Shown here: piece by piece, positions 1 through 64,000 of the stretch
Layout of the letters: each line of letters starts with the position of its first letter
How positions within the stretch are numbered: position 1 is the stretch's first letter
NCBI RefSeq assembly: GCF_034424525.1
Contig: NZ_CP139979.1
Location: 372,001 to 436,000, forward strand
DNA: 64,000 bases
Direction of reading: 5' to 3'
Origin: Sphingobium yanoikuyae
GTDB taxonomy: Bacteria; Pseudomonadota; Alphaproteobacteria; Sphingomonadales; Sphingomonadaceae
Notes under the pieces: generated by a model
Database searches by the model: none
The model's input: only the letters and a program-made list of their open reading frames with translations
Told to the model about the DNA's origin: nothing
Made by a program: the position numbers and the translations under genes

Positions 1-866
1 CGCCAGGCACGGTGACGCGCATCTTCAAGCGTATCGGTGATACGGTTCAGGCCGGTGAGGCGATCGCGCTGGTGGAAAGTCGTGATGCCTCGGCAATCGC
101 GGCCGATCGTGGGACTGCGGCGGCGCGCGCGACGCTGGCTGCGCGGCAATTGGCCCGCGAGAAGAGCCTGCTGGCGCAAGGTGTATCGGCGCGGGCGGAC
201 TATGAAACGGCCGAAGCCAATCTGGCGGTAGCCCGGGCCGAAGCGCGCCAGGCGGACGCGGCTGCGCGTGCAGCAAGAGTTGCTGGCGATGGCCGGTCCG
301 TATCTGTCGTCAGTTCGGTCTCTGGCCGGATTACATCGGCAACGGCAAGTCTGGGTTCGTTCGTCCAGGCGGAGACTGAACTATTTCGGGTCGCAGATCC
401 GCGCAGCATCCAGATTGAGGCTGCGGTTCCTGTGGCTGACGCTGGCCGGGTAAAGGCTGGCGATCGGGTGGAACTCACGACGTCCGACGGCCAGAAGGTG
501 GAAGGGCGTGTGCGCTCGGCGACCGGTGTTGTCGACGCGCAGACCCGGCAAGCCACGGTCGTCATCACTCCGAGCGGCGGTGGCAGCGTGATCGCTCCAG
601 GACAGCTTGTGCAGGCACGTATCTTCGCCAGCGGTGGTCAGGGTGCGAGCGGTGTCACGGTGCCACAGGATGCGGTCCAGACAGTCGGCGAACGGACAGT
701 GGTTTTTGTTCGCACGCCCAAGGGCTTCAAGGCACAGACCGTTCAGGTCGCCAGTCGCAGTGGCGGCATGGTTGCGATTGCGGCTGGCCTGAAGGCGGGG
801 CAGCAGATCGCGACGACCAACGCCTTCCTCCTCAAGGCTGAGCTTGAGAAGGAGTCGGCAGAATGA
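1..866 (+). CDS. czcB: RND efflux periplasmic adaptor (CzcB-like), 5' end missing
   Basis: This is the C-terminal part of a membrane fusion protein that links an inner-membrane RND pump to an outer-membrane channel. The reading frame is open to the left edge, so the signal peptide and true start lie outside the window. The lipoyl half-motif (GDTVQAGEAIALVESRD) is followed by an Ala-rich coiled-coil hairpin and then beta-barrel segments (SSVSGRITSATASLGSFVQ, RIFASGGQGASGVTVP), in the order expected for HlyD/CzcB proteins. The stop codon overlaps the czcA start by 4 bp (ATGA), so the two are translationally coupled. A heavy-metal substrate is inferred from CzcA. Confidence 0.9.
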   Translation, partial: PGTVTRIFKRIGDTVQAGEAIALVESRDASAIAADRGTAAARATLAARQLAREKSLLAQGVSARADYETAEANLAVARAEARQADAAARAARVAGDGRSVSVVSSVSGRITSATASLGSFVQAETELFRVADPRSIQIEAAVPVADAGRVKAGDRVELTTSDGQKVEGRVRSATGVVDAQTRQATVVITPSGGGSVIAPGQLVQARIFASGGQGASGVTVPQDAVQTVGERTVVFVRTPKGFKAQTVQVASRSGGMVAIAAGLKAGQQIATTNAFLLKAELEKESAE

Positions 867-3800
867 TTGCGCGTATCCTCAGTCTATCCGTCAGGATGAG
901 ATGGGCGGTGTTGTTCCTGACACTCGCCATTGTCGGATTTGGCGGCTGGCAGATCACCAAGCTGCCGATCGACGCCGTCCCGGACATCACCAACCGTCAG
1001 GTGCAGGTCAACACCTTCAATCCCACGCTCGGCCCGGTCGACATGGAAAAGCAGGTGACTTATCCGGTCGAGACGGCCCTTGCCGGCATTCCAGGTCTCA
1101 CCATGACCCGGTCGCTCACGCGCAACGGGTTCAGCCAGGTGACGGCGATCTTCACGGACAGCACGGACATCTTCTTTGCTCGCCAGCAGGTGACGGAGCG
1201 GCTGGCGCAGGCCAAGGACAGCCTGCCTGCCGGGGTGCAGCCCAATCTGGCGCCGCTCAGCACCGGCCTTGGCGAAATCTTCTTCTACTCGGTGGCATTT
1301 CGTCATCCCGATGGGAAGAACGTCAAGATCGTCAATGGTCAGCCGGGCTGGCAGTCGGACGGCAGCTACCTCACGCCTGAAGGCGAGCGACTGACCACCG
1401 AACTGGCGAAGGCGGCCTATCTGCGCACCGTGCAGGACTGGATCATCCGTCCGCAAATGCGCAATGTCAAAGGCGTAGCCGGCGTCGATTCCAACGGCGG
1501 CTTCGTGAAGCAGTATCTGGTGCAGCCCAATCTCAACGCGCTGGCCACCTATGGCCTGTCGGTGACGGAACTGGCTGATGCTCTCCAGCGGGCGAACCTG
1601 TCGGCAGGCTCCAACTACATCAAGCGAGCCGGGGAGAGTTTCCTGGTTCGCGCCGATGCGCGCCTGAAGTCGATTGAGGAAATCGAGGAGGCGGTCGTTG
1701 CGACCCGTGCTGGCGTGCCGGTCCGCGTGCGTGATGTCGGTGAAGTGGTCATCGGTGGCGCGGTCCGCACCGGTTCCGGCAGCCGCATGGGATCCGAAGC
1801 GGTGATCTCGACCGTCCTGATGCTGGTGGGCGACAATAGCCGCATCGTGGCGATGAGCGCGGCAGAGAAGCTCACGCAGATCAACAAGGGTCTGCCGCCA
1901 GACGTCTTTGCCGAGCCGGTCTATAACCGCTCGAAGCTGGTGAATGCGACCATTTCGACGGTCGAGAAGAACCTGACCGAAGGCGCGCTTCTCGTCATCG
2001 TGGTGCTTTTCCTGCTGCTCGGCAATATCCGCGCGGCGCTGATCACGGCGGCGGTCATTCCGGTGACCATGTTGATGACCGCCAGCGGTATGAACGCCAT
2101 CGGGGAATCCGGCAACCTCATGAGTCTTGGCGCGCTCGACTTCGGTCTGATTGTCGACGGCGCCGTGATCATCGTGGAAAATGCGCTGCGACGGCTTGCC
2201 GAACGGCAGGAACATGAAGGGCGTCTGCTGACGTTGTCGGAGCGGCTGGGCGAGACGACGGAGGCTGCGGTCGAGATGGTTCGACCGACCGTTTACGGGC
2301 AGCTCATCATCTTCCTCGTGTTCGTGCCGCTGCTGACCTTCCAGGGTGTCGAGGGCAAGACCTTCTCACCGATGGCGGTTACGCTCATGATTGCTCTGGC
2401 CTCGGCCTTCATCCTCTCGATTACCTTTATCCCTGCGATGATCGCCATCGTGATCAAGGGGAAAGTGAGCGAGACGGAAGTGAAGCCGATCCGTTGGTTC
2501 AAGGAAAAGTACGAGCCGCTCCTGAAGAAAGCCGTGGCGCGTCCCTTGCCGTTCATTGCGGCCGGCGGTGGCATGTTCCTGGCAGCCGTCCTGTGCTTCG
2601 GCCTGCTGGGCGAGGAATTCATGCCCCAGCTTGACGAGAAGGACATAACGGTCACCAACTTCCGCGTGCCATCGGCTTCGATCGACCAGTCGACCGAGAT
2701 GCAACTGCGGATCGAGAATACTCTCAAGACGCTGCCGGAAGTGGCGCTCGTCTTCTCGAAGAACGGCAACGCGGATCTGGGTACCGACCCGATGCCGCCA
2801 AACGCTTCGGACACCTATGTCATCCCCAAGCCCGAAAGTGAGTGGCCGTCGGATGTGAAGAGCAAGGACGATATCCTCAAGCGCATCGAAGCGAGGATGA
2901 AGCCCCTGATTGGCAACCGGACGGAAATCCAGCAGCCGATCCAGATGCGCTTCAACGAGCTTATCGCCGGCGTTCGGGCTGACGTGGCCATCAAGCTTTA
3001 TGGCGATGACCTCGATCAGATGAGCCAGCAGGCGCAGCGCATTGCTGCGGTGGTTCGGAAGATCCCCGGTGCTGGCGATGTCAGTGCCGAGCAGACGTCC
3101 GGCGCGCCGACGTTTGACGTGAAGATCGATCGATTGGCGGTCGCACGTTACGGCCTTTCGGTCGAAGAGGTTGCCAATACCGTTGCGGCTGCTCTTGGGG
3201 GCCGGGAAGCCGGGCTGCTGTTCGAAGGTGACCGTCGCTTCTCGGTCGTGGTCCGTCTGCCTGATGCGCAGCGCGACGATCTGGAAACGCTGGGGTCCAT
3301 CCCGGTGATGTTGCCTACCCCAGAAGGTCAGGTGGCAAGGTCCATCCCGCTCCGCGAGGTGGCACGGTTCAGCTTCACATCGGGGTTGAACCAGATCAGC
3401 CGCGAGAATGGCAAGCGTATGGTGATCGTGCAGATCAACGTGCGTGGCCGGGATCTGGGCGGCTTCGTCACAGAGGCGCAGCAGAAGGTGGGCGAACTCC
3501 AACTGCCTGCTGGCATGTACACCGATTGGGGCGGCACGTTCGAAAGCCTTCAGTCGGCGCGTCTGCGCCTGCTGATCGTGGTGCCGATCTGCTTCGCCGC
3601 GATCTTCGCACTTCTCTACATGGCATTAGGCGGCGCTATCCCAGCAGCGATCGTGTTTAGTGCGGTGCCCATGGCTCTCGCGGGCGGTGTTTTCGCTCTG
3701 CTGCTGCGCGGGATTCCGTTCTCCATCACGGCTGCGGTGGGCTTCATTGCCCTCTCCGGTGTCGCTGTTCTGAATGGCCTCGTCATGATGAGTGCCATCC

Positions 3801-4099
3801 GCAAATATCGAGAGGATGGGGCAGAGGAGGATCAGGCGATCATCGGCGGTGCGATGGAGCGCGTGCGGCCGGTGCTGATGACTGCGCTCGTGGCAAGTCT
3901 CGGCTTCGTGCCGATGGCCCTCGCTACGGGGACGGGAGCCGAAGTGCAGCGACCGCTTGCCACGGTGGTCATTGGTGGCCTCATCACGTCGACGGCGCTG
4001 ACGTTACTCGTGTTGCCGGCGATCACGGCATTCATGGGGCGCCTCAAAAAGAAACAGGCGCAAGAGTCGTCGGGTAATTCCGAACCGGCAACTGCGTAA
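863..4099 (+). CDS. czcA: CzcA-family heavy-metal efflux RND transporter
   Basis: This is a full-length HME-RND inner-membrane pump (1078 aa, normal for the family) that exports divalent metal cations using the proton gradient. Two repeats of TM1 plus a large periplasmic domain plus a TM bundle are visible. TM4 carries DFGLIVDGAVIIVEN, with Asp426, Asp432 and Glu439 in the 6/7-residue spacing of the proton-relay acids of the Co/Zn/Cd (CzcA) subgroup; the Cu/Ag (CusA) subgroup differs here. It is coupled to the upstream adaptor. No outer-membrane CzcC is seen; it may lie to the left of the window. The exact metal is not fixed by the sequence. Confidence 0.96.
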   Translation: MIARILSLSVRMRWAVLFLTLAIVGFGGWQITKLPIDAVPDITNRQVQVNTFNPTLGPVDMEKQVTYPVETALAGIPGLTMTRSLTRNGFSQVTAIFTDSTDIFFARQQVTERLAQAKDSLPAGVQPNLAPLSTGLGEIFFYSVAFRHPDGKNVKIVNGQPGWQSDGSYLTPEGERLTTELAKAAYLRTVQDWIIRPQMRNVKGVAGVDSNGGFVKQYLVQPNLNALATYGLSVTELADALQRANLSAGSNYIKRAGESFLVRADARLKSIEEIEEAVVATRAGVPVRVRDVGEVVIGGAVRTGSGSRMGSEAVISTVLMLVGDNSRIVAMSAAEKLTQINKGLPPDVFAEPVYNRSKLVNATISTVEKNLTEGALLVIVVLFLLLGNIRAALITAAVIPVTMLMTASGMNAIGESGNLMSLGALDFGLIVDGAVIIVENALRRLAERQEHEGRLLTLSERLGETTEAAVEMVRPTVYGQLIIFLVFVPLLTFQGVEGKTFSPMAVTLMIALASAFILSITFIPAMIAIVIKGKVSETEVKPIRWFKEKYEPLLKKAVARPLPFIAAGGGMFLAAVLCFGLLGEEFMPQLDEKDITVTNFRVPSASIDQSTEMQLRIENTLKTLPEVALVFSKNGNADLGTDPMPPNASDTYVIPKPESEWPSDVKSKDDILKRIEARMKPLIGNRTEIQQPIQMRFNELIAGVRADVAIKLYGDDLDQMSQQAQRIAAVVRKIPGAGDVSAEQTSGAPTFDVKIDRLAVARYGLSVEEVANTVAAALGGREAGLLFEGDRRFSVVVRLPDAQRDDLETLGSIPVMLPTPEGQVARSIPLREVARFSFTSGLNQISRENGKRMVIVQINVRGRDLGGFVTEAQQKVGELQLPAGMYTDWGGTFESLQSARLRLLIVVPICFAAIFALLYMALGGAIPAAIVFSAVPMALAGGVFALLLRGIPFSITAAVGFIALSGVAVLNGLVMMSAIRKYREDGAEEDQAIIGGAMERVRPVLMTALVASLGFVPMALATGTGAEVQRPLATVVIGGLITSTALTLLVLPAITAFMGRLKKKQAQESSGNSEPATA

Positions 4100-4182
4100 T
4101 CGAAAGGCAGGCGGCGGCGGAGCTGCCGCCTGCTTCACCTATGATTTGCTCAACGCCAGACCCTCGAGGATTGGAAAGTGCC

Positions 4183-4659
4183 ATGTTCCTTGACGAACGT
4201 TCTCGATTTTCTGTCCGGTCAGGCCAGCTGGCTATCGTGATGATGGCGGCGCTGGCGGCCGGGTCATGTTCATCTGGCGATGGCAATGGCCAACTCAGTC
4301 CCGACGACCAGGCGCTGCTCAGTGATCGCGAAGCGCATCATGAATTTCAGTGCAATGATGGCTCCCTTCTCCACGCGGCGTACCGCGATGAGGGGCTGGT
4401 GATGATCCTGAGTGGACCCGCGCAACCGCAGCCGATCCGCCTGACTGCTCCGGCTCAGGGGCTGACCTATGTCGGGGAAGGCATCACTGCCACGATCACC
4501 AATCGCGTCCTGCGCATCAGCGAAGTAAACCGGCCGGAGCGCACCTGCACCTCGGGCAAGCCCTTGGGCCTTAGCCCTGTAGAACCAGCCGACGACTTGG
4601 TTCGTGACGAGAATAGGTCATCTGACGCTCGCAATTTTGTTGAGAATCATTCGCGATAA
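4183..4659 (+). CDS. Small secreted protein with MliC-like domain
   Basis: The predicted protein has about 158 residues, with a hydrophobic N-terminal segment ending in LAAGSCSSG. This resembles, but does not fully match, a lipobox. The mature part (HHEFQCNDGSLLHAAYRD, then GLTYVGEGITATITNR and a late Cys) resembles the MliC/PliC lysozyme-inhibitor fold, which has a beta-barrel and paired cysteines. It lies 83 bp after czcA on the same strand, so it may belong to the metal cluster. An ATG at 4183 is preferred over the in-frame 4141 start because the latter puts 14 polar residues in front. The MliC assignment is by eye and tentative. Confidence 0.6.
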   Translation: MFLDERSRFSVRSGQLAIVMMAALAAGSCSSGDGNGQLSPDDQALLSDREAHHEFQCNDGSLLHAAYRDEGLVMILSGPAQPQPIRLTAPAQGLTYVGEGITATITNRVLRISEVNRPERTCTSGKPLGLSPVEPADDLVRDENRSSDARNFVENHSR

Positions 4660-4729
4660 TCTATCGTGTGTGCGGTTTGGCGCCCGTTGAACGGCCGTTT
4701 GGATGAATGAGAGAAGGAAGGAGTGGCGA

Positions 4730-5059
4730 ATGCGAACTTATCCATTCCTCTCTGTCCTGCTCGTAATCGCTATGATGATCTCACACGGCTCGTTGCTGAC
4801 CGTGTCACAGCATTTCCACAAAAGCGACCGATCATCCGTTGAGGCTACTACAGAGCATCAACATTTTTCAGAAAACCATGAGGAGCCGGGCAGCGCTACA
4901 GGAGGCGGTCACGTTCATCTAGTCGGTGATCGCGTGCCAGATGACCATGGGCTGAAACCTGTCCCAACTGGGAAGGCTATCCATAGCGGCGCGCATCGCC
5001 AGCCTTTTATGGCGCCATTCACCATGGCTCCGCTACTCGAGCCGCCATCGATATCCTGA
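4730..5059 (+). CDS. His-rich small exported protein
   Basis: This is a 109-aa protein with an N-terminal hydrophobic segment (YPFLSVLLVIAMMISHGSLL) followed by a His-rich stretch (QHFHKSD, EHQHFSENHEE, GGHVHLVGD, DDHGLK). Such His clusters are common in periplasmic metal-binding proteins beside czc/cus operons. The start at 4730 is favoured by GAAGGAAGGAG just upstream. I do not recognise a named family. A metal-related role is inferred from composition and from the czcA and HupE/UreJ neighbours. Confidence 0.65.
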   Translation: MRTYPFLSVLLVIAMMISHGSLLTVSQHFHKSDRSSVEATTEHQHFSENHEEPGSATGGGHVHLVGDRVPDDHGLKPVPTGKAIHSGAHRQPFMAPFTMAPLLEPPSIS

Positions 5060-5141
5060 AGCATGGCAGTGCGAGGCGTTGGTCTCGCACTTGGTGCTGA
5101 TCTGCCGGCGTCGAGGCGCTGGCGACCATACGGATATCTAT

Positions 5142-5855
5142 ATGAAACTCAGACTGGCTCGACCGTGGGCATGTTATGCTGCGGTCTTTACAGCCTTGGC
5201 GTTTTTCGTCGTCGATGTGGCCTTGGCCCATGGCGTTGCGGAAGGCGACAAAGGCTATATCGAAGAAACGACCGGCCCTCAGATAGGGGCATTTCTCTAT
5301 CTCGGCGCCAAGCACATGGTCACCGGATATGACCATTTGCTGTTCCTGTTCGGCGTCATCTTCTTCCTCTACCGGATGCGCGAGGTCGCGTCCTACGTCA
5401 CGCTGTTCGCCATCGGCCACAGCACGACCCTGATTGCAGGGGTGCTGCTGGGCACCAATGTCAGCGCCTATCTCGTCGATGCGATCATCGGCTTGTCGGT
5501 CGTCTACAAGGCGCTCGACAATCTCGGGGCGTTTCAGCGCTGGTTTGGGTTCCAGCCGAATACAAAGGCGGCCGTGCTGATCTTCGGCTTCTTCCACGGC
5601 TTCGGTCTGGCGACGAAGCTGCAGGATTTCGCGCTATCGTCTGATGGTCTGATCACCAATCTCATCGCTTTCAACGTCGGCGTCGAGATGGGCCAAATCC
5701 TGGCTCTGTCGGCCATCCTCATCATCATGGGATATTGGCGGCGCACGCGCAGCTTCGCCAAACATGCCTTCACCGCGAACGTCGTGCTGATGACCGCCGG
5801 CTTCGTTCTCACCGGCTATCAGCTCGCCGGCTTGTTCCTGGGAGATCCTTCATGA
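5142..5855 (+). CDS. HupE/UreJ-family membrane protein
   Basis: This is a polytopic membrane protein (237 aa) of the HupE/UreJ type, known as metal (Ni/Co) permeases or permease-like proteins. Conserved pieces are visible: GAKHMVTGYDHLLFL, FAIGHSTTLIAGVLLG, GFFHGFGLATKL and FNVGVEMGQILAL, with about six TM helices and His/Asp in the first helix. The first 25 residues look like a signal peptide ending at ALAHG. The stop overlaps the start of the next gene by 4 bp. With the anchor protein and DUF6488 gene it forms a three-gene set that follows the czc genes, which suggests metal handling. Confidence 0.85.
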   Translation: MKLRLARPWACYAAVFTALAFFVVDVALAHGVAEGDKGYIEETTGPQIGAFLYLGAKHMVTGYDHLLFLFGVIFFLYRMREVASYVTLFAIGHSTTLIAGVLLGTNVSAYLVDAIIGLSVVYKALDNLGAFQRWFGFQPNTKAAVLIFGFFHGFGLATKLQDFALSSDGLITNLIAFNVGVEMGQILALSAILIIMGYWRRTRSFAKHAFTANVVLMTAGFVLTGYQLAGLFLGDPS

Positions 5856-6442
5856 CCCGTCCCCACTCGCCCATGCCGGGCGAACTGCCCACCCTTAGCC
5901 AACTGAATCGGGCTACACTCATCGCTTTCGGTGCCGCTGCGGCCATCCTGGTGACGGCCGTGCTGCCAGCGGAATATGGCGTCGATCCGACCGGCGTCGG
6001 TGGCGCCCTCGGCCTCACCCCGATGGGCGAGATGAAGCAGGCTGAACATGATGCTGCGCCAGTGGCGTCGTCCGCACCGGCTACGCCAACGGCGTCCAAG
6101 CCGGCCGTGGCTGCCCCGGGTGAACCGGTCCAGGTCGTCATTACGCTCAAGCCCAACGAAGGGCGCGAGATCAAGGCAGTAATGACCGCCGGCAGCGCGA
6201 TGCGCTACGCTTGGAAAACCGATGGCGCGAAGATCCGCTACGAATTGCATGGCGAGGAATTCAACGCGCCTGAAGGTGAATACACCAGCTACGAGAAGGG
6301 CACGTCGGCCGGTGAAAGCGGATCTTTCACAGCCCCCTTCGACGGTACGCATGGCTGGTACTGGAAGAACAAGACCAGCGAGCCTGTCACCATCACTGCA
6401 TCTGCGACCGGTGGCTTTTCCGCCTTCGCAGCCAAGCCCTGA
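5852..6442 (+). CDS. Membrane-anchored periplasmic protein, function unknown
   Basis: This is a 196-aa protein with one N-terminal TM helix (TLIAFGAAAAILVTAVLP), an Ala/Pro-rich linker at about residues 70-90, and a C-terminal beta-rich domain (QVVITLKPNEGREIKAVM to TITASATGGFSAF). In sphingomonads and relatives this type is annotated simply as a transmembrane anchor protein next to HupE/UreJ. It starts inside the HupE stop codon and ends 30 bp before the interrupted DUF6488 gene, so all three were probably one operon. The biochemical role is not known to me. Confidence 0.75.
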   Translation: MTRPHSPMPGELPTLSQLNRATLIAFGAAAAILVTAVLPAEYGVDPTGVGGALGLTPMGEMKQAEHDAAPVASSAPATPTASKPAVAAPGEPVQVVITLKPNEGREIKAVMTAGSAMRYAWKTDGAKIRYELHGEEFNAPEGEYTSYEKGTSAGESGSFTAPFDGTHGWYWKNKTSEPVTITASATGGFSAFAAKP

Positions 6443-6543
6443 CCCAACTCATAATGAGAGAAGGAAAATCTGATGCGTAAATTCATTATCGCAGCTGTCG
6501 TTGTTCTCGCTCCCGTGTCCCCGGTGATGGGTAAGCGGTGTTC

Positions 6544-8067
6544 TCAGCCCACGGTGGTCCAAGGCATGAGTTCGGCGACGCCGTTCGCAGGATGACCGTT
6601 GGCCAGGCTGTTCAGCGTATCGGTCAGCCAGATGTGCGGGTTGATGCCGGAGAGCTTGCAGTTTTCGATGAGCGTGGCGATCACCGCCCAGTTGTCGCCG
6701 CCTTCGTCGGAACCGGCGAACAGGGCATTCTTGCGGTTCAGCGCGAGGGGCCGGATAGAGCGTTCGACGGTGTTGCTGTCGAGGTCGATGCGGCCATCCT
6801 CGAGGAAGCGTGACAGCCCATCCCAGCGGGTGAGCGCGTAGCGGATCGCTTCGCCGAGCTTGCTCTTGGCGCTGACCTGGCGGATGCGGGCCTCGAGATA
6901 CTGGCGAAGATCATCGACGATGATGCGGCTGCGGTCATGGCGAACAGCCCGGCGTTGCTCCGCCGATAATCCTCGCGCCTCATCTTCGATGGCATAGAGC
7001 AAGGCGACGCGACGCAGCACTTCCGTTGCCACCGGCGAGTTGTCGGCCAGCTCGTAGAACTTGCGCCGGACGTGTGCCCAGCAAAAAGCGAGGCTGATCT
7101 GCTGGCGGCGCCTGGCGAGCGCGGCATAGCCGCCATAGCCATCGACCTGCAGGATACCTGCAAAATCACCGAGATGCGCTTCTGCCCGTTCGCCCTTGCG
7201 ATCGGCTGCATAGACATAGGCGACCATCGGCGGATCATCGCCGCCCCAAGGTCGGTCATCGCGGGCATAGGCCCATAGCTGGCCGGTCTTGGTTCGCCCA
7301 CGCCCCGGATCGAGCACCGGCGCCGTAGTTTCGTCCGCAAATAGTCGTTCTGATCGTCGCAATCGCTCAAGGATGTGATCGCGCAAGGGGCGCAGATACC
7401 AAGCTGCCCGTCCGACCCAGTCTGCCAGGGTGGATCGATCAAGCTGGATGCCTTGCCGGGCGTAGATCTGCGCCTGGCGGTACAGCGGTAGATGATCGGC
7501 GTACTTGGCGACCAGCACCTGGGCGATCAGCGCTTCGGTGGGAATGCCGCCCTCGACGATCCGCGCCGGTGCCGGGGCCTGCACAATGGCGCTCTCGCAC
7601 GAGCGGCAACCGTAGCGCGGGCGGCGGGTGACGAGGACACGGAAGGTCGTGGGCACGACGTCGAGGCGTTCGGCTACATCCTCGCCGATCTGGTGGAGCG
7701 CGCCGCCGCAGCACGGACAGGCCTTGTCCTCGACATCGACGACCTGCTCGATCCGTTCGAGATGGGCAGGGAGCGAACCGCGGTTGCTCTTGCGGGGGCG
7801 CTCGGCGGGAGTCCGGCTTGCCTTGTCCCTGGCATGCTCGGCTTCAGCCAACGCCGTCTCGACTTCTTCCAGCGCAAGCTCGAACTGATCAGGATCGAAC
7901 TGCTCTGACCGGCGTCCAAAACGGTGGCGCTGCAGAGCCTCGATGATCGCCTTCAGGCGTTCCACATCAGCCTGGAAAACCTTGAGCGTGTCGAGCTCGC
8001 GGGCCTGTTCGAGGACGAGCGCACGCAGCGCTTCAACGTCGTCGGGGAGGTCCGCTTCCATGAGCAT
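6544..8067 (-). CDS. tnpC: IS66 transposase TnpC
   Basis: This is the DDE transposase of IS66 (507 aa, usual length). An N-terminal coiled coil (VLEQARELDTLKVFQADVE) and the HRFGRRSEQFDPDQ motif come first. A zinc-binding CPCCGG region follows, then the catalytic core with LFADETTAPVLDPGRG and QVDGYGGYAAL, and the C-terminal ERSIRPLALNRKNALFAGS. The start was set at 8067 (ML-MEADLPDD); the frame runs further upstream, but that part overlaps tnpB and has no family similarity. It is the last gene of the tnpABC operon. Confidence 0.95.
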   Translation of the reverse strand: MLMEADLPDDVEALRALVLEQARELDTLKVFQADVERLKAIIEALQRHRFGRRSEQFDPDQFELALEEVETALAEAEHARDKASRTPAERPRKSNRGSLPAHLERIEQVVDVEDKACPCCGGALHQIGEDVAERLDVVPTTFRVLVTRRPRYGCRSCESAIVQAPAPARIVEGGIPTEALIAQVLVAKYADHLPLYRQAQIYARQGIQLDRSTLADWVGRAAWYLRPLRDHILERLRRSERLFADETTAPVLDPGRGRTKTGQLWAYARDDRPWGGDDPPMVAYVYAADRKGERAEAHLGDFAGILQVDGYGGYAALARRRQQISLAFCWAHVRRKFYELADNSPVATEVLRRVALLYAIEDEARGLSAEQRRAVRHDRSRIIVDDLRQYLEARIRQVSAKSKLGEAIRYALTRWDGLSRFLEDGRIDLDSNTVERSIRPLALNRKNALFAGSDEGGDNWAVIATLIENCKLSGINPHIWLTDTLNSLANGHPANGVAELMPWTTVG

Positions 8068-8099
8068 GGCAGGCAGTGAATCAGTAGGCGAAGGCCCCG

Positions 8100-8456
8100 T
8101 CAACCGGCAATCTGCGGGACAATGGGACGGCGTCCACCGTGCACTCTGCGCCAGTCCAGACCCTCCAGAAGGGCACCGAGTTGCGCCGAGGTCAGGCGCA
8201 TCACGCCGTCCTGGATGCCCGGCCACTTGAAGCCACCGGTCTCGAGCTTCTTGGCCATCAGACACAGGCCCGTGCCGTCCCACCAGACCAGCTTGATCCG
8301 GTCCGAACGCTTCGCCCGGAACACGTAGATCACGCCCGAATAGGGATCGCCGCCGTACTCGGCTCCGACCAGCGCGGCCAGGGCGTCAGGTCCCTTGCGG
8401 AAATCCACCGGGCGCGTCGCGACCATCACGCGCGCGCCAGCCCCAGGTCCTATCAT
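8100..8456 (-). CDS. tnpB: IS66 accessory protein TnpB (Orf2)
   Basis: This is a 118-aa IS66 Orf2 protein, needed for transposition although its exact role is unclear. Family-typical sequence is plain: VATRPVDFRKGPDALAAL, YSGVIYVFRAKRSDRIKLV and WWDGTGLCLMAKKLE. The start codon overlaps the tnpA stop by 4 bp (8453-8456), so it is coupled to tnpA. Confidence 0.95.
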   Translation of the reverse strand: MIGPGAGARVMVATRPVDFRKGPDALAALVGAEYGGDPYSGVIYVFRAKRSDRIKLVWWDGTGLCLMAKKLETGGFKWPGIQDGVMRLTSAQLGALLEGLDWRRVHGGRRPIVPQIAG

Positions 8457-8905
8457 CGCGTCGCCTTGAGCGCTTCGATCACCGCGGCAATCACACCGAC
8501 GTCGGCACTGCGGCCGATCTTCACTGCCACACCGTCGATCTCCAGCTCGACAGCTGCAGCTGCTGCGCAACGTCGACGGCGGGGACGCCGCGTGGGAGCA
8601 GGACCGGACACCGCGCTGGGCTCGATTACGGCAGGCACGAACGCGACCGCTTCCGGCTCTTCCGAAGGCAGGATCCCCCCCTTGGCCTCGAGCTGCTTGC
8701 GCAAATCCCGCCGCCACGCGTAAACCTGAGAGGGATCGAGCCCATGCCGGCGAGCCACGGCACTGACCCCGTCCCGGCCCGAATAGCACTCTGCAACAAT
8801 CGAGGCCTTCACTTCGGGCGGCCACTCTCGCCGCTTGCCCGCGCCCGTAAACACCTCGAACCGCTGCGCGCCCTTGCTCACAGGATCATCACCCGAGATT
8901 ATCAT
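8453..8905 (-). CDS. tnpA: IS66 TnpA (Orf1, helix-turn-helix)
   Basis: This is a 150-aa first gene of IS66. It has a helix-turn-helix near the N-terminus (VKASIVAECYSGRDGVSAVA, RRHGLDPSQVYAWRRDLR) as in IS3/IS66 Orf1 proteins, and a basic, Ala-rich middle. Its start lies 87 bp inside the right end of the element, so the promoter must be within the terminal region 8906-8991. Confidence 0.93.
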   Translation of the reverse strand: MIISGDDPVSKGAQRFEVFTGAGKRREWPPEVKASIVAECYSGRDGVSAVARRHGLDPSQVYAWRRDLRKQLEAKGGILPSEEPEAVAFVPAVIEPSAVSGPAPTRRPRRRRCAAAAAVELEIDGVAVKIGRSADVGVIAAVIEALKATR

Positions 8906-9274
8906 AGTAGCAGCGCACTCCAGCCCAATCAGGGCGCGGAAACTCGGCGCTACGCTTCAAACGCGCAAGGTGGGGGCAGAACAGCGCTTACGGTGATGGC
9001 GCATGGCAATCATGATGAAGAAGAGCAGGATCGTCCTGTTCAGCAGGTGGCGAAGGACAATGTCATCAAGCTCATCACCAAGGGCACATTGCCGGCGAGC
9101 TGGTCAAAGGCGAAGTTCGTGGAAACGAAGTCGCGGACCGTTCAGGGCGCCCGTCAGGATGTGGTGATCTTCCGCAACGAAGCTGAACCGGAAGCTCGCA
9201 AGCTGCTGTACGTCGCGTTGAAGCCGGACGGCACCTTCGTCTCCGCTAACCACAAGCTGAAGTAAGAAATGATA

Positions 9275-9302
9275 GGCGCGGCCATATGGCCGCGCCTGTT
9301 TT
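9275..9302 (+). terminator. Intrinsic terminator after the DUF6488 gene
   Basis: 9275-9296 is a perfect 22-bp palindrome (GGCGCGGCCAT and its complement) followed by TGTTTT. It lies 9 bp after the stop at 9265 and should end the metal-cluster transcript. It also separates that transcript from the retron. Confidence 0.85.
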
Positions 9303-9543
9303 GCCCATCATTGCATTAAGTGATGGGCGGAGCCTTTGGCCTCTAATCTGGAACTAGCTGCGATTTTCAGACTCGAATGCTAAAAGGTCGTTTCGCACCT
9401 GAAATCAAGCTGCTAGAGTTCTCTTACGGGGTTCTCCCCTCGCATACGCGCTGTAGTAACTGCGGCGTAAGAGTAAATGTCTGCACATATCATGCCCGCC
9501 ATGATCATTCGGTAATTCCTGGCGTGACTGGAAGGGAGACCCC
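9303..9543 (+). ncRNA. Candidate retron msr-msd RNA leader
   Basis: This is 241 bp without a convincing gene, between a strong terminator and the retron-type reverse transcriptase, where retron ncRNAs normally sit. Several foldable pieces are visible: GCCCATCA/TGATGGGC (9303-9310 and 9321-9328), an imperfect stem 9354-9370 with 9399-9416 (CTAGC.GC...CAG), AGGT/ACCT (9385-9388 and 9397-9400), CTCTTACG/CGTAAGAG (9421-9428 and 9466-9473), and a GGGG-TTCT-CCCC hairpin inside the last. I could not fix the a1/a2 pair or the branching G, so the boundaries are only the intergenic limits. Confidence 0.5.
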
Positions 9544-11124
9544 GTGCCACCTATGGGCCATATTTTTGGACCAGTGAGTTTCGTGAAGTTGCCGCCGGAG
9601 TTGATGAGTGAGGCCAGTCTTCTTGCTCATCTTGGCGTTGGCCGTGCCGAACTTAATGTCATTAGTTGGTACGCCGGTAGGATGTACCATAAATTCGACA
9701 TTAAAAAGAAGTCTGGCAAGGCGAGGGTGATTAATGCGCCGGATCGTCGGCTGAAGATGTTGCAGAGGAAGATCGCCGATTTGCTGACGCCTCTCTATCG
9801 GAGGCGCAACCCTGTTCACGGGTTCGTGATCGGTCGTTCTGTGAAGACCAATGCTCAGTCCCATCTGGGCAGCAAGTTCATCGTCAACTTGGATTTGAAG
9901 GATTTCTTCCCGTCCATTTCGTACGGACGCGTGACGGGCGTGCTGCGTTCGCTTGGCATGAAGCGCGAGGTCGCGGAAGCTATTGCGACAATTTGCTGCC
10001 TCAATGGGACGTTGCCCCAAGGCGCTCCGAGCAGTCCGATCTTGTCCAATATGGTTTGCTTCCGCTTGGATCGGAGGCTGCGGGAGTTAGCCAAGGACGC
10101 CCGTTGCATTTACACCCGCTATGCGGACGACCTGAGCTTTTCCAGCTACCAGCCGCTAATGGGATTGTTCGAAACGACACCACCGGCTTCAGGGCATTTC
10201 TCACCGGATCTGTTGTCGGAAAAACTTAAGCAGATTTTCAGCGGTAACGGGTTTGTGCTGAACCCGGACAAGGCTCACTATGCTGACAAGCATTCGCGCC
10301 GCACCGTGACAGGCATCCGGATTAACGAGGCTCTCAATGTCGACCGGCGGTTTGTGAGGAATTTGCGGGCAGCCCTTTACTCTGTTGAAACTTTGGGACT
10401 GGCCGCCGCCCAGGCAAAATTCAAATCCTTGCATGGTGGTAAAGCTGACGTCGGCCAGCACCTGCAAGGCAAGGTATCGTGGTTGGGGTACATCAAAGGC
10501 GCATCTGACCCAGTCTTTCGGAGTGTCGCATCCCGTTTCAACGCTGCATTCCCGCCGCTCGCGCTCGATATTTTGCCCAGTCCCCAAGAAATACGAGAAC
10601 GATCAGTGTGGCTGATTGAGCACTGGGAAACAGGGGGTGACCAAGGCACGGCGTTTTTCATGAAGGGTGTCGGTCTGGTAACGGCAGAGCATTGCATATC
10701 GCCGTCCGGTATAGTTGAGTTGTATCACCCGACGAAGCCGTCGAATAAATTCGCGGCGTCCGTGAAGCATCGATGCCCAGATCGCGATCTGGCCGTTCTC
10801 GACCATGCAATCCCCAACAACGAATTCTATGAGCTCGAAACCGCCGGCAAGGCAGCCGCGACAGGCGATGCCACGACCGCGATCGGGTATCCCGGTTATG
10901 GACCCGGCGACAGACTGAACATCCGACCTGGCGCAGTTACGTCCCTGCCAACTAAGAGTGCGGTGAAGATGGTCGAGGTCCAGCAGATGCTGACGCCGGG
11001 CATGTCAGGAGGGCCATTGCTGGATGTGGATGACCGCGTCGTTGGCGTCGTTCACAAGGGCGGCCATGATCATGGTCGGCAACTCGCTATTGCCATATCT
11101 GAACTGCATGCTTGGCTGCCCTGA
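9544..11124 (+). CDS. Retron-type reverse transcriptase fused to trypsin-like protease
   Basis: This is a 526-aa two-domain protein. Residues 1-330 are a retron RT: motif A NLDLKDFFPSI, motif B LPQGAPSSPILSN, catalytic YADD at 193-196, the retron-typical NPVHGFV and VTGIRIN segments, and a thumb up to about GKVSWLGYIKG. Residues 350-526 form a chymotrypsin-fold serine protease with a complete triad: His383 (TAEHC), Asp415 (DRDLAVL) and Ser488 (GMSGGP). The GTG start at 9544 has GGAAGGGAG five bases before it; an ATG at 9553 is the alternative. Retrons are anti-phage systems in which the RT-DNA complex restrains a toxic effector, so the protease is probably the effector. The leader RNA would be directly upstream. 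Catalogues of retron types include RT-protease fusions, but I do not assign a type number. Confidence 0.92.
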   Translation: MPPMGHIFGPVSFVKLPPELMSEASLLAHLGVGRAELNVISWYAGRMYHKFDIKKKSGKARVINAPDRRLKMLQRKIADLLTPLYRRRNPVHGFVIGRSVKTNAQSHLGSKFIVNLDLKDFFPSISYGRVTGVLRSLGMKREVAEAIATICCLNGTLPQGAPSSPILSNMVCFRLDRRLRELAKDARCIYTRYADDLSFSSYQPLMGLFETTPPASGHFSPDLLSEKLKQIFSGNGFVLNPDKAHYADKHSRRTVTGIRINEALNVDRRFVRNLRAALYSVETLGLAAAQAKFKSLHGGKADVGQHLQGKVSWLGYIKGASDPVFRSVASRFNAAFPPLALDILPSPQEIRERSVWLIEHWETGGDQGTAFFMKGVGLVTAEHCISPSGIVELYHPTKPSNKFAASVKHRCPDRDLAVLDHAIPNNEFYELETAGKAAATGDATTAIGYPGYGPGDRLNIRPGAVTSLPTKSAVKMVEVQQMLTPGMSGGPLLDVDDRVVGVVHKGGHDHGRQLAIAISELHAWLP

Positions 11125-11142
11125 CCTGATTAGCCGAACCGG

Positions 11143-11436
11143 CTAATCGCGCAGGCGCCGAACCAGCCGTTTCCAGCTTGCTTCACTGTTCATCCAGTCA
11201 GGCCGGTCCGGTTGTCGAGGCGTTGGAGCAAATCGTTCAGGATGTCCCCGACAGCGCGTGCAGCGCAGGTGCGATCCGACGGTTTCCATAGCGGTGTTCC
11301 AGCAATGCGCGAGGAACCAGCGGTTGAGTTTGTCAGCATCGATTACTCCTGAGTGGCCGCATCTGCAGATGATGAAAAGATTGACGTTTCGGTGGGCATA
11401 ATCGCCGAGGTTCCGCAGGGGGACGTTCGCCCCCAC
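11143..11436 (-). CDS. Small zinc-ribbon-like protein, unknown function
   Basis: This is a 97-aa protein with two Cys pairs (CRCGHSG near residue 24 and CTRCRGHP near residue 58) suggesting a zinc ribbon, followed by a Trp-rich basic tail (WMNSEASWKRLVRRLR). The GTG start follows the stop of the preceding gene with one base between, so they are co-transcribed. Similar short proteins occur in sphingomonad islands, but I know no function. It converges on the retron gene with an 18-bp gap. Confidence 0.6.
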   Translation of the reverse strand: MGANVPLRNLGDYAHRNVNLFIICRCGHSGVIDADKLNRWFLAHCWNTAMETVGSHLRCTRCRGHPERFAPTPRQPDRPDWMNSEASWKRLVRRLRD

Positions 11437-11437
11437 G

Positions 11438-11629
11438 TCAGAGGGGAAGGGTCATCTGCCTGCGATCAAAGTGAGGCGGCTGACGTTCCATGGCCACTAT
11501 AATTGTTTGGGCCAGTTCTACAGCGGCTTGCTCCCGCAACCGTTCGTTCGGCGCCGTCAGTGCCACTCGTGCCCACCCAGGGGCGTTCAGAGGGCTCTGC
11601 GCGAGCCAGAGAGGATCGGGCTGTGTCAT
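11438..11629 (-). CDS. DUF6771-like small protein
   Basis: This is a 63-aa protein, MTQPDPLWLAQSPLNAPGW to the C-terminal DRRQMTLPL. I recall this pattern from a short sphingomonad family (DUF6771), but this is from memory and no role is known. The ATG at 11629 is chosen over an upstream in-frame start because homology-like sequence begins there. It is directly coupled to the zinc-ribbon gene. Confidence 0.55.
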   Translation of the reverse strand: MTQPDPLWLAQSPLNAPGWARVALTAPNERLREQAAVELAQTIIVAMERQPPHFDRRQMTLPL

Positions 11630-11778
11630 GTCCGGCAATATGCGAACAAAAAGAGAACATAGCAAGAGCCTGTTCTTCGGCTAACGAAGTTGATGGATGG
11701 GCTTGGACTAGCCGAAAGGGGGGGCGGTCCCTCATCCCGGTGCGGCGACAGGTTACGCTGAGGACGTGCCTATTCCTG

Positions 11779-12069
11779 TCAGTCGTCGGAAAGGAGAGAC
11801 GCGAAGCCGTGGATCGTGAATGGCATGGCGGCGTCAGGCACCTTCGCCTCACCTGGAACCTCATGCATGAGTAGCAGCATGCCCTCATGTGGAAGATAGG
11901 CGCAGCCAAATCCCTTCTCCCGTCGCTGTTGCGCGGCTTCGAGAACGGCTGCGCGGTAGGCGTCATGGACCTTATTTCCGACATGCAGCTTGGTTAGATC
12001 GATGAAGCCCAGTGCATCGCCATTCGGGCCCTCTTCGCTGACGCCGAAGATCATGGTTTCATCGGGCAT
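11779..12069 (-). CDS. Hypothetical protein, 96 aa
   Basis: This is a soluble acidic protein (MPDETMIFGVSEEGPNGDAL to PFTIHGFASLLSDD) with no TM segment or motif I recognise. Codon use fits a real gene and no competing frame is better. It lies between the small-gene pair and the 321-aa gene on the same strand. About 150 bp on its downstream side (11630-11778) hold no visible feature. Confidence 0.5.
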   Translation of the reverse strand: MPDETMIFGVSEEGPNGDALGFIDLTKLHVGNKVHDAYRAAVLEAAQQRREKGFGCAYLPHEGMLLLMHEVPGEAKVPDAAMPFTIHGFASLLSDD

Positions 12070-12176
12070 TTCGAATCCTCATTTCATTTCGCGAACATTC
12101 GCGAAGTGTGTTTCCAAGCATGACGACATCGGCGCGCGGGGCCTCGATGATCATCTGGTCGCGCGCCATTGCGCCT

Positions 12177-13142
12177 TTAATCGCGGCCTCGACCGCGAGG
12201 CATAGCAAAGCTGTGCTGTTCGCTTGCATCTGGATCTGTGCGGCCTTTCGGCTTGATGGCTAATTCGAACTTGATGTCGCTCGCCTGCGAAGCGATCCCG
12301 CGAGTAACTGCCTCAGATAGGTAGGTTCCCTCCGCATCGCCCCCGGTGATTTCAGATTCCCGATCGAGGCCATTGGGCACCGGCTCTGGCGCTCGAGAAG
12401 CAAGGCGTTCCAACCGCGCATCCAATGCTGCAGCGCCAGGGCCACCGGTTCGCGCCCAAGTAGCCCCTAAATCGATCCCCGCCCGATGGAATTCTGACAC
12501 TCGCTCATAACGGCCGACGGCTGCCATCGTGATGTCCTTTTGACCCAGGCCGTCCTTTTCCAGTGTTCGGATGCCCATGCTGGATACGAGCTCCTGAGCG
12601 GGCTTGGCGATCGCCATGCCTCGGCTGACGCTTAGGACTCCGCCTCGGCCGATCAGTTCGAGGCCACGCGCCTCTTCCTGAGTGGCGACGTCGTAGAGGA
12701 TCATCCGGGCTTTTTCATTTGGCGAGAGGGCCCCATTCGCCGCCTCGTAGATTTCCGCACGGACAAAGGCGCGTTCGGTCGCCGCAAACCGGTGCTCGTT
12801 GAGAGGCATCCCGGCATCGCCAAGGGTCAGGACCGCGCGTTCAAGGGCTGGATCAACAGCGATCGTATCGTCGCGGTAGCGAAGCTTGTCCTGAACGGTC
12901 CGAATTTCAGCGGCGGCGCGGACCAACTCAGCACGCGTCAAAGTCCGGAAAGGGCGATACTCTTCCGCCTGAGGGCCGGTGGCCATCTCCAGCCGCGCCA
13001 AATCGAACGCTTCAACGCCGGAAGCCGCGGCTGTCTTCGCCGCAGCGCCTATGGCAGCCGTCGTGGCATTCTGTTGTTCCTTCGGCATCGCGTGCCGTTC
13101 AGGCGCATCAGACAGCCATTCCTCAATTACTCTGAAGTCCAT
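12177..13142 (-). CDS. Hypothetical protein, 321 aa, Ala/Glu-rich helical
   Basis: The predicted product is a soluble, helix-rich protein (MDFRVIEEWLSDAPERHAMP to EQHSFAMPRGRGRD) with many Ala, Glu and Arg residues and no signal peptide. I do not recognise a family. ATG 13142 is chosen because GGGAAG lies 8 bases upstream; an in-frame start 18 bp earlier is possible. It may be an island-borne gene of the same strand block (11143-13865). A structural or plasmid-maintenance role would be a guess. Confidence 0.55.
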   Translation of the reverse strand: MDFRVIEEWLSDAPERHAMPKEQQNATTAAIGAAAKTAAASGVEAFDLARLEMATGPQAEEYRPFRTLTRAELVRAAAEIRTVQDKLRYRDDTIAVDPALERAVLTLGDAGMPLNEHRFAATERAFVRAEIYEAANGALSPNEKARMILYDVATQEEARGLELIGRGGVLSVSRGMAIAKPAQELVSSMGIRTLEKDGLGQKDITMAAVGRYERVSEFHRAGIDLGATWARTGGPGAAALDARLERLASRAPEPVPNGLDRESEITGGDAEGTYLSEAVTRGIASQASDIKFELAIKPKGRTDPDASEQHSFAMPRGRGRD

Positions 13143-13317
13143 TGTAATGCTTCCCTGCAAGACCGGGAGTAATTGTCTCAGACCGATTGGGCAAATTCCA
13201 GACCCCCTTCAGCACAGGTTGCATTGGATATGGAACAGGCTGCTTCGAATCCTCCGGAAAGCGGCTTATGCGCCGCAGTTATCGGCGGCGTTGGATTGAA
13301 CCGATGGGATGACCAGG

Positions 13318-13650
13318 CTAGTCCAATGGGGGACTATTCTTGATGGACTTCAGCGCTTCCGAGGCAAGATAGAGTTCGTCTTGGGCTGCCTCCCATTCAC
13401 AGCGGGCTTCATCCCAGCGCCGCTTAGCGATGAGCAGGCGATCTTGCGCTTCCTGTTGTTTATTCCGTGTACGGGTGCGTTCCCTCGTTCGGCTCAGCGG
13501 CAACCGATAGACGTCGTTGTCGGTCAGCTTTCGACCGCACGACTTTGGGCTATGTTGATTGCGTATGTGGGCCCATGATCCTTGCAGCTTGTGGACGGAA
13601 TTGCCGCAGCGCTTGCAAAACCATTCGCGCTCAATGCGATCGGCCCTCAC
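13318..13650 (-). CDS. Small zinc-finger-like protein
   Basis: This is a 110-aa protein beginning VRADRIEREWFCKRCGNSV. CKRCG with two following His residues (SWAHIRNQH) and a Cys in SPKSCGRK resembles a C2H2-like zinc knuckle near the N-terminus. The rest is a charged helix (QQEAQDRLLIAKRRWDEARC). The GTG start overlaps the TGA of the upstream membrane-protein gene (GTGA), so the two are coupled. Function unknown. Confidence 0.5.
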   Translation of the reverse strand: MRADRIEREWFCKRCGNSVHKLQGSWAHIRNQHSPKSCGRKLTDNDVYRLPLSRTRERTRTRNKQQEAQDRLLIAKRRWDEARCEWEAAQDELYLASEALKSIKNSPPLD

Positions 13651-13865
13651 AGCAGCACTCCGATCATCAGGCCGACGAGCATCCATGCGAGGCCGGTCAT
13701 GACTTGCACGGGATCGCGCCAGTATGCGCGTTCAATTATGGCGGAGCTGCCGCTGGCCACATCCCTGAGATCGTCGCGACACCCGGGATAGGGATATTCC
13801 TCATCCAGATGGTTTGCCAGACGTTCGAACGCGGCTTTCTTGTCGGGGGGAATATTCCCGGGCAT
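13647..13865 (-). CDS. Small single-TM protein
   Basis: This is a 72-aa protein with a soluble N-terminal part (PPDKKAAFERLANHLDEEYP) and a C-terminal TM helix (VMTGLAWMLVGLMIGVLL). It is the first gene of the small - strand operon and is followed by the zinc-finger-like gene with overlapping stop and start. A 6-bp inverted repeat (CTATCG/CGATAG, 13880-13897) lies just upstream and could be an operator. The remaining bases up to 14117 show nothing else. Function unknown. Confidence 0.5.
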   Translation of the reverse strand: MPGNIPPDKKAAFERLANHLDEEYPYPGCRDDLRDVASGSSAIIERAYWRDPVQVMTGLAWMLVGLMIGVLL

Positions 13866-14291
13866 GCTTTCCTCAATCGCTATCGACTATACGATAGTAA
13901 TCGTCGGATTTCCCGGCGAGACCCTCGTTGAGCTTTTGCACTGGTTTGCAACAGGACCGCGGGTTCGGATTTGCGGCGGTCAGGCATCGCACCTTGGCGG
14001 TGGACGCAGCTGGCACATGCACCCTGCATGGGATATTATCGGCACCGACGCAGGAACGTCGCAGGCGGGCTGAACATTTCTAAAATGGACCGGGATCCAC
14101 GGAAGGGATGGAGCGGCATGATTATCACCCTCTCTGACCCTTTAGCGGGAATCCGAGAGCGCAAGGCTGCCTTGGGTATCATCGATACCCCAGAGCGTAC
14201 CGATGCCATGCGCAATAGCGGATCGCGCCGAACAGCGCGCAAGGTTAGCGTCCGCGCTCGTGGTGTAATTTCCGGTGTAGATTGAGGTTGT

Positions 14292-14323
14292 CGCATGGGG
14301 TGGGGCATGCCCCACCCCATGCG
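14292..14323. repeat. Perfect 32-bp palindrome in the IS256 leader
   Basis: CGCATGGGGTGGGGCA is followed immediately by its exact reverse complement, giving a 16-bp stem with no spacer. It lies between the left inverted repeat and the transposase start at 14404. In RNA it would form a strong hairpin that could stop transcription coming from outside or fold the leader, an arrangement known to protect ISs from read-through expression. Confidence 0.8.
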
Positions 14324-15499
14324 ATTTCGATCTCGGTGGCCACCGGGCTCATCGGTAAGGTGGAGTTACCACACTTCACACGCCCACCGAGGAGTTGATC
14401 CCGATGACCGACGACAGACTACCGCTTGCTGAACTGATGGCGAAGACCGGAGATGGAGATTTCCTGCGCACGATCGCCGAGAGCGTGCTGCAGATCATTA
14501 TGGAGGCCGATGTCGACGGTCTCGTCGGCGCTGGCCGGCACGAACGCTCCGGCGAGCGCACGACCTGGCGCAATGGCTACCGTGACCGCAGCCTCGATAC
14601 CCGGCTCGGCACGCTCAACCTGAAGATCCCCAAGTTGAGGACCGGCGCCTACTTTCCCGGCTTTCTGGAGCCCAGGAAGACCGTCGAGAAGGCGTTGGTC
14701 GCGGTCATCCAGGAGGCATGGATCGCTGGCGTCAGCACCCGGCGCGTCGATGAGCTGGTGCAGGCAATGGGCATGACCGGCATCTCCAAGTCCTCCGTGT
14801 CGAAGCTGTGCAAGGACATCGATGAGCGCGTCCATGCCTTTCTCAAGCGACCGCTTGCCGGCGACTGGCCCTACCTCTGGCTCGATGCCACCTATCTCAA
14901 GGTGCGCGAGGGGGGGCGGATCGTCAGTGTCGCCGCGATAATCGCCGTGGCCGTCAACACCGAGGGCAGGCGCGAGATCGTCGGCCTGCACATCGGCCCT
15001 TCCGAAGCCGAACCGTTCTGGTCGACCTTCCTCAAGGACCTTACCCGCCGCGGCCTGACCGGCGTGAAGCTGGTCATCTCCGATGCCCACGAGGGCCTCA
15101 AGGCCGCGATCACCCGTGTGCTCAGCGCCACCTGGCAGCGCTGCCGCGTCCACTTCATGAGAAACGCGCTGGCCTACGTGCCCAAGGGCCAGAACACGGT
15201 AGTCGCTGCTGCCATCCGCCAGGTCTTCCTTCAGCCCGACCATGCCGCCGCAACACAAGTCTGGCGTCAGGTCGCTGATCAGTTGCGCGCCCGCTGGCCA
15301 AAGCTGGGCGCGTGCATGGACGATGCCGAGCATGACGTCCTCGCATACATGACCTTCCCCGAGCAGCACCAGGTCAAACTCCACAGCACGGATGAGATGG
15401 ACAAGACCCACGCTGCAAAAATGTGTTATGCAGGGGGTGCGCGGGCGACTCCGTGGCAAAGAGCGGGACCCCGGCTGCAAGTCTCGTCAGGCCTCCTTG

Positions 15500-16726
15500 T
15501 CACAGCCCTGCCGGTTTGGAGCGTCCGCGCACCTTAGGCCTTGTCTCCCACTGGGCAACGAATTGCTCATAGGCCTGCTCGGCATGGCGGGCGATGTCCA
15601 TTTCCTGATCGCGCAAGGCCTTGACGTTGTAGGCATGGGCAGCCCCGGGCTTGTTTCCCTTCTTCTGCGGTTTTCCGGCCTTGAGTTCCATTGTCCGCCG
15701 CTTGTTGGCGACCAGCGCAGGGCGCGCCCAGCGATAGTCAGTCTGCTTGGTCAGCAGATGCCAGCACAGAACCGTCAGCTTGCGAGCCAAGGCGACAGCC
15801 GCCACCTGATGGCCCCGCTTTGCCCGGATGCGGACAAAGAAGGCATGGAGCGGCCCAGGCGTCTTGGCGGCAGCCCATGCCGCCTCGACCAGCATCGACC
15901 TGGCGTGGCTGCGGCCAACCTTGCTGATCCGCCCATGGTGGGCCGCTCCGAGGCCCGACTGGCGTATACGCGGGTTGAGGCCGAAGTAGCTCACCAGCTT
16001 CTGGGGGCTCGAGAAGCGATTGATGTCGCCAATTGCCGCCACGATCCCTGCCGCCACGGTCAGGTTGACGCCCGTGATGGTCAGCAGTCTGGCAATCGCA
16101 TCATCGTCGAGCGCGTCGGCGGCGATCTCCTTGTCGAGAGCCGCCAGATCGTCGGCCAGCCGGTCAAGTTCGCGAATGTGCCGTTCGATAGCACCACGCT
16201 CGTCTTGTGGCAGGGGCTGGCGCAACAGCCAGGCCCGACCAACACCGCTGAACAGATCGGCATGCGGACAACGCGGGATCAGGTGAGCGTGCAGGATGGA
16301 ATGCACCTCGTTCTTGATCCGGGTACGGTGCCGGACAATTTGGAATCGTCGCGCTGCCAGTCTGCGCATCCGCTCCGTTGCTGCATCCGGTGTCCAGATT
16401 TCCGGTAGGTAACCGGCTGCATGCAAACTCGCCAGCGTGCCCGCATCGATCTTGTCGGTCTTCACATGTGCGTGGGCGATCGCCTTCACCTGAAGCGGAT
16501 TGGCGATCACCACCCTGGCCACAAACGGCGAGAGCACCCGCGAAACTGCCATGCAGTTGCCCGTTGCCTCGATCACGACCTCATCGGTCGAACGTAGCCC
16601 TTTGCCGAAACCCTCCAGCGCCGTCCGGGTCATATCAACCCGTCCGGCATTCCGGAGCCGCCCTTCCTCCCAAATCACCACCTCGCCAAAGGTCCGGTGG
16701 ATATCCATGCCAATGACGCGTCGCAT
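15500..16726 (-). CDS. IS110-family transposase (DEDD plus serine)
   Basis: This is a 408-aa RNA-guided recombinase of the IS110 family. The N-terminal RuvC-like part shows GMDIHRTFGEVVIWE, VIEATGN and KTDKIDAGTLA (D-E-D acids). The C-terminal Tnp part shows LLTITGVNLTVAAGIVAAIG and GRISKVGRSHARSMLVEAA with the catalytic Ser region. The length is normal and the frame intact. It sits alone in its element, with the candidate bridge RNA region just upstream. Confidence 0.95.
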   Translation of the reverse strand: MRRVIGMDIHRTFGEVVIWEEGRLRNAGRVDMTRTALEGFGKGLRSTDEVVIEATGNCMAVSRVLSPFVARVVIANPLQVKAIAHAHVKTDKIDAGTLASLHAAGYLPEIWTPDAATERMRRLAARRFQIVRHRTRIKNEVHSILHAHLIPRCPHADLFSGVGRAWLLRQPLPQDERGAIERHIRELDRLADDLAALDKEIAADALDDDAIARLLTITGVNLTVAAGIVAAIGDINRFSSPQKLVSYFGLNPRIRQSGLGAAHHGRISKVGRSHARSMLVEAAWAAAKTPGPLHAFFVRIRAKRGHQVAAVALARKLTVLCWHLLTKQTDYRWARPALVANKRRTMELKAGKPQKKGNKPGAAHAYNVKALRDQEMDIARHAEQAYEQFVAQWETRPKVRGRSKPAGL

Positions 16727-16971
16727 AAGCGCCTCCTGTCAGCCAAAGTGACGGGAGCGGCGGGCGACACGACAACTACGGATCCGCGCTCGCAGCGCAA
16801 CCGGGTGAGTCGCAGAGGCGGTCAGCTACTAACACGAGCTCGCAGCTCATCCTGTACATCGACCTGCCCGCACATTCGTGCTCCCGGTGCCTCTGTCCCG
16901 GATGGTCGCACCATACGCCACAACCCACGAGTCGCAGCAGAAACTTCGGCACCGACATCCTCATACCGGTT
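16727..16971 (-). ncRNA. Candidate bridge RNA region of the IS110 element
   Basis: This is the non-coding left end of the element upstream of the transposase, the place where IS110-group bridge RNAs are encoded. On the - strand it contains GGATGAG (complement of 16846-16852). This is complementary to CTCATCC at the opposite element end, next to the GT core (complement of 15390-15396), as a donor guide should be. A 7-base match can occur by chance, and I did not establish the target guide or the RNA ends. Confidence 0.45.
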
Positions 16972-17310
16972 ACCAATCCGCTGGAAAGGCTGAACAAGGA
17001 AGTGAAGCGCCGCGCCGATGTCGTCGGCATCTTCCCCAACGAGGACAGCATCATCCGCCTCGTCGGCGCCGTCCTCCTTGAGCAGAACGACGAATACCAG
17101 CTCCAGCACCGCTACATGCAAATCGAGGGCATGGCCGCACTTGCCACACCAACAATCGAGGAGGTTCAGCCGCTACAGATTACACCCAAGGCCGCCTGAC
17201 AATGCAGCCCGCTGGCCACACCCGAATTTACACCACGTTGACGGACGCGACCCGCGCAAGCGTGCTATGTTGGCCCGGATCGAGGAGCGCTCACGCGACG
17301 CGGGCGTCGT

Positions 17311-19170
17311 CTAGGCTGACCAAGCGCCTTGTTTCATGATCTTGGCGAAGCTCATGCGGCAGTAGCCCGCATCATGTATCGTCGGCAAACCGACCTTCCG
17401 CGCCCATTTTTGTGCTGACTGGGGAGGCAATCCCATCCTGTAGCCGATCTCGACCGATCCTATGATCTCTGCTGCAGCCTGAAGAACATCCGCTGCGAGA
17501 TATGCTTTACCGTGGCGACGTATGCGGCCGGTGGCGACGAATTTGAGAAACTGATTGGTGGCCAGGTTGAGTATCTCGCTGGCATCGGCGCCTGATAGCT
17601 CATCCTCGACATGGGCACCGGACAACGGGTTTTCCAACATCCGCAAAGTGTCGATGAGTTCGGCCGGGATTAGTATCTGGTGGGACAGGTCCGTCGCCTC
17701 GGAGGTCAGACCGAATCGACCATGCGGCCCCAGGAGCCAGGTGAAGATGCCGGCCCATGGCTTGGCCCGACCACCAATAGCCCTAGCCGCGATTTGTAGC
17801 GGAACGCCGTCAACTATTGCAGGATCGGCTTTGGCTTGGATTTTTGCCTCGAATGCCGCCCAAGCCTTGGTGGTGGTATTGCGGACGCCATATCGCGCCT
17901 CCCAATAAGGGTGGGTCAGCGGCGCGAGTAATCCAGATTGCATCAACTGGGCTATGGCATAGCGGGGCAACTGAGTTGACTGCGACACGGCGGTCAAAGG
18001 CAGACGGTCAGGCTTGGTACGTGCCAGTTCCTCGATTTCTTCGGGATCATGGAACGGTCGAACCACGCCATGAACTCGCACGTCGGTTAGCTTGAAGACG
18101 CCAGCGGCTCGCAGCTTTGCGATGATGGTATCCGTCTCACGCAGTACACGCACGGTTGATTTGGCGGAGATCAGTCCAATTATGTCATTCCCCTCGTCGG
18201 CCGACGGGAGGTCGGTCAGATCGGGGCTTTGACTGAGATCGGGTTGCTCTTGCTGCAGGCCATGTAGAAACATCGCGAACAAGGCTTTGACGCGGGGCGA
18301 GGAGCGGCCGATCCGGGCTTGCTTGACGGCGTGCCCCAATTTGTTCGACCAGTTGTCCCCTTCGCGTGGAGCTGGAAATAGGTCGGCTGGAACGATGGGC
18401 CATTGGCGCAGCAGTGTCACAGCATCATGAAGCGCGCTGATGACCGTCATGGTAAGGTTAGGATTGGTCAGCCATTTTCCGCGCAGTTGGTCGTTTAGCC
18501 AGGGGGAGAGCTTCAAAGCCAAGTCGGCAATGTCGTGCGGCTCCAAACTCGCAATCGGGTCAGGAAACTGTGATCGCGAAGCGGCACGTACATCGGAATC
18601 ATGGCTGAAGAGGCCAGCATAGATGCCCAGATTGTCGCGCATCTCGAGAGGGATGAACTCGGCCGGTCCCTCACGCAGGTCCGCGCTGCAGACATCTTGG
18701 TCGCAGGTGGCAATGCCGTTGGCATACCGCCACCGTTGGGTGACGCCGCATTCGTGACATTCGCTGCGCAGGATCTGAAAGGTTTCCGGGCAGAATGGGA
18801 CGGAGGCCAACTGCCAAATCGCACGATGATGAGCCGATAGGGCAAGGCTGGCCGGTGCATATCGGCGGATGGTGGTTCGCAGTTCGCTCTGCCACGCGCG
18901 TCCACCAAACCAATGTATGATCGCGCTGCCTTCTTCTGGACCGTGGGCATGGTGCAGTAATTGGAGGTACGGCACTACCAGAATGTCAGCCAGCGCCGGT
19001 AGCTGTTCGGCGTTGGTTGTGGCCGCCGTCGGCTTGTTGTCGTAAACCCAGCCAGCCTCGGACAAAAGCGTTCCCGTCCGTGGATATCCGTTCTCGGCAG
19101 TCACACGGGCGACAAGGCCCATGAGACTTTCGCCAGCGATCGGCGCGAGCGGGTATTTCACTTGGCTCAA
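17311..19170 (-). CDS. tniQ: TniQ/TnsD-family target-selection protein
   Basis: This is a 619-aa TniQ protein. The N-terminus has the family pattern PLAPIAGESLMGLVARVTAE. A zinc-binding region with several cysteines (SECHECGVTQRWR, TCDQDVCSAD) follows at about residues 130-165. The rest is a long helical C-terminal region, as in TnsD-size TniQ proteins, which bind a DNA target site and recruit the AAA+ regulator. The start overlaps the tniB stop by 4 bp. The length suggests sequence-specific (TnsD-like) targeting rather than a short CRISPR-type TniQ. The target is unknown. Confidence 0.92.
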   Translation of the reverse strand: MSQVKYPLAPIAGESLMGLVARVTAENGYPRTGTLLSEAGWVYDNKPTAATTNAEQLPALADILVVPYLQLLHHAHGPEEGSAIIHWFGGRAWQSELRTTIRRYAPASLALSAHHRAIWQLASVPFCPETFQILRSECHECGVTQRWRYANGIATCDQDVCSADLREGPAEFIPLEMRDNLGIYAGLFSHDSDVRAASRSQFPDPIASLEPHDIADLALKLSPWLNDQLRGKWLTNPNLTMTVISALHDAVTLLRQWPIVPADLFPAPREGDNWSNKLGHAVKQARIGRSSPRVKALFAMFLHGLQQEQPDLSQSPDLTDLPSADEGNDIIGLISAKSTVRVLRETDTIIAKLRAAGVFKLTDVRVHGVVRPFHDPEEIEELARTKPDRLPLTAVSQSTQLPRYAIAQLMQSGLLAPLTHPYWEARYGVRNTTTKAWAAFEAKIQAKADPAIVDGVPLQIAARAIGGRAKPWAGIFTWLLGPHGRFGLTSEATDLSHQILIPAELIDTLRMLENPLSGAHVEDELSGADASEILNLATNQFLKFVATGRIRRHGKAYLAADVLQAAAEIIGSVEIGYRMGLPPQSAQKWARKVGLPTIHDAGYCRMSFAKIMKQGAWSA

Positions 19171-20117
19171 GCTTCGATCTCCACGAACGGATTATAGTCG
19201 ATGAAGCTATGGGCAATGGCCCAGCTGTTCACTGCCATGGCGAGATCGTTGCGGGTAATCGCATGCCGACCTTCACGCACGACATTTATCGCCGCCGTTT
19301 CCACGATGCGGCAGGTGCGGCCGATGATTCCGCTGCTTGCGAGGCAAAGGGGGCGAGCAATGTCCTCTTCGACCAGGCCGCTGGCGACCTTCATGATCTG
19401 CTTGTCGACCATGGCGGTATCGAGGTCTTCGACGAAGTCCAGGAATAGGTCTCGATCGTCATCCGCCCACCAATCAAGGGGAGGAAGCGTGAGGGGAGGG
19501 AAGAGCCGGCCGTTCAACTCGTGGCTGGACTGGAACAGCTTGTCCGCGTCGTGGGTGCCGAAAAAGGCGATAGGAACAAGGCCAGAATCAAGGAACGTCT
19601 TCAGGCTATCCGTGACATGGGTTGCGGCCGATGACCGGCGCGACAGATGCTGGATTTCATCGATGACGAGCAACTGCACGTTATCCCGTTTGATGGCTTG
19701 CACGGCACGCTTGTGCAGGTTGGGTTCGGTGCCGCGGTCATAAAAGGGGTCGTCCAGGGCCTGCAGGATGGAAGAGAATAGCGACCTGGCGGTGCCAGTG
19801 CTCATGAGCTTGACGATCAGGACGGGCCGGCTGCCTTCGGGAAGTTCGCCCAGGCGTTCGATGCCGTCCCGGAAATGTTCGGCTGCTGTCGTTTTGCCCG
19901 AACCGCTTTCAGCCAGGAGGGTGATGCCATATTGCCGCTCGCCACGGGTGGCGATGCCAGAGCGCCGGACCTCATCCAGCCCAGCTATGATGGCCTCTTG
20001 GCGAGGATGAACAATCTTGATCTGGCGGAACGCGCTGCGGGCATCTGCCACGCGCTGAGAGCGGGCAGCGGCTTCATTCGGCCGTACAACCGGCGGGTTT
20101 GATGTAGTGGTAGTCAT
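19167..20117 (-). CDS. tniB: TniB/TnsC-family AAA+ transposition regulator
   Basis: This is a 316-aa ATPase that links target choice to the transposase. The Walker A motif is LLAESGSGKTTAAEHF, Walker B is QLLVIDEIQHLSRRS, and sensor/arginine regions follow (IAFFGTHDADKLF). TniB/TnsC proteins form filaments on DNA and activate TnsB. It lies 21 bp after tnsB and overlaps tniQ, so the three are one operon. An extended N-terminal tail (residues 1-30) could contact TnsB. Confidence 0.94.
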   Translation of the reverse strand: MTTTTSNPPVVRPNEAAARSQRVADARSAFRQIKIVHPRQEAIIAGLDEVRRSGIATRGERQYGITLLAESGSGKTTAAEHFRDGIERLGELPEGSRPVLIVKLMSTGTARSLFSSILQALDDPFYDRGTEPNLHKRAVQAIKRDNVQLLVIDEIQHLSRRSSAATHVTDSLKTFLDSGLVPIAFFGTHDADKLFQSSHELNGRLFPPLTLPPLDWWADDDRDLFLDFVEDLDTAMVDKQIMKVASGLVEEDIARPLCLASSGIIGRTCRIVETAAINVVREGRHAITRNDLAMAVNSWAIAHSFIDYNPFVEIEA

Positions 20118-20138
20118 GTGTTGCCTTTCGGGTAGGGG

Positions 20139-22403
20139 TTAGAAATAGCTGCTGTCGTTCGAGCGCTTTTTGCGTTCGCGGCGTGGTTCGGGGTCGGTGG
20201 TCGACGCGTCCGGGGTGGGTGGCGGCGCAGGAGCACGCCGGTCGCGCTCTGGCATGTCCTCTGGCGTCGCCTCCCGGGCATTGGCAGCTTTCGCCTTCTG
20301 CCGGTTGCTCCGCCGTTTAGATGCGGTAGGGGCCGCTTTCTGTGGAGCGGGGCGACGAGACAGGGTGTCGGCATCGTGCATCTCGTGCTCGATCACGTCT
20401 GCATAGATGATCGGGATGTCGACTGGTTCAGGGCGCTCCCGCTGCAGGGTAGCGAGCTCACCGGTGATGCTGCGGATGCGCTTGTTTTCGAGCAGCTTGG
20501 CCAGAAGCTTGCGCTCACGCTCCTTGGCTTCGGGCGTCAGCTGGTCGATGGCGTCGAGAAGCTCGGCGCGGCAGGCGTCACGCCATTCCCGTGAGTTGAA
20601 GTCGGCGGCTTCCGCCTTGGCCTTCTCACGGATCTGCTCGTGCATCCACAGGCTGATCGGCTCGTCGGTATAGCCGGCCGTCTGGCAGTACAGCTCGACG
20701 TCCTGATTGGTTTTGCGGTTGATCACCCAGATCTTGCGCAGATCGTACGGGTCATAGCGGAACGACACCGTTGCAGTGGCATTCTTCAGGCGCTGACGCT
20801 TGCCTTCCAAGGGGACAAGATCAGCGAGCAGGTCAGGCACGGCTTTGTAATCGCCGAAGCGCAGGCCATTCCACTCGATGCCAGCGTGGGTCAGCCGGTG
20901 CGAATTGATCTTGGGGAGAAGGGCCTTCTCGAAGATGCGAGGATCACGCGGTAGAACGATCCCGTACTGGGCGGTGCCCTGTTTCCAACAGAGCAGAGGC
21001 TGTTTCTCGTTCAGGCCGCCATGCGGGGTCGTGTGATAGACCGCGATGGCGAACATGATGAGTGCCTCGAGTTCGTCGAGCGTCAGCACGGCATCCACGG
21101 CGGGGTCGTAATCATACTCGCGGGAGAGGGCGATCGGCAGATGGGCGCCGGCCACCTTCGATGACACGTAATTGTGGATGGTGAGGAAGATGCGCTCAAC
21201 AAGGGCTCGTTCGCGCGGCTTCTTCCGACCACTGATGCGGACCGTTGCACCGGTCGCCTTGCTCATGCTCTCCATATCGTGGCTGCGGAATTCCATGCCG
21301 CCATCCACGTGATATGTGCTGCACAGGCCGCAGACGTCCTGGGCTTCAGGGTGCTTGTTCTTGATGATCGGCGGCACGATCTTCGGTAGAACAGACCGGC
21401 GAAGCAACTCCGACACGGTGGCGTATGATGGGGCATTGAAAGACAGCATGTGCGAGAGCACGACCCTGCTGAACCCATCAACAAGTGCGGAGAAAGTCGG
21501 GCGGCCCAGAATGATGGCGCGTTCCACGTCGATGACGAGGAGAGCGGGTATGGGGGTGTGATCCATAAGCCCGAATTCCAGAGGACGCTCCGCCTCATGC
21601 CCTTTCCCTGCGCCACGCCACCGAGAGTAGGCTGCCTGCTTGCCGTGGCGGGCACCGACCGTTTGCTCACACTCAAGCATTTTGATGTCGCGATATGTGG
21701 TGCTCAGGCTCACCGGGAGGAGCGGCTCCGTAGGCATCTCGTATTCGAGCGAAGTGCCATCGTTGACGCGGCTAATCTCAGCGTTGGTCAGCACATTGAT
21801 ATCGGTGACGCTCTTCTTCGACGCATAGTAAGTCAAAGCCAGGCGCTGGCGGATTTCCATGCGGATGCCATCTTCATCATAGCAATGGCGCCCCTGGGCG
21901 CTCGTGGCCTCACGAGCATCGCGGTCGCCGACTTTACCGCGCTCCCGCATCCAGCGTTTCACGGTGTGCGGATTGGGTGCCTCGCCATATTTGGCGTGCA
22001 ACTCGGGGGTCCAGTGCTCGGCAAATCCTGCAGAGATTGCCTTCACGCCGGTCATTACGCCGTTCCGATCGAGCAGCCGTAATGTTGCCAGCCGAAGTGC
22101 GCTTTCGGGATCGAGTTCCTCACATTCGGCGGGCGTGAGATGTGATTCAGCGATCTTGTTCTTGGCCGGCGACTGCCCACGGTCTGCCATCTGGAAGAAT
22201 TGACCGTTCTGAAGCAGCGTCCGAAAGCGCTCCTGGTCCATTGGACGGACGACGCCGGCGTCATCGAGATATTCGACGGGCTTGCCTGTGGCAGCATGTT
22301 CGAAGTTCAGGCGTGTGCCATATCCATGTGATGTAAAAACACAGGGTTGACCTTCGATACTGTATAGCTGATTGCGTTTGAGCTTATAGGGGAAGTAATT
22401 CAC
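20139..22403 (-). CDS. tnsB: TnsB/TniA-family DDE transposase
   Basis: This is a 754-aa Mu-type transposase that cuts and joins transposon 3' ends. N-terminal HTH domains are followed by the RNase H-like core with Asp281 (LMDHTPIPAL), Asp367 (YHVDGGMEF) and Glu403 (RALVERIF). The last two are 35 residues apart, as in DD(35)E enzymes. The C-terminal 90 residues are basic and Pro/Ala-rich, like the TnsC-contacting tail of TnsB. The GTG at 22403 is chosen for GGGAGAG just upstream; the longer frame adds 13 residues without a ribosome site. It looks fully active. Confidence 0.94.
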   Translation of the reverse strand: MNYFPYKLKRNQLYSIEGQPCVFTSHGYGTRLNFEHAATGKPVEYLDDAGVVRPMDQERFRTLLQNGQFFQMADRGQSPAKNKIAESHLTPAECEELDPESALRLATLRLLDRNGVMTGVKAISAGFAEHWTPELHAKYGEAPNPHTVKRWMRERGKVGDRDAREATSAQGRHCYDEDGIRMEIRQRLALTYYASKKSVTDINVLTNAEISRVNDGTSLEYEMPTEPLLPVSLSTTYRDIKMLECEQTVGARHGKQAAYSRWRGAGKGHEAERPLEFGLMDHTPIPALLVIDVERAIILGRPTFSALVDGFSRVVLSHMLSFNAPSYATVSELLRRSVLPKIVPPIIKNKHPEAQDVCGLCSTYHVDGGMEFRSHDMESMSKATGATVRISGRKKPRERALVERIFLTIHNYVSSKVAGAHLPIALSREYDYDPAVDAVLTLDELEALIMFAIAVYHTTPHGGLNEKQPLLCWKQGTAQYGIVLPRDPRIFEKALLPKINSHRLTHAGIEWNGLRFGDYKAVPDLLADLVPLEGKRQRLKNATATVSFRYDPYDLRKIWVINRKTNQDVELYCQTAGYTDEPISLWMHEQIREKAKAEAADFNSREWRDACRAELLDAIDQLTPEAKERERKLLAKLLENKRIRSITGELATLQRERPEPVDIPIIYADVIEHEMHDADTLSRRPAPQKAAPTASKRRSNRQKAKAANAREATPEDMPERDRRAPAPPPTPDASTTDPEPRRERKKRSNDSSYF

Positions 22404-22577
22404 GTATCTCTCCCGAGATTTGGGTATTCTGAGGGCGCGCAAAATCCATCAGCAGTAGATATTTCTACGCTGCGAATGGCATTGCTTCTGTTGTGATGGG
22501 TGCCTGCGGGTTCGTCAGGCAGTTATGATTTCACTCTAGGTCATGGTTGAATCCTTCCTGGGGTATTTGATCTATGA

Positions 22578-23378
22578 TCAGATGAAGCTGACAGGCATCT
22601 CATCGATGAGAGGCTGCGTGAGATCGAGCGACACGATGCGCCTCACCAGCATGGCGAAAGTGATTGCCCGCCCTTGGACAAAATTTCCGGGCGCCATCAG
22701 CTCAGCGAATTCGCCCAACTGCATGTCATCCCCTTTGCTGCGGAGGCTTTCGACGAGCCGCTTCTGCGACGATGAGATGGCCGTGCGGCGCATCGAGCTG
22801 GCGAGGCGTACGTTGAAGCGGTGGCGGCTATTCTCGAAAATTTCGGAACCGAAGGTGATACGGAATTCGTGGCCTACCCGGCGGCAAATTTCTGCGACGC
22901 CGGCAAGCTTCAGCCGATATTCTGGATCTCGCAGGTCCGCATCGTCGCCTTTGACTTCGACGACCGCCAGGCGTCCATCGGCGTCCAGTATGTCGACGTC
23001 GCTTGTGTACCGCTCCTTTTTCCTCAGGATGAATTCGAAGCGGCGAGCTTCTGATTGGTAGTGGACAACATTGGGGTCCGTCTCGCATCGCTCGATCAGT
23101 GCAAGCTGATGCAGGCTCTCATAATGCTGTGTGCGGCCGACCTTCACGGAAGGGTACCAGCCGCTCGCATGGTGCGTTCCGCCAGAGACTGTTCGGAGCG
23201 ATCCATTGTCGTTGGCGACCACAATGCGAGCCATGGTGTTGACCAGGCTGTTGTGCTTCCTCAGCAAGGTTTCGGCGCGCAACCGGCCAGCGGAAGGCTC
23301 GTATGACGGGTTGCGCAGCATGAGGTTGATAGCGGCGCGAACGTCGATCTCAGCCAGTTCTTCATACGCGTCAGTCAT
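22578..23378 (-). CDS. tnsA: TnsA-like endonuclease
   Basis: This is a 266-aa heteromeric transposase subunit that cuts the 5' ends, allowing cut-and-paste transposition. Residues with the TnsA catalytic layout are visible: Glu87 (YESLHQLALIE), Asp127/129 (SDVDILD) and Glu141-x-Lys143 (VVEVKGD). A C-terminal helical domain follows. The start is placed at ATG 23378 (MTDAYEELAE); a TTG 84 bp upstream is possible. It precedes tnsB with about 170 bp between, a gap with no clear feature. Confidence 0.88.
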   Translation of the reverse strand: MTDAYEELAEIDVRAAINLMLRNPSYEPSAGRLRAETLLRKHNSLVNTMARIVVANDNGSLRTVSGGTHHASGWYPSVKVGRTQHYESLHQLALIERCETDPNVVHYQSEARRFEFILRKKERYTSDVDILDADGRLAVVEVKGDDADLRDPEYRLKLAGVAEICRRVGHEFRITFGSEIFENSRHRFNVRLASSMRRTAISSSQKRLVESLRSKGDDMQLGEFAELMAPGNFVQGRAITFAMLVRRIVSLDLTQPLIDEMPVSFI

Positions 23379-23561
23379 GCCAGAACGTCCAACCGCGACG
23401 GTTGCTGTTGGGCCATTTGGAGCGAGAACGACTCCACGTCTTAACGCGCTGCTGTCGTTCAAAATGTCGGATGATCTCGATCAGATACTCTGTATAAACG
23501 ATTGAAACGAGGTTGTTTCGATCTGCACTTCGCGGTTTAGTCGTCATCGCACTGTCTCCAT

Positions 23562-23650
23562 GTTGGTCACGATACTGTGCATTTAGGAACGCTAAAATGA
23601 CCGTGATGGCAACAGGAATGTGGTTTTAACTGCACAGTATCGTGACCAAC
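23562..23650. promoter_or_regulatory. Perfect 20-bp inverted repeat in the divergent tnsA/TnsB-like promoter region
   Basis: GTTGGTCACGATACTGTGCA at 23562-23581 is repeated in exact inverted form at 23631-23650, with 49 bp between. After one mismatch three more bases pair, so the arms approach 24 bp. It lies between the tnsA start (23378) and the start of the divergent TnsB-like gene (23692). Transposon-end sites bound by TnsB are usually direct repeats within one end, so a shared operator is the more likely reading. The rest of 23379-23561 shows only a short GAAAC/GTTTC dyad. Confidence 0.75.
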
Positions 23651-23691
23651 TCACTTGACGATGCGTGCCTTACTGTTCTAATAAGTCATGG

Positions 23692-24873
23692 ATGAACAGT
23701 AAGAAAAACGGCACGCGCGACGTTGGTTCGGATCGGTCGGCCCTCGAAACTGACGAGGAGTTGGTCAAACGGCATGCCGCTTCAGGCTTTTCTGGCGAAT
23801 CAGAGTACGCCCTGTTCCTGTCTCTGGATGATTCTAAGCGGGAGGCGGTGATTGCCAGACTGAGGACGATGGACCTCTATCTTCGCGACGATGACCCCAT
23901 GCCCGTGGGCGACGCGTGCAGCGCGCTCGATATGGAGCAGCGCAATTTTTACCGACTGCTGAAGAAGCTGAAGGATCTGGGCCCAACTCGAGGTCTGTCA
24001 CCGAGCTTCCGGGTGAAGGCTGTCGCGGCACCAGCACAGAAAGGCTTCGCACCCGTTGCCGAGCGTGCGCTGCGCTGGAAACTGCAGCATGAGCCCGCGG
24101 CTTCGCCCGCGTCGATCATACGCTGGATATTTGAATCCTGCGCGGATGCGGGCGAGGCGCCTCCGTCTGCATCCTCGATCCAGCGACGCATAAAGGTACT
24201 CCGCCGGGAAGGTGTCGCAGAGCCGGCGGCTGGGGCTGCTGGTCTTCAGATCCTGGTGGACCAGACCGCAGTCGATGTGATGGTTCAGATCAGCGGCCGG
24301 GTGGAATTGGCTACGGCTACGTTCATTGTCGATACCAGCTCTAGGATGATCCTTGGATTGGGGGTGGGCGATCCGCTGATTCCGGAAGACGGGCTCATGC
24401 GCGCTACCCGCAATATGGATGACGACCTCATGCGCCATCTCGTGCAGCACACGCAGGTGCATTTCGATCGCGTGGAGTCGATCGACTTTATCGCGCCTCC
24501 AGGCGGGGCGCGGCAGAGCAAGCAGTTGCAGAAGCGCTTTCGGGTCTTCAACCGCCGAGTGTCGTTTGACATTCATGCAGGCGGAAAGTGGCGTCACGGC
24601 ACACAGCTGGTCCGCTACCTGGGCGACACGCTGGGGCCGTATCAGTTCAAACCGCGGTTTACAGAGGAGGGGGCTCCTCTCAGCAACTCGATCAGCGAGG
24701 GGATTGAGCAGGAGATCATAGAGCGGGCGTTGCTCGTGGAGGCGATGCGCTGGAACGAAAGCCAGTGGCAGCAGGCGGAGCCGACGGTCGAGAAGTCTCA
24801 GCGCATGCGTGAAGAGCGGGCGAATGCGATCACCGCCCTTTTCCGTGATGTAGTCATGCGGCCCGAGTTCTAG
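23692..24873 (+). CDS. Catalytically degenerate TnsB-like protein
   Basis: This is a 393-aa protein with the outline of TnsB but roughly half its size. N-terminal HTH-like segments (MEQRNFYRLLKKLKDLGP; later SASSIQRRIKVLRREG) precede an RNase H-like core. Asp190 in LQILVDQTAVDVMV matches the first TnsB acid, and ATATFIVDTSSRMILGL matches its PTFSALVDGFSRVVLSH. The second acid is missing (IDFIAPPGG against YHVDGGMEF) and the third is replaced (TQLVRYLG against RALVERIF). It therefore should not catalyse strand transfer but could still bind DNA or TnsB sites. It is divergent from tnsA across the 20-bp inverted repeat. A regulator or transposition-control role is inference. GTG 23665 is an alternative start. 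Confidence 0.75.
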   Translation: MNSKKNGTRDVGSDRSALETDEELVKRHAASGFSGESEYALFLSLDDSKREAVIARLRTMDLYLRDDDPMPVGDACSALDMEQRNFYRLLKKLKDLGPTRGLSPSFRVKAVAAPAQKGFAPVAERALRWKLQHEPAASPASIIRWIFESCADAGEAPPSASSIQRRIKVLRREGVAEPAAGAAGLQILVDQTAVDVMVQISGRVELATATFIVDTSSRMILGLGVGDPLIPEDGLMRATRNMDDDLMRHLVQHTQVHFDRVESIDFIAPPGGARQSKQLQKRFRVFNRRVSFDIHAGGKWRHGTQLVRYLGDTLGPYQFKPRFTEEGAPLSNSISEGIEQEIIERALLVEAMRWNESQWQQAEPTVEKSQRMREERANAITALFRDVVMRPEF

Positions 24874-24903
24874 TCGGGCCCGAGCAACGCGATTATTGCG
24901 ATG

Positions 24904-25656
24904 TTACGATATGTCGATTTCTAGCAGATACGCTGGAACGGTGCGTTTCAACGTTTCGGAGTGTGGGCCAACTTTGGAGGCGGTGACGTCGGCAATGTGG
25001 GTTTCGCGGGTTAAGGTCAGTTGTGCGCCGGTGGCGAAAACAACCTCCTTCTCGTTGCCGAGGTCTCCATCCCGACTGTAAGCGTAGGCTTTGGTTTGTG
25101 GCTGGATGACGTGGACGACCATCAGGTCCATCCGGCCAGCGTCATAAGCTTTGCTTTTCCACTCTGCATTCCTGCGTGCCACTTGCGGGCAGAAGGATGT
25201 GGAGAATGGGCGGGTCGTCGTGAAAGTTTGTACGCCGAGCGGCCATGAGCCACCGTGGAACAAGAATTGTCCATTTGGCATCGTCACCCCGATAGCTTTG
25301 ATCGCGCTATCCGCCGCAGATAAGTCGGCCTCTGAGAACTCAGCCTGATAAGCACTTAGGGCTTGAGGCACGTTTGACGGCATCAGGTTGCGGAGATCGC
25401 GATATTCAGAGCTTGCTGACAGCGCTTTGTCTATGTGACGCTCGAGCGCGTTATCTGCACCCTCACGAAGCATGCGCGCCGCGGCCTGGACATGGTTCGA
25501 GACTTCCTCAAGCAGCTTGTCTTTCGTGGTGAAGGATTCGGCTAACGAATAACCCTTTTGGCAAAGGGATAGCGCTTCTTCATCGGTGGACTGGCGGTAA
25601 CTCCATGCTTCGTATGGGGTGGAAAATACGTTCACAACCCGAGCGATCTGATTCAT
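24904..25656 (-). CDS. Putative ADP-ribosyltransferase-fold protein
   Basis: This is a 250-aa protein. The N-terminal 110 residues are helical with no known motif. The C-terminal half shows the order of motifs of ADP-ribosyltransferase toxins: FLFHGGSWPL (HG in place of the usual RG), TTTRPFSTSFCPQVA (STS motif) and GNEKEVVFATGAQLTLTRE (an E-x-E followed by a strand). No signal peptide is present, so it would act inside the cell. It converges with the TnsB-like gene (30 bp apart) and could be a defence or toxin cargo. No antitoxin gene is visible next to it. The assignment is by motif only. Confidence 0.5.
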   Translation of the reverse strand: MNQIARVVNVFSTPYEAWSYRQSTDEEALSLCQKGYSLAESFTTKDKLLEEVSNHVQAAARMLREGADNALERHIDKALSASSEYRDLRNLMPSNVPQALSAYQAEFSEADLSAADSAIKAIGVTMPNGQFLFHGGSWPLGVQTFTTTRPFSTSFCPQVARRNAEWKSKAYDAGRMDLMVVHVIQPQTKAYAYSRDGDLGNEKEVVFATGAQLTLTRETHIADVTASKVGPHSETLKRTVPAYLLEIDIS

Positions 25657-25819
25657 TTGGCTTGGTCATCCACCCTGTGAGGTTTTCTTAAAGCGATCGG
25701 CCCTCAGGCTTCAGAAAGCTCTATGAGGAGCGCTTCCGCGTCTCCGACGCCGACTATGGTTATGACTTCAACATCTGTCCGGCGTCAGCACCCATGGCAC
25801 AGATTATGGGTTGAGATTT

Positions 25820-25880
25820 AAGGAGGGTTTGGGCTTCGTCGTAGTGACGAAGGAACGCAGATGAAGCCCAAACCCTCCTT
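25820..25880. repeat. 18-bp inverted repeat over the orfA start codon
   Basis: AAGGAGGGTTTGGGCTTC (25820-25837) returns inverted at 25863-25880, with 25 bp between. The second arm begins at the last base of the orfA ATG (25861-25863), so a transcript entering from outside would fold the start codon into a stem. A promoter inside the loop would make an RNA without the first arm. Confidence 0.8.
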
Positions 25881-26217
25881 GCGAAAATCGCCGACGAAGG
25901 CCTCTGCCGAAGCCGTGGTGAAGGATATTCGCCGACAGACGCGGCGGCATTTCTCGGCCGAAGACAAGATCCGCATCGTGCTCGACGGATTGCGCGGCGA
26001 GGACAGCATCGCCGAACTGTGCCGGCGTGAAGGCATTGCCCAGAGCCTCTACTACACCTGGTCGAAGGAGTTCATGGAAGCCGGCAAGCGCCGTCTTGCC
26101 GGTGACACCGCCCGCAGTGCGACAACGGGCGAGGTTCAGGACCTGCGCCGCGAAGCCCGTGCCCTCAAGGAATGCGTGGCCGATCTGACGCTGGAAAACC
26201 GTCTGCTCAAAAAACGT

Positions 26218-26466
26218 ATGGCCCGCCCCGTCTGCAAGGGGGATTTTGAAGTGTTCTGATCAGTCTGCGTCAACGTATGCGGTCTCATGGGTGACCCCAT
26301 GGCCAAGATGGACATCCGCACGTCTGGAGCCACAATAAAGACGCCGGCAACGAGTGCCATTTTTTTGGCCGGGCTTTCCAGACGCCGATCGACTGTCAGG
26401 CCATCTTCACGATCCTTCCTGCAAACATCGTTGGCCTATGCACGAAGATGCGTGCGGCCGATCCGG
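26218..26466 (-). ncRNA. Candidate bridge RNA region of the IS1111 element
   Basis: This is 249 bp of non-coding DNA downstream of the transposase, where IS1111-group elements encode their guide RNA. It contains no gene on either strand. I could not identify guide loops, so this call rests on position alone. Confidence 0.35.
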
Positions 26467-27498
26467 TTATGCCGCGACTGGGTAGCCGCGTTCGAACGTC
26501 GCGTCCTTGCGCAAGGCCGCCCATGCGATCCGCGCCAGCTTGTTGGCCAGCGCGACGACGATAGCATTGCGGTGGACTCCTCGCTCGATCATTCCTGTCA
26601 ACCAGCGCCCCAACGGGGTCTCGCTTCGCGCCAGCGACGGCAATGCTGCTCGGGCACCGTGGATGAGCAAGGTGCGCAAGTAGGTGTTGCCTCGCTTGGA
26701 GATGCCGAGCAGCCGCGGCTTGCCGCCGGTAGTATGCTGACGGGGCACCAGACCGAGCCAGGCACCCAGGTCTCGGGCTTTGGCAAAGCTGCTGGCATCG
26801 CCCACGGCTGCAATCAGGGCAGTTGCGTTCAGCACCCCGACGCCGGGGATGGATGTGAGCCGCCGGGCAGCCGCGTCATTGCGCGCCAGCTCGACAAACT
26901 CGCCGTTCAGCGTTTCCACCCTGGTATCGAGTTCGCGCCATTCGGCACGCAGTTCGGCCACCAACTGGCGCAGACGCGGTGACAAGGTCGTATCCTCATC
27001 GGCCAGCAGGGCATCGATGCCGAGTTCCAGCTTGCGCCGCCCAACCGGGAAAATGGTCCCGCGCTCCAGCAGGATCGCCCGCAACTGGTTGGTCAGGCTC
27101 CTGCGCTCAGCCACCAGGCGCGAGCGAACCCGGTGGAGCGTCTGGATGTCCAACTGCTCCTGGGTCTTGAGTTCGACGAAGCGCATCGTTGGACGCGAGG
27201 CGGCCTCGGCGATCCCCTCGGCGTCGCGGTCATCGTTCTTCTGTGCTTTGACATACGGCCGTACGTACTCCGGCGACATCAGCCGGATCTCATGTCCGTG
27301 CGCGGCGAACAGGCGCCCCAGATAATGGGCACCGCAACATGCCTCCATCGCGACCACGCACACAGGAAGCTTGGCAACGTAGTCGACCAGCGTCTGGCGG
27401 CGCATCGACCTGCGTACGACGACAGCTCCCGACGCATCCACGCCCACCACACTGCAGGCATTCTTGCCCAAATCAACGCCAAGGATCACAATAGACAT
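26467..27498 (-). CDS. IS110-family (IS1111 group) transposase
   Basis: This is a 343-aa RNA-guided recombinase. The acids are in VILGVDLGKNACSVV, MEACCGAHYLGRLF and KNDDRDAEGIAEA. The C-terminal part has TSIPGVGVLNATALIAAVG and LGISKRGNTYLRTLLIHGAR with the catalytic Ser region. The ATG at 27498 starts MSIVILGVDLG; the frame continues upstream through the IS3 orfB antisense but without similarity. Intact and probably active. Confidence 0.95.
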   Translation of the reverse strand: MSIVILGVDLGKNACSVVGVDASGAVVVRRSMRRQTLVDYVAKLPVCVVAMEACCGAHYLGRLFAAHGHEIRLMSPEYVRPYVKAQKNDDRDAEGIAEAASRPTMRFVELKTQEQLDIQTLHRVRSRLVAERRSLTNQLRAILLERGTIFPVGRRKLELGIDALLADEDTTLSPRLRQLVAELRAEWRELDTRVETLNGEFVELARNDAAARRLTSIPGVGVLNATALIAAVGDASSFAKARDLGAWLGLVPRQHTTGGKPRLLGISKRGNTYLRTLLIHGARAALPSLARSETPLGRWLTGMIERGVHRNAIVVALANKLARIAWAALRKDATFERGYPVAA

Positions 27499-27600
27499 CG
27501 GTCCGCTCCTTTCCTCTTCAAGCACCAGCATCATATCCGATGCCGGGGAAAAGGGGCGGGCCATCCCATAAAGCATGATCGCGGATGGGGGCGACGACGA

Positions 27601-28581
27601 ATGAGGTACCCTGCCGCAGAAAAGCTGGAGATCATCAGGATCGTCGAGCAGTCGCACCTGCCCGCCAAGCACACGCTGGATAAGCTCGGCATTCCCCGCC
27701 GGACGTTCTACCGCTGGTATGATCGCTTCCTCGAAGGCGGCCCCGAATCGCTGGAGGATCGCCCCTGTGCGCCAGGCCGGGTGTGGAACCGCATTTCCGA
27801 GGATGTCCGCGAGCAGATCGTCGAGATGGCGCTTGATGCGACCGAACTCTCCCCCCGCGAACTGGCCGTGCGCTTCACCGACGAGAAGCGCTACTTCGTG
27901 TCGGAGGCCACGGTTTACCGCCTGTTGAAGGCGCACGACCTGATCACCAGTCCGGCCTATACCGTGATCAAGGCCGCCGACCAGTTCCACACGAAGACCA
28001 CCCGGCCGAACGAGATGTGGCAGACAGACTTCACCTACTTCAAGATCATCGGGTGGGGCTGGATGTACCTTTCGACCGTGCTCGACGACTATTCGCGCTA
28101 CATCATCGCCTGGAAGCTGTGCACCAACATGCGCGCCGAGGACGTCACCGACACGCTCGACCTCGCTCTCAAGGCCTCGGGTTGCGATAGTGCCACGGTG
28201 CTGCACAAGCCCCGGCTGTTATCGGACAACGGCCCCGGCTACATCGCGGGCGAACTCGCCGAGTACATCGAGGCCCAGCAGATGAGCCACGTTCGCGGAG
28301 CCCCGTTGCATCCGCAAACTCAGGGCAAGATTGAGCGCTGGCACCAGACCTTGAAGAACCGCATCCTGCTGGAGAATTACTTCCTGCCCGGCGACCTCGA
28401 GGCCCAGATCGAGGCGTTCGTGGAGCACTACAATCACCAGCGCTACCACGAGAGCCTGAGCAACGTGACCCCGGCAGACGCCTACTTCGGCAGGGCTCCC
28501 GCCATCATCAGGCGCCGCGAAACCATCAAGCGAAAGACCATCGAACATCGCCGCTTGCTTCACCGCAAGCTCGCCGCCTAA
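27601..28581 (+). CDS. IS3-family transposase OrfB
   Basis: This is a 326-aa DDE integrase-type protein. It starts at MRYPAAEKLEI with an HTH (KHTLDKLGIPRRTFYRWYDR). The catalytic core has WQTDFTYFKIIGWGW (D), LLSDNGPGYIAGEL (D) and QGKIERWHQTLKNRI (E), then a C-terminal ESLSNVTPADAYFG. The start overlaps the residual orfA stop (ATGA). Alone it lacks the OrfA DNA-binding part, so the element should be unable to move by itself. Confidence 0.93.
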   Translation: MRYPAAEKLEIIRIVEQSHLPAKHTLDKLGIPRRTFYRWYDRFLEGGPESLEDRPCAPGRVWNRISEDVREQIVEMALDATELSPRELAVRFTDEKRYFVSEATVYRLLKAHDLITSPAYTVIKAADQFHTKTTRPNEMWQTDFTYFKIIGWGWMYLSTVLDDYSRYIIAWKLCTNMRAEDVTDTLDLALKASGCDSATVLHKPRLLSDNGPGYIAGELAEYIEAQQMSHVRGAPLHPQTQGKIERWHQTLKNRILLENYFLPGDLEAQIEAFVEHYNHQRYHESLSNVTPADAYFGRAPAIIRRRETIKRKTIEHRRLLHRKLAA

Positions 28582-28611
28582 CATCAAGCCCCAGACGAGG
28601 CCCGCTCTCCG

Positions 28612-28913
28612 CTAATCCACGATCCCATCTGTGCCAAATGTTTCGACGACGGACACTCTCGTTTCAGCAGGAAGCTGACGGGGGTAGTTGGACAGAACCT
28701 GATCGTTCAACTGGAGCGAGTCCTTGTACGCCCGAATGATCTGAAGAAGTTGCGCTCCTTATACCCCAGCCGAGTGGCGGCAGCGGTAACAGCTGCTGCC
28801 ACTCGCCGACTGCCCTTCCTTGGGAGCTCTTCGACTTCCAGAGCGCGCCGGTAAGCTTCCGGCCACTGCTGAGGCGTGAAGGTCACCATGTAGTGGGCAA
28901 TGCGATCTTCCAT
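28612..28913 (-). pseudogene. Broken gene resembling the N-terminus of the TnsB-like protein
   Basis: It starts at 28913 with MEDRIAHYMVTFTPQQWPEA and reads to RLGYKERNFFR. A one-base frameshift near 28745 then shifts to IRAYKDSLQLNDQVLSNYP and VSVVETFGTD, ending in the IS3 right end. The piece RLGYKERNFFR-IIRAYKD resembles LDMEQRNFYRLLKKLKDLG in the degenerate TnsB-like gene at 23.7 kb, with a similar run-up. I read it as the HTH-containing start of a second, decayed copy whose rest was removed when IS3 arrived. The paralogy is judged by eye. A sequencing error could mimic the frameshift. Confidence 0.5.
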
Positions 28914-28964
28914 TTTTCTTCACTCCTGAGTTTCGAGGAGCGAAGCTGAGCGTATTCAGAAAAT

Positions 28965-29249
28965 TCAGGGCGTCACTGAGGCCAGACCATTGAGGTATGT
29001 GCTGATGGACGACGCTGCGGCTGTATCAGCCCGATAGATCACCTGTTTTCCCGCACGGCGCGAAGAGACCAGGTGGGCACGCGATAGAATTCCCAGGTGG
29101 GAAGATAGCGTGTTTGCAGCGACATTGAGGTGGCGCGCGATTTCTCCCGCCGGCAGGCCTTCAGGCGCCCGGGCGAGGAGGCGGTAGATATCATGCCGAG
29201 TCGGTTGCCCCAGCGCAGCCAGGGCCTCGACCATTGCTGATGAGTCCAT
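28965..29249 (-). CDS. ArsR/SmtB-family transcriptional regulator
   Basis: This is a 94-aa winged-helix repressor: MVEALAALGQPTRHDIYRLL, then GEIARHLNVAANTLSSHLGI (recognition helix) and the wing RRAGKQVIYRAD. It has no cysteine at all, so the classic metal-binding ELCVC site is absent and another signal is likely. The start at 29249 fits the family length; a longer in-frame start would add 42 unrelated residues. It is divergent from the 250-aa gene at 29488 across 238 bp that should contain its operator; I see no clear dyad there. Confidence 0.85.
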   Translation of the reverse strand: MDSSAMVEALAALGQPTRHDIYRLLARAPEGLPAGEIARHLNVAANTLSSHLGILSRAHLVSSRRAGKQVIYRADTAAASSISTYLNGLASVTP

Positions 29250-29487
29250 GGGCCAGACTATCAGCGATCCATCCCAACCGGTCAAACGGTTAGTGACGGA
29301 CAGATCCGTCAGCCAAACCAACAATGTACCGGCCAATGTCCGTTTCGACGTCCGTTGAAACAGCAAATCGGACATCGTTCAATTCTATGATTCCAGAATC
29401 ATTGAAATGAATGTACAAGTCTGCAAGTGGAGCAAGCGACTCGCGCAGGCTTCTTTTGAAAAGGATGGTGACAGAAAGGGTTTCGCA

Positions 29488-30240
29488 ATGCTGACGCATG
29501 AGATGTACGAACAGAGAATAGCTGCCCGGACCCAGCGCTCAGCGCTGGATTACTTTACCACTTCAGCTCTGTTGGGACGCCCTGATCCGCTAGCCAGCGA
29601 TAGCCCCGACGATGTGTCATTCGATTTGACCTACAAGATGGTCGATCGCCTCGTGATAGCGGCCGTTGAAACCGGCGCTCGGTTTGAGCGTGACAGCTTG
29701 CCGTCCGATCCATTGGCCTGGCTGTATAGCCCGCAGCCTCCGTTTGACGGAGCGCGACCGCTGGAAGCGTGTTTGACCGCGCCGGGGTTGATGAGGTGTA
29801 TCATGTTCCACTCACTCGATCTGGAACTGGGCATGCCAAGTGATCTGGTCGATCAAATCCTCCGTCGTGACGCGGGCATGACCGGAGAGACGGTGGCCGG
29901 AGGGCTCTGGAATACCGGCAGGGACCGGGACAGTGTCGAACATGGTCGGACGCTTTACACCGCGACGATCGTCGATGTGCGGGTGGATCAGATCCACCAT
30001 GTCTACCATGCGATGATGGCCTGCGATCTCGCCGAGGCGAGAGGATTGCTCAGACTTCGTTATGGAAGACAGTTGGCGGACCAGGCTGAGGTCCGCAGAG
30101 GGTACGACGCGAGCAACCCGCTGGCGGTCTCTATGGTGTCGGACGCGATGGGGGCGATCTTGGCGATGGTGGCCAGCAACCCCCAAAGTGCGTTGGCCGA
30201 GGGACTGGACCTGCAACTCGAATCCAGGTTCGCGCCGTAG
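29488..30240 (+). CDS. Hypothetical protein, 250 aa
   Basis: The predicted protein is soluble (MLTHEMYEQRIAARTQRSAL to EGLDLQLESRFAP). The stretch PPFDGARPLEACLTAPGLMR recalls the short DUF2384/MbcA domain (GGxxPLDLL pattern), but this is weak. The C-terminal half is helical. ATG 29488 is preferred; an upstream in-frame ATG at 29407 exists. It is divergent from the ArsR gene and 15 bp before the next gene, so the two + strand genes probably form an operon under that regulator. Confidence 0.55.
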   Translation: MLTHEMYEQRIAARTQRSALDYFTTSALLGRPDPLASDSPDDVSFDLTYKMVDRLVIAAVETGARFERDSLPSDPLAWLYSPQPPFDGARPLEACLTAPGLMRCIMFHSLDLELGMPSDLVDQILRRDAGMTGETVAGGLWNTGRDRDSVEHGRTLYTATIVDVRVDQIHHVYHAMMACDLAEARGLLRLRYGRQLADQAEVRRGYDASNPLAVSMVSDAMGAILAMVASNPQSALAEGLDLQLESRFAP

Positions 30241-30255
30241 AGAGGCGCGCAGGTC

Positions 30256-30510
30256 ATGATGATCGTCACGATCACAATCTGGCCAGGTGGCGACGAAACA
30301 ACGGCCTTCGATATCGCTCAGATGAAGATCGAGAACGAGAGTAGGCTGGCGGACGTCAGCGATTACACCGCCCGGATCGTCCAGTGCGAGAACCGCCGGC
30401 TAGGGGTGCAGGGGATGGATACCCGGGTGGGAATATCATCGCATCCGCGCCGGGATGGACCTTGGGCATTGCTCAAACGGATACTCGATCGCCTCGATTT
30501 GCCGTCCTGA
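30256..30510 (+). CDS. Hypothetical protein, 84 aa
   Basis: This is a small soluble protein, MMIVTITIWPGGDETTAFDI to LLKRILDRLD. An opening of this type (TITIWPGGD, then an I-x-N-x-S-x-L-A-D-V-S-D-Y stretch) is familiar to me from short sphingomonad island proteins, but no function is known. It follows the 250-aa gene by 15 bp and is the last gene before the tRNA. Confidence 0.6.
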   Translation: MMIVTITIWPGGDETTAFDIAQMKIENESRLADVSDYTARIVQCENRRLGVQGMDTRVGISSHPRRDGPWALLKRILDRLDLPS

Positions 30511-30574
30511 ATGGGACGTTCCTAACTCTTCGCTGACGGCGGAAACCGCATACTTCACTACACCCTCTAAAACC

Positions 30575-30598
30575 GAATTGGCCGAAATCGGCCAATTC
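30575..30598. repeat. 11-bp inverted repeat next to the tRNA end
   Basis: GAATTGGCCGA-AA-TCGGCCAATTC is a near-perfect 24-bp dyad with a 2-base centre. It lies 65 bp after the 84-aa gene stop and 64 bp before the tRNA 3' end. No U-run follows on either strand, so a simple terminator is unlikely. It could be a protein-binding site connected with the island end. Confidence 0.6.
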
Positions 30599-30661
30599 TG
30601 CCTCTCAGAGGATCACGAAAATGAAGCAAAGGAGCAGTCTTACTGACAACCGATATTTCGT

Positions 30662-30738
30662 TGGCGACCCCGGCAGGATTCGAACCTGCGACCATCCGCT
30701 TAGAAGGCGGATGCTCTATCCAACTGAGCTACGGGGCC
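30662..30738 (-). tRNA. tRNA-Arg (anticodon TCT)
   Basis: The tRNA has 77 bases including an encoded CCA. The acceptor stem is GGCCCCG/CGGGGTC, the D-arm AGCTCAGTTGGATAGAGC and the anticodon loop CTTCTAA, giving TCT. The T-loop is GGTTCGAATCC. The 3' end points toward the accessory region, the usual orientation for an island integrated at a tRNA. I found no second copy of the tRNA 3' end inside the window. Confidence 0.97.
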
Positions 30739-30825
30739 GTGCGCGGGAGCGATAGCGGGGCTTGGGCCGCGGCGCAATCTTTCGCAGCCGTTGCAATCGT
30801 GTGTCGGCGGGATATGCACTGAAGG

Positions 30826-31548
30826 ATGAGCGACGCGGGCATCCGGAAAATCGACGCGACCGTGCTGGGCGCACGGCCGCTGCGTTATTATGATTTCTTC
30901 ATGGCGGCCTTCGTCGCCATATTGCTGCTGTCCAACCTGATCGGTGCGGCCAAGCTGTCGTCGCTGGGTGGCGTGACCTTTGGCGCGGGCATCCTCTTCT
31001 TTCCGCTCGGCTATGTGATCGGCGACGTACTGACAGAGGTCTATGGCTATGCACGGGCGCGGCGCTGCGTCTGGGCGGGCTTTGCCGCGATGCTGTTCAT
31101 GGCGCTGATGAGCTGGGTGGTGGTGGCCTTGCCGCCGGCCGAGGGCTGGCCCGACCAGAAAGCCTATGAGGCGGTGTTCGGCAGCACCTGGCGGATCGTC
31201 TTTGCCTCGCTTTGCGCCTTCTGGGCGGGGGAACTGGCCAACAGCTTCGTGCTGGCCAAGATGAAGATCATCACCCAGGGACGGCATCTGTGGATGCGCA
31301 CCATCGGCTCGACCGTGGTGGGGCAGGGGGTCGACAGCCTGCTCTTCTATCCGCTCGCTTTCTATGGCGACTGGACCACGGCGCAGGTGCTGACCGTGAT
31401 GGTCACCAACTGGGCGATGAAGGTCGGCTGGGAAGCGGTGCTGACGCCCGTCACCTATGTGGTGGTCAATGGTCTCAAGCGGCGCGAGGGGCTCGACGTC
31501 TATGACGCGGGCACCGACTTCACCCCGTTCCGCACCCGGCTCCAATAG
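30826..31548 (+). CDS. yhhQ: Queuosine precursor transporter YhhQ (VUT family)
   Basis: This is a 240-aa inner-membrane protein with about six TM helices. Family features are LRYYDFFMAAFVAILLLSN, FFPLGYVIGDVLTEVYGYA (the DxxTEVYG motif), WAGELANSFVLAKMKI and WMRTIGSTVVGQGVDSLLF. It imports preQ0/preQ1 for tRNA queuosine synthesis. It is the first chromosomal gene right of the tRNA and is transcribed away from it. Confidence 0.95.
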   Translation: MSDAGIRKIDATVLGARPLRYYDFFMAAFVAILLLSNLIGAAKLSSLGGVTFGAGILFFPLGYVIGDVLTEVYGYARARRCVWAGFAAMLFMALMSWVVVALPPAEGWPDQKAYEAVFGSTWRIVFASLCAFWAGELANSFVLAKMKIITQGRHLWMRTIGSTVVGQGVDSLLFYPLAFYGDWTTAQVLTVMVTNWAMKVGWEAVLTPVTYVVVNGLKRREGLDVYDAGTDFTPFRTRLQ

Positions 31549-31641
31549 GCTGTGGTCAGCAAATTATGTAATCTAAAGAGAGTCTTTACCTGGTTGGGCG
31601 CAGGAGGAAGCGACAAAGTCAGGAAAGAATAGTCGCCCATC

Positions 31642-32634
31642 GTGCCCATCGCCTCCGCCCAGTCCATTGTTCCTGATCGCGATCCCGTGATGACCCCGGA
31701 TGCGATCTGCCGGATCGACCGCCTGACCCATGTCGCGCGGGCGCTGAGCCAGGAGGCGCAGACGATCCAGGCCAATCTGGCCAATGCGGAGCGCCGGTTT
31801 CAGGCGACCTTCCAGCACGCGCCGGTCGGCATTGCCCATGTCGCGCTCGACGGCACCTTCCTGACCGTCAATCCCCGCTTCGAGGAGATTACCGGCTATT
31901 CGGCCGCGATGCTGATGCGGCTGGGTTTCCAGCAGATCACCCATCCCGATGATCTGGATGCCGATGTCGCGCTGCTTGGCCGGCTGCACCGAGGCGAGTT
32001 GCAGCGCTATACGCTGGAGAAGCGCTATATCCGCGCCGACGCATCGCTGATCTGGATCAACCTCACCGTGGCGCTGGTTCGCGACGAGCGGGACGCGCCC
32101 GAATTCTATGTCGCCGTGGTCGAGGATCTGTCGGAGATGCGGCAGGCCCATTTCGATGCGATCCATGATCCGCTGACCGGCCTGCTCAACCGCCGTGGCT
32201 TCGTGGTGCGGGCGCGGGCCTTGTTGCGGCAGGCAGCCGAGGTGCATCGCGCCGTCAGCCTGATCTATCTCGATCTCGACGGGTTCAAGCAATTGAACGA
32301 CAGTCGCGGGCATAGCGCCGGGGATCGCTGCCTGGTCGATGTGGCGCGGCTGATCGAGGATATGGTCGCCACTCGCCATGTCGTGGCGCGGATGGGCGGC
32401 GACGAGTTCGTGCTGCTGGTCGACGAGGAAGGCACGGACCTGGGCGAGGCGCTGCGCGTCGGATTGATGAAACTGGGCGGCGCACATGGCGGTGTCAGCG
32501 GCAGTTTTGGGCTGGTCACGCTGATCCCCGACGATGACACCGAACTGGACAGCATCGTGGCGCGCGCGGACGAGGCGATGCTGGCGGCCAAGCGCGCCGG
32601 CAAGAATCAGCTGGTGACCACCGCGCTGCTATAA
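31642..32634 (+). CDS. PAS-GGDEF diguanylate cyclase
   Basis: This is a 330-aa cytoplasmic protein: a PAS domain at about residues 50-170 ([32 protein letters not shown]) and a GGDEF domain at about 180-325 ([26 protein letters not shown], active-site MGGDEF). The signature is intact, so it should make cyclic di-GMP. No RxxD inhibitory site stands before it. GTG 31642 is used as start; ATG 31690 is possible. Its end overlaps truA by 28 bp, tail to tail. Confidence 0.9.
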
Positions 32635-33365
32635 TCGGCACGCACGAAATAGAGGCCGTCGGGCGGCGCGTTGAGCGCCAGCCGGGCGCGGTCGCGTGCC
32701 TCCAGCGCATCGCGCAGGTCCTCCGCACTCCAGCGGCCCATGCCGACCATGGCGAGGCAGCCGACCATCGAGCGAACCTGATGATGGAGGAAGGATCGCG
32801 CCTCCGCCCGGATGGCGATGCGATCGCCTTCACGCGAGACATTCAGCATCGCCAGCGACTTCAGCGGACTGGCCGCCTGGCAATGGACAGAGCGGAAGGT
32901 GGTGAAATCATGATGCCCCACCAGTATCTGCGCGGCGTCATGCATGGCGTCGGCGTCGAGCGGCTGGATCACCCGCCAGGCAAGCCCCGATTCCAGCGTC
33001 AGCGGCGCGCGGCGATTGGCGATGCGGTAGATATAGGCGCGGCCGGTGCAGCTGAAACGGGCATGCCAGTCGGGCGCGACTTCCTCACAGGCGAGGATCG
33101 CGACCGGATGGGGCCGCAGCTTCGCATTGATCGCCTCCATCAGGCGGAAGGGCGTCAGCGGCTTTTCGACATCGGCATGGGCCCGCATGGCCAGGCCATG
33201 GACGCCGGCATCGGTGCGGCCGGCGGCGTGCAGGATGGCGCGCTCGCCGGTGACGGCATGGATCGCATCCTCGATCGCCTGCTGGACGCTGGGGCCATGG
33301 GCCTGACGCTGCCAGCCCATGAACGGACGGCCGTCAAATTCGACGGTGAAGGCGAAACGAGTCAT
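32607..33365 (-). CDS. truA: tRNA pseudouridine(38-40) synthase TruA
   Basis: This is a 252-aa pseudouridine synthase acting on the tRNA anticodon stem. The catalytic aspartate is in [14 protein letters not shown]. Other family segments are [27 protein letters not shown] and [14 protein letters not shown]. It follows fmt by 4 bp on the same strand, a common alphaproteobacterial fmt-truA arrangement. Confidence 0.97.
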
Positions 33366-33369
33366 CGGA

Positions 33370-34278
33370 TCAGGCGTCGACCCGGCTGCCGGTGGGCATG
33401 TCGAAGCCGCGCAGCAATTCGCCCGCCGACATCGCCGCCTTGCCCGCGCGCTGGATCAGCGTCGGACGGATCGCGCCATGGCCGCAGCCGATCAGCAGGC
33501 TGTGATCGAGCAGTTCGCCCGCCGGCCCGGCATGATCCTCGACCGTGGCGGCGAGGATGCGGAAGCGTTCGCCGCCATATTTGAAGAAGGCGCCGGGAAA
33601 GGGGTTGAAGGCGCGGACCTGACGTTCGACCTGATGCGCGTCGCGGCTGAAATCGATCCGTGCCTCCGCCTTGTCGATCTTGGCGGCATAGGTGACGCCC
33701 TCTTCGGGCTGCGCCACTGGCGGATGGCCGGCAAGATCGTCGAGCACATCGACCATCAGCTCGGCACCGGCCTGCGCCAGTTCCTGCGTCAATTCGCCGG
33801 CCGTCTTGTCCGCGACCGGGGTGACATGCTTGGCGCGCATCGGCCCGGTGTCGAGCCCGGCCTCCATATCCATGATGGTGACGCCGGTGACATTGTCGCC
33901 GGACAGGATGGCGCGCTGCACCGGCGCGGCGCCGCGCCAGCGCGGCAGTAGCGAGCCATGGATATTGAGGCAGCCATGGCGCGGCATCGCCAGGATCGCG
34001 CGCGGCAGGATCAGGCCATAGGCGGCGACGACCGCAACATCGGCGTCGAGCGCGGCAAAGGCGGCCTGCACTGCCTCATCCTTGAGCGAAACCGGCGTGC
34101 GCACTTCGATCCCCAGTTGCTCGGCGCGGGCCTGGACCGGGGAGGGGCGCAGCGCCTTGCCACGGCCGGCCGGGCGGGGCGGCTGGCTATAGACGGCGAC
34201 GATGTCATGCCCGGCCTTCACCAGTGCATCGAGCGCTGGAACGGCGAAATCGGGGGTGCCCATATAGATGATACGCAT
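33370..34278 (-). CDS. fmt: Methionyl-tRNA formyltransferase
   Basis: This is a 302-aa enzyme that formylates initiator Met-tRNA. Motifs are [19 protein letters not shown] at the start, [17 protein letters not shown] (the catalytic Asn-His region), [11 protein letters not shown] and the C-terminal OB-type domain ([12 protein letters not shown]). ATG 34278 gives the family N-terminus; the longer frame reads through the upstream dyad. Co-transcribed with truA. def, its partner enzyme, lies separately at 38.5 kb. Confidence 0.97.
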
Positions 34279-34298
34279 AGTTTTTTCCGCTTCCCGCA

Positions 34299-34369
34299 CC
34301 AGCCCGCTCCCCCACCCGGCCACCCTTCAAGATACTGCCGTTAGGTGGCCGGGTGGGGGAGCGGGCTGG
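34299..34369. repeat. 26-bp perfect inverted repeat between fmt and recR
   Basis: The arms at 34299-34324 and 34344-34369 are exact inverted copies (core CCCGCTCCCCCACCCGGCC), separated by 19 bp. The first arm lies 20 bp upstream of the fmt start. The recR start is 88 bp beyond the second arm. In either leader RNA this would form a very strong hairpin. Confidence 0.85.
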
Positions 34370-34457
34370 CACCGCATTTGAAATGCGCCATCGGCGTATT
34401 TCCAAGTCCGTCCTCAAAGCTCTTGTCGGAAAGACATGCAACCCCTTATCTCACGAT

Positions 34458-35054
34458 ATGGCTTCACCTGAAATCGAGACGCTGACCCAGGCGCTGTCGC
34501 GACTGCCCGGCCTTGGCCCCCGTTCGGCGCGCCGCGCGGTGCTGCATCTGCTCAAGAAGCGCGAGGGCGCGCTGGAGCCGCTGCTGCGCGCGCTGGCGGC
34601 GGTCAACGAACGGCTGGTCACCTGCCAGACCTGCGGCAATGTCGACACGGTCGATCCCTGCGGCATCTGCGCCGATCCGCGCCGCGATGCGCGGGCGCTG
34701 TGCGTGGTGGAGGATGTCGCGGACCTGTGGGCGCTGGACAAGTCGCGCCTCTTCCCCGGCCGCTTCCATGTGCTGGGCGGCCGCCTCTCTGCACTGGAGG
34801 GGGTGCGGCCCGAGGATTTGAGCATCGATGCGCTGGTCGCGCGGGTCGAGGCCGGCGGCATAGATGAGGTGGTGCTGGCGATGAACGCCACGCTGGAGGG
34901 GCAGACCACCGCCCATTATCTGGCCGAGCGGCTGGAGCGCTTCCCGATCCGCCTGACCCAGCTGGCCCATGGCGTGCCGGTGGGCGGCGAACTCGACTAT
35001 CTGGACGAGGGCACGCTGGCCCAGGCGCTGCGCGCGCGGCGACCGCTGGGCTGA
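34458..35054 (+). CDS. recR: Recombination mediator RecR
   Basis: This is a 198-aa protein (exact family length) that loads RecA with RecF/RecO. It has an N-terminal HhH ([20 protein letters not shown]), a four-Cys zinc finger ([20 protein letters not shown]) and a Toprim domain ([15 protein letters not shown]), ending with a Walker-B-like [23 protein letters not shown] 34458 starts MASPEIETL. It is divergent from fmt. Confidence 0.97.
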
Positions 35055-35511
35055 GGGACGGCCCAAAGGCGGGGGCACGCGTCTCCCGAAGTTCACACCG
35101 TTATCGGGCTTTTTGGGCGAAATGCGCCGGGAACGCGCCTGCGACGCGCCGGCTTTGCGCCGGTGGCGCGTCACCACCCATGGGGTGTCGGTGTCGAATC
35201 TGCGCCCGCATCGCCCCTGCGACGCGACAATCGCGCTTCTGCCGCGCACCAGGAACGCCTCTATGGCGCGATCACCACGCGTCGATGGCTCGTGCGCAGC
35301 GGGCCATGACAGGGGTAAAAGGGCAGGAGGATGATGATCCATCCGGGCAGTAGATCAGACAAGCGGCGTGTAGGACAGGCCGGATGATGGACGGGAAGGG
35401 CGGCGGATTTGGGTGGGAAGCGGACTGGCGGCTTGTAAAGCAAAATTGTGCAATAGCGGACACGCCTTGACGCTTAGGCCAAAATTAACTTGCGGTTGCT
35501 CATATGCACAT
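35055..35511. other. Intergenic region without a gene
   Basis: This 457-bp stretch carries no convincing CDS. The part 35090-35290 read on the - strand gives the residue string SPKKPDNGVNFGRR, which I recall as a recurrent spurious translation in sphingomonad genomes, so it may be a dispersed non-coding repeat. The last 100 bp become AT-richer and should hold the promoter of the next gene. No clear terminator for recR is seen. Confidence 0.35.
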
Positions 35512-36006
35512 ATGAACGAAACAAATGAAAAGCGCCACCGCAAAGTTGCTAGCTTAGTGGCTCCTATCGTTGCAGGCCCCGCTTTTTGTTTTTCGATTGT
35601 GGTTTTCCTTCTGCTCCTTATGGTTCTGGCCGGGAAAGGAGGAGCTACTGGAGAGGCTGGCGCATTTGTATTTTCAGCCGGTCTGTTCATGGGGCTGACG
35701 TTATCGGTGCCTGTCGGTTATGTCATTAGCGTGGCATTTACATTCCCTTGCGCTGCATTTTTGGACGAACGAGCGAGCGTTGATGCCAGATGGGCAAGAC
35801 TTGGCAGATGGATCGCTGTGGGCAGCATCGGCGGTGCGTTGTTCGGCATCTTTCTGATCTTACTGATCCGTCCCGGCAACAGTGCGAAAGAGGCATTCCT
35901 ACTGGTGCCAGTGATCATCATCGGCAATATAGCAGCAGGTGCAGCCACCGCTTGGCTTCGCCATGCGATTATTCATCACGGCTCGGGACGCAAAAGGATC
36001 ATATAG
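35512..36006 (+). CDS. Hypothetical membrane protein, 164 aa
   Basis: This is a four-TM protein (GPAFCFSIVVFLLLLMVLAG, FSAGLFMGLTLSVPVGYVIS, WIAVGSIGGALFGIFLILLI, FLLVPVIIIGNIAAGAATAW). I know no family. Its codons are clearly more AT-rich than those of recR and the Rieske gene on either side, suggesting late acquisition. ATG 35512 is chosen since the 30 residues before it read through the AT-rich leader. Confidence 0.65.
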   Translation: MNETNEKRHRKVASLVAPIVAGPAFCFSIVVFLLLLMVLAGKGGATGEAGAFVFSAGLFMGLTLSVPVGYVISVAFTFPCAAFLDERASVDARWARLGRWIAVGSIGGALFGIFLILLIRPGNSAKEAFLLVPVIIIGNIAAGAATAWLRHAIIHHGSGRKRII

Positions 36007-36186
36007 CCCATCGCTTGCATCGCATTCGGCGGTCTAATTTCTCAGGCGTCGTAGCTTGATCTCCAGCGTCAGCTTTGGCGCGTTCAGCATCGCAAAAACA
36101 ATGACCAAAAATGGTCGGCAGCGGTCAAAGCCCGATCCTCGTCATTGCTTTGCTGCGCTTGGAATGACGGGGCGGGCCTGCGTCTC

Positions 36187-36525
36187 TCAGGCGCCCGCCG
36201 GGGTCCGGGTAATGCGCATATGCTGGCGCTGGCGGGCGTGGGCGGGTTCCTGGTCGCCCAATATCTCTTCGGTCAGCGAGACATGGGCGAGGGTCAGCAT
36301 CATGTCCATCAGCCCTTGCTCGGCCGGCGGCAGGGCGTCGAGCGGGTAGCGGTCGAGATGGGCGAGGGCGGCGTCGAGCAAAGGCGCGGCCGCCGCGAAG
36401 AAGGCGGTGCGGTCGGCGGGGGCGGCATCGCCGCGCCGGGCGGCGCGGGCGATCGATCCGTCGATCGCCCAGCGATCGGCAAAGGGGGCGAGCGCATCGA
36501 AACCAGCGGGGAGGAGCGTGGTCAT
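36187..36525 (-). CDS. Small protein coupled to the Rieske oxygenase
   Basis: This is a 112-aa Ala-rich soluble protein (MTTLLPAGFDALAPFADRWA to RQRQHMRITRTPAGA). It starts inside the stop codon of the Rieske oxygenase gene (ATGA overlap), so it is made with it and may be an accessory subunit. I recognise no domain. About 180 bp downstream, up to the membrane-protein gene, hold nothing clear. Confidence 0.7.
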   Translation of the reverse strand: MTTLLPAGFDALAPFADRWAIDGSIARAARRGDAAPADRTAFFAAAAPLLDAALAHLDRYPLDALPPAEQGLMDMMLTLAHVSLTEEILGDQEPAHARQRQHMRITRTPAGA

Positions 36526-37748
36526 GCCATTGCCTCCGCCCGCGAGACGGGCCGGGGCGCAGTGCCGGCCAGGTCGGCACGATAGGCCTGCACCCTTTCG
36601 TCGACGGCGGTGAAGAGGTGGCGGCACAGCGCCTCCTGCGCCTGGAAATGGATATGTTTGAGCGCGCCGCTGTTGAGGCCGCGCTGCCCCGCCTCGATCA
36701 CGTCGCGATCCTCGGCATGGATGTCGCGGGCGCTGGCCATGGCATATTCGCGGGCATAGCGGCGGCTGGCGCAGTCATCCTCGCCCTTCCAGTAGAGGCG
36801 GATCACGCCGCGCGAGCGGCGCGCGTCGATCGGCCAGACGGTGTGGGAGAAGGGCTGGGCCGGCGATCCGAGGATGAAGAAATTGGGAAAGAGCGCGAGA
36901 TAGTCGCGGCTGTGCGGGCCGGCGGTGCCGTCGGTCATGGCGAAGCGGGCGGCGCGGCCGAAGGATTGCGCCTGCACGGGCTTGGGTGCGGGATCGGGAT
37001 TGGTCCAGATCGTCTGGGTGCGATGGGGGCCGTGAAAGCCCATCTTCACCGGATAGCCGAACGGATTATCCTCGCCCACCGCCGGTGCGCCGGAGCGGGG
37101 ATGGATGAAGCGGAGATGGTAATTTTCCTGGAAATTGTCGTAGGTCAGCTTCCAGTTGGCGTCGATCTCATAGACATATTCGGAGAAGGTGGTGGCCTGC
37201 GCTGCGGGGAAGCCGTCGAGCATAGTCGCATAGGGGCCAAGATCGTCGCGCAGGCCTTTGTCCGGCGTGCCGAGATGGACGAAGATCAGCCCGCCGCAGA
37301 TGTCGAGCGCGACGCGGGGCAGGGCGCAGTCGGCCTTGTCGATGAAGAAGCGATCGAAATCGGGGGCGGCGAGCAGCGCGCCATCGGTGCCGAAGGACCA
37401 GCGATGATAGGGGCAGGAGAAGGTGCTTCGCCTGCCGCTTTCCTCCTCGACCAGCTGGGTGCCGCGATGGGTGCAGACATTGTGGAAGGCGCGAATCTCG
37501 CCATCGCGGCCGCGCACGATCAGCAGCGACACATTGAATGCCTCGATCTCGCGGCGGATGAAGCTGCCGCTGTCGGGCAGTTCGCAGACATGGCCGAGCT
37601 GCAACCAGGCGCGGCGGAACACCGCTTCCCGTTCCAGCTCGAACCAGGCCGGATCATGATAGGGGGCGGCCGGGATCGGCGCGGTGCCGAGCCAGGCCAG
37701 ACTGTCGTCGCTCATGCCCTGAAAGCCGGGCCGTTCGCCGTGCATCAT
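36522..37748 (-). CDS. Rieske-type aromatic-ring/quaternary-amine oxygenase, alpha subunit
   Basis: This is a 408-aa terminal oxygenase. The Rieske [2Fe-2S] ligands are in NVCTHRGTQLV and FSCPYHRWSFG (CxH...CxxH). The mononuclear iron site is in NFQENYHLRFIH, with the bridging acid two residues before the His. The family covers ring-hydroxylating dioxygenases and carnitine/stachydrine-type monooxygenases; the substrate cannot be read from sequence. No reductase or ferredoxin gene is adjacent. The upstream tetR gene and the palindrome at 37797 suggest induction by a ligand. Confidence 0.9.
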   Translation of the reverse strand: MMHGERPGFQGMSDDSLAWLGTAPIPAAPYHDPAWFELEREAVFRRAWLQLGHVCELPDSGSFIRREIEAFNVSLLIVRGRDGEIRAFHNVCTHRGTQLVEEESGRRSTFSCPYHRWSFGTDGALLAAPDFDRFFIDKADCALPRVALDICGGLIFVHLGTPDKGLRDDLGPYATMLDGFPAAQATTFSEYVYEIDANWKLTYDNFQENYHLRFIHPRSGAPAVGEDNPFGYPVKMGFHGPHRTQTIWTNPDPAPKPVQAQSFGRAARFAMTDGTAGPHSRDYLALFPNFFILGSPAQPFSHTVWPIDARRSRGVIRLYWKGEDDCASRRYAREYAMASARDIHAEDRDVIEAGQRGLNSGALKHIHFQAQEALCRHLFTAVDERVQAYRADLAGTAPRPVSRAEAMA

Positions 37749-37796
37749 CGCTCTCCGCTGTCTATCTTTTCGACAGCATGAGCGGGCCAGTCTGAA

Positions 37797-37818
37797 TTTG
37801 CAACACTATTGTTGTAAA
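37797..37818. promoter_or_regulatory. Palindromic operator before the Rieske gene
   Basis: TTTGCAACA and TTGTTGTAAA form a 22-bp near-perfect dyad (one mismatch per arm) between the tetR stop (37824) and the Rieske start (37748). Size and symmetry fit a TetR-dimer site. It is the only clear dyad in the gap. Confidence 0.65.
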
Positions 37819-37823
37819 TTTTG

Positions 37824-38414
37824 TCAGTCGTCTGCGATGCCATCCCGGCGCAACACCCGCTGCTGTTCCTGGCGGAAGCGGGCGATGGTGGCTTCGGTGT
37901 CGAGATCGGGGGCGACGCGATGGCGAAAGACCCGCGGGCCGATCAGCGCGCTGGTGAGCAGCATCACGCAATAGACTTCGGCGTCGACCGGCTCGTCGGG
38001 GAAGGCGGCGGCAAGGCTGGTGCCGATGCCCGATACCAGGGCGTCCCAATGCGGATAGCTGGCGCGGATGTCACCGGGTGCGATGAAATCCTCGATCCAC
38101 AGCGACATGATAGCGGGATTGTCGAGCACGAAGCGGGTGACATAGTCGATCCGCGCCTGGCGCGGCAGTTCCGGGCGGAAGGCGGCAACGATCTGCTGCG
38201 AGGACCAGAGTTTCACCGCCGCGACCAAGGCGTCACGATCGGTGAAATGATAATAGATGGTGGTGCGGTTGACCCCGGCGGCGCGGGCGAGGGCGGACAG
38301 CGACAGCGCATCGATGCCGCGATCGGCGATCAGCCCGACCGCCAGCTCGATCAGCATCTGGTGGGTATCCTCGAAGGATTTGTAGCGGCGCTGCTGTGCG
38401 GTTTCGTCGGTCAC
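37824..38414 (-). CDS. TetR-family transcriptional regulator
   Basis: This is a 196-aa repressor: an N-terminal HTH ([33 protein letters not shown]) and a helical ligand domain. The GTG at 38414 has AGGAG four bases upstream. It precedes the Rieske gene on the same strand with 75 bp between, which contain a TetR-like palindrome, so it probably controls that operon. Confidence 0.92.
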
Positions 38415-38513
38415 GCTCCTTCGCCTAGACCCCGCCGAGCGGGGCGGCAAGCGGTGCGTGGGCCAGCGCCCGTCTCGCTTGAAATTTTCCTCCGTTCCGC
38501 TTATGTTTTGGCC

Positions 38514-39044
38514 ATGGCCATTCTTCCAATCCTTGAGGCGCCCGATCCGCGCCTGCGTACCATCTCGACCCCTGTAGAGGCGATCGACGACGATCTGCAG
38601 CGTCTGATCGACGACATGTTCGAAACCATGTATGACGCGCCGGGCATCGGCCTGGCCGCGATCCAGGTGGGGGTGCCCAAGCGCATCCTGGTGATGGATC
38701 TGCAGGAACCGGAATCGGATGAGGAAGGCGCGCCGCCGGTCAAGAAGCCGATGGTGTTCATCAATCCGGAAATCCTGAAGGAATCGGACGAGCAGTCGGT
38801 CTATAATGAAGGCTGCCTGTCGGTGCCCGACCAGTTTGCCGAGGTGGAGCGCCCGGCGGTGATCCGCGCCAGCTGGATGGACCGCGACGGCCGCATCCAC
38901 GAGGAACAGCTGGAAGGGCTGCTCGCCACCTGTCTGCAGCATGAGATGGACCATCTCGAAGGCGTGCTGTTCATCGACCATCTGTCGCGCCTGAAGCGCG
39001 ACATGCTGCTCAAGAAGCTGAACAAGGCCCGCCGCGCGGCCTGA
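38514..39044 (+). CDS. def: Peptide deformylase
   Basis: This is a 176-aa metalloenzyme that removes the N-formyl group from new proteins. The three motifs are intact: [20 protein letters not shown] and [15 protein letters not shown]. The ATG at 38514 gives [16 protein letters not shown] strong terminator follows at 39072. Confidence 0.98.
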
Positions 39045-39071
39045 TCGCGGCTTGGCCGCTGGCTGATGGAC

Positions 39072-39106
39072 AAGAAGCGTCCTGCCGCAAGGCAGGGCGC
39101 TTCTTT
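39072..39106. terminator. Intrinsic terminator after def
   Basis: AAGAAGCG.CCTGCC-GCAA-GGCAGG.CGCTTCTT, with a T run on the + side and an A run on the other. It ends def and could also serve the convergent J-like gene (stop at 39126). Confidence 0.85.
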
Positions 39107-39125
39107 CCTATGCGCGATCGCCGGT

Positions 39126-40886
39126 TCAGATGTGCGGCAACAGGGCGGCGCGGGTGGCCTTGTTTGCATCCAGCGCGGCATCCAGCAGGGCGATATGGGT
39201 CAGGCATTGTTCCCGATCCTTGCCCTTGTTCTGGAAGGCGGCGCTGACCTGATCGAGCGACAGGCCGGACTGGTCGATCACGCGCTGCACGATCTGGCCG
39301 GGGATGGAGAAGCTGCCGCCCGTCGGCGGAAGCACCGGATTGTCGGGCATGGCGATGACCAGGTCGGCGACCTGCGCCCGCGCCGGATCCCGCAGATCGG
39401 CCGGGATCAGCTCGGGATCGGCAAAGGCGCCATGCTTGGCCGCCTCGGCGCAGGCGTGCCAATGATCGCCCTTGAGTGCGCGTTCTTCCTTCAGCCGCTG
39501 GCGCTGCATCGCGATCAGGCTGTCGCCGCCCTTCTGCCGCGCGAGCAGGGCATAGCGATTGCGGATGATGCCGGTCATCGCCTCGACATAGCGGGCGCGG
39601 GTCCACCCCATGCCCATGCCGGCGCGCCAGTTGCTGGCGAAGAGCGCATGGACGAGCGGCGCCTGGGCATTGAGTAGGTCGAGCGGGATATCCTTGCCGA
39701 AGGCAGCGCGTACCGCCGCCTGCATGTCGGCCGCGACATCGCCCAGGCCGCCGGGTACGCGTGGGGCGGTGGCGACGGGGATGTCGCTGGCGCTCGGCAG
39801 ACTGGGCATGGGCGATCCATTGTCCTGACAGCGCGCCATGGCACCGAGTAACTGCAGCAGGACGACGCCGAACAGGATGCGACCGCCGAAGGATGCGATC
39901 GCTAGGCCCGTGCGTTCCTCGCGCAGGGCAATGCGATGCCAGTCCAGCCGTTGCTCCAGTTCGGGATAGTCACGGCGGATCGTCGTTATCAGTTCGTCAA
40001 CCTTGGCGCCCTGCCACCATAGCGCCCAGCTCTGCCCCGGCCGGGTCGGCTTGGCCAATTGCTGCCAGGCGCGATGGAGCGGGTGGCCTTTCTGTTGCAC
40101 CTGCTGGGCGAAGCGGTCGGAGGCGAGGCGCCGGTTGATGAAGTCGACTGCCGGTGGCGCGTCGATCTGGCCGTCCAGCGCCTCCCAGCCGAACAGGCGG
40201 GCGGCCGGAGCGAGCAGCGGCTGGGCGCGGGGCCAGGAGCCGGCTAGGATGTTGGCGAGCCAGTCGTCGATGCGGGCATGCAGGTCGATCGCGCCATCCT
40301 GCGCTTCGGCATGGATGCGGCTGATCAGGGTAGTGCCGTTGACGATGTCCGTCGGATGCATCGGACGATCCTGCGACTCCGCGTCCGGATCGGGATAGAG
40401 CAGGGCATGGAGCGCATGGTCGGCGCGGCTGAGATCCTGCACCTCCGCGCGCGTCACCGTCGGCACGATCAGCGCGTCGGCCCCGTCGGGCAGGGGCAGG
40501 GCGATCGCATCGCCCCCATCCGTCGCGATCCGGCAATCCGGCGCGATGGGCGGCATGCGCCAATCCGGGGGCGGCGTTGCGGGCGCGATCGACAAGGGGG
40601 CGAATGCGATATCGCATGTGGCCGGAAGGGAGCCACTGAAAGCCACGTTCGGCGACGGGACGATGACTTCTATCCCGTCAATCATGATGCCGGTGGACGG
40701 CGCATCCGCCACCTCGCCCGATGCCAGCATCAGGGCCTGGTCGCGAGCGTCGCGCAGCGCGGCAAAGCCATCCCGATCCTGGTCCGGATCGATGGCGCGC
40801 AGCCGGGCGGCATAGGCACGGCGGATCGCCTTACTGTCCGCCGTCGCCTCTATCCCCAGCAATTGCCAGGCGTTCGAAGGGCTCAC
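39126..40886 (-). CDS. J-domain-like partner of HscC
   Basis: This is a 586-aa protein. Residues 1-50 resemble a J domain (AWQLLGIEATADSKAIRRAY, then GFAALRDARDQAL), but the HPD tripeptide is replaced by DPDQD. A single TM helix lies near residue 350 (FGGRILFGVVLLQLLGAMA). The rest is helical with no named domain. In E. coli HscC works with DjlB/DjlC, which have similar degenerate J domains. Here the gene starts inside the hscC stop codon (overlap 40883-40886), supporting the same pairing. Confidence 0.8.
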   Translation of the reverse strand: MSPSNAWQLLGIEATADSKAIRRAYAARLRAIDPDQDRDGFAALRDARDQALMLASGEVADAPSTGIMIDGIEVIVPSPNVAFSGSLPATCDIAFAPLSIAPATPPPDWRMPPIAPDCRIATDGGDAIALPLPDGADALIVPTVTRAEVQDLSRADHALHALLYPDPDAESQDRPMHPTDIVNGTTLISRIHAEAQDGAIDLHARIDDWLANILAGSWPRAQPLLAPAARLFGWEALDGQIDAPPAVDFINRRLASDRFAQQVQQKGHPLHRAWQQLAKPTRPGQSWALWWQGAKVDELITTIRRDYPELEQRLDWHRIALREERTGLAIASFGGRILFGVVLLQLLGAMARCQDNGSPMPSLPSASDIPVATAPRVPGGLGDVAADMQAAVRAAFGKDIPLDLLNAQAPLVHALFASNWRAGMGMGWTRARYVEAMTGIIRNRYALLARQKGGDSLIAMQRQRLKEERALKGDHWHACAEAAKHGAFADPELIPADLRDPARAQVADLVIAMPDNPVLPPTGGSFSIPGQIVQRVIDQSGLSLDQVSAAFQNKGKDREQCLTHIALLDAALDANKATRAALLPHI

Positions 40887-42589
40887 AGCCCATAATCCTT
40901 TTCGACCAGGTCCAGATTCTGGAGCAGGAGCCTGCGCTCCTCGGTTATCAGCCGGCTGTCCTGGGTTTCCAGCACCGACTGGAACTGGGTGATCCAGCGA
41001 CCAATGGCTTCGCGCCGCTCGCCGATGAAGGATTCGTATCCTTTGCGCGCGCGGGCGAGCGCCGCGACATTTTCCATCGCCTCGCGCGGGTGGAATTTGA
41101 GTGCGGCGAGGCGCGCCCGGCTTTCGGCCAGGTCGCGTTCGGCGCGCTGCTCGCTTTCGTCGACGATCACCAGATTGCGGCTCTGGCCCGTTTCCGGCAC
41201 CACGACGTCGACCTCCAGCAGGCCGCTGCTGTCATAGCTGAATCGGCAATCGACCAGTATCTCGCCGGCCGGGCGTGGCGGCACCGGGATGCTGATCGAC
41301 CCCAGCAGCACGTTGGAGGAGACTTCGCGCGCCTCACCCTGATAGATGCCGAATTCGATGTAGCGCTGATTGTCGGACACGGTGCGATAGGTTTCGACGC
41401 GGCTGACCGGGATGGCGGTGTTGCGTTCGATGATCGGCGAGAAGAGGCCATGATGGAAATGGCCGCGCGCGTCGCGCTCCGAATGGTTGACGCCCAGGGT
41501 GAAGGGACAGACGTCGGTCAGCCGGATCTCGTCGAGAGCGGCGTCCCTGGCCAGCAACCCCGCCTGCACCGCCGCGCCGAGCGCCACGGCATGATCGGGA
41601 TGGACCGTGCTGTTGGGGAAGCGGCCGAACATGCGGGTGATGGCGCGGCGGACGATGGGCATGCGCGTCGCCCCGCCGACCAGCACGACTTCACTGAGGG
41701 CGCGGACGTCGATGTTGGAATCCCGCAGGGATCGCAGCACAGGGTCGCGTAGCCGGGTGAGCAGCCCCTGGGCCTGTTCCTCCAGCGCACGGGTGGTGAT
41801 GCGGGTGCTGCGTTGCTCGTCGCCGATGACCAGCGTGAAGTCAGCTTCGTCGGCGAGGGACAGGGCCTGTTTCGTGGCTTCGGCCGCGACCTGCAGGCGG
41901 GCATCCAGGCGCTGCGGATCCTTGTCGTCCAGCGGCGTTTCGGCCTCCAGCGCGGCGCGGGCCAGTGCGATGATCGCGCTGTTGAAATCGTCGCCACCCA
42001 GATGATTGTCGCCCGATGAGGCGCGCACTTCGATGATGCCGTCGAACATCTCGACGATCGACACGTCGAAGGTACCGCCGCCCAGATCAAAGACCAGAAA
42101 GGGTTCATGCTCGTCGCGATCGTGGACGCCAAAGGCGAGCGCCGCCGCCGTCGGTTCGTTGATCAGGCGCCGCACGGTCAGGCCGGCAAGTTCGCCCGCG
42201 CGTCGCGTGGCCTTGCGCTGGCGATCGTTGAAATAGGCGGGCACCGTGATGACAGCTTCGCTGACCGGCTCGCCGCAAAAGGCCTCCGCATCGGCCTTGA
42301 GCGAGCGCAGGATGCAGGCGGACAATTCTTCGGGCGAGTAGCTGTGACCACTCATCGAGGCGCGGCGTTCCGTGCCCATATAGCGTTTGAAGCTGGCGAC
42401 GGTCCCGTCCGGGTCGGTGGTCAGCCGATCGCGTGCGGCGCGGCCGACATGGATCATGCCCATATTGTCCACGCTGACGATCGACGGTGTCAGCAAGTCG
42501 CCCAGCGCATTGGGCACTAGCTGTGCTGCGCCGTCCTTCCAGATAGCGGCGGCGCTATTGGTCGTTCCAAGATCGATACCGAGAATCAT
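40883..42589 (-). CDS. hscC: Hsp70-family chaperone HscC
   Basis: This is a 568-aa DnaK relative with an ATPase domain (MILGIDLGTTNSAAAIWKDG, LVFDLGGGTFDVSIVEMF, VVLVGGATRMPIVRRAI) and a substrate domain (DVCPFTLGVNHSERDARGHF). The length is shorter than DnaK (about 640), as for HscC. It is followed by its J-like partner in the same operon. HscC is a specialised Hsp70, not essential. Confidence 0.93.
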   Translation of the reverse strand: MILGIDLGTTNSAAAIWKDGAAQLVPNALGDLLTPSIVSVDNMGMIHVGRAARDRLTTDPDGTVASFKRYMGTERRASMSGHSYSPEELSACILRSLKADAEAFCGEPVSEAVITVPAYFNDRQRKATRRAGELAGLTVRRLINEPTAAALAFGVHDRDEHEPFLVFDLGGGTFDVSIVEMFDGIIEVRASSGDNHLGGDDFNSAIIALARAALEAETPLDDKDPQRLDARLQVAAEATKQALSLADEADFTLVIGDEQRSTRITTRALEEQAQGLLTRLRDPVLRSLRDSNIDVRALSEVVLVGGATRMPIVRRAITRMFGRFPNSTVHPDHAVALGAAVQAGLLARDAALDEIRLTDVCPFTLGVNHSERDARGHFHHGLFSPIIERNTAIPVSRVETYRTVSDNQRYIEFGIYQGEAREVSSNVLLGSISIPVPPRPAGEILVDCRFSYDSSGLLEVDVVVPETGQSRNLVIVDESEQRAERDLAESRARLAALKFHPREAMENVAALARARKGYESFIGERREAIGRWITQFQSVLETQDSRLITEERRLLLQNLDLVEKDYGL

Positions 42590-42686
42590 GATTTCCCCCC
42601 GGCCGGCACCTTATGCAAGGCGGTGGCGAAATCCACAGGGCTTTGTTCCGGGAAGATAAAATGCCGTCCACGAGCATGCGCCAAAG

Positions 42687-42723
42687 AAAAACCTCCCCAG
42701 GCAATGTGCCGGGGAGGTTTTTT
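42687..42723. terminator. Terminator at the end of the pst-pho operon
   Basis: AAAAACCTCCCC ... GGGGAGGTTTTTT with a 12-base loop. On the - strand it lies 26 bp after the phoB stop and has a U run; the opposite strand also ends in a T run, so it works both ways. Confidence 0.9.
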
Positions 42724-42748
42724 CTTGTCCGCATGCGCGGGGCGACGA

Positions 42749-43447
42749 TCAGTTCAGGCCGTCGGTGTCCAGCGCATAACCGGCCGAGCGGACGGTGCGG
42801 ATGATGTCGTGGCGGCCGTCGACATTGATAGCCTTGCGCAGGCGGCGGATATGAACGTCGACGGTGCGCAGTTCGATGTCGCTGTCCTGGCCCCAGACGC
42901 TGTCGAGCAGACGTTCGCGCGAGAAGACCCAGCCGGGATGCTCCAGGAAATGCTTCAGGAGGCGGAATTCGGTGGGGCCGAGCGGGATGACCTGGCCGCC
43001 GCGGCGGACCTTGTGGCCGACCGTGTCCATTTCGACATCGGCGAAGGTCAGCGTCTCGCCAGCCAGCGCCGGGCGCACGCGGCGCAGCACCGCGCCGACG
43101 CGGGCGACCAACTCGCGGGGCGAGAAGGGCTTGGTGACATAATCGTCGGCGCCGGTTTCCAGGCCGCGGACGCGATCCTCTTCCTCGCCGCGCGCGGTCA
43201 GCATGATGATCGGCACATTGGCGGTGCCGTTCATGCGGCGCAGGCGACGGCAGACCTCGATCCCTGACAGGCTTTCGACCATCCAGTCGAGCAGGACGAT
43301 ATCGGGCGTGTTTTCCTGCGCCATCAGCAGCGCTTCCTCGCCATCGACGGTATGGGCGACCTCGAAATCCTCACGCTTGAAATGCCAGATGAGCAGTTCG
43401 GCGAGCGCCGCGTCATCCTCCACCAACAGCATCTTCGCCCGCGCCAT
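42749..43447 (-). CDS. phoB: Phosphate response regulator PhoB
   Basis: This is a 232-aa OmpR-type regulator. The receiver domain has acidic pocket EDD, phospho-acceptor in DIVLLDWMVESLSG and Lys in DYVTKPFSPRELV. The winged-helix domain contains LTFADVEMDTVGHKV and SDIELRTVDVHIRRLRKAI. It is the last gene of the pst operon, 3 bp after phoU, and its kinase PhoR is upstream of pstS. Confidence 0.97.
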   Translation of the reverse strand: MARAKMLLVEDDAALAELLIWHFKREDFEVAHTVDGEEALLMAQENTPDIVLLDWMVESLSGIEVCRRLRRMNGTANVPIIMLTARGEEEDRVRGLETGADDYVTKPFSPRELVARVGAVLRRVRPALAGETLTFADVEMDTVGHKVRRGGQVIPLGPTEFRLLKHFLEHPGWVFSRERLLDSVWGQDSDIELRTVDVHIRRLRKAINVDGRHDIIRTVRSAGYALDTDGLN

Positions 43448-43450
43448 GCC

Positions 43451-44146
43451 TCAATTCTCCTGCTGCTGGGTGCCGCCGCGTTCGCGTTCGGGCAGGGTCT
43501 GGCCCGTTGCGGCATAATAGACCATTTCCGCGACATTGGTCGCATGGTCGCCGATGCGTTCGATATTCTTGGCGATGAACAGCAGGTGCGCGCACTCGCT
43601 GATCGTCTTGGGATTTTCGACCATATAGGTCACCAGGGTGCGGAACACGCTGTCGTAGAAATCGTCGACCACCTGGTCGCGCTCCACCACCGCCAGCGCC
43701 AGTTCGGCGTCGCGCGCGGCGAAGGCGTTGAGCACGTCATGCACCATCTCGGCCGCGACCTGGCCCATCGAGGGCAGCAGCGACACCGGTTCCAGCTTAT
43801 GCTGGTTGGCGGCGATCAGCGGCACGCGCTTGGCGATATTCTTGGCATAGTCGCCGATCCGCTCGACCACGCTGACGATCTTGAGCGCGGCGATCACGTC
43901 GCGCAGGTCGTTGGCCATGGGCGCGCGCAGGGCGATGATCTGCACCACCAGCTTCTCGACTTCCGCTTCCAGCGCGTCGATGCGCTTGTCGTCGGCGACG
44001 ACTTCGGCGGCGAGACGCTGATCCTGGCGCTGGAGCGCCAGCATCGCATTCTCGATCGCCGCTTCGGCGCGACCGCCCATTTCGGCGATCAGGCCGCGCA
44101 GCCGGTCGATTTCCTCGTCAAATGCCTTGATCGTATGTTCAGCCAT
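43451..44146 (-). CDS. phoU: Phosphate signalling protein PhoU
   Basis: This is a 231-aa protein made of two three-helix PhoU repeats (AALKIVSVVERIGDYAKNIA; AHLLFIAKNIERIGDHATNV, with metal-binding acids). It represses PhoR signalling when phosphate is ample and adjusts the Pst transporter. It lies between pstB and phoB. Confidence 0.97.
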   Translation of the reverse strand: MAEHTIKAFDEEIDRLRGLIAEMGGRAEAAIENAMLALQRQDQRLAAEVVADDKRIDALEAEVEKLVVQIIALRAPMANDLRDVIAALKIVSVVERIGDYAKNIAKRVPLIAANQHKLEPVSLLPSMGQVAAEMVHDVLNAFAARDAELALAVVERDQVVDDFYDSVFRTLVTYMVENPKTISECAHLLFIAKNIERIGDHATNVAEMVYYAATGQTLPERERGGTQQQEN

Positions 44147-44254
44147 GTTTCTTCTCTCCGCAGGCACCGATCCTGCAGGGATCGATGCCGGAATCTCAAG
44201 TGGCGCGCTTTCTAAGCCGCCAGATGCAAGCATCTGGCTCGAAAGCGCGCGGGA

Positions 44255-45043
<789 letters not shown>

Positions 45044-45051
45044 GGGTGTGA

Positions 45052-46293
45052 TTACCACAGTTTTTCAAACTTGTTGCGCAGGTAGATGGCGAGGCCGTTC
45101 ATCGCGAGCAGGAAAGCCAGCAGGACGATGATCGCGGCCGAGGTCTTTTCGACGAAGCCCTTCGAGACTTCATCGGACCAGAGGAAGATCTGCACCGGCA
45201 GGACGGTGGCCGGATCGACGATGCCGCCGGGCGGCGTGGCGATGAAGGCACGCATGCCGATCATCAGCAGCGGCGCGGTTTCACCGAGCGCGCGGGCCAT
45301 GCCGATGATCGTGCCGGTCAGGATGCCGGGCAGGGCCAGCGGCAGCACATGCTGGAACACGACCTGGACCGGCGAGGCGCCAATGCCGAGCGCGGCGTCG
45401 CGGATGCTGGGCGGCACCGACTTGATCGCGTTGCGGCCGGCGATGACGATGACCGGCATGGTCATCAGCGCCAGGGTCATGCCGCCGACCAGCGCGGCCG
45501 AACGGGGCAGGTGCAGCAGATTGAGGAAGATCGACAGGCCGAGCAGGCCGAAGATGATCGAGGGCACGGCCGCCAGATTGTTGATCGACACTTCGATGAT
45601 GTCGGTCCACCAGCTCTTGCGGGCATATTCCTCCAGATAGAGCGCCGTAGCGACGCCGATCGGGAAGCTGAGCACCAGCGTCACCAACATGGTCAGCAGC
45701 GACCCTTTGAACGCGCCCCAGATGCCGACTTGGGTCGGATCGGTGCCGTCGCTGGCGGTCAGGAAGCCCCAGTTGATGCCGGTGGCGAGCAGGCCAGCCT
45801 GACGCAGGCGTGCGACCTGGGCCTCGGCCTCGGGCGAGCCCTTGCTCTTGGCGGCGAGGTCGATCGCGGTCGCGGCGGGCACGTCGATCGTCTCGGTGCG
45901 GGCGAGGATCTTGGGATCGGCCTTGATCGCGTCGCGGATGGCAATCCAGGCGCTGGGCGAGATCATCGCGTCGGCATCCTTGCCCAATGCCTTTTGCGCG
46001 ACGGCGCTGGTCACCATCGGCAGATTGGCGTTGGCCAGCGCTTCATCGGTGATGTTGGCCGGATCGAGCAGCAGCGGCGAGGCCGGGAAATCGACCTTGA
46101 GGGCGATTTCCGTGCGGGTGAAGCCGCGCATGCCGTTGCCGACCATGGTGAAGAGCAGGAAGGCAAGGAAGGCGGCGCTGAGCAGCACGGCGGCCATGCC
46201 GGCGGCCTTGAAGCGGCGCTCGGCGGCATAGCGCCGGGCGATCCGCTTGCGCATGGCGTCCGACTTCCAGTCGGTGGGGTTCTTGGCACTCAT
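45052..46293 (-). CDS. pstA: Phosphate ABC transporter permease PstA
   Basis: This is a 413-aa permease with a long N-terminal periplasmic insertion (about residues 55-200) of the DUF3333 type, followed by the usual six-helix core ([40 protein letters not shown], and the EAA-like loop [20 protein letters not shown]). It pairs with PstC. Confidence 0.95.
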
Positions 46294-46304
46294 CGTTTCA
46301 TTCC

Positions 46305-46400
46305 CCGTTCGCCCTGAGCGAAGTCGAAGGGCAGGGCTGAGCGTAGCGAAGCCACTTCGCTTCGCTCAGTGATGGGCTTCGACAGGCTCAGCCCGAACGG
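46305..46400. repeat. REP-like dyad between pstC and pstA
   Basis: Both ends read CCGTTCG.(C/G)CTGAGC...GTCGAAG on opposite strands, and an inner dyad (GCGAAGCCACTTCGC) lies between. CTGAGC-GTCGAAG units of this kind are dispersed widely in sphingomonad genomes. Inside the operon it could stabilise the upstream transcript or lower pstAB expression relative to pstSC. Confidence 0.8.
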
Positions 46401-46417
46401 ATTTTGTATAGCCGGGC

Positions 46418-47812
46418 TCATTCGTAAGCCTCGCGATATTTCTTCACGACCCGCAGGGCCACGATGTTGAGCAGCAGGGTGACGATGAACAGCACCAGGC
46501 CGAGTGCGAAGGCGGCAAGCGTCTTGGCGCTGTCAAACTCCTGGTCGCCGGTCAGCAACTGGACGATCTGGGTCGTCACCGTGGTCACGCTGGCAAAGGG
46601 GTTGAGGGTGAGGTTGGCAGCCAGACCGGCGGCCATCACCACGATCATCGTCTCGCCGATGGCGCGGCTGACGGCGAGCAGCACGCCGCCGACGACGCCG
46701 GGCAGGGCGGCGGGGATCAGCACGCGGCTGATCGTCTCGCTGGTGGTGGCGCCCATCGCCAGGCTGCCGTCGCGCATCGACTGCGGCACGGCGGCGATGC
46801 TGTCATCGGCCATGGAGGAGACGAACGGGATGATCATCACGCCCATGACGAGGCCGGCGGCCAGCGCGCTTTCCGAAGAGGCGCCGTGGATGCCGATCAT
46901 CACCGCAAAATCGCGCAGGGCCGGCGCAATGGTGAGCGCGGCGAAATAGCCATAGACGACGGTGGGCACGCCCGCGAGCATCTCCAGCGTCGGCTTCATC
47001 CACTTGCGCACCGTGGGGCTGGCATATTGGGTGAGGTAGATGGCGCTCATCAGGCCGAGCGGGATGGCGACGATCATGGCGATGATCGCGCCGATGAAGA
47101 TCGTGCCCCAGAAGAGCGGCACCGCGCCGAACGCGTCCTCATTGCCATAACCCATGGCGGCCGACTGCGGGCTCCATTTGGTGCCGAACAGGAAGTCGAT
47201 CGGGTTCACCATGGAGAAGAAGCGGAAGCTTTCCCACAGGAGCGAGGCGACGATGCCGAGCGTGGTGATGATCGCGATCAGCGAGGCGATCAGCAGCGTT
47301 GCCATGACCAGTCGCTCGACCCGTGTGCGGGCACGGAAGTCCGGACGGACGCGGGTGAAGGCATAGGCGCCGCCGGCAAAGGCGAGCACCAGCGCCAGCA
47401 CCGCGCCGGCAATGCCATAATGGCTGAGCGCGGTGCGATAGGGTTCGACCAGCGCATTGGCGGCCGGGTTGAAGGCGCCGGCTTGCGCACCGGTGGCGAT
47501 CGCCCGTGCCTCGCCCAGGATGGCGGAGCGGGAGAAGCCGTCCATCGGCAGGCTCTGCGCCGCCGGGTCGGCTAGGACCGACTGGGTGACGAGGCCGGGC
47601 GAGACATTGGCCCATACCGCCAGGAAGATGCCGGCGGGGATCAGCGTCCACAGCGCGACATACCAGCCATGATAGCCGGGCAGGCTGTGTACCGCGTCGC
47701 GGCGGCCGCTGGCGCGCGCCACGCCGGCAAGGCGCAGCGCACGGGCGCGGGCACTGACCCAGGCGATCGCGCCCAGGCCCGCCAGCAGCAGGAGGATTGC
47801 AGGACCGGTCAT
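46418..47812 (-). CDS. pstC: Phosphate ABC transporter permease PstC
   Basis: This is a 464-aa permease, longer than E. coli PstC (about 320) because of an N-terminal extension with two extra TM helices and a periplasmic loop (about residues 1-150). The core shows GTIFIGAIIAMIVAIPLGLM, TLEMLAGVPTVVYGYFAALT and DGSLAMGATTSETISRVLIP. It follows pstS by 7 bp. Confidence 0.95.
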   Translation of the reverse strand: MTGPAILLLLAGLGAIAWVSARARALRLAGVARASGRRDAVHSLPGYHGWYVALWTLIPAGIFLAVWANVSPGLVTQSVLADPAAQSLPMDGFSRSAILGEARAIATGAQAGAFNPAANALVEPYRTALSHYGIAGAVLALVLAFAGGAYAFTRVRPDFRARTRVERLVMATLLIASLIAIITTLGIVASLLWESFRFFSMVNPIDFLFGTKWSPQSAAMGYGNEDAFGAVPLFWGTIFIGAIIAMIVAIPLGLMSAIYLTQYASPTVRKWMKPTLEMLAGVPTVVYGYFAALTIAPALRDFAVMIGIHGASSESALAAGLVMGVMIIPFVSSMADDSIAAVPQSMRDGSLAMGATTSETISRVLIPAALPGVVGGVLLAVSRAIGETMIVVMAAGLAANLTLNPFASVTTVTTQIVQLLTGDQEFDSAKTLAAFALGLVLFIVTLLLNIVALRVVKKYREAYE

Positions 47813-47819
47813 GATGCCC

Positions 47820-48875
47820 TTACTTCAGCTGCGAACCGTCGAGGACGCTGAGCGACTTGACGATTTCCGCGCTCTTCTTGCGCACGTCTTCCGGCGCCGC
47901 GACCATGCCGCGCTTGGTCAGCGCACCGTCGGGGTTCCAGTTGGCGGCGAAGGTGTCGAGGAAGCCCTGCAGGCCACGGATCGCCTGCATATGCGCCTTC
48001 TTCACATAGATGTAGAGCGGGCGGGCGCCGGGATATTGGCCGGTCGAGACGGTCTCGTAGCTGGCTTCGATGCCGTTGATCGGCACGTCCTTCAGCGTGT
48101 CCTTATTCTCTTCCAGGAAGCTGTAGCCGAAGACGCCGACGGCGTTGGGGTTGGCACCCAGCTTCTGGACGATCAGATTGTCATTCTCGCCCGAGTCCAC
48201 ATATTTGCCATCCTCGCGCACGCGGGTGCAGGTGGCCTTGAACTCGTCCTCGCTCTTCTTCTTGAGTTCTTCCATCGCCGGGTCGGTCTCGCAACCCTTG
48301 GTCAGGATCAGTTCGGCAAGCGAGTCGCGGGTACCGCTGGTCGAGGGCGGGCCGAAGACGGAGATGGCGATGGCGGGCAGGCTGGGGTCGACATCCTTCC
48401 AGGTCTGGGCCTTGTTCGGGCCCTTGCCATAGGGATTGGCGGCCAGCGCCTCATAGACGATCTTGGGGGTGAGCTTGAGGCCGGGGCCCTGCTTGCTCTC
48501 GGCGAAGGCGAGACCGTCGACGCCGACCTGGATCTCGATGATGTCCTTCACGCCATTGCTCTGGCACTGATCGAACTCGGCCTTCTTCATGCGGCGCGAG
48601 GCGTCGGCAATGTCGGGATGCTGGGCGCCGACGCCGGCGCAGAACAGCTTCATGCCGCCGCCGGTGCCGGTCGATTCGATGATCGGCGACTTCATGCCGG
48701 GATTGCCCTGCACGAACAGTTCGGCGACCGCAGTGGCGAAGGGATAGACGGTGGAGGAACCGACCGCGCGGATCTGGTCACGGGTCGCACCAGCGCCGCC
48801 GCCCGACTGGTCGCCGCAGCCGGCAAGCGAAAGAGCGGCCACAGCGGTCGCGGCGAAAAGGGCGAATTGCTTCAC
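47820..48875 (-). CDS. pstS: Phosphate-binding protein PstS (lipoprotein)
   Basis: This is a 351-aa periplasmic solute-binding protein with a lipobox (LSLAGCGDQ), so it is probably membrane-tethered. Phosphate-site segments are VGSSTVYPFA, STGTGGGMKLFC and PPSTSGTRDSLAEL. The GTG at 48875 has GGAGG 7 bases upstream. It is the first gene downstream of the Pho box. Confidence 0.96.
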   Translation of the reverse strand: MKQFALFAATAVAALSLAGCGDQSGGGAGATRDQIRAVGSSTVYPFATAVAELFVQGNPGMKSPIIESTGTGGGMKLFCAGVGAQHPDIADASRRMKKAEFDQCQSNGVKDIIEIQVGVDGLAFAESKQGPGLKLTPKIVYEALAANPYGKGPNKAQTWKDVDPSLPAIAISVFGPPSTSGTRDSLAELILTKGCETDPAMEELKKKSEDEFKATCTRVREDGKYVDSGENDNLIVQKLGANPNAVGVFGYSFLEENKDTLKDVPINGIEASYETVSTGQYPGARPLYIYVKKAHMQAIRGLQGFLDTFAANWNPDGALTKRGMVAAPEDVRKKSAEIVKSLSVLDGSQLK

Positions 48876-48954
48876 GGAAACCTCCAACTAACAGGCCGCG
48901 ATTCGCAATGTCGCGCCCCTCAGGGAGGCGCCTAGCCGCGGACCATCGCGCCTT

Positions 48955-48983
48955 TGTGACAGTCAGATTGCATTTTCATGACA
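48955..48983 (-). promoter_or_regulatory. Pho box upstream of pstS
   Basis: On the - strand three 7-mers repeat every 11 bp: TGTCATG, TGCAATC and TGTCACA, separated by AAAA and TGAC. This is the direct-repeat pattern bound by PhoB. The site lies 80 bp before the pstS start and after the phoR stop, so it should drive pstSCAB-phoU-phoB under phosphate limitation, with phoR upstream of it. Confidence 0.8.
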
Positions 48984-49018
48984 TAGGGGCCGGATCGCGT
49001 CTTCGGCGTGAAATTTTC

Positions 49019-50299
49019 TTACGCCCTGGTCTTGGTCGCCGTGTCGTCGGCCGGGGCGCCGGGCAGCAAGATGCTGACATTGGTGCCTTTTCCAAGGACG
49101 CTGGAAATATCCAGCCGGCCACGATGCCGTTCGACAATATGTTTGACGATGGCCAGGCCCAGGCCGGTGCCGCCCATCGCCCGGCTGCGCCCCGAATCGA
49201 CGCGATAGAATCGTTCGGTCAGGCGAGGGAGGTGATCGGGGCCGATGCCTTCGCCTTCGTCCGCCACGGAAAGGCGCACCATGCCGCTGGGCCCTTCGCC
49301 CAGGGTGACATGGATCGGCGTGCCGGGGCGGCCATATTTGACCGAATTGCCGACCAGATTGTGGATGAGTTGCGACAATTGGGCGCGGTCGCCCTGGATA
49401 GCGGGCAGGCCGGGGGTGATCTCCATCTCCACCTCACGGCCGCGATCGCCATTGCTGGTGCGGAACACGCCGACCACTTCGGCGGTCAGTTCCGACAGGT
49501 CGACGGCGGCTTCGGGCAGGCGATATTTCTCCGCCTCGATCCGGCTCAATGAGATGAGATCGTCGATCAGCCGCTGCATCCGGCGCGCTTCGCCGTCCAT
49601 GATCTTGAGGAAGCGCTTGCGGGTTTCGACATCCTTGCCCAGTTCTGGGTCGGCCAGCGTCTCGATGAAGCCCAATATGCCGGCCAGCGGGGTGCGCAGT
49701 TCATGGCTGGCATTGGCGACGAAATCGACGCGCATCCGCTCGGCCGCATAGGTGCCGCTATGGTCGACCAGATGGACGAGGCGCCGCATGTCGCCGACTG
49801 CGCCCACCGAGGCGATGCGCATCTGCCAGCGCTGTTCGCGGGTGCCCAGGCCCACCAGTTCGATCATCACCGGTTCGGCGAGTGGGGCAATGCTGGCCAG
49901 CCGCTCGGCGGCGGCGGGGTGGCGGATCGCGATGCGCGCATCCTCCCCCTCTATATGGCTGCCGAGCAGGCGTTTGGCGGCCTGGTTGGCATGGACGATC
50001 CGGCCCCGTTCGACCAGCATCAGCGGATCGGAAATGGCTTCCAGCAGGCCGGGAAAATCGGGATGGGCGAACAGGTCGGGCGCATCGAGCGCGATCGTCG
50101 GCACGTCGCGGCCGACCGGCACGCCTTCGGCCGTGATGACCAGCACGATCAGGCCGGCGAGTACCGGCAGCGCGATGGCGAGCGGTGATCCGCCGAGAAT
50201 CAGTGCGCCACCAGTGCCGAGTAGAAGCACGGCCAGCGAGGCTGTAATCTGAGAAATTGTCAGTCGATTCATGGTTACCGTGCTGGATTTTGCGCGCAT
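49019..50299 (-). CDS. phoR: Phosphate sensor kinase PhoR
   Basis: This is a 426-aa histidine kinase. Two N-terminal hydrophobic helices are followed by a PAS-like part (LEAISDPLMLVERGRIVHAN), the H-box FVANASHELRTPLAGILGFI, the N-box LIHNLVGNSVKYGR and G-boxes VADEGEGIGPDHLPRL and GGTGLGLAIVKHIVERH. It phosphorylates PhoB. The start at 50299 is uncertain; ATG 50272 is equally possible. It abuts the divergent Tat-protein gene. Confidence 0.94.
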   Translation of the reverse strand: MRAKSSTVTMNRLTISQITASLAVLLLGTGGALILGGSPLAIALPVLAGLIVLVITAEGVPVGRDVPTIALDAPDLFAHPDFPGLLEAISDPLMLVERGRIVHANQAAKRLLGSHIEGEDARIAIRHPAAAERLASIAPLAEPVMIELVGLGTREQRWQMRIASVGAVGDMRRLVHLVDHSGTYAAERMRVDFVANASHELRTPLAGILGFIETLADPELGKDVETRKRFLKIMDGEARRMQRLIDDLISLSRIEAEKYRLPEAAVDLSELTAEVVGVFRTSNGDRGREVEMEITPGLPAIQGDRAQLSQLIHNLVGNSVKYGRPGTPIHVTLGEGPSGMVRLSVADEGEGIGPDHLPRLTERFYRVDSGRSRAMGGTGLGLAIVKHIVERHRGRLDISSVLGKGTNVSILLPGAPADDTATKTRA

Positions 50300-50371
50300 T
50301 TGCTGCGATGGCTACAGAGAATAGCGCCCAATATTTACGCTTTGGCAAGCGCGATAGCGGAACATTGTGAC

Positions 50372-50812
50372 ATGAGCGAGCCCATCCCCGGACCGGAAAG
50401 CGTGGAGCCTGAAAAGGCGACGAACCAAGCCGTAGCGCCCGATCTGGCCGTCCCTTCGCGGCGCCAGTTGCTGATGGGCGGCGCGGTTGCGGCATCGGCG
50501 ATCGTGTCGATCCGCCCGGCGCTGGCCAATACGGCGGCGTCTGTTCTCAACTGCACCATCCCCGTGCCTGATCCGTCGCGGTCGGGCAATTATATCGCGC
50601 CCAATGGCCAGATGGTGCCGGCGGGAACGCCGGGCGCCTATCCGGCGACGGGGCGCACCTATACCGGCGAGCAGGTCAAGCAGGCGCTGCGCGGCCGGCC
50701 GCTGCCGGGCACCAGCTATGAACAGAACCAGGCCTATCTGAATTATATCCGTCGGTTGCAGTCGGGACAGAGCGGCTTCACCTGTTTCGCATCGCTGCAA
50801 ATGCCACGCTAA
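50372..50812 (+). CDS. Tat-exported protein near the HPr-rel-A cluster
   Basis: This is a 146-aa protein with a twin-arginine signal at about residues 28-52 (SRRQLLMGGAVAASAIVSI, cleavage near RPALA). The mature part of about 90 residues is Gly/Pro/Tyr-rich (YIAPNGQMVPAGTPGAYPA) and has two Cys. ATG 50372 is used. It is separated from the HPr-rel-A genes by a glycosyltransferase gene on the same strand. It could be the exported substrate of that system, but this is inference from position. Confidence 0.65.
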   Translation: MSEPIPGPESVEPEKATNQAVAPDLAVPSRRQLLMGGAVAASAIVSIRPALANTAASVLNCTIPVPDPSRSGNYIAPNGQMVPAGTPGAYPATGRTYTGEQVKQALRGRPLPGTSYEQNQAYLNYIRRLQSGQSGFTCFASLQMPR

Positions 50813-50909
50813 GCCCTAAAGCCGGGTTGAACTGAAAGAACCGATTACGGGTCGCCCGCGTTGACGGCGTCGAAGCATCGACATTTCCGTCGAGCGCAAG
50901 GGCGACACC

Positions 50910-52088
50910 ATGTTCCATGCACGCCAGGTGGCGGCACATTCTCCATTCGCGGTCGTCTATCTCTATCGCCCCGGTGACGGGGGGCTTGACCGGGTCGCGA
51001 TCCAGCTTGCCAATCATCTCCATCGGCGCGGCCTGCGGGTCGAATTATGGCTGGCGCATCTGGACGGGCCGCTGGCCGGGATGATCGACCCTGCGCTGAC
51101 GGTTCGCCGTGTCTGTGCGCCGCGCTGGGTCCGGCGGCTGTCGATGATCGCCCAATTCCTGCCGCTGGCGGCGATGGTGCGGCGCCATCGGCCCGATGTC
51201 GTCTATTCGGCTGGTAACCAGAGCAACATGCTGGTCGCCGCCGCGACGTTGGGCACGCAGACCCGCGCGGTCGGCCGCATTTCCAACCCGATCGTCCGGC
51301 CGGGACAGCAGGGCCTGTCCGCCTGGGCGCGCAAGACCCGGTTTCGCGCGATTGCCAGGGCCTGCAGCATGACCATCGTCATGGGCGAGACCGACCGGCA
51401 ATTGCTGGCCGAGGAAGGGCCGTTGGGCGGTCGCGACGTGCGGCTGATGCCGCGCCCCACCGTCACCCGGCTGATGGAACAGGCCTGCAACGATCGCGGC
51501 ACCGCCTGTTGCCCGCAGCGCCCGGCGCAATTGCTGATGGTCGGGCGGCTGGCGCCGCAGAAGGACCAGGCGACCGCGCTGGCCGCGCTGGCGCAATTGC
51601 GGGGCCGCGACTGGCGGCTGCGCATCGTCGGGCAGGGACCGCTGCGCGCCCAGTTGGAGGCGCAATGCACGCGGTTGGGCCTGTCGGACCGGGTCGAGTT
51701 TCTGGGCTTCGTCGATTGTCCGCACCGCATGGCCAGCCTGTTTGCCGAAGCGGACCTGCTGTTGCAGCCGTCCTGCTGGGAAGGGCTGGCCGGCACGATG
51801 ATCGAGGCGCTGGGCTGTGGCGCGGGCGTGGTGGCGACCGATTGCACCCGCAATATCCATCCGCTGCTGGCCGCCGCCGGCCAGCATCCGCCGGTGCCGG
51901 TCGGCCATGTCGATGGCTTTGCCCGTGCGATCGAATGGGCGCTGGCCCATCCTGCGCCGCCCGAGCAACTGGCGCAGGCGGTGCGCGAACATGGGCTGGA
52001 CCGGGCGCTCGACACCTATATGCGCGCGCTGATGACGGTCGGCGCGCGGGAGCTTCCGGTCGGCGTTGCGCTGCAGGCCTTTCCCTGA
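50910..52088 (+). CDS. Family 4 glycosyltransferase
   Basis: This is a 392-aa GT-B enzyme. The N-terminal acceptor domain begins GDGGLDRVAIQLANHLHRRG. The donor domain shows LLMVGRLAPQKDQATALAAL, RLRIVGQGPLRAQLEAQC and the EX7E-like segment LLQPSCWEGLAGTMIEALGC. It transfers a sugar from a nucleotide donor to an unknown acceptor. It stands between the Tat-exported protein and the PqqD-like gene on the same strand. Confidence 0.9.
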   Translation: MFHARQVAAHSPFAVVYLYRPGDGGLDRVAIQLANHLHRRGLRVELWLAHLDGPLAGMIDPALTVRRVCAPRWVRRLSMIAQFLPLAAMVRRHRPDVVYSAGNQSNMLVAAATLGTQTRAVGRISNPIVRPGQQGLSAWARKTRFRAIARACSMTIVMGETDRQLLAEEGPLGGRDVRLMPRPTVTRLMEQACNDRGTACCPQRPAQLLMVGRLAPQKDQATALAALAQLRGRDWRLRIVGQGPLRAQLEAQCTRLGLSDRVEFLGFVDCPHRMASLFAEADLLLQPSCWEGLAGTMIEALGCGAGVVATDCTRNIHPLLAAAGQHPPVPVGHVDGFARAIEWALAHPAPPEQLAQAVREHGLDRALDTYMRALMTVGARELPVGVALQAFP

Positions 52089-52153
52089 TGCGTTAGGCAC
52101 TTGGCTACCCTTTTGGCTTTAGGGCAAGAGGGAGCCATGGAGGTGCCGGACGC

Positions 52154-52438
52154 GTGGTCAGGGAAGAAGTTTATCGTCGAGAAGGGGCGGAGGCGATCAT
52201 CGTCCGGCCGCTGGATGATATCGTCCTGCTCTATCATCGCCCGTCGGGCCAGACCCATATGGTGATCAGCCCGGTGCCCGAGATATTGGACGCCATGGCC
52301 GACGGCCTGCCGGCGAGCGCGGCGATGCTGCGCGATCGGCTGGCCCTGCTCTATGATCTGGGCGAGGGCGATGTGGTGGGCGAGATCGGCCAGCATCTCG
52401 CCTATCTCGACCGGATCGGGCTGGTGCGCCCGGCATGA
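52154..52438 (+). CDS. HPr-rel-A system PqqD-family protein
   Basis: This is a 94-aa winged-helix peptide chaperone-like protein (VREEVYRREGAEAIIVRPLD, HMVISPVPEILDAMADG). PqqD relatives bind leader peptides of modified peptides. It overlaps the kinase gene by 4 bp. The three genes match the HPr-rel-A set described only from comparative genomics; no product is known. Confidence 0.8.
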   Translation: MVREEVYRREGAEAIIVRPLDDIVLLYHRPSGQTHMVISPVPEILDAMADGLPASAAMLRDRLALLYDLGEGDVVGEIGQHLAYLDRIGLVRPA

Positions 52439-53298
52439 GGCACAGCCTGACCCTGCGCATCGGCCCGGCGACCTTCCGCATCGGTTCCGCCTGGGCCCAG
52501 CCGATCGACCAGTTGAAGCGCCTCTATGCCGATTATCCCGATGTCGAGGGAGCCATCGCCGATTTCACCGTGCGCTTGCAGCCGACCAGCGCGATCCGGC
52601 GCTGGGTGCGACCGTCCATCTTCATCACCGGCGACCATGGCCTGGCCGATGCCGCGCCGATGAGCCTGGCCCACGGGCTGCTGGCGGCGGAAATGGGGAT
52701 GAATCTGCAGATGGCGCTGGGCTGGCGCCGACATCTGCTGCTCCACGCGTCGAGTGTCGAGAAGGACGGGCGGGTGCTGGTGATGACCGGCGAGTCCGGA
52801 TCGGGCAAATCGACGCTGGCGGCGCAGCTGAGCGAGCGTGGCTGGCGGCTGATGGGCGACGAGTTTGCGCTGCTCGATCTCGACAGCGGGGCGATCCTGC
52901 CCTTTCCCCGGCTGGTGTCGCTCAAGAACAAGGCGATCGACGTGATCGCGGGCGAGGTGCCGGGTGCGCGCATGGGGTCGCTGCTGGGCGCGACGGCCAA
53001 GGGCGATATCCGCCATATGGTGCCGCGCGCCGACGCGGTGGCGCGGATGGGCGAGGGCGGGATGCCGGCGCTGCTGCTGTTCCCGCGCTTTGGCTCAGGG
53101 CCGGCGGAACGGCCGGTAGGGCAGGGGGAGGTGTTCATGCGGCTGACCCAGGCATCGACCAATTATGTCGCGCTGGGCGAGCCGGGCTTTGCCGCGCTAA
53201 CGCGCTTCGTGGCGCAGGTGCCGGCGCGGGCGATCGACTTCCCCTCGGGCGAGGCGGCGATCGCCCTGGTCGATCGGCTGTGGAGCGAGATCGCATGA
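52435..53298 (+). CDS. HprK-related kinase A
   Basis: This is a 287-aa P-loop kinase related to HPr kinase/phosphorylase: Walker A VMTGESGSGKSTLAAQL, preceded by HLLLHASSVEKDG (the usual HprK strand) and followed by RLMGDEFALLDLDSGAI. It is coupled to the PqqD-like and nucleotidyltransferase genes by overlaps at both ends. The phosphate acceptor is unknown. Confidence 0.88.
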   Translation: MRHSLTLRIGPATFRIGSAWAQPIDQLKRLYADYPDVEGAIADFTVRLQPTSAIRRWVRPSIFITGDHGLADAAPMSLAHGLLAAEMGMNLQMALGWRRHLLLHASSVEKDGRVLVMTGESGSGKSTLAAQLSERGWRLMGDEFALLDLDSGAILPFPRLVSLKNKAIDVIAGEVPGARMGSLLGATAKGDIRHMVPRADAVARMGEGGMPALLLFPRFGSGPAERPVGQGEVFMRLTQASTNYVALGEPGFAALTRFVAQVPARAIDFPSGEAAIALVDRLWSEIA

Positions 53299-54335
53299 GC
53301 GCGGCGCTGCTGGTCGGGGCCTTGCGCGATCCGGCGACGACGGCGGGGCTGGATGCGGCCGGCTGGAACAGTCTGATCGCGATGGCGCGGGCGGAACGGC
53401 TGATCGGCACGCTCGCCTTCCGGCTGGAGGGGCAGGCCGTGCCCGATGCCGCGCGGCCGATCCTGGCGGATGCACGGGAGGATGCGGCGCGGGAGGCGCG
53501 CCAGGCGATATGGGAAGCGGACCGCGCGCGGGCGGCGCTGGCGCCGATCGGGCTGCCGGTGATCCTGCTCAAGGGGACGGCCTATGCGGCGGCGGGCCTT
53601 CCGGCCGGCCAGGGGCGTTTCATCGGCGATCTCGACATATTGGTGCCGCGCGACCGGATCGACGCGGCGGCCGATGCGCTGATTGCGGCCGGTTGGGAAT
53701 GGGTCAAGGAAGACCCGTATGACGACGCCTATTATCGGCGGTGGATGCATGAGCTGCCGCCGATGATCCACACCGAGCGCGATCGGATGATCGACGTGCA
53801 TCATACCGTGCTGCCGCTGACCGCGCGGCCCACGCCGGATGCCGCCGCGATGATGGCGGACGCGATCCTGATAACCGATGGATTATATATGCTGTGCGCG
53901 GAGGACCGGGTCTGTCATGCGGCAGCGCATCTGCTGGCGGACGGCGATTTGCAGGGCGGTCTGCGTAACCTGTGGGATATTCATTGCCTTTGTGAGGAAT
54001 CGTCGGAACGACAGGATGATTTTTATCTCTGTCTCTTCGAGAAGGCGGCGCATCACCAATTGACCGCAGCAGTTTGGCGCGCGTTACGCCTCTCTCGTCA
54101 TCTCTTCGATACCGAGGTCAAAGCCTATCGAGCGCCTATAGAGGTCGATTATAAATTGCGTTGGAGCGACCGAGCTTTCATCAGCCGGTTGCTGGCGCGC
54201 AACGGCTGGGGGCAGGAGACGCGCAAAGCGCTGGTCTTCGCCTTTTTCGTGCGGTCCCACTGGCTGCGGATGCCGCCGCTGATGCTGGCGCGCCATCTGT
54301 TCACCAAATGGCGCAAAGGGCATCGGCCCCAATAG
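53295..54335 (+). CDS. Nucleotidyltransferase-family protein of the HPr-rel-A cluster
   Basis: This is a 346-aa protein with a nucleotidyltransferase fold: GRFIGDLDILVPRDRIDAAA carries the paired acids, and LLKGTAYAAAGLP lies just before it. The C-terminal part is helical and basic (RMPPLMLARHLFTKWRKG). Proteins of this type accompany HprK-like kinases in sphingomonads. The 3' end converges with bdcR, with one base between the stops. The last third (53950-54190) is a little more AT-rich. Confidence 0.8.
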   Translation: MSAALLVGALRDPATTAGLDAAGWNSLIAMARAERLIGTLAFRLEGQAVPDAARPILADAREDAAREARQAIWEADRARAALAPIGLPVILLKGTAYAAAGLPAGQGRFIGDLDILVPRDRIDAAADALIAAGWEWVKEDPYDDAYYRRWMHELPPMIHTERDRMIDVHHTVLPLTARPTPDAAAMMADAILITDGLYMLCAEDRVCHAAAHLLADGDLQGGLRNLWDIHCLCEESSERQDDFYLCLFEKAAHHQLTAAVWRALRLSRHLFDTEVKAYRAPIEVDYKLRWSDRAFISRLLARNGWGQETRKALVFAFFVRSHWLRMPPLMLARHLFTKWRKGHRPQ

Positions 54336-54336
54336 A

Positions 54337-54930
54337 TCAGCGGCTGGCCAGGGCCGCTTTCAGCGCGAGGCCGGCCATGTCAGCGATGGCGAGCAGCCGC
54401 TCGACCGGCTTGTCGTTGCGGGCATCGGACGACAGGCCGGACATCACCGCCACCATATAGTCGGCGACCGGCAGCGCCTGCTCGGGATGGCCGGGGGTCA
54501 GATAGTCCCGGACCCGGTCGACGCTCCTGTCCTTCCAGCAGCGCGCCTGTGCGGCGGCGGTGGCGTCGGCGCTCCGTGCGGCCTCCAGCACCATGCAACC
54601 CGGCGCGGCCGGGTCGGCGGCATAGATGCGCGCGGCGGTCCGCAGCAGTTCGGTAAGTGCGGTGGCTGGCGGCGTGCCGGGCACAAGGATATCGTCCACC
54701 GGCAGGGCATTGCGGGCGTAGCGCGCCAGCACCCGGTCGAACAGGGCCGCCTTGTCACCGAAAGCGGCATAGAGGCTGGGCGGATTGATCCCCATCGCCT
54801 GCGCCAGCGCGGCAACGCCGACACCATCATAGCCATGTTGATGAAACAGTGCCTGCGCCGCAGAAAGGGCGGCGTCCTCGTCGAAGGAACGCGGGCGGCC
54901 CCGGCTCTTGGCTTTTTCTTTAATGGTCAT
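54337..54930 (-). CDS. bdcR: TetR-family regulator BdcR
   Basis: This is a 197-aa repressor resembling E. coli BdcR from end to end (RGRPRSFDEDAALSAAQALF, GINPPSLYAAFGDKAALFDR, GCMVLEAA). The HTH is at about residues 30-60. It is divergent from bdcA, as in E. coli, and should repress it. Confidence 0.85.
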   Translation of the reverse strand: MTIKEKAKSRGRPRSFDEDAALSAAQALFHQHGYDGVGVAALAQAMGINPPSLYAAFGDKAALFDRVLARYARNALPVDDILVPGTPPATALTELLRTAARIYAADPAAPGCMVLEAARSADATAAAQARCWKDRSVDRVRDYLTPGHPEQALPVADYMVAVMSGLSSDARNDKPVERLLAIADMAGLALKAALASR

Positions 54931-54941
54931 TACAAAAATCC

Positions 54942-54969
54942 TTGACGGGCGCGATTGGTGATTTATATA
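54942..54969 (+). promoter_or_regulatory. Promoter of bdcA
   Basis: TTGACG (54942-54947) and TATATA (54964-54969) are 16 bp apart, close to a sigma-70 promoter, and lie 33 bp before the bdcA start. TCATTACAAA occurs twice in the gap (near 54928 and 54974) and could be the BdcR site. Confidence 0.6.
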
Positions 54970-55002
54970 GCGATCATTACAAATTTAGCAAGGAATTGTC
55001 CC

Positions 55003-55716
55003 ATGACCGATTTCACTGCCAAGAAAGTCCTCGTCCTCGGCGGCAGCCGGGGTATCGGTGCCGCGATCGTGCGGCGCTTCGCCGGTGACGGCGCCGATGT
55101 CGCCTTCACCTATGCCGGGTCGCAGGATGCCGCCACCGCGCTTGCTGCCGATGTCGGCGCCCGTGCCATCCGCTCCGACGCGGCCGATCGCCAGGCGGTG
55201 ATCGACGTGGTGGCGGGCGAGGGCGCGCTCGACGTGCTGGTCGTCAATGCCGGCACGCTGGTGCTGGGCGATCCGCTGACGCTGGACGCCGATGCGGTCG
55301 ACCGGATGATCGATATCAATGTCCGCGCGCCCTATCATGCGGCGGTCGAGGCGGCGCGGCAGATGAACGACGGTGGTCGCATCATCGTCATCGGTTCGGT
55401 CAATGGCGATCGCATGCCGTTCGAGGGCGGTGCGGCCTATGCGCTGACCAAGTCGGCGCTGCAGGGCATGGCCCGTGGCCTGGCCCGCGACTTCGGCGCG
55501 CGCGGCATTACCGTCAACATCATCCAGCCCGGCCCGACCAATACCGACATGAACCCGGCTGATGGCCCGATGAGCGCCACCATGCACGGCTTCATGGCGA
55601 TCAAGCGCCATGCCACGGGCGAGGAAATTGCCGGGCTGGCCGCCTATCTGGCGGGGCCGGAAGCCGGCATCGTCACCGGCGCCATGCACACGATCGACGG
55701 CGGCTTCGGCGCCTGA
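55003..55716 (+). CDS. bdcA: SDR-family oxidoreductase BdcA
   Basis: This is a 237-aa short-chain dehydrogenase: cofactor motif VLGGSRGIGAAIVRRF, VVNAGTLV, and the catalytic Ser and YALTK (VIGSVNGDRMPFEGGAAYAL, then TKSALQGM). It closely follows E. coli BdcA, which binds cyclic di-GMP and promotes biofilm dispersal. The divergent bdcR supports the name. Whether this protein binds cyclic di-GMP is not shown by the sequence. Confidence 0.88.
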   Translation: MTDFTAKKVLVLGGSRGIGAAIVRRFAGDGADVAFTYAGSQDAATALAADVGARAIRSDAADRQAVIDVVAGEGALDVLVVNAGTLVLGDPLTLDADAVDRMIDINVRAPYHAAVEAARQMNDGGRIIVIGSVNGDRMPFEGGAAYALTKSALQGMARGLARDFGARGITVNIIQPGPTNTDMNPADGPMSATMHGFMAIKRHATGEEIAGLAAYLAGPEAGIVTGAMHTIDGGFGA

Positions 55717-55730
55717 TCGTCCGTTCGGGA

Positions 55731-55752
55731 GGGGCGGCTGAACGGCCGCCCC
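55731..55752 (+). terminator. Hairpin after bdcA
   Basis: GGGGCGGC-TGAACG-GCCGCCCC, 15 bp after the bdcA stop. No U run follows (ATCCTGTT), so termination may be weak. Confidence 0.5.
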
Positions 55753-55882
55753 ATCCTGTTGCGCCGCCTCTTTTCTTCGCGGCGCGCGATGCTATGATGA
55801 GCGCCAACGGGCCGTGCGGGCGCCCGTTCAGGCGATGATCGTCCAAGTTCCGCTCCATGCGCCGCGCCTGCGGCAGGAGCCG

Positions 55883-57079
55883 ATGACGATGACGACACTG
55901 GATGATGGTCCGCCGCCGATCCGCCTGTTCCCGCTGTTTCTCAAATTCCTGCGCTTTGGCTGCCTGGCCTTTGGCGGGCCGGTCGCGCAGATCGCGATGC
56001 TGCGTCAGACCTTGGTGGAGGAGGAACGCTGGCTGTCCGGGCCGCGCTTCAACCGCTTGCTGGCAGTGATGCAGATATTGCCGGGCCCCGAAGCCCATGA
56101 ACTATGCGTCCATATGGGCATGATGGCGCGCGGGCGGATTGGCGGGCTGCTGGCGGGGCTGGGCTTCATGCTGCCCGGTCTGCTGCTGATGCTGGTCGCC
56201 GCCTGGCTCTATCGCGACTGGATCGCCGGCGCGGGCTGGGCGCTACCGGTGCTGTTCGGCATTCAGCTGGTGGTGCTGGCGATCATTGCGCGCGCGGTGC
56301 AGCGGATCGGCGGCCATGTGCTGGAGGACCGGTTGCTCTGGGCGCTGGCGGTGGGCGCCTTTGCCGCGACTTTGCTCGGCACCCCTTTCTGGATTCCGTT
56401 GCTGGCGGCGGGGCTGGTCCATGCCTTTCGCGCACGGCCCATATTGATCGGCGCAGTGCTGGTCGGGGCGGTCATGCTGGCGTTGCTGCTGCACAAGGGG
56501 ACAGTGGCGGTCGCGCCGATCCCGATTGTGGTTGGTGCCGCGCGACCCGACATGCTGCTGCTGTTCATTGCCGGGCTGAAGGGCGGGCTGCTGACCTTTG
56601 GCGGCGCCTATACCGCCATTCCCTATGTGCGCGGCGATACGGTCGGGCGCGGCTGGCTGTCGGATGGGCTGTTCCTCGACGGGGTGGCGCTGGCCGGCAT
56701 ATTGCCCGCGCCGCTGGTCATCTTCGCGACCTTTGCCGGCTATATGGCCGGGGGGCTGGGCGGCGCGCTGGCGATCACGGCGGGCATGTTCCTGCCAGCC
56801 TTCGCCTTTTCCCTGATCTTCTATGAGCGGCTGGAGGCGCTGGTCGAAAATCCGGCGCTTCATCATCTACTCGCGGGGGTCGCGGCAGCGGTGGTCGGGG
56901 TGATCGCGGCGACGCTGGTGCAACTGGGCTGGGCGGCGGCAATGCGGGCGGACCGGCTCTGGGCGGCGGGCCTGATCCTGCTGGTCGGCGCGCTCTGCGC
57001 CTGGCGGATCAAGGGGCGGTGGAGCATGCCGGCGATCATCGCGCTGGGCGGTGGCGCGGGGTGGTTGTTGCAGCCCTGA
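55883..57079 (+). CDS. chrA: Chromate transporter ChrA
   Basis: This is a 398-aa, two-domain CHR transporter that exports chromate. Each half starts with a similar helix: FLKFLRFGCLAFGGPVAQIA and AGLKGGLLTFGGAYTAIPYV, with GPEAHELCVHMG and ILPAPLVIFATFAG after them. The ATG at 55883 has AGGAG upstream. No chrB regulator is adjacent. Confidence 0.95.
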   Translation: MTMTTLDDGPPPIRLFPLFLKFLRFGCLAFGGPVAQIAMLRQTLVEEERWLSGPRFNRLLAVMQILPGPEAHELCVHMGMMARGRIGGLLAGLGFMLPGLLLMLVAAWLYRDWIAGAGWALPVLFGIQLVVLAIIARAVQRIGGHVLEDRLLWALAVGAFAATLLGTPFWIPLLAAGLVHAFRARPILIGAVLVGAVMLALLLHKGTVAVAPIPIVVGAARPDMLLLFIAGLKGGLLTFGGAYTAIPYVRGDTVGRGWLSDGLFLDGVALAGILPAPLVIFATFAGYMAGGLGGALAITAGMFLPAFAFSLIFYERLEALVENPALHHLLAGVAAAVVGVIAATLVQLGWAAAMRADRLWAAGLILLVGALCAWRIKGRWSMPAIIALGGGAGWLLQP

Positions 57080-57121
57080 CAGGGGCGTTATGCAACGGTT
57101 CATCGCAGCTTAAGCACGGGA

Positions 57122-57150
57122 GGCGGAAGGGCGGCCTTTCCGCCTTTCTT
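57122..57150 (+). terminator. Intrinsic terminator after chrA
   Basis: GGCGGAAGG-GCGG-CCTTTCCGCC (one bulged base) followed by TTTCTT, 42 bp after the chrA stop. Confidence 0.75.
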
Positions 57151-57166
57151 CCCGGACATATGCGTG

Positions 57167-58147
57167 ATGCCGTCGATCGAAACCTCCTGGCCCCTGGCTG
57201 AGCCTGTTGCCGCGCAGACGGCGCGTCGGGTGCCGATTGTCACGAGACCATTGGCGATCCGGCGGCATTTTCTGGCGGCGCTGGGTGTGAGCATGGTGCT
57301 GCTCGCCCTGCTGCTGGACATGGCGGACCTGCGCATCGATTTCTGGCAGGTGAGCAGCATCGCCTATGGCGCGGCGGCGGCGCTGTTGCTGGCGCTGCGC
57401 TTCGGCCTGCCGCGCAGCGGCTGGCGCCATGCCGGGACGGTGGCGCCATTTGCCACCTATGTCGGCCTGTTCACGCTGATCTCGGTCATGGGGGCGGCGG
57501 CCAGCTATCCCGTGGCGGCGCTGACCCATGGCTATGCCGACGCGACCTTGCAGCGCATCGACGCGGCGCTGGGGTTCGACTGGCTCCATTGGTATCGGCT
57601 GACGGCATCGCACCGGGGCCTCCAATTTCTGGAAACGGCCGCCTATCGCAGCATCTATGTGACGCCGGCCCTGCTGCTATGGTGCATGGCGCGGGCGGGC
57701 GAGCAGGAACGGGCCTGGCGCTTCATCGCGACCTTCTGGCTGGCGGCGGTCATCACCCTGATCCTGTTCAGCCTGATGCCGGCGGTCGGGCCATTCTCCT
57801 ATCTGTGGCACGAACCGATTCGCTACATGCCCGAAAGCGAGCTGTGGCAGCAGGGGCTGATCCCGGCGCTGCGGACGCATGCGGTCCATGCCATCGATCT
57901 GGGGCAGTTGCGCGGCATCGTGTCGGCGCCCAGCTTCCATACCGCGGCGGCGGTGCTGTATATCGCGGCGGGCTGGCGGATCGCGGCGCTACGCTGGCCG
58001 ATTGTCGCGCTCAACGCGGCGATGCTGCTGTCGACGCCGGTCGAGGGCACCCATTATCTGGTCGACATGATCCTGGGGCTGGGCGTGGCGCTGACCGCGC
58101 TGGCGCTGATGGACATGCATCGGCGCCGCTGCGCGGTCAGCGTATAA
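57167..58147 (+). CDS. PAP2-family membrane phosphatase/transferase
   Basis: This is a 326-aa protein with about six TM helices. Catalytic pieces of the PAP2 superfamily are SAPSFHTAAAVLYIAAGW (PSFH) and VEGTHYLVDMILGLGVAL (H with following D). The arrangement resembles the inositol-phosphorylceramide/phosphatidylinositol type PAP2_3 subgroup. Sphingomonads make sphingolipids, so a lipid head-group role is plausible but unproven. Confidence 0.85.
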   Translation: MPSIETSWPLAEPVAAQTARRVPIVTRPLAIRRHFLAALGVSMVLLALLLDMADLRIDFWQVSSIAYGAAAALLLALRFGLPRSGWRHAGTVAPFATYVGLFTLISVMGAAASYPVAALTHGYADATLQRIDAALGFDWLHWYRLTASHRGLQFLETAAYRSIYVTPALLLWCMARAGEQERAWRFIATFWLAAVITLILFSLMPAVGPFSYLWHEPIRYMPESELWQQGLIPALRTHAVHAIDLGQLRGIVSAPSFHTAAAVLYIAAGWRIAALRWPIVALNAAMLLSTPVEGTHYLVDMILGLGVALTALALMDMHRRRCAVSV

Positions 58148-58149
58148 GC

Positions 58150-59526
58150 TCAATCCTTCTTCAGGATATCCATGGCGAGGACGGTCATCGCCTCGCTGGC
58201 GGTGGCGATCACCTTGTCGGCCTCCGGCGCCCAGAACGGACTATGCAGCGAGGGCAGGGTGATCTGGCCAGCCTGCGCCGCTGCCATCTTGTCCGCCGGC
58301 ACGCCGCCGACCCAGAAGATGAAGCTGTTGATCGACTTGTCGGCGCGGTAGAAGCGGCCGAAATCCTCGCCGCCCATCACCGCCGGGGTCTTGACCACGC
58401 GGCCCTCGGCGAAATGCCCCTTGAGCAGCGCGCCCATCTGTTCGGCGAATTCGGGCGGATTGTAGGTGGACGGGGTGAACTCGTCCTTGACGCTGACGAC
58501 CGGCATCTTGTCGTCGGGCACGCCCGCCGCAATCGCCTCGCCACGGGCGATCCGCTCGATCCCCTTGATCAGCTTCGCGCGGGTCTCGTCCGAATAGCTG
58601 CGCACGGTCAGCAGCAGTAGCGCCTGGTCGGGGATGATGTTGTGCTTGGCGCCGGCCTGGAAGCTGCCGACGGTGACCACGGCGGGATCCTGCGGATCCT
58701 GTTCGCGGCTGACCAGGGTCTGCAGCGAGGTGACGATGCGCGAACCCAGCACGATCGGGTCGCGGGTCGTCTGCGGATAGGCGCCATGGCCGCCCAGCCC
58801 CTTCACCACGATATCGACGCTGTCGACATTGGCGAGAGCATAGCCCGGCGTATAGCCGACGACGCCGGCCTGGAGATTGGCGGCGTCATGGAAGGCGATG
58901 GCATGGGTCGGGCGCGGGAAGCGGGTGTAGAGTCCGTCCTCCAGCATGTCGCGGGCGCCCTTGCCCACTTCCTCGGCCGGCTGCAGGATCATCACCAGCG
59001 TGCCCTTCCACTTGTCCTTGCTGGACGAGAGCAGCTTGGCGGTCTCGATGAAGGCGGTCATGTGGGTGTCATGGCCGCAGGCGTGCATCACGCCAGTCTC
59101 TACCCCTTCGGGCGTCTTGGTGCGGACCTTGGACGCGAAGTCGAGGCCGGTCTGCTCGACCACCGGCAGGCCGTCCATGTCGGCGCGGATGAGGAGGACG
59201 GGGCCCGAGCCATTCTTCATCACCGCGACGACGCCGGTGCCGCCGACCTTCTCGGTCACGTCGAACTTCATCGCTTTCAGGCGCTTGGCCAGCTTGGCGG
59301 CGGTGTTCACCTCCTGCAGCGAGAGTTCGGGATTGGCGTGCAGGTCACGATAGAGGGTCATCAGCCCCTCCATGTCCCTGGCGATCAGGCCGGGCAGTTC
59401 GCTCTGCGGCGTGGGCGTCGGCTGGACCATGGCCGGCTGAGCCGGCGGCGGCGCAGCCGGGGTTTGGGCGACGGCGATGGACGAAAAGCTGACAGCGGCC
59501 AGAAAGGCCGTGAGCGCGTGGCGCAT
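58150..59526 (-). CDS. Secreted M20-family amidohydrolase
   Basis: This is a 458-aa protein with a signal peptide (ALTAFLAAVSFSSIAVAQ) and a Pro-rich spacer. The metal-binding M20D motifs are LYRDLHANPELSLQE, LLIRADMDGLPVVEQTG, MHACGHDTHMTAF, LQPAEEVGKGARDML and VMGGEDFGRFY. It hydrolyses N-acyl amino acids or peptides in the periplasm. It converges with the PAP2 gene (2 bp apart). Confidence 0.93.
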   Translation of the reverse strand: MRHALTAFLAAVSFSSIAVAQTPAAPPPAQPAMVQPTPTPQSELPGLIARDMEGLMTLYRDLHANPELSLQEVNTAAKLAKRLKAMKFDVTEKVGGTGVVAVMKNGSGPVLLIRADMDGLPVVEQTGLDFASKVRTKTPEGVETGVMHACGHDTHMTAFIETAKLLSSSKDKWKGTLVMILQPAEEVGKGARDMLEDGLYTRFPRPTHAIAFHDAANLQAGVVGYTPGYALANVDSVDIVVKGLGGHGAYPQTTRDPIVLGSRIVTSLQTLVSREQDPQDPAVVTVGSFQAGAKHNIIPDQALLLLTVRSYSDETRAKLIKGIERIARGEAIAAGVPDDKMPVVSVKDEFTPSTYNPPEFAEQMGALLKGHFAEGRVVKTPAVMGGEDFGRFYRADKSINSFIFWVGGVPADKMAAAQAGQITLPSLHSPFWAPEADKVIATASEAMTVLAMDILKKD

Positions 59527-59590
59527 ATGATTGAATCTCCCTTGCTGGGCAGGAGCATAAGGGGATTTTACGGGCGTTAAAGGGGGATTG

Positions 59591-60214
59591 TTACGGTGCT
59601 GGCCGGCGAGGCTTGCGGAGCAGGCGGCGGAGCAGGAGCAGAACGAGACAGAGGGCGACCAACGCAACCATTGCTGTTTTGACGACGCTGTGAACGCCCT
59701 GCCAGTCTGGTGGCAGCGCATTGGACGGCAACTTCACCAAGAAGATCAGCGGGAGAATAAGGATCAAGCAGGCCCAATCGCGCAGGGACAGACGATAGCC
59801 GCGTTTGACCCTTTCGTGGTGGTTCAATGCCGGAACGGCAGGACGGCGTTCGACCTGCGCCCAGATATCCTGTTCCAGCCGGCTTTGCCGGTAGCCCAAA
59901 AACAGGGCCGCAAATAGCCATGTGAAAAGCGATAACGCGCTGCACAGCCCCAGGAAGATGCTGTCCAGGCGATGGGATGCGATGCCAAGCAATATGGGCA
60001 GCAGCACCGAGGCCCAGATCGCCCGGCCGAACCATCTTGCCCGATTTTCGAGCGCGTCATCATGGCGCCCGATGAAGGCGAGGGCCTCGCGTTCGGACAA
60101 TAAGCGGCCTTCGCCACCGGGATGCCGGGCATAGGACAGGCCCAGGCGATCGCGCCGGAAACGATTGCGGAACGCCTGCTTCCTGCGCTCAAGATCCGGA
60201 TTTCGCGCTGCCAT
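59591..60214 (-). CDS. Hypothetical membrane protein, 207 aa
   Basis: The cytoplasmic N-terminus is basic (DLERRKQAFRNRFRRDRLGL), followed by two pairs of TM helices (WASVLLPILLGIASHRLDS, SLFTWLFAALFLGY; DWACLILILPLIFLVKLP, MVALVALCLVLLLLRRLL). No family recognised. The downstream gene is the amidohydrolase, 64 bp away on the same strand. Confidence 0.65.
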   Translation of the reverse strand: MAARNPDLERRKQAFRNRFRRDRLGLSYARHPGGEGRLLSEREALAFIGRHDDALENRARWFGRAIWASVLLPILLGIASHRLDSIFLGLCSALSLFTWLFAALFLGYRQSRLEQDIWAQVERRPAVPALNHHERVKRGYRLSLRDWACLILILPLIFLVKLPSNALPPDWQGVHSVVKTAMVALVALCLVLLLLRRLLRKPRRPAP

Positions 60215-60262
60215 GCCCCATGGCTAGGACAGGAGCGTTAAGAAAGATCGAAAGGAACGCCC

Positions 60263-61324
60263 TCAGTAATTATCATAGAGACCCGTATAGGGGATCTGGA
60301 AATAGTTGAGGCCGCTGCCAATCATCCGGCCGACCCGCGACCGGCTGTTCTTGAAGAAGAGTTCCTTGATGTTGAGCGCGACGCCGAAGAAGATGTCGCG
60401 CTTGGGCTCCTTGCCCGCGGCAATATCCGCATTGGTGAAATCCTTGCCGCGATAGCCGACCTGCAATTCCACAAGGCGAAAGGGGCCGGTCTTCAATCCA
60501 TCGAAGCCGGCCAGTTCGAGCGACAGCAGGAAATGCTGCTGCTCATAATGTTCCTTGCCCTTGAAGGAATAGACATGGGAATTGGGCACCATCATCAGCC
60601 GGAAATCCAGCTTCTCCTCCAGCCCCGGCACGGTGTGCCGCAGCACGGAAAAGGCCGCGCCGGCCGTGTTGAAGACAATGTCCTGGTAGGAGAAGCCGCT
60701 GTCGCTCTTATGCCCATCCCATAATTCGCCGTAGAATTGCAGCGCGGTCGACAGCAGAGCGGCCGGCAAGGCGGCGGCAGCCCGGTCATCAGTCTTGTGG
60801 GCGATGCGTGCGCCGAGAAATTCTGCGAAGAGATAGGCGTTGAAGGCGTGCGTCAGCTTGTCGATGCCAAGATTGTTGGTGTTCTTGCCGAACCATCCTT
60901 CATCCTTGAAGTGAAAGGATGTCGTGTCGTCGGTCCAATAGGCCTGGGTCGCGGTGATATAGGCGAAGAGCCCCAATGTTTCCCATTTGGCTGCCGCCAT
61001 CCGGCTGCCGAGCGAGCGATAGCGGTCGGGATCGATTGCAGCCGGACTATCTGTATCGACGACGATGGATGGACCGACACCGTCCGGCAGTTCGGTTTCC
61101 GGCTGTTTCTTCGGCGTGAGGCTGGCGAGATCGAAGGAGATGGACTCATTCACGGTCAGGGTGGCAGGCGAAGCCGTTTCGCCTGAACCATGTGCGAGCG
61201 GGGAGAGGTCGGCGCTTTCCTGGGCGCTGACTTGCGACGGTGCGACGGCTGCGAGGAGCACCGCCAGCATCGAAGCGCGTAACGATCGCCCGCTTGGGCC
61301 TGCATGGTCCGATTGTCGCGCCAA
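60263..61324 (-). CDS. DUF2279 (YfiM-like) protein
   Basis: This is a 353-aa exported protein with an N-terminal signal (MLAVLLAAVAPSQVSA). The DUF2279 core is GIDKLTHAFNAYLFAEFLGA to WDGHKSDSGFSYQDIVFNTA, with conserved D/H/N residues. The C-terminal part alternates like outer-membrane beta strands. A TTG start at 61324 is assumed. Function unknown. Confidence 0.8.
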   Translation of the reverse strand: MARQSDHAGPSGRSLRASMLAVLLAAVAPSQVSAQESADLSPLAHGSGETASPATLTVNESISFDLASLTPKKQPETELPDGVGPSIVVDTDSPAAIDPDRYRSLGSRMAAAKWETLGLFAYITATQAYWTDDTTSFHFKDEGWFGKNTNNLGIDKLTHAFNAYLFAEFLGARIAHKTDDRAAAALPAALLSTALQFYGELWDGHKSDSGFSYQDIVFNTAGAAFSVLRHTVPGLEEKLDFRLMMVPNSHVYSFKGKEHYEQQHFLLSLELAGFDGLKTGPFRLVELQVGYRGKDFTNADIAAGKEPKRDIFFGVALNIKELFFKNSRSRVGRMIGSGLNYFQIPYTGLYDNY

Positions 61325-61464
61325 CGCCCCTTGCCCCCGTGAAAAGACAAAGCGACCCCTGTTCTGGAAGGCATATTATCGGACGGGCGGCAGCGAATAT
61401 ATTCGTGTGAAATGCCTATAAGCGGGCAGGAAGCGCGCTGGATGGCCTCGAAGGCGAAGACAGC

Positions 61465-61491
61465 GCCCGCCCGGCTGATTTCCGGGCGGGC
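61465..61491 (-). terminator. Hairpin after the S10 peptidase gene
   Basis: GCCCGCCCGG and its exact complement with a 7-base loop, 10 bp past the S10 stop on the - strand. It is strong but without a U run. Confidence 0.6.
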
Positions 61492-61501
61492 GGCATCATC
61501 A

Positions 61502-63016
61502 TCATCGCTGCGAGATGAACGCCCGGATATCCGCGCTCAGCTTGCGCAGGTCGTCGGGGCGGACATACATCATGTGGCCGGCATCATAATAATGATACTG
61601 GATCCGCGCGGGATCGAAGCCGGTGCGGCTCATCGCATATTCGGCGCCGAAGAAGGGCGTGGCGAAATCATACCAGCCCTGGCCTACGAATACCTTGAGG
61701 CCGCTATTCTCGCGCAGCGCCTTGCTCAGATAAGGGGCGACGCTGGCGTAAACTTCGCTGTCGCGGCCGCGCTGGCCCTGCAGCTTCCAGTCCCAGCCGC
61801 TGACCCCGCCGATCGTCACATAGCTGCGGTCGGTCTTGTACTTCAGCTCGTCGCGGGCATAGCTGTTCATCGCCGCGGTATAGGCGCCGTCGATCGCGTA
61901 GAAGCTGGGGTCGTTGTCGGGCTCCTCGCCGGCCGCATCATAATCCTTGCCGGTGTAGCGGGTGTCGAGGCGACCGATGGAGACGCCGCGATCGCGCAGC
62001 AATTCCTTGTAGAAACGGCCGGGCGTGATGCGCAGTTCGGCATGGTCGACAAATTGCTCCGACAGGCCGGTGAGGCGGGCGAGTTCGGCACGGACGCTGG
62101 CGCGTTCCTGGTCCGACAACTGATTGCCCTTCAGCAGCGCGGCGGCATAGGGGCCGATCGCGAAGGCGCGGGCCTGCTGGGCGGCTTCGGCCACGGTGGC
62201 GGGCGGATTGCCCATCTTCTTGTGATACCAGGCGGTCGTCGCCATCGAGGGGAGGTTGAGGATATAGGGCATTTCATTGCCCTGCACCTCGGCCGAGGCG
62301 CCGAAGTCGAGGATCGACGAGATCAGGATGATGCCGTTGACCGCGACGTCGTTATAGCCGCCTTCAAGCTCGTTGATCAGCGCGACCGAACGGGTGGTGC
62401 CATAGCTTTCGCCGCCGATATATTTGGGCGAGGACCAGCGGCCATTCTCATTGAGCCACAGGCGGATATAGTCGGCGATCGACTTTGCGTCGGCGGAGAC
62501 GCCCCAATAATCCTTGGGATCCTTCTTGCCGATGGCGTGGGAAAAGCCGGTGCCGACCGGATCGATGAAGACAAGATCGGTGACGTCGAGCAGCGATTCG
62601 GCATTGTCGACCAGCGGATAGGGCGGCGCGCCGTCATCCTGCGCATCGGGCAGCACCACGCGCTTGGGGCCGAAGGCGCCCATGTGCAGCCAGAGCGAGC
62701 CCGAGCCGGGGCCGCCATTATAGAGGAAGGTGATCGGGCGCTTCTTGTCGCCGCCATCCTTGACATAGGCGGTGGCATAGATGGCCGCGAGCGGCTTGCC
62801 ATCCTTGTCCTTCAGATAGGTTTCGCCGGTGGTCGCGGTGTAGCTGATCGCCTTGCCGCCGAACACGCTCTTATGATGGGTGACCGAGACATTGGGGGCG
62901 GGCACGCCAGCTTCGGCGGCCGGTGCCTCATCCTTCTTCTTGTCCCCGTCCTGGGCCTGGACGGCCATAGGCATGATGGCCAGCGCGAGCGCGGCCAGCG
63001 AAATCGTCAAACGCAT
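61502..63016 (-). CDS. S10-family serine carboxypeptidase-like protein
   Basis: This is a 504-aa exported protein (signal SLAALALAIMPMAVQAQ). It has an alpha/beta-hydrolase fold with oxyanion loop FLYNGGPGSGSLWLHMGAFG, nucleophile in YIGGESYGTTRSVALINEL, Asp in QGWYDFATPFFGAEYA and His in YYDAGHMMY. The triad is complete. Such bacterial S10 proteins cut C-terminal residues of peptides in the periplasm. Confidence 0.94.
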   Translation of the reverse strand: MRLTISLAALALAIMPMAVQAQDGDKKKDEAPAAEAGVPAPNVSVTHHKSVFGGKAISYTATTGETYLKDKDGKPLAAIYATAYVKDGGDKKRPITFLYNGGPGSGSLWLHMGAFGPKRVVLPDAQDDGAPPYPLVDNAESLLDVTDLVFIDPVGTGFSHAIGKKDPKDYWGVSADAKSIADYIRLWLNENGRWSSPKYIGGESYGTTRSVALINELEGGYNDVAVNGIILISSILDFGASAEVQGNEMPYILNLPSMATTAWYHKKMGNPPATVAEAAQQARAFAIGPYAAALLKGNQLSDQERASVRAELARLTGLSEQFVDHAELRITPGRFYKELLRDRGVSIGRLDTRYTGKDYDAAGEEPDNDPSFYAIDGAYTAAMNSYARDELKYKTDRSYVTIGGVSGWDWKLQGQRGRDSEVYASVAPYLSKALRENSGLKVFVGQGWYDFATPFFGAEYAMSRTGFDPARIQYHYYDAGHMMYVRPDDLRKLSADIRAFISQR

Positions 63017-63082
63017 TAAGGATGCTCCCCTTTCTTTTGTGGCGCATGCGCTAGCCCAGAGCGGGCGACGCGGGAAGGGGGC

Positions 63083-64000
63083 TCAGCAGGGCTGTTGTCG
63101 CTTTGGCGGGCTTTCGGGCAGGCGCCAGAGCACCGGCAATACGCCGAGCGCCACGATCGCGATCAGCCAGCCGGGGGCCGATGCCCATCCGCTGGCCTGC
63201 GTCAGTTGATGCGACAGATAGGGGGTGAGGCCGCCGAACAGGGCCGTCGCACTGGTGGCGCCAAAGGCGAGGCCACTCAGCCGCCCCTCGCCGGGAAATT
63301 GCTCGGCCGTGGTCACGGCGCCGACCGCGCTCACTGCTCCGCCCAGTGCCGCCAGCAGGGTCGCGCCCAGCAGCGCGCCGCCCAGTGCGCTTCCCTGGGC
63401 CATCAGGGCAAAGAGCAAGGCTGGTAACGCGACGCCGGCGAGTGCCAGCGCGACCAGCACCGGCCGCCGCCCGATCCGGTCGGACAGGGCGCCGACCAGC
63501 GGCGTCACCAATATCACCACCAGTGCCGCCAGCGTCGAGAGTGTCAGCGCATCGGCCTCGCCCATGCGGCCAGTCCCGATCAGGAAGCTCGGCACATAGA
63601 CGATGCCGACATAATAGGTGATCGACCCCAGCGCCGAAATGGCAAAGCCGCGGCCGATCGCTGGCCGATAGGCGCGCAGGCTGAGGCGCAGCGGCTGGGC
63701 CGGGATGCTGCCACGGGCGCGCTGCGCCAGGAAATCGGGCGATTCCTCGATCCGCGACCGTGCCAGCAGGATGAGCGCCGCCAACCCTGCGCCGACCAGA
63801 AAGGGAATGCGCCAGCCCCAGTCGGCCAGCGCCGTCTCGTCCAGCAGCGCCACGGTCAGGGCGGACAGCGCCACTGCCAGCAGCCCGCCGACCTCGCTCG
63901 CCGCTGACGCCAGGGATGTGATGAGCCCCCGCCGGCCGGGCGGCGCCCCTTCCAGCAGATAGGCGACGACGCCGGTATATTCGCCCCCGACCGAGAAGGC
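63083..64000 (-). CDS. MFS transporter, MHS-type, N-terminus outside window
   Basis: This is the C-terminal 305 residues of a 12-TM symporter. It begins in the loop after TM4 (FSVGGEYTGVVAYLLEGAP, then RRGLITSLASAASEVGG), typical of the metabolite:H+ symporter subgroup (ProP/KgtP-like). A second motif, PLVGALSDRIGRRPVLV, marks the second half. The start lies right of the window. Substrate not predictable. Confidence 0.9.
   Translation of the reverse strand, partial: AFSVGGEYTGVVAYLLEGAPPGRRGLITSLASAASEVGGLLAVALSALTVALLDETALADWGWRIPFLVGAGLAALILLARSRIEESPDFLAQRARGSIPAQPLRLSLRAYRPAIGRGFAISALGSITYYVGIVYVPSFLIGTGRMGEADALTLSTLAALVVILVTPLVGALSDRIGRRPVLVALALAGVALPALLFALMAQGSALGGALLGATLLAALGGAVSAVGAVTTAEQFPGEGRLSGLAFGATSATALFGGLTPYLSHQLTQASGWASAPGWLIAIVALGVLPVLWRLPESPPKRQQPC

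Follow-up and report, generated by a model that had tools for sequence, protein, structure and literature searches.

A catalytically dead TniA/TnsB-type protein, divergent from a Tn7-like tns operon and exchanged between transposons together with a second dead homologue

A Tn7-like transposon at a tRNA-Arg gene

The stretch of DNA analysed here, 64,000 nucleotides of the Sphingobium yanoikuyae genome (hereafter the window), carries a transposition operon and one end of the element to which it belongs:

17311..19170, minus strand: tniQ/tnsD target selector (Pfam TniQ, 1.3e-7)
19167..20117, minus strand: tnsC/tniB ATPase (Pfam TniB, 1.4e-20)
20139..22442, minus strand: tnsB, DDE transposase (D294, D380 and E416 invariant in 17 sequences)
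22578..23462, minus strand: tnsA (position, invariant residues, sub-threshold TnsAB matches)
30631..30653, minus strand: probable right transposon end, TCGGTTGTCAGTAAGACTGCTCC inward (end pairing, ortholog comparison)
30662..30738, minus strand: tRNA-Arg(tct) at the insertion site (empty-site comparison)

With tnsA, tnsB, tnsC and tniQ in order, an end pair and a tRNA-Arg site, the element is a Tn7-like transposon. The window TnsB profile matches Tn6677 TnsB with an E-value of 1.3e-65. In TnsA, D155 and E169-x-K171 are invariant in 10 relatives and presumably form the TnsA nuclease motif; matches to the TnsA part of TnsAB entries in the PDB are sub-threshold (E 0.12-0.29), and Pfam gave no hit for this protein.

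A matching left-type end is located about 29.4 kb left of the window start, which makes the element about 60 kb long; no target duplication was established for this end pair. The left end contains more repeats with CTGCTCC, which, as expected, would fit TnsB sites. At the other extremity, orthologous insertions diverge from each other immediately beyond the right end. When genomes with an empty site are compared, chromosomal sequence continues, on the right, from the 3' end of tRNA-Arg(tct), near 30662, in four genomes out of four and, on the left, from about 32 kb left of the window in three of them (L140 has no match on the left). The element is itself interrupted, left of tniQ, by a composite of insertion-sequence-like ORFs (14244-17252), and both sides of this composite are joined in the orthologue L052, with an 8-bp overlap resembling a target duplication.

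Gene X encodes a TnsB/TniA-type protein without a complete catalytic triad

Divergently from tnsA lies a gene that we call X (an alternative GTG start is found at 23665):

23692..24873, plus strand: X, catalytically dead TniA/TnsB-type protein, 393 aa encoded by 393 codons (ORF, fold, homology, purifying selection)
23830..24207, plus strand: bipartite helix-turn-helix (HTH) region of X, about residues 47-172 (AlphaFold helices, profile match, VIA)
24244..24786, plus strand: RNase H-like core of X, about residues 185-365 (alignment, structure model)

A preliminary description, made from the sequence, had read X as a TnsB-family protein with remaining N-terminal HTH segments and without its catalytic acids, and these points held. 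X contains the RNase H-like integrase core of the TnsB/TniA/MuA type, and nothing places it outside that fold. AlphaFold predicts helices at residues 47-64, 72-79, 83-95, 121-133, 139-153 and 160-172; in a PDB sequence search, positions 50-167 of the A1 profile align with residues 46-166 of ShCAST TnsB (E 6e-4), and VIA, a structure comparison, pairs X with domains of TnsB, MuA and Pax. Within the structure model, prediction is best for the HTH region; a first model was poor (pLDDT 48.6), and VIA matches on it mostly spanned the HTH part alone. These models indicate that HTH domains of the end-binding type are kept in X at the level of the fold, and they suggest that X may bind DNA.

In the window X, the first catalytic Asp is kept (D190), the second acid position is occupied by P269 and the third by V307, and better alignment revealed no intact acids. 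Among 29 X sequences (the set without L108-L110), the first Asp is kept in 28 and the second position is Gly or Pro in 27; the best alignment shows an acid in column 307 in none of the 29, and column 308 holds E in four sequences and D in one. Without a complete D-D-E triad, X is, judging from these alignments, most probably not an active DDE transposase. X also lacks a counterpart of the C-terminal Mu-transpos_C, TnsC-contacting part of TnsB (393 aa versus 767). PF09299 has no match in X, and residues 517-576 of the window TnsB match it weakly, below the cut-off.

We could not find an existing name for the X family in Pfam, PHROGs, NCBIfam or the literature. Pfam gave a single sub-threshold HTH hit (HTH_20), PADLOC two sub-threshold Csa3 HTH hits and nothing else, and two scans of viral contigs recovered no X relatives. 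Protein-database searches restricted by exact words retrieved a 99% copy of X, as well as P0003 and P0004. Among open-licence PMC papers, our searches returned no title on a dead TnsB/TniA partner, and none is mentioned in the relevant passages of PMC10293859, Benler et al. 2021 (PMC8649781), PMC9938897, PMC9527255 and PMC3687335, in agreement with the earlier statement that no Tn7-like family with such a partner is described.

X is maintained by selection at a constant position

Searching 396 genomes of the order with the A1 profile, we found 27 full-length X (E below 1e-40) in 26 genomes, all Sphingomonadaceae. At 1e-5, matches occur in 46 of the 396 genomes, those beyond the full-length ones being partial. 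Full-length X are likewise confined to Sphingomonadaceae in samples of the class (385 genomes) and of the phylum (349), where the other matches are partial or lie in frames of 243-843 codons, including transposases such as L148. One locus with tnsA, X and Y (the second homologue treated below) of sphingomonad type, L104, comes from a metagenome-assembled genome labelled Actinomycetota, probably through a binning error rather than cross-phylum transfer.

All 27 full-length copies are divergent from tnsA, which is followed by tnsB, so that the divergent arrangement and the co-occurrence with tnsA-tnsB described for the window extend to related genomes. Measured between the longest ORFs, the tnsA-X gap varies between -204 and 1623 bp, and in some loci it contains small ORFs. 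In the L045/L047/L049 group, two small conserved ORFs of 114 and about 130 aa lie there on the tns strand (L045 6909-8490, L047 8091-9129, X oriented +) and possibly belong to the tns operon. Conversely, out of 21 TnsB places (E up to 1.6e-42), 16 have a full-length X beside them. In one, G322 (contig C7), there is no more than a weak X/Y-like ORF, encoded on the strand of tnsA; G347 and G207 have no X, and the last two places are at contig ends. Two further tnsABC-tniQ loci, L105 and L106, are also without X.

X evolves under purifying selection. Six Sphingobium sequences, in all of which X is full-length, give a pN/pS of 0.079 for this gene and of 0.070 for tnsA, as compared with 0.117 for tnsB, 0.045 for tnsC and 0.171 for tniQ among five. 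The near-identical orthologous loci of the window, L108-L110, are those of S. limneticum, S. naphthae and S. scionense. One could suppose that X is a decaying transposase or ordinary cargo, as its acids are lost and the Y gene of the window is truncated. This is hardly credible in view of the selection on an intact frame, of a divergent position that is identical in 27 of 27 loci and of the conserved motifs that diverged relatives have in common; the low pN/pS led us to reject a decaying pseudogene.

A second dead homologue, Y

In 24 of the 27 loci, X is followed by a gene for a protein of 230-420 aa, which we call Y; with L039, found with an earlier profile, this makes 25. Y is convergent with X except in L045, L047 and L049. 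Both proteins are homologous (hhalign E 9e-30), and the first Asp is not conserved in Y. The window retains only a fragment:

28656..28913, minus strand: 5' remnant of Y, cut by insertion sequences (DNA match to the intact Y of L109; Y-profile match)

An intact Y of 358 aa is nevertheless present about 30 kb left of the window start (L142 9428-10504, minus strand), flanked by a left-type end and an eroded right-type one; apparently, a mini-element with Y alone lies directly against the 60-kb element. L045 and L047 each carry several Y genes, the matching ones being 87-90% alike and in a different order. Stand-alone ORFs of 222-229 aa, on the minus strand in locus coordinates (L045 2207-2896, L049 5054-5722), match only the N-terminal part of TnsB (profile positions 108-254) and, from this match, appear to be a third kind of TnsB-derived protein in such elements.

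Directly after X in the window, where most relatives have Y, lies a 250-aa ORF (24904-25656, minus strand) for which Pfam reports nothing above threshold; by eye, we take its LFHGG...EKEVVF pattern to recall an ADP-ribosyltransferase fold. Between the Y remnant and the right end, an ArsR-type regulator (28965-29375, minus strand) and an ORF with a weak Xre/MbcA/ParS C-terminal match (29407-30240, plus strand) are both conserved in the orthologue L109.

X and Y score closer to TniA-type transposases than to the TnsB beside them

Profile comparisons point to a relationship of X with transposases of the TnsB/TniA/MuA type. In hhalign, X-TnsB reaches an E-value of 2.2e-7 and Y-TnsB 5.4e-10, the controls (TnsA, TnsC, TniQ, reversed and shuffled TnsB) remaining at 0.01 or worse, and a complete transposase of the TniA type scores 76 bits with the X profile. 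When A1 and A6 were used to search PDB sequences, the entries retrieved were all TnsB-bearing; with the shallow mixed alignment A5, the top entry was a phage coat protein (E 6e-5, none of its stretches passing by itself), and TnsB reached 0.14-0.23 only.

The preliminary description took X for a half-size paralogue of the adjacent TnsB. Its dead TnsB-type protein and its association with tnsABC stand; its origin from that TnsB does not. We scored profiles of 29 X and 31 Y sequences (X29 and Y31) on 21 proteins of 414-783 aa that we labelled TniA-type ourselves, several of which are followed by an ATPase gene. The better of the two profiles gives 44-81 bits on 19 of the 21; as 14 of these proteins had been fetched by X or Y searches, the set is biased towards X, and six of the seven that came from TnsB searches alone reach 46-61 bits. 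Tn7-like TnsB proteins range from -9 to 18 bits with the X profile and from -9 to 38 with the Y profile, and the window TnsB scores -4.4 (X29) and 6.7 (Y31), which led us to reject a copy of the neighbouring TnsB. By these scores, X appears nearer to TniA-type transposases than to the TnsB encoded beside it. In a four-group tree, X and Y group with each other and away from the transposases; the tree gives no nearest relative for them because TnsB rows aligned poorly (9 of 15 were lost for this reason).

Paired repeats between tnsA and X

The region between tnsA and X contains a 24-nt inverted repeat:

23562..23585, plus strand: left arm, candidate operator site (first 20 nt perfect)
23627..23650, minus strand: right arm (same repeat as 23562..23585)

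This pair is the strongest that we found, with a score of 21 against 11 for the best null, and it exceeds each of 60 Markov nulls; the five orthologues checked have it as well. The window intergenic region varies too little (0/40 in the arms, 5/189 elsewhere) for judging conservation of the arms. Across 28 loci (near-identical L108-L110 and L120, whose region is under 80 bp, being set aside), paired repeats of 13-28 nt exceed Markov nulls between tnsA and X in nine (binomial P 5e-6) and are not significant in the remaining 19. Controls give 2/26 downstream of tniQ, 1/24 upstream of Y and 2/26 inside tnsC (Fisher P 0.01-0.03); an initial scan with other settings had yielded few clear loci. Paired, element-specific repeats are thus enriched in the tnsA-X region. 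Their sequences differ from element to element, and the pairs are inverted in the window, L043, L044, L114 and L119 and direct in L113, L117, L121 and L124.

A strongly conserved intergenic block, with two direct repeats 44 nt apart, is common to L115 and L117. This block is not unique, as 70-column windows as conserved occur beyond Y; taken over its full length, the intergenic region is less conserved (117/178) than X (798/1071). No sigma-70 promoter match was found in 23380-23760, which carries little weight because only 0.4 would be expected by chance.

We also considered that the arms might be copies of the transposon ends, and rejected it: shuffled sequences match or beat the observed scores, reaching them in 456 of 500 cases (right end) and 293 of 500 (left end) for the arm, and in 181 and 420 for its complement.

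X and Y are exchanged between transposons

Distances between X proteins correlate with those between Y proteins (Spearman 0.63, 0/300 permutations, 22 loci); for the same loci, X against TnsA, TnsB and TnsC gives -0.08 to 0.02, and TnsA, TnsB and TnsC among themselves give 0.64-0.82. TniQ correlates with TnsA/B/C (0.52-0.60) and not with X (-0.15). X and Y thus co-vary with each other, independently of TnsABC and TniQ. These 22 loci were drawn from 30 X loci, in which L109 stands in for the window: L104, L115, L116 and L118 were left out by choice, and the others had no scored TnsC or no adjacent intact Y. A first comparison, untrimmed and covering 29 loci, among them the window and the near-identical copy of L109, points the other way, with r = 0.27 for X-TnsB, a value that 0 of 2000 permutations reach; in a tree version (24 loci), X-TnsB is 0.08, with 75 of 500 permutations as high.

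Individual pairs of loci show that X and Y have been exchanged in both directions, with breakpoints near the 5' end of the operon. L045 and L047 are 90.8% identical over 7.8 kb of DNA comprising tniQ-tnsC-tnsB-tnsA and two small ORFs (proteins: TnsC 98%, TnsB 96%, TnsA 93%, TniQ 89%), and their X proteins are 32% identical; DNA identity stops about 10 bp short of where the outermost of the small ORFs on the tns strand probably begins. Similarly, L121 and L046 have TnsB at 70% and X at 29%, and DNA similarity ends at the tnsA start. L115 and L118 share 74% of TnsB and only 41% of X, similarity breaking off within the 5' part of tnsA. The reverse is seen in L115 and L117, with X at 81%, Y at 74% and TnsA, TnsB, TnsC and TniQ at about 23%: DNA similarity (75%) begins at the tnsA start of L117, at a point of L115 that lies 188 bp before its own tnsA start, and extends through X and Y, then for 0.95 kb more.

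This pattern bears on whether X and Y act inside the transpososome, as non-catalytic TnsB-like end-binding subunits, be they structural partners or a poison subunit limiting transposition. Other transposons are known to make truncated or inhibitory forms of their transposase. The entire HTH and RNase H-like module is kept, with D190 in 28 of 29 sequences, and precedents are offered by the two non-catalytic, structural protomers of the ShCAST TnsB strand-transfer complex (in the part of PMC9527255 concerned) and by Tn5/Tn10 autoregulation (in that of PMC3687335). Yet a subunit that has to fit its partners should track TnsB, and X co-varies neither with TnsB nor with TnsC or TnsA, which disfavours such a role. 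X is moreover closer to TniA-type proteins than to its own TnsB, it lacks the TnsB C-terminal part, and the window repeat beside it is unlike the element ends. We consider this role unlikely. The end-bridging function proposed in the preliminary description is weakened in the same way, because X does not co-vary with TnsB and the repeat on its side is no more end-like than shuffles.

A target-site selector would also be exchanged as a module, and a dead tyrosine recombinase, TnsF of Tn6022, was recruited by a Tn7-like element for such a task (according to the sections of PMC10293859 that treat it). X is on the 5' side of the operon, away from tniQ, and it is TnsABC, not X, that TniQ tracks. 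Beyond tniQ, tRNA-Thr(cgt), which we assume to be the target there, occurs in four of the 27 loci scanned, within about 0.3 kb in L046, L051 and L118 and at 1.8 kb in L119; the X of the first three belong to different supported clades. In addition, G394, G183 and G405 share their right-hand sequence, with X only 32% identical. Target selection by X is thus very improbable.

Only slightly less improbable is an exclusion system, in which X and Y would recognise ends or promoters of related transposons competing for the same site and would diversify for this reason. The extreme exchange of X and Y between near-identical elements, the several Y genes in different order in L045 and L047 and the adjacent Y-only mini-element and 60-kb element in the genome of the window would suit such a system. 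No target sequence was identified in rival elements, though; the Y arrays may be debris from repeated insertion, and the constant place beside the tns operon suits self-regulation at least equally.

A putative regulator of the tns operon

Starting from the fold, the acid loss, the purifying selection and the constant divergent position of X, its co-variation and exchange together with Y and the enrichment of paired repeats, all of which are computational observations, we propose that X binds DNA in a sequence-specific manner and regulates the tns operon, most probably as a repressor, from within an exchangeable cassette; we give this reading somewhat better than even chances. X would have been made from a TniA/TnsB-type transposase after loss of catalysis. 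Its HTH domains would bind the paired, element-specific sites between the tns operon and X, and X would thereby control the tnsA-tnsB-tnsC-tniQ operon and its own gene. X, the promoter region and Y would form a cassette inherited as a unit and swapped between otherwise different Tn7-like transposons, like the repressor-operator (immunity) regions of phages. We infer DNA binding, binding at the paired repeats and repression as the sign of control; what Y does, and an immunity-like purpose of the exchange, would follow from the same model.

A regulator of the tns promoter explains the constant position of X, its HTH domains and the paired sites, as well as why X moves with the promoter region yet not with TnsABC. 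Among the roles put forward in the preliminary description (transposition repressor, end-bridging factor, sensor of element copy number), a repressor of the transposition genes fits best. On the other side, an RNase H-like core with D190 kept in 28 of 29 sequences would seem to exceed the needs of a plain repressor and counts against the regulator, as do the 19 of 28 loci where repeat pairs are not significant and the lack of likeness between the window repeat and the end sites of the element. Y, the exchange of X and Y between transposons and the family-wide spread go beyond that description.

More speculatively, and with rather low confidence, X and Y may form a transposon immunity region, that is, a pair or array of dead TniA-type proteins with cognate operators, which diversify and are exchanged as a module to escape resident relatives. 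The element would in this way evade repression or exclusion by relatives at the same attachment site. If true, this would be phage-like heteroimmunity in a transposon, built from retired transposases; the regulator, if confirmed, would mean that transposases were recruited to regulate an unrelated transposon lineage.

How tns genes are silenced in large Tn7-like elements is poorly known outside CvkR-type regulators, and so is the competition of relatives for a single attachment site. A pair of dead transposases, present family-wide and exchanged apart from the transposition machinery, provides a concrete genetic handle. L045/L047 (near-identical operons, different X) and L115/L117 (different operons, near-identical X-Y) are natural swap experiments.

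Comparison with known systems

X shares with the TnsB/TniA/MuA transposases of Tn7, Tn6677, ShCAST, Tn5053 and phage Mu a bipartite HTH followed by an RNase H-like integrase core, and the first catalytic Asp. Unlike them, the window X is without the second and third acids, the C-terminal part and a Pfam or NCBIfam name.

Temperate phages possess immunity regions in which a regulator and its promoter region are exchanged as a unit between otherwise similar elements. X and Y differ from these in that their regulators are transposase-derived and act, if at all, on a transposition operon. Negative control by transposase derivatives is also known from Tn5, whose inhibitor Inh is a truncated transposase made from the gene of the active transposase itself. 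X resembles Inh-type inhibitors in its ancestry and likely function; unlike Inh, it represents an old lineage of its own, with Y as its partner and a promoter region that is exchanged.

CvkR and the other divergent regulators of type V-K CASTs are, like X, DNA-binding-type proteins divergent from a Tn7-like operon; CvkR is, as described in the corresponding part of PMC9938897, a small MerR-type protein with no transposase ancestry, unlike X. TnsF of Tn6022, finally, is like X a dead recombinase adopted by a Tn7-like transposon, and serves to select targets through TniQ, as presented in Faure et al. 2023 (PMC10293859). Unlike this dead tyrosine recombinase, X is a dead DDE transposase; it flanks the tns operon at its 5' side, and its variation does not follow that of TniQ.
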